From positions 1-6,446 of the forward strand of contig JAFGKQ010000319.1 of NCBI GenBank assembly GCA_016928495.1: a stretch of DNA of 6,446 bases, in the 5' to 3' direction. Position 1 is the stretch's first letter, and each line of letters opens with the position of its first letter. The DNA is from Candidatus Fermentibacterales bacterium. GTDB taxonomy: Bacteria > Fermentibacterota > Fermentibacteria > Fermentibacterales > JAFGKQ01. A program made the translations under genes and the position numbers. The notes under the pieces are model-generated. The model was not told the origin of the DNA. It saw only the letters and a list, made by a program, of their open reading frames with translations, and did not search any database. Positions 1-6,446 of the stretch are shown piece by piece.

Positions 1-818
1 AGCATCTCGCCATGGGTGTAGACGTCGATGCCCTTTCCCTCGGTCTGCTCCAGCAGGAGCTTAAGGTCCCTGAGGTCATGGCCTGACACGACTATGGCCC
101 TGCCCTTCACCGGCGTTACCCTGACGGGTGTCGGCACGGGGTGGCCGTAGGCCGAGGTATTGGCCCGGTCGAGCAGCTCCATCACGCGCAGGTTGTGCTC
201 TCCGACCCTCAGGGCCATTCCGAGCAGCTCCTCCACCGAGTGCTCACGCGTGAGGAACGCGAGAGCCTCGTGGAAGAAGGCGTAGGCCTCGTCGCTCTCC
301 ACGCCCAGGATCCCCGCATGATCGGCGTAGGCAGCCGCGCCCTTCAGCCCATAGGTGATCAGCTCCTCGAGCCCCGTGATGTCGGCCCCTCTGGCATCCA
401 GACGCTTCGCTATGCCGAGCTCCGCCGCAGTCGCCAGCATGCCCTCCATCTCGTCGGGGATCTCCTCGACGGCAGGTCCGGAGAACCTGTCCGGGGTTTC
501 TCCCGCCGCACGGCAGGCCTCTTCGTACATCTCCCGGATCCTGCCTCTCAGCTCCAGGCCCCTCCGGATCCTTGCAGCGATCGACTCGGCATCGAAGTTC
601 ACGTTGGTGACAGCGGAGAACAGCGCCTCCACTACGAACAGGTCCACTTCACGATCGGAGACACCGCGTCCCCGAGCTGCGTGCGCGTACTGGGCGATAC
701 CCCTGGAAAGGTAGATCAGCAGATCCTGCATCGCGGCCGTGTCGGGGTCCTTGCCGCACACTCCGAACCTGTCGCAGCCCTGGCCTTTCGCCGTCTGCTC
801 GCACTGGTAACAGAACAT
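1..818 (-). CDS. hcp: Hybrid cluster protein (hydroxylamine reductase), N-terminal half
   Basis: The frame is open from an ATG at 818 to the window edge, giving 272 codons of a protein that is usually about 540 residues, so roughly half is present. It begins MFCYQCEQT and has Cys3, Cys6, Cys15 and Cys21 (C-x2-C-x8-C-x5-C). This is the spacing of the Desulfovibrio-type Hcp that carries a [4Fe-4S] cluster, and it differs from the longer spacing in E. coli. Near the edge, SGHD (His about 247) and THGEM (Glu 271) are 24 residues apart, matching the His244/Glu268 hybrid-cluster ligands of the family; the later cysteine ligands lie outside the window. Hcp is a cytoplasmic enzyme of nitrosative-stress defence that reduces NO or hydroxylamine. 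A purine-rich ribosome site (GGGGAGGAAG) precedes the start. The gene follows the Rrf2 regulator by 22 bp on the same strand, so the two are probably cotranscribed. Identification is very secure. Confidence 0.96.
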   Translation of the reverse strand, partial: MFCYQCEQTAKGQGCDRFGVCGKDPDTAAMQDLLIYLSRGIAQYAHAARGRGVSDREVDLFVVEALFSAVTNVNFDAESIAARIRRGLELRGRIREMYEEACRAAGETPDRFSGPAVEEIPDEMEGMLATAAELGIAKRLDARGADITGLEELITYGLKGAAAYADHAGILGVESDEAYAFFHEALAFLTREHSVEELLGMALRVGEHNLRVMELLDRANTSAYGHPVPTPVRVTPVKGRAIVVSGHDLRDLKLLLEQTEGKGIDVYTHGEM

Positions 819-840
819 CGCCTTCCTCCCCTTCCTTCTG

Positions 841-1263
841 CTATTTCCGAGCCTGCCGCCGCACGAACTCCGCCAGGCTCGTCTGGCCCAGCGAGTCCCT
901 GACCGCCTCCGCGACGCGCTCCGAGAGCTCTCCCAGCACGCACTGCCCCCTCCTGCAGATCGCTCTGCCGAGCAGGCACGCTCTCGCGCCGGCTCTCCCG
1001 TCAACGGCCTCCAGGAGCTCGAGCAGGCTGATCCCCTCTGCCGGGCGCGCCAGCCTGTAGCCACCCGAGGCACCCCGGACCGACTCCATCAGCCCCGTCC
1101 GGGCCAGTCCCTGAAGCACTTTGGCGAGGTGCGACCGCGACACTTCCAGAACCCGCGCCATCTGCTTCACCGAAAGGTATCCCGGCCCTTCGTTGGCGGC
1201 AGCAAGCGCTCCCGCGTGTATGGCGAGATTGGCCGCCTCACTCACTCTGAGCAGACCCTCCAA
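841..1263 (-). CDS. Rrf2-family transcriptional regulator, probably Fe-S cluster sensing
   Basis: This is a 140-aa protein, the usual length for the Rrf2/IscR/NsrR family. Residues about 29-50 (LSVKQMARVLEVSRSHLAKV) form the winged-helix recognition region, and RGASGGYRL at 63-71 is the family's wing signature. Cys96, Cys103 and Cys108 (C-x6-C-x4-C) lie where family members bind an iron-sulfur cluster, so a sensing role for NO, oxygen or Fe-S status is likely. The chosen start is TTG at 1263, preceded by GGGGGAG six bases upstream; the in-frame GTG at 1245 would remove six residues and is the alternative. The gene ends 22 bp before hcp. NsrR, an Rrf2 member, controls hcp in E. coli, so control of hcp is a reasonable inference here. 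The effector is not known from sequence. Confidence 0.93.
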   Translation of the reverse strand: MEGLLRVSEAANLAIHAGALAAANEGPGYLSVKQMARVLEVSRSHLAKVLQGLARTGLMESVRGASGGYRLARPAEGISLLELLEAVDGRAGARACLLGRAICRRGQCVLGELSERVAEAVRDSLGQTSLAEFVRRQARK

Positions 1264-1289
1264 TTCTCCCCCTTTCGGATTCCGGATAA

Positions 1290-1318
1290 TGAATACCGAT
1301 TTTATCGGAAATAGTCAA
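1290..1318 (-). promoter_or_regulatory. Promoter of the rrf2-hcp operon with palindromic operator in the spacer
   Basis: Read on the minus strand, a -35 box TTGACT (1318-1313) is followed by a 17-bp spacer and a -10-like TATTCA (1295-1290). The spacer contains CCGAT-AAA-ATCGG (1308-1296), a perfect 5-bp inverted repeat around three bases. The start codon is 27 bp below the -10 box. A regulator bound there would block RNA polymerase, so autoregulation by the Rrf2 protein is the simplest reading. The -35 box and spacing are good; the -10 box is a weak match. Confidence 0.65.
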
Positions 1319-1364
1319 GGACCATCCATTGCCTGCACAGGGCAGAGGCCCGCAGGACGGGAAA

Positions 1365-1391
1365 GGGCCGGGGCCTCGGAGGCCCCGGCCC
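1365..1391 (-). terminator. GC-rich terminator hairpin after the selenoprotein gene
   Basis: Two 13-base arms (1365-1377 and 1379-1391) are perfect reverse complements around one base, giving a stem of about 12 bp with a three-base loop. The hairpin lies 25 bp beyond the stop codon of the minus-strand gene. It is followed on that strand by only TTTCCC, so it lacks a full U tract. It separates this gene from the rrf2 promoter. Confidence 0.7.
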
Positions 1392-1416
1392 GACTGGAGC
1401 GATCAGTCCCGGGTTG

Positions 1417-2418
1417 TCAGTTCACCACGGTGAAGCGGGTTGTCACCGCCTCCCCGGCGGAGGTCTCCAATCTGGCGAAGTAGACTCCCTGCTGCTCGAT
1501 CTGAACCTGCGTCTGCCCGCCGGCCTCGAAGCTAGCGACGCAGCGGCCGGACAGGTCGAGTATCCGGATCTGACCGCTTCCCTGCTCCGGCAAGCTCGAG
1601 GCGACCGTCACGCAGCCCGAGCAGGGGTTGGGCCAGGCGCTGACAAGGAGAGAGGAGACCCCCGGCCCGCCCGGGTCCTCTACTCCTACCGCATCGGGAA
1701 GATCGATGAAGCTCGCGTTCAGGCACTCCTTGTTGCCCGTGCTGCACTGAACGTAGGTGATAACGTTGAGGTTCTCGAACGTGTGCTGCCCCGGATCGAG
1801 TATGTAATCGCCCTGCACGTTGACGGTCTCGGGGTAGGGCCCGGTGAAGGTGATGGGCGTGCCGGACGACCCGAGAGGCCATGCCCGCGGCTCCCACATG
1901 AGCTCCTGGCCGTTGTACACGCCGTAAGCGGACGTCGCGATGTCGTGGTCCTCCAGTATGGCCGACCAGACCTTTATCTCGCCGCTGACGCCCAGGTCCT
2001 GTTCCGCGGTTATGGCATAGTAGGCCGTACCACCCCATAGAGTGCCTGACACAACGACGACGATCGAGACGTGGCTGGGCACCGCCAGCCTGCTATCGAT
2101 GTAGTCCTTGATGGTGCTCGGAGACCATCCGATCTGCTGGTGGACGCCATCGACCTGGAATGTCGGGGTCCATCCCCAGCCGTAGAGGGAATGCCTGGCA
2201 GCAGTGTATGCGCTGGAACCCGGTCCGTTGTAGAAGATAATCTGCGGAGCTATGTCCCCATCATCGAGATAGCCGTTCACAAGAAGCTTCACAGCTGACC
2301 AGCTGCTTCCGCAGGAGCTTCAACCGGTCTGCGTGAACTCCTCGAACAGGACGACCCTCTCGGCCGCCATGGCAGGGACAACCATCGCGGCGGCCAAGAG
2401 AAGCAGGAGTCTCTTCAC
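1417..2418 (-). CDS. Exported Omp28-like thioredoxin-fold selenoprotein (UxxC) with C-terminal sorting domain
   Basis: Read through one in-frame UGA (2322-2320), the frame runs from GTG at 2418 to UGA at 1417 and gives 333 residues. GGTGATC, a good match to the anti-Shine-Dalgarno end, lies just before the start. Residues 1-18 form a signal peptide (VKRLLLLLAAAMVVPAMA). The mature protein begins with RVVLFEEFTQTG, then Sec33-Ser-Ser-Cys36. Omp28-related and other thioredoxin-fold proteins have EEFT-x-x-C-x-x-C here, so the UGA replaces the first redox cysteine. WTPTF at 83-87 supplies the cis-proline loop, and the central part resembles Omp28-related proteins of Bacteroidetes. Cys225 and Cys232 could form a second disulfide. 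Residues about 257-333 (SAWPNP to TVVN) form a FlgD-Ig/type IX-like sorting domain. A SECIS-like hairpin follows the UGA directly. The likely role is periplasmic or surface thiol-disulfide chemistry; the partner is unknown. The alternative is a nonsense mutation, or initiation at the GTG at 2292, which would remove both signal peptide and active site. No Sec machinery is visible in the window. Confidence 0.82.
2283..2322 (-). promoter_or_regulatory. Bacterial SECIS element for UGA-selenocysteine decoding
   Basis: On the minus strand the UGA occupies 2322-2320. An upper stem CAGCU (2305-2301) pairs with AGCUG (2296-2292) and closes a GGUC loop (2300-2297). A lower stem GAAGCU (2321-2316), starting inside the UGA, pairs perfectly with AGCUUC (2288-2283). 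The E. coli fdhF SECIS also has a small apical stem with a GGUC loop, whose G and U contact SelB. There the loop begins 19 bases after the UGA; here it begins 20 bases after. A second possible stem, CUGC-GGAA-GCAG, competes with part of this fold. Folding was done by eye. Confidence 0.75.
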
Positions 2419-2483
2419 TCGATCACCATCCGTTCCATCGCTCAGGGGCGAAGTGAGCATTCAACGACTAATCAACATTCGCT

Positions 2484-2513
2484 AATATGTATCGTCGGAG
2501 TACGGAATACCAA
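2484..2513 (-). promoter_or_regulatory. Possible weak promoter of the selenoprotein gene
   Basis: On the minus strand TTGGTA (2513-2508) and CATATT (2489-2484) are 18 bp apart, and each matches the sigma-70 consensus at four of six positions. The site is about 65 bp upstream of the GTG start, in the AT-richest part of the gap between 2419 and 2580. The match is weak and other placements are possible. Confidence 0.22.
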
Positions 2514-2580
2514 CAGGCAGGTCGATTCCTGTGTCCTGTCCCGGCGGCGCCCGAAGTGCGATGCCTCGCAGGAACCGGCA

Positions 2581-2613
2581 ACGGCCACGGGGCAGCCTGG
2601 CCCCCGTGGCCGT
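2581..2613 (-). terminator. Terminator-like hairpin after the 204-aa exported protein gene
   Basis: ACGGCCACGGGG (2581-2592) is the exact reverse complement of 2602-2613, giving a 12-bp stem with a nine-base loop. It begins 23 bp beyond the stop codon of the minus-strand gene at 2637. No T run follows, so termination strength is uncertain. The position and the similar hairpin at 1365-1391 suggest a common style of gene end in this genome. Confidence 0.6.
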
Positions 2614-2636
2614 CTCCAGGTGCTCCTCGAGCGACC

Positions 2637-3251
2637 CTACCAGCCCAGGCTCTTGATGGCTCCCCAGGTGCTGGGGCTGATCGCAGTGTAGTTGTCGGGC
2701 GTGTAGATCGTGGCTCCCTCCGGGGCGGTGACCGTCAGGTCGTCTATCCAGACGATGTCCCCCTCCGTGGAGTAGGTTCTCGCCTCGACCACGAGGCCGG
2801 TGTGTCCATCGGCAACGGTCCAGGTGTACTCGGTCTGGTCCCAGCCCGTTCCCGGGCCATAGTCGGTGTTGCCATCGGCGCTGCCGTTGTAGCCGTACAC
2901 GTCCCCTGGATCGTCGTTCCAGTGGCCCCAGATCCTGCACGAAGGCGGAGTAGACCCAGGGGTCGTATCGTAGCGCCAGAAGCTCGCGCTCACCTCGTCA
3001 CCATCGCTGAGTCCGGTTATCCAGGCCACGTATGCCTGCGGCGTGCCGGTCGGCGAGTTGTCCTCGAGCTCGAGCGAGTGGCCCCCGGAGTGGACCGGGC
3101 TGGTGACTATCGTGACGATGATGGGAGGGTCGCCGGAGCCGTAGAGGCCGAGCACCGTCCCGGTCCCCTCCCAGCCATAGGTCTCGGTGCCCGCCAGGCA
3201 GATCCCGGCCAGGCAGAGGACAGCTCCAAGGGCGAAAGCGGTTCTCATCAT
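2637..3251 (-). CDS. Exported beta-rich protein of unknown function (204 aa)
   Basis: I do not recognise the family. The ATG at 3251 is preceded by GGAGG five bases upstream; a second ATG at 3248 is equally possible, and an open frame further upstream lacks such a site. Residues 1-20 (MMRTAFALGAVLCLAGICLA) form a signal peptide, probably cut before GTETYGW, with no proper lipobox. The mature part is rich in Gly, Thr, Trp and Tyr. It contains GGHSLELED, VSASFWRYD and VVEARTYSTEGDIVWIDDLT, the pattern of a jelly-roll carbohydrate-binding-like domain in which the last strand reads W-I-D-D. It has no sorting domain like its neighbour, and the chain ends at SLGW. It has its own promoter upstream and a hairpin downstream, so it is probably a single-gene unit. 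A surface or secreted binding role is inference only. Confidence 0.75.
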   Translation of the reverse strand: MMRTAFALGAVLCLAGICLAGTETYGWEGTGTVLGLYGSGDPPIIVTIVTSPVHSGGHSLELEDNSPTGTPQAYVAWITGLSDGDEVSASFWRYDTTPGSTPPSCRIWGHWNDDPGDVYGYNGSADGNTDYGPGTGWDQTEYTWTVADGHTGLVVEARTYSTEGDIVWIDDLTVTAPEGATIYTPDNYTAISPSTWGAIKSLGW

Positions 3252-3281
3252 TGCAACCTCCACCGCATGAAACGTTAACGC

Positions 3282-3299
3282 CACTCGCGACCGCGAGTG
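3282..3299. repeat. 18-bp palindrome in the leader of the exported protein gene
   Basis: CACTCGCG (3282-3289) and CGCGAGTG (3292-3299) are exact reverse complements separated by two bases. The site is about 35 bp downstream of the predicted -10 box and about 30 bp before the start codon, so it could be an operator or a leader hairpin. A smaller palindrome, CGTTAACG, lies beside it at 3273-3280. No matching regulator is identifiable. Confidence 0.5.
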
Positions 3300-3334
3300 A
3301 TCGGTATTCGCGACTCCCAACCTCCTCGGTCACG

Positions 3335-3363
3335 AATATAGCATTCCGGCCCGTCTCACCAAA
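3335..3363 (-). promoter_or_regulatory. Sigma-70-type promoter of the 204-aa exported protein gene
   Basis: On the minus strand TTTGGT (3363-3358) lies 17 bp from TATATT (3340-3335). The -10 box is preceded by TGC, an extended -10 feature. Transcription would start near 3328, giving a leader of about 75 bases that contains the 18-bp palindrome. Confidence 0.5.
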
Positions 3364-3372
3364 CGGGGTCAA

Positions 3373-3890
3373 ACCGGGGACCTAGTTCAACTGACTCAAC
3401 TCCTATGCACTACGCGGCCCGGGACATTTCGCCGGGAGGTCTTCGAGTCTGAGTGAACCCCCCGGGTTTTCAGGAGGCCCGGTAGTGATCTCACTTGATG
3501 GGTCTCCGATCCCCGGACAGAGAGACTGCACAGGACCCCGAGCCTGCAGAGCCGGACTCGCTCAACAGCCTTCCAGGGGCACAACACACTTGAGGTTCCG
3601 GCTGGATGAGTGGGAATGTCTTCACGTATTGTCCTGGTCGCCGATCGGTGGCAACCCCAAGCCGAGTCCTGCCTGCAATCCGGTTTTTCACTCTGTCGCC
3701 ATCGAGCTCCCATGTTATCTAATCGCTAATTGAGGGGCACTTCCAGCCGGGAAGAGCCCGCCGGTAGGCTCTCTGGAGCTCTGGCATCGCGTATCGGCAT
3801 CCCAGACGGCCACAGGGGTGCCATAGAGGCCCCGGGAAGGCCGAACAAGGGCGCCATACAGGTGTTTGGCTGAGAGGGTTTTCACTCGCT
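3373..3890. other. Gene-poor stretch without a supportable gene
   Basis: Short open frames occur on both strands, but none has a recognisable domain, a good ribosome site or protein-like composition. Small inverted repeats are present: AGAGCC/GGCTCT at 3753-3772, and a perfect 7-bp stem CTGAGAG/CTCTCAG at 3870-3895 whose right arm contains the stop codon of the FG-GAP remnant. The stretch may be decayed coding DNA continuing from that remnant. Confidence 0.5.
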
Positions 3891-3891
3891 C

Positions 3892-4284
3892 TCAGGGCGT
3901 TTCTGAGGGGTTCCGGAAGGGAGGTCGAGAGGGGTGCGGAGCTCCCCGAACGATGAAGTCTGGCGGATCCGTAGGGTCCACTGCAACGATGAGGCCCGTT
4001 CCGGTCACGGCCAGGACATCAAGATCCCCGTCCTCGTTCACGTCACACAGGATCAGCGGCGAGACCACACTTCCCCGCAGCCTCACGGCCCAGCCCTCGG
4101 CGCTGGGGTAGTAACCGAACACCTGAGCCTGGACTTCGTACTGGACAAGACCGGCAGAAGCAACGCCAACTGGGGGAATGCACTGGGATGGCTCGACACA
4201 TATGCGGGGATATCCCTGCTCGCCCTGCTGATCGTTGCTTCTCTCCTGAAGTAACACGTATTCCGGTCTCTCAATATCCCCCAT
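3892..4284 (-). pseudogene. Remnant of an FG-GAP/VCBS-type secreted protein
   Basis: About 55 residues in the middle of this 130-codon frame look like one repeat of an FG-GAP or integrin-like propeller protein. They read FGYYPSAEGWAVRL, then SPLILCDVNEDGDLDVLAVT, then GLIVAVDP. The D-x-N-x-D-G-D-x-D segment is the calcium-binding loop typical of these repeats. A full protein would have several repeats, a signal peptide and often a C-terminal sorting domain; none is present. The sequence before the repeat has little protein character, and after it the frame turns proline- and arginine-rich and stops within a hairpin. It is best read as a decayed fragment. The outer limits are those of the open frame, not proven gene ends. 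Confidence 0.55.
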
Positions 4285-4351
4285 CTGAGATCATCCATGA
4301 ATGAACGCCACCGCTTCCCCGCACTTCCCAGCTGTTAAGGCAGAACCTCCC

Positions 4352-4376
4352 CTGATGCTGCGGGAAGCTGCATCAG
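4352..4376. repeat. Interrupted hairpin upstream of the Kbp-family gene
   Basis: CTGATGC (4352-4358) and GCATCAG (4370-4376) are exact reverse complements. Inside, a T-T mismatch is followed by two more G-C pairs closing a GGGAA loop. A further copy of GCATCAG lies at 4427-4433, just after a possible -10 box TATAGT (4421-4426). It may be a terminator of the lost upstream gene or an operator for the downstream gene. Confidence 0.4.
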
Positions 4377-4471
4377 ATCAAAGGCTTCAGGCTTCGCTTC
4401 TCTCGGGAGCCCTGATCGGCTATAGTGCATCAGCAGTTAGACATGCTGTTCTTTCTGAAGGAAGGTGGATC

Positions 4472-4903
4472 GTGGCGATTCTGGACTTCATCAAGGACGC
4501 CGGTGAAAAACTGGCGGAAATCGGGCAGGACGCGGTCCTGGCACAAAAGATCGAGGAACGGATCATCAAGCATGGCGTGAAAGTCAAGGACCTCCAGGTC
4601 GTAGTGAAGGAGGACCAGGTCTTCCTCAAGGGAACTCCCGGGACGATCGAGGACAGGGAGAAGGCTCTCCTCCTCGCCGGCAATGTTCGGGGCATCGCCA
4701 AGGTCACGGACGCTCTTGTTGTGAAGGGCGATCTCGGCAGGACTCGATACCATGTCGTCGCCAAGGGGGATACGCTGTCCGGTATCTCCAAGAAAATGTA
4801 CGGTGACGCGAACAAGTACATGAAGATATTCGAAGCCAACAAGCCGATGCTCGATCACCCCGACAAGATCTACCCGGGACAGGTGCTCAGGGTCCCCGAG
4901 TAG
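4472..4903 (+). CDS. kbp: BON-LysM protein of the Kbp/YgaU family
   Basis: This 143-aa protein matches E. coli Kbp (149 aa) along its whole length. It begins with an amphipathic segment (AILDFIKDAGEKL) and continues with a BON domain at about residues 24-85. It ends with a LysM domain at about 93-141, with YHVVAKGDTLSGISKKMYG, KIFEANKPML and DKIYPGQVLRVPE clearly conserved. E. coli Kbp is a soluble potassium-binding protein. No signal peptide is seen here, which agrees with a cytoplasmic location. The GTG at 4472 is chosen because AAGGAAGGTGGAT lies just upstream and the family starts at this point. An upstream in-frame ATG at 4301 would add 57 residues without similarity. The gene stands alone, with weak TATAGT at 4421 as a possible -10 box and a loose hairpin with ACGGGC/GCCCGT arms at 4914-4944 after the stop. 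Confidence 0.93.
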   Translation: MAILDFIKDAGEKLAEIGQDAVLAQKIEERIIKHGVKVKDLQVVVKEDQVFLKGTPGTIEDREKALLLAGNVRGIAKVTDALVVKGDLGRTRYHVVAKGDTLSGISKKMYGDANKYMKIFEANKPMLDHPDKIYPGQVLRVPE

Positions 4904-5030
4904 AACAAGACGGACGGGCACCGGGAGCGAAATCGCAGGCCCGTAAGGAACCGATATGTCTTTCTTGTCGCGTGGATGCCATGGGCCTCGCTGGAGCAGG
5001 TATCCAGGGTGTCCGGGTCGGTTCCACGAA

Positions 5031-5057
5031 GACCGGCCTCTAATCGAGCATCCGGTC
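5031..5057 (-). terminator. Hairpin after the small membrane protein frame
   Basis: GACCGG (5031-5036) pairs with CCGGTC (5052-5057), and CTC/GAG inside adds three more pairs. The hairpin starts 11 bases beyond the minus-strand stop at 5069 and is followed on that strand by TTCGT. It lies between two converging genes and may also stop transcription from the Kbp-family gene. Confidence 0.45.
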
Positions 5058-5068
5058 AGTCCTCGCAG

Positions 5069-5260
5069 CTACCTCTTCTTGAGAAGTCTGTATAGCAGAA
5101 GAAGGATGATGGACCCGCCGATGGCGAGCAGCCAGCTGGTCAGGTGGAAGAATCCCTCTATTGCAGTAGATGTTACCCCATTCGCAGTGAATACTACCTC
5201 GATTCGTGCGGATGACAAGTCGCCGTGAACGATCAGACATGCACCTCTCTTCCCCGACAT
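5069..5260 (-). CDS. Possible small membrane protein (63 aa)
   Basis: No family is recognised. From the ATG at 5260 the frame encodes 63 residues. The first part (to about residue 36) is soluble in character, with EVVFTANGV. Residues 37-57 form one strong hydrophobic helix (FFHLTSWLLAIGGSIILLLLY), followed by the basic end RLLKKR. That tail suggests a single-pass protein with its C-terminus in the cytoplasm. A hairpin just after the stop supports a real gene end. There is no convincing ribosome site at 5260. The frame stays open back to a GTG at 5317, 13 bp short of the first hairpin repeat, so this could also be the 3' end of a gene cut off by that repeat. Confidence 0.4.
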   Translation of the reverse strand: MSGKRGACLIVHGDLSSARIEVVFTANGVTSTAIEGFFHLTSWLLAIGGSIILLLLYRLLKKR

Positions 5261-5328
5261 GCCGGCAGAGAGGCAACCCCGGGGTCTCGTCCCGTCCACG
5301 AACCAGAGAGGGAGCACCAGAAAGAAAC

Positions 5329-5415
5329 GGGGACACGCACCCGGGTCAGCGCATGTTCCCTCCTCGTCGGTGGCAGCCCCGACATGGGTCTTTCTAACCT
5401 CATCTGGAGATGGCT
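5329..5415 (+). repeat. Hairpin repeat copy 0, left of the toxin-antitoxin module
   Basis: The copy opens with a REP-like hairpin (5329-5360), whose outer arms GGGGACACGC and GCATGTTCCC pair with one mismatch and one G-T pair. It continues with GGTGGCAGCCCCG and a 32-base tail (5384-5415). The tail matches the tail of copy 3 at 25 of 32 positions by manual alignment. It ends 23 bp before the -35 box of the antitoxin promoter. Confidence 0.75.
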
Positions 5416-5438
5416 ACCAGCTTCTCTGGTGCCGATCC

Positions 5439-5468
5439 TTGACTTAACGTACGCTATTCCGTACGTTA
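5439..5468 (+). promoter_or_regulatory. Promoter and palindromic operator of the yefM-yoeB module
   Basis: A -35 box TTGACT (5439-5444) lies 17 bp before TACGTT (5462-5467). A perfect inverted repeat, TAACGTACG (5445-5453) and CGTACGTTA (5460-5468), fills the spacer and covers the -10 box. Its two GTAC cores are 12 bp apart, centre to centre. YefM-YoeB of E. coli represses its promoter through TGTACA cores with similar spacing, so autorepression by the antitoxin and its complex is expected here. Confidence 0.75.
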
Positions 5469-5488
5469 CTGTCAGAAAGGGGTCCCTG

Positions 5489-5731
5489 ATGCCATCGATA
5501 TCAGCAACCAATGCCCGAGCTCGCCTCTATGCGCTGATCGATGAGGCGGCGAAGTCGCATGAGCCAATCATCATCACCGGGAAGCGCAACAAGGCGGTTC
5601 TTCTCTCCGAGGATGACTGGAGGGCGATTCAGGAGACGATGTTCCTCCTATCGATTCCTGGAATGAGGGAGTCGATTCGTCAGGGCCTTGCTACACCGAT
5701 CGAGGAGTGCACAGAGGAAATCGACTGGTGA
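5489..5731 (+). CDS. yefM: YefM/Phd-family antitoxin
   Basis: This 80-aa protein has the family layout. An N-terminal DNA-binding part reads MPSISATNARARLYALIDEA, then HEPIIITGKRNKAVLLSEDDW (residues about 24-44), which is typical of YefM. The C-terminus is acidic (EECTEEIDW) and normally wraps around the toxin. The ATG at 5489 follows GAAAGGGG at a normal distance; an open frame further upstream runs through the operator and repeat and is not a real extension. The antitoxin neutralises YoeB and, with it, represses the promoter. Its stop overlaps the toxin start by four bases, so translation is coupled. Confidence 0.94.
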   Translation: MPSISATNARARLYALIDEAAKSHEPIIITGKRNKAVLLSEDDWRAIQETMFLLSIPGMRESIRQGLATPIEECTEEIDW

Positions 5732-5991
5732 CCTGGCGCCTGGTCTACGCAAGACAGGCCGCGAAGGATGCGCGGAAGCTGGCTGCGGCCGGCCTGAAGC
5801 CCAAGGCAGAGGTGCTCCTGGCGATACTCAGGCGGAATCCCTTCGAATCACCTCCACCCTTCGAGAAGCTGCCAGGCGACCTGGCGGGTGCCTACTCGCG
5901 CAGGATCAACATACAGCACCGCATCGTCTATCAGGTCCTCGAAGACGAGAAGGCCGTCAAGATAGTCCGGATGTGGACCCACTACGAGTAG
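5728..5991 (+). CDS. yoeB: YoeB/Txe-family mRNA interferase toxin
   Basis: This 87-aa protein is close to E. coli YoeB (84 aa). It keeps PFEKLPGDLAGAYSRRI and the following QHRIVYQV. Glu46 and Arg65 fall at the positions of the YoeB catalytic residues, and the end reads THYE, giving the His-Tyr pair (85-86) that YoeB uses for cleavage. YoeB binds the ribosome and cuts mRNA in the A site. The start is GTG at 5728 inside the antitoxin stop (GTGA overlap); a GTG at 5707 would add seven residues without similarity. All key residues are present, so the toxin is probably active. A terminator may be supplied by the repeat hairpin at 6006-6037. Confidence 0.95.
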   Translation: MTWRLVYARQAAKDARKLAAAGLKPKAEVLLAILRRNPFESPPPFEKLPGDLAGAYSRRINIQHRIVYQVLEDEKAVKIVRMWTHYE

Positions 5992-6005
5992 GGGACAAGA
6001 GGAGA

Positions 6006-6129
6006 GGGGACGTGCCTGATAGAGCTCGAACGTCCCCGTCTCAACCATGGTAGCGGGGACATGACACGAGGTCCCAGTGCAGCTCCGCCTGGGCCCCGCG
6101 GCACGGGATACGTGTTCCCTGCCCAAAGA
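6006..6129 (+). repeat. Hairpin repeat copy 1
   Basis: GGGGACGT (6006-6013) and ACGTCCCC (6030-6037) form a perfect 8-bp stem 14 bp after the toxin stop. The shared linker GGTAGCGGGG follows (6049-6058). A second hairpin, GGCA-c-GGGA (6100-6108) with TCCC-TGCC (6116-6123), matches the second hairpin of copy 2. This copy is longer than the others, with about 40 extra bases between linker and second hairpin. Confidence 0.7.
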
Positions 6130-6140
6130 GGAAGGAGAAA

Positions 6141-6213
6141 GGGGACACGTAACGGGTACATGTCCCCTTGTTCTGTTGATAGCGGGGGCAGGATACCCAG
6201 TCCCTGCCCAGAC
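6141..6213 (+). repeat. Hairpin repeat copy 2
   Basis: The first hairpin (6141-6167) has an 11-bp stem: GGGGACACGTA pairs with TACATGTCCCC through one G-T pair and a five-base loop. The linker GATAGCGGGG follows. The second hairpin has arms GGGCAGG (6186-6192) and CCTGCCC (6203-6209). The preceding AGGAGAAA is shared with copy 3. Confidence 0.75.
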
Positions 6214-6225
6214 AAGCAGGAGAAA

Positions 6226-6306
6226 GGAGACACGCACCCTGATCGGTGCATGTCCCCAAGTGGTAGCCCCGGGTATGAGTTCTTCGAACCCCTTCTGGAG
6301 GTGGCT
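6226..6306 (+). repeat. Hairpin repeat copy 3, right end of the cluster
   Basis: The hairpin at 6226-6257 pairs GGAGACACGCACC with GGTGCATGTCCCC through 13 pairs including two G-T pairs, with a six-base loop. The linker GGTAGCCCCG and a 32-base tail (6275-6306) follow. Both linker and tail match copy 0 on the other side of the toxin-antitoxin module. It may also end transcription of the minus-strand gene at 6342. Confidence 0.75.
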
Positions 6307-6341
6307 CAGAGGGCTCTGTCTGCTGAGGGACTTGAGGTTGG

Positions 6342-6446
6342 CTAGAGTTTGATGAGCCTGATAACTGCTGACTGATCTCCTGCCTGCAGCCTGGCGAGAT
6401 AGACGCCTGCCGGCAGGCGACTGCCGTCCAGCCAGCAGCTCATGGG
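6342..6446 (-). CDS. C-terminal end of a secreted protein with FlgD-Ig / type IX-like sorting domain
   Basis: Thirty-four codons and a TAG stop are present; the rest lies beyond the window. The residues read CWLDGSRLPAGVYLARLQAG, then SAVIRLIKL. The pattern G-x-x-L-P-A-G-V-Y-x-A-R-L followed by a hydrophobic last strand ending in K-L is the end of a FlgD-Ig or type IX secretion C-terminal domain. Such domains are removed or recognised at the outer membrane. The body of the protein and its function cannot be told. Confidence 0.85.
   Translation of the reverse strand, partial: PMSCWLDGSRLPAGVYLARLQAGDQSAVIRLIKL

What the first reader, a model, noticed from the sequence alone, without database searches (positions are those of the whole stretch)
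1417..2418. Candidate new selenoprotein: exported Omp28-like thioredoxin-fold protein with a UxxC active site
A single in-frame UGA separates a signal peptide plus EEFTQTG from the rest of a thioredoxin-like domain, and the next residues are S-S-C. The UGA therefore sits at the first cysteine of a CxxC redox motif, the commonest place for selenocysteine. The reading frame is intact on both sides and ends in a normal sorting domain and terminator, which a decayed gene would not be expected to show. Ordinary gene calling would start at the GTG at 2292 and lose the signal peptide and active site. I do not know of this family as an established selenoprotein family, and that should be searched.
Basis: partly seen in the sequence, partly recalled or inferred. 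Interest (0 to 1): 0.92.

Follow-up and report, generated by a model that had tools for sequence, protein, structure and literature searches.

The report
Surface thioredoxin-like selenoprotein, UxxC type
This bacterial gene almost certainly uses an internal UGA "stop" codon to insert the rare amino acid selenocysteine into the active site of an exported thioredoxin-like protein; it is a divergent, lineage-expanded relative of an Omp28-related selenoprotein already in the catalogues, rather than a wholly new kind.

Summary
Confirmed. On the - strand, 2418..1417, one in-frame UGA (2322..2320) splits a signal-peptide/thioredoxin-like/T9SS-tail protein at the first position of a UxxC motif. In homologs, nearly all from Candidatus Fermentibacterota, this column is UGA in 55, a Cys codon in 22, anything else in none. 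A SECIS-type hairpin with a GGUC loop lies 19 nt downstream. Its 5-bp core is intact in 43/54 UGA genes and 0/22 Cys genes, against 2.6/54 after synonymous recoding, and it covaries. The same draft genome carries tRNA-Sec (UCA), selB, a contig-cut selA and two selD, each with its own in-frame UGA. Fold: closest solved structure is the T9SS-exported thioredoxin HBP35 of Porphyromonas gingivalis, Z 23.5. The novelty claim needs trimming: an "Omp28-related selenoprotein" with UxxC is already known (NCBIfam NF045500 = GOS_C; PMC2398784, PMC13188914). The window protein is far below that model's cut-off (12.8 vs 200 bits), as are its relatives, so it is a new, tandemly expanded subfamily. Function as a surface thiol-disulfide oxidoreductase is inferred; Sec incorporation has not been shown experimentally.

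The parts
1417..2418 (-). Selenoprotein CDS, 333 aa with one Sec; GTG start 2418-2416, terminal TGA 1419-1417
   Evidence: homologs intact over the whole length
2320..2322 (-). In-frame UGA, codon 33, predicted selenocysteine
   Evidence: UGA or Cys only in 77 aligned homologs
2311..2322 (-). U-S-S-C redox motif (UxxC)
   Evidence: second Cys (C36) invariant in alignment A2
2290..2307 (-). Bacterial SECIS-type hairpin, +16..+33 from the U of UGA; GGUC loop at 2300-2297
   Evidence: matches the bSECIS rules quoted in PMC13188914
2365..2418 (-). Signal peptide, MKRLLLLLAAAMVVPAMA, AxA-type cleavage site
   Evidence: sequence directly; the cleavage site is an inference
2083..2361 (-). Thioredoxin-like domain (about residues 20-112)
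   Evidence: AlphaFold2 model, pLDDT about 97 here; residues 18-244 on HBP35 5y1a, Z 23.5
1699..2070 (-). Beta-sandwich middle domain (about residues 117-240), as in HBP35 and Omp28
   Evidence: 2r2c Omp28 domain, Z 9.5
1426..1635 (-). Type IX secretion C-terminal sorting domain (residues 262-331)
   Evidence: PF18962 and TIGR04183 above cut-off; gingipain and PorZ C-terminal domains
2421..2427 (-). Shine-Dalgarno-like GGTGATC before the GTG start
   Evidence: sequence directly
1365..1391 (-). 13-bp perfect inverted repeat after the gene, terminator-like without a T-run
   Evidence: not called by the consensus scan

Best explanation
The gene encodes a selenoprotein. SelB and tRNA-Sec(UCA), guided by the GGUC-loop hairpin just after the UGA, insert selenocysteine at codon 33 (strongly supported by computation, not shown experimentally). 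The protein is exported by its signal peptide and then, by its C-terminal sorting domain, probably carried across the outer membrane by a type IX secretion system (inferred from the domain and from SprA in the genome). Its thioredoxin-like domain uses a Sec-Ser-Ser-Cys site as a thiol-disulfide oxidoreductase at the cell surface, the Sec being the attacking residue (inferred from fold and motif, by analogy with HBP35). It works like a Sec version of HBP35 and belongs to the wider Omp28-related group.
For: UGA/Cys exchange at the column: 55 UGA, 22 TGC/TGT, no other codon, with a Cys three residues on in every aligned case. Homologs 45-61% identical keep one TGA and an open frame on both sides. 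SECIS: perfect 5-bp core in 43/54 UGA genes vs 0/22 Cys genes; 1000 synonymous recodings gave a mean of 2.6 and a maximum of 10. Covariation: 91.4% of cells paired vs 80.5% shuffled and at most 64% when slid; 37 double-changed cells vs 10.5; RNAalifold finds the same helix unaided. Machinery in the same genome: tRNA-Sec 74 bits, cut-off 47, confirmed by ARAGORN with a tca anticodon; selB 305.9 bits, cut-off 242; selA fragment at the end of the selB contig; two selD, each with one in-frame TGA. Fold: pLDDT 89.5, HBP35 Z 23.5 over 221 residues. HBP35 reduces insulin and needs C48 and C51 (PMC2907840). SprA_N over cut-off in 14 of 15 genomes searched, the own genome among them. Tree: UGA genes group together with one nested Cys gene.
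Against: No proteomic, 75Se or genetic evidence. In the window gene alone the hairpin is not significant: about 9% of synonymous recodings pair as well, and the minimum-energy fold of 48 nt prefers another hairpin; the case rests on the set of homologs. The isolated 18-nt hairpin is -6.9 kcal/mol and reaches -10.1 only with flanks; the published guide value is -7.5 (PMC13188914). selA is only partly recovered (81% complete draft). Oxidoreductase activity and surface location are inferred.
Confidence: 0.93

Rival explanations
1. The UGA is a nonsense mutation or sequencing error in a decaying or intact Cys gene.
For: A single draft contig at 81% completeness could carry an error.
Against: 55 homologs in many independent assemblies, 25-64% identical, have UGA at the same codon. 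Substitutions favour third positions downstream of the UGA, e.g. 99/71/136 differences over 301 codons vs L019, so the part after the UGA is under protein-level selection.
Confidence: 0.01
2. The organism has a reassigned code in which UGA always means an amino acid (as in codes 4 or 25).
For: UGA is clearly read through in this gene.
Against: The same gene ends at a TGA aligned with the family's C-terminus; the Hcp fragment and the Rrf2 gene are open without internal TGA; the UGA aligns with catalytic Cys only; selD carries its usual single Sec UGA; tRNA-Sec and selB are present.
Confidence: 0.01
3. Translation normally stops at the UGA and restarts at the GTG at 2292, giving a truncated protein without signal peptide or active site, perhaps as selenium-dependent regulation.
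For: A GTG lies at 2292 and an ordinary gene caller would choose it; some termination at Sec codons is usual (general knowledge).
Against: The GTG lies inside the 3' arm of the conserved hairpin; a product without signal peptide but with a secretion tail makes little sense; an N-terminal hydrophobic leader and the active-site motif are kept across the aligned homologs.
Confidence: 0.03
4. UGA is read through by a near-cognate tRNA (Cys or Trp) rather than by tRNA-Sec.
For: The aligned residue in paralogs is Cys, so Cys insertion would also work.
Against: A dedicated Sec system is present and a SECIS-type hairpin is found in UGA genes but not in Cys paralogs.
Confidence: 0.02

Closest known systems
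Omp28-related selenoprotein NF045500 (hypothetical protein GOS_C; Zhang and Gladyshev 2008, PMC2398784; Table 1 of PMC13188914)
   Same: Predicted selenoprotein with thioredoxin-like fold and UxxC; weak profile similarity over the N-terminal domain, with the window's Sec falling at profile position 51 by ungapped arithmetic, as do the UGAs of the more distant L112, L091 and L090.
   Different: Window protein scores 12.8 bits against a cut-off of 200; none of 99 genomes searched, the own genome and its order included, reaches the cut-off. This subfamily is short (about 333 aa), carries a T9SS tail and is multi-copy in Fermentibacterota.
HBP35, 35-kDa hemin-binding protein of Porphyromonas gingivalis (PDB 5y1a; PMC2907840, PMC3120885)
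   Same: Thioredoxin-like domain, beta-sandwich domain and T9SS C-terminal domain in the same order; best structural match, Z 23.5, 221 residues, 2.7 A; two-residue redox motif near the N-terminus.
   Different: HBP35 uses two Cys (C48, C51), not Sec; 16% identity over the aligned part; hemin binding not tested here.
Omp28 outer membrane protein (PF11551, NF033782; PDB 2r2c)
   Same: 26 of 46 family members match PF11551 and 28 match NF033782 at E up to 0.1; 2r2c domain Z 9.5.
   Different: The window protein itself does not match PF11551 at E up to 1 and is far below NF033782's cut-off (15.3 vs 150); Omp28 is described as a lipoprotein, this has a T9SS tail.

Membership tests
Bacterial selenoproteins | In-frame UGA aligned with Cys (or UGA) in homologs | tested here: met
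   55 UGA, 22 Cys, 0 other
Bacterial selenoproteins | SECIS hairpin after the UGA: loop 16-37 nt away, G in the first two loop positions, stem of at least 4 bp | tested here: met
   Spacing 19 nt, loop GGUC, 6-bp stem in the window gene; 43/54 vs 0/22 for the 5-bp core; rules from PMC13188914
Bacterial selenoproteins | Sec machinery in the same genome (tRNA-Sec, SelA, SelB, SelD) | tested here: met
   tRNA-Sec, selB and selD over cut-off; selA only as a fragment cut by a contig end, 92 of 268 bits
Bacterial selenoproteins | Se actually incorporated | not testable with these tools
   needs mass spectrometry or 75Se
NF045500 Omp28-related selenoprotein (GOS_C) | Score over the curated cut-off of 200 bits | tested here: not met
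   12.8 bits; 0 of 99 genomes over the cut-off
NF045500 Omp28-related selenoprotein (GOS_C) | UxxC at the N-terminal thioredoxin-like domain | tested here: met
   motif listed in PMC13188914
T9SS cargo proteins | Type A C-terminal sorting domain over the cut-off | tested here: met
   TIGR04183 29.4 > 23; PF18962 30.8 > 27; TIGR04183 matches 46 of 46 members at E up to 0.1
T9SS cargo proteins | T9SS machinery in the genome | tested here: met
   SprA_N PF14349 over cut-off in the own genome (contig C152) and in 14 of 15 genomes overall; other components not searched
HBP35-like surface thioredoxin | Same domain order and fold | tested here: met
   5y1a Z 23.5 over residues 18-244
HBP35-like surface thioredoxin | Disulfide-reducing activity dependent on both motif residues | not testable with these tools
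   needs purified protein

The most novel reading that the evidence does not exclude
Fermentibacterota have a lineage-wide, tandemly amplified set of cell-surface selenoproteins of the HBP35/Omp28 type, delivered by type IX secretion, forming a selenium-dependent extracellular redox system with Cys paralogs for other tasks.
Probability: 0.5. Interest if true: 0.65.

Novelty: new variant of a known kind. Interest (0 to 1): 0.52.

Why it matters
It adds a well-supported subfamily to the known selenoproteins, in an uncultured phylum for which no selenoprotein report was found in the paper library. It shows Sec in proteins marked for type IX secretion, repeated in tandem arrays. Such genes are likely to be mis-called in ordinary annotation: in the window the caller's start lies inside the SECIS hairpin and the signal peptide and active site are dropped, so the protein looks like a cytoplasmic fragment. 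The Cys paralogs and one Sec-to-Cys switch give a natural comparison of Sec and Cys in one fold.

Tried and rejected
Rfam scan of the window: no match at gathering scores. Conserved gene neighbours as a clue to function: none common to all; eight loci share one neighbouring protein family and five share a NifS/NifU-like pair (recognised by eye), which looks like synteny of close relatives, while the window has Rrf2 and Hcp instead. Omp28 Pfam match for the window protein itself: not found at E up to 1, only in other members. Paper searches for Omp28 + selenoprotein, Fermentibacteria + selenocysteine, and Hyd24-12 + selenoprotein gave nothing; the known family was found through the NCBIfam scan and its accession in a review table. 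Several neighbour scans failed because of wrong frames.

Full report
Observation. The window lies in a 2.3-Mb, 337-contig draft genome, 81% complete. The - strand frame 2418..1417 is open except for one TGA at codon 33, 2322..2320. Table 11 gives 1417..2292 from a GTG. The read-through protein has a signal peptide (MKRLLLLLAAAMVVPAMA), then AERVVLFEEFTQTG-U-SSC, and ends in a Por secretion tail over both curated cut-offs. The inverted repeat after the gene is perfect over 13 bp but lacks a T-run.

Homologs. A read-through protein search over 146 genomes found long matches almost only in the window's own order, many flagged with exactly one internal TGA. Named records found with the family alignment are Candidatus Fermentibacterota (candidate division Hyd24-12; Sabulitectum, Aegiribacteria, Fermentibacteraceae). 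At the column of the window's UGA, 55 distinct homologs have TGA and 22 have TGC or TGT; no other codon occurs, and the Cys at +3 is always there. A tree of 65 proteins needs only two changes between UGA and Cys: the Fermentibacterota UGA genes form one group, with one Cys gene (L060) nested inside as an apparent Sec-to-Cys switch, and the other Cys paralogs form a separate group; the two distant rows from other lineages sit on long branches of unsure place. The own genome has one UGA gene and two Cys paralogs. Several relatives have two or three UGA copies in tandem, e.g. G008:C31, G006:C41, G011:C12. Codon-position differences between the window gene and its nearest relatives are lowest at position 2 and highest at position 3 after the UGA, as expected for a translated region.

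SECIS. Aligned without gaps, the UGA genes share a hairpin at +16..+33 with a GGUC-type loop 19 nt after the UGA. The helix has compensatory changes at four pairs, 37 double-changed cells against 10.5 in shuffles, and no slid register comes near it. A 5-bp core is perfect in 43 of 54 UGA genes and in none of 22 Cys genes; synonymous recoding of the same proteins gives 2.6 on average and 10 at most. The geometry fits the published bacterial consensus (PMC13188914). For the window gene alone the hairpin would not be convincing: 9% of recodings pair as well and the minimum-energy fold of 48 nt chooses another hairpin.

Machinery. tRNA-Sec is at G000:C136 (74 bits, cut-off 47; anticodon tca). selB is at G000:C111 (305.9 bits, cut-off 242), next to a selA piece cut by the contig end. 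Two selD genes lie side by side at G000:C329, each with a single in-frame TGA. The gene's own stop is also TGA, so UGA is not simply reassigned.

Fold and function. AlphaFold2 with 46 rows gives pLDDT 89.5. The best solved match is HBP35 of Porphyromonas gingivalis, Z 23.5 over 221 residues at 2.7 A; the next is 2axo at Z 17.4 (an Agrobacterium protein of unknown function), the Omp28 domain 2r2c follows at Z 9.5, and the C-terminal 80 residues match several immunoglobulin-like domains including T9SS tails. HBP35 is a T9SS cargo (PMC3120885, abstract) with thioredoxin activity that needs C48 and C51 (PMC2907840). SprA, a T9SS core part, is in this genome. The most likely function is therefore a surface or secreted thiol-disulfide oxidoreductase with Sec as the attacking residue. 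The Sec step is strongly supported by computation; export route and activity are inferred.

Known or new. NCBIfam holds NF045500, Omp28-related selenoprotein. The 2026 catalogue equates it with hypothetical protein GOS_C, UxxC (PMC13188914), described in 2008 with 74 Sec sequences, a thioredoxin-like fold and no known function (PMC2398784). The window protein scores 12.8 bits against the cut-off of 200, and no genome among the 99 searched reaches it, so it is not a member by that test; but the Sec of the window protein and of three distant homologs (L112, L091, L090) falls at the same profile position, 51, by ungapped arithmetic from the reported ranges. It is best called a new subfamily within a known group: new variant of a known kind. 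No paper in the library reports selenoproteins in this phylum under the terms tried; that is weak evidence, since the library is partial.

Noticed in passing
G000:C329:357-1283 and 1732-2646 (L104): Two selD genes side by side in the window's own genome, each with one in-frame TGA; an unusual duplication of selenophosphate synthetase.
   Followed up: no
L060:207-1190 (-), G019:C28: Cys homolog nested inside the UGA group of the tree, without the SECIS core: an apparent Sec-to-Cys switch.
   Followed up: partly
L019 and L051 (G006:C41), L021/L048/L049 (G008:C31), L054/L055 (G011:C12): Tandem arrays of two or three UGA-containing copies of the family.
   Followed up: partly
window 3-818 and 844-1263 (-): Hybrid-cluster protein / hydroxylamine reductase (Prismane, runs off the window) preceded by an Rrf2-family regulator.
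   Followed up: partly
window 2637-3251 (-): Exported 204-aa protein with no Pfam or NCBIfam match, just upstream of the selenoprotein gene on the same strand.
   Followed up: partly
window 5489-5991 (+): Phd/YefM-type antitoxin and YoeB-type toxin pair.
   Followed up: partly
window 4472-4903 (+): BON-LysM protein.
   Followed up: partly
window 5300-6260: Several degenerate copies of a ggggacacg...catgtcccc-like motif around the toxin-antitoxin pair, seen by eye.
   Followed up: no
L112:193-2190 (-): 665-aa homolog from another lineage with UxxC, a T9SS tail and 69 bits to NF045500: intermediate between this subfamily and GOS_C.
   Followed up: partly
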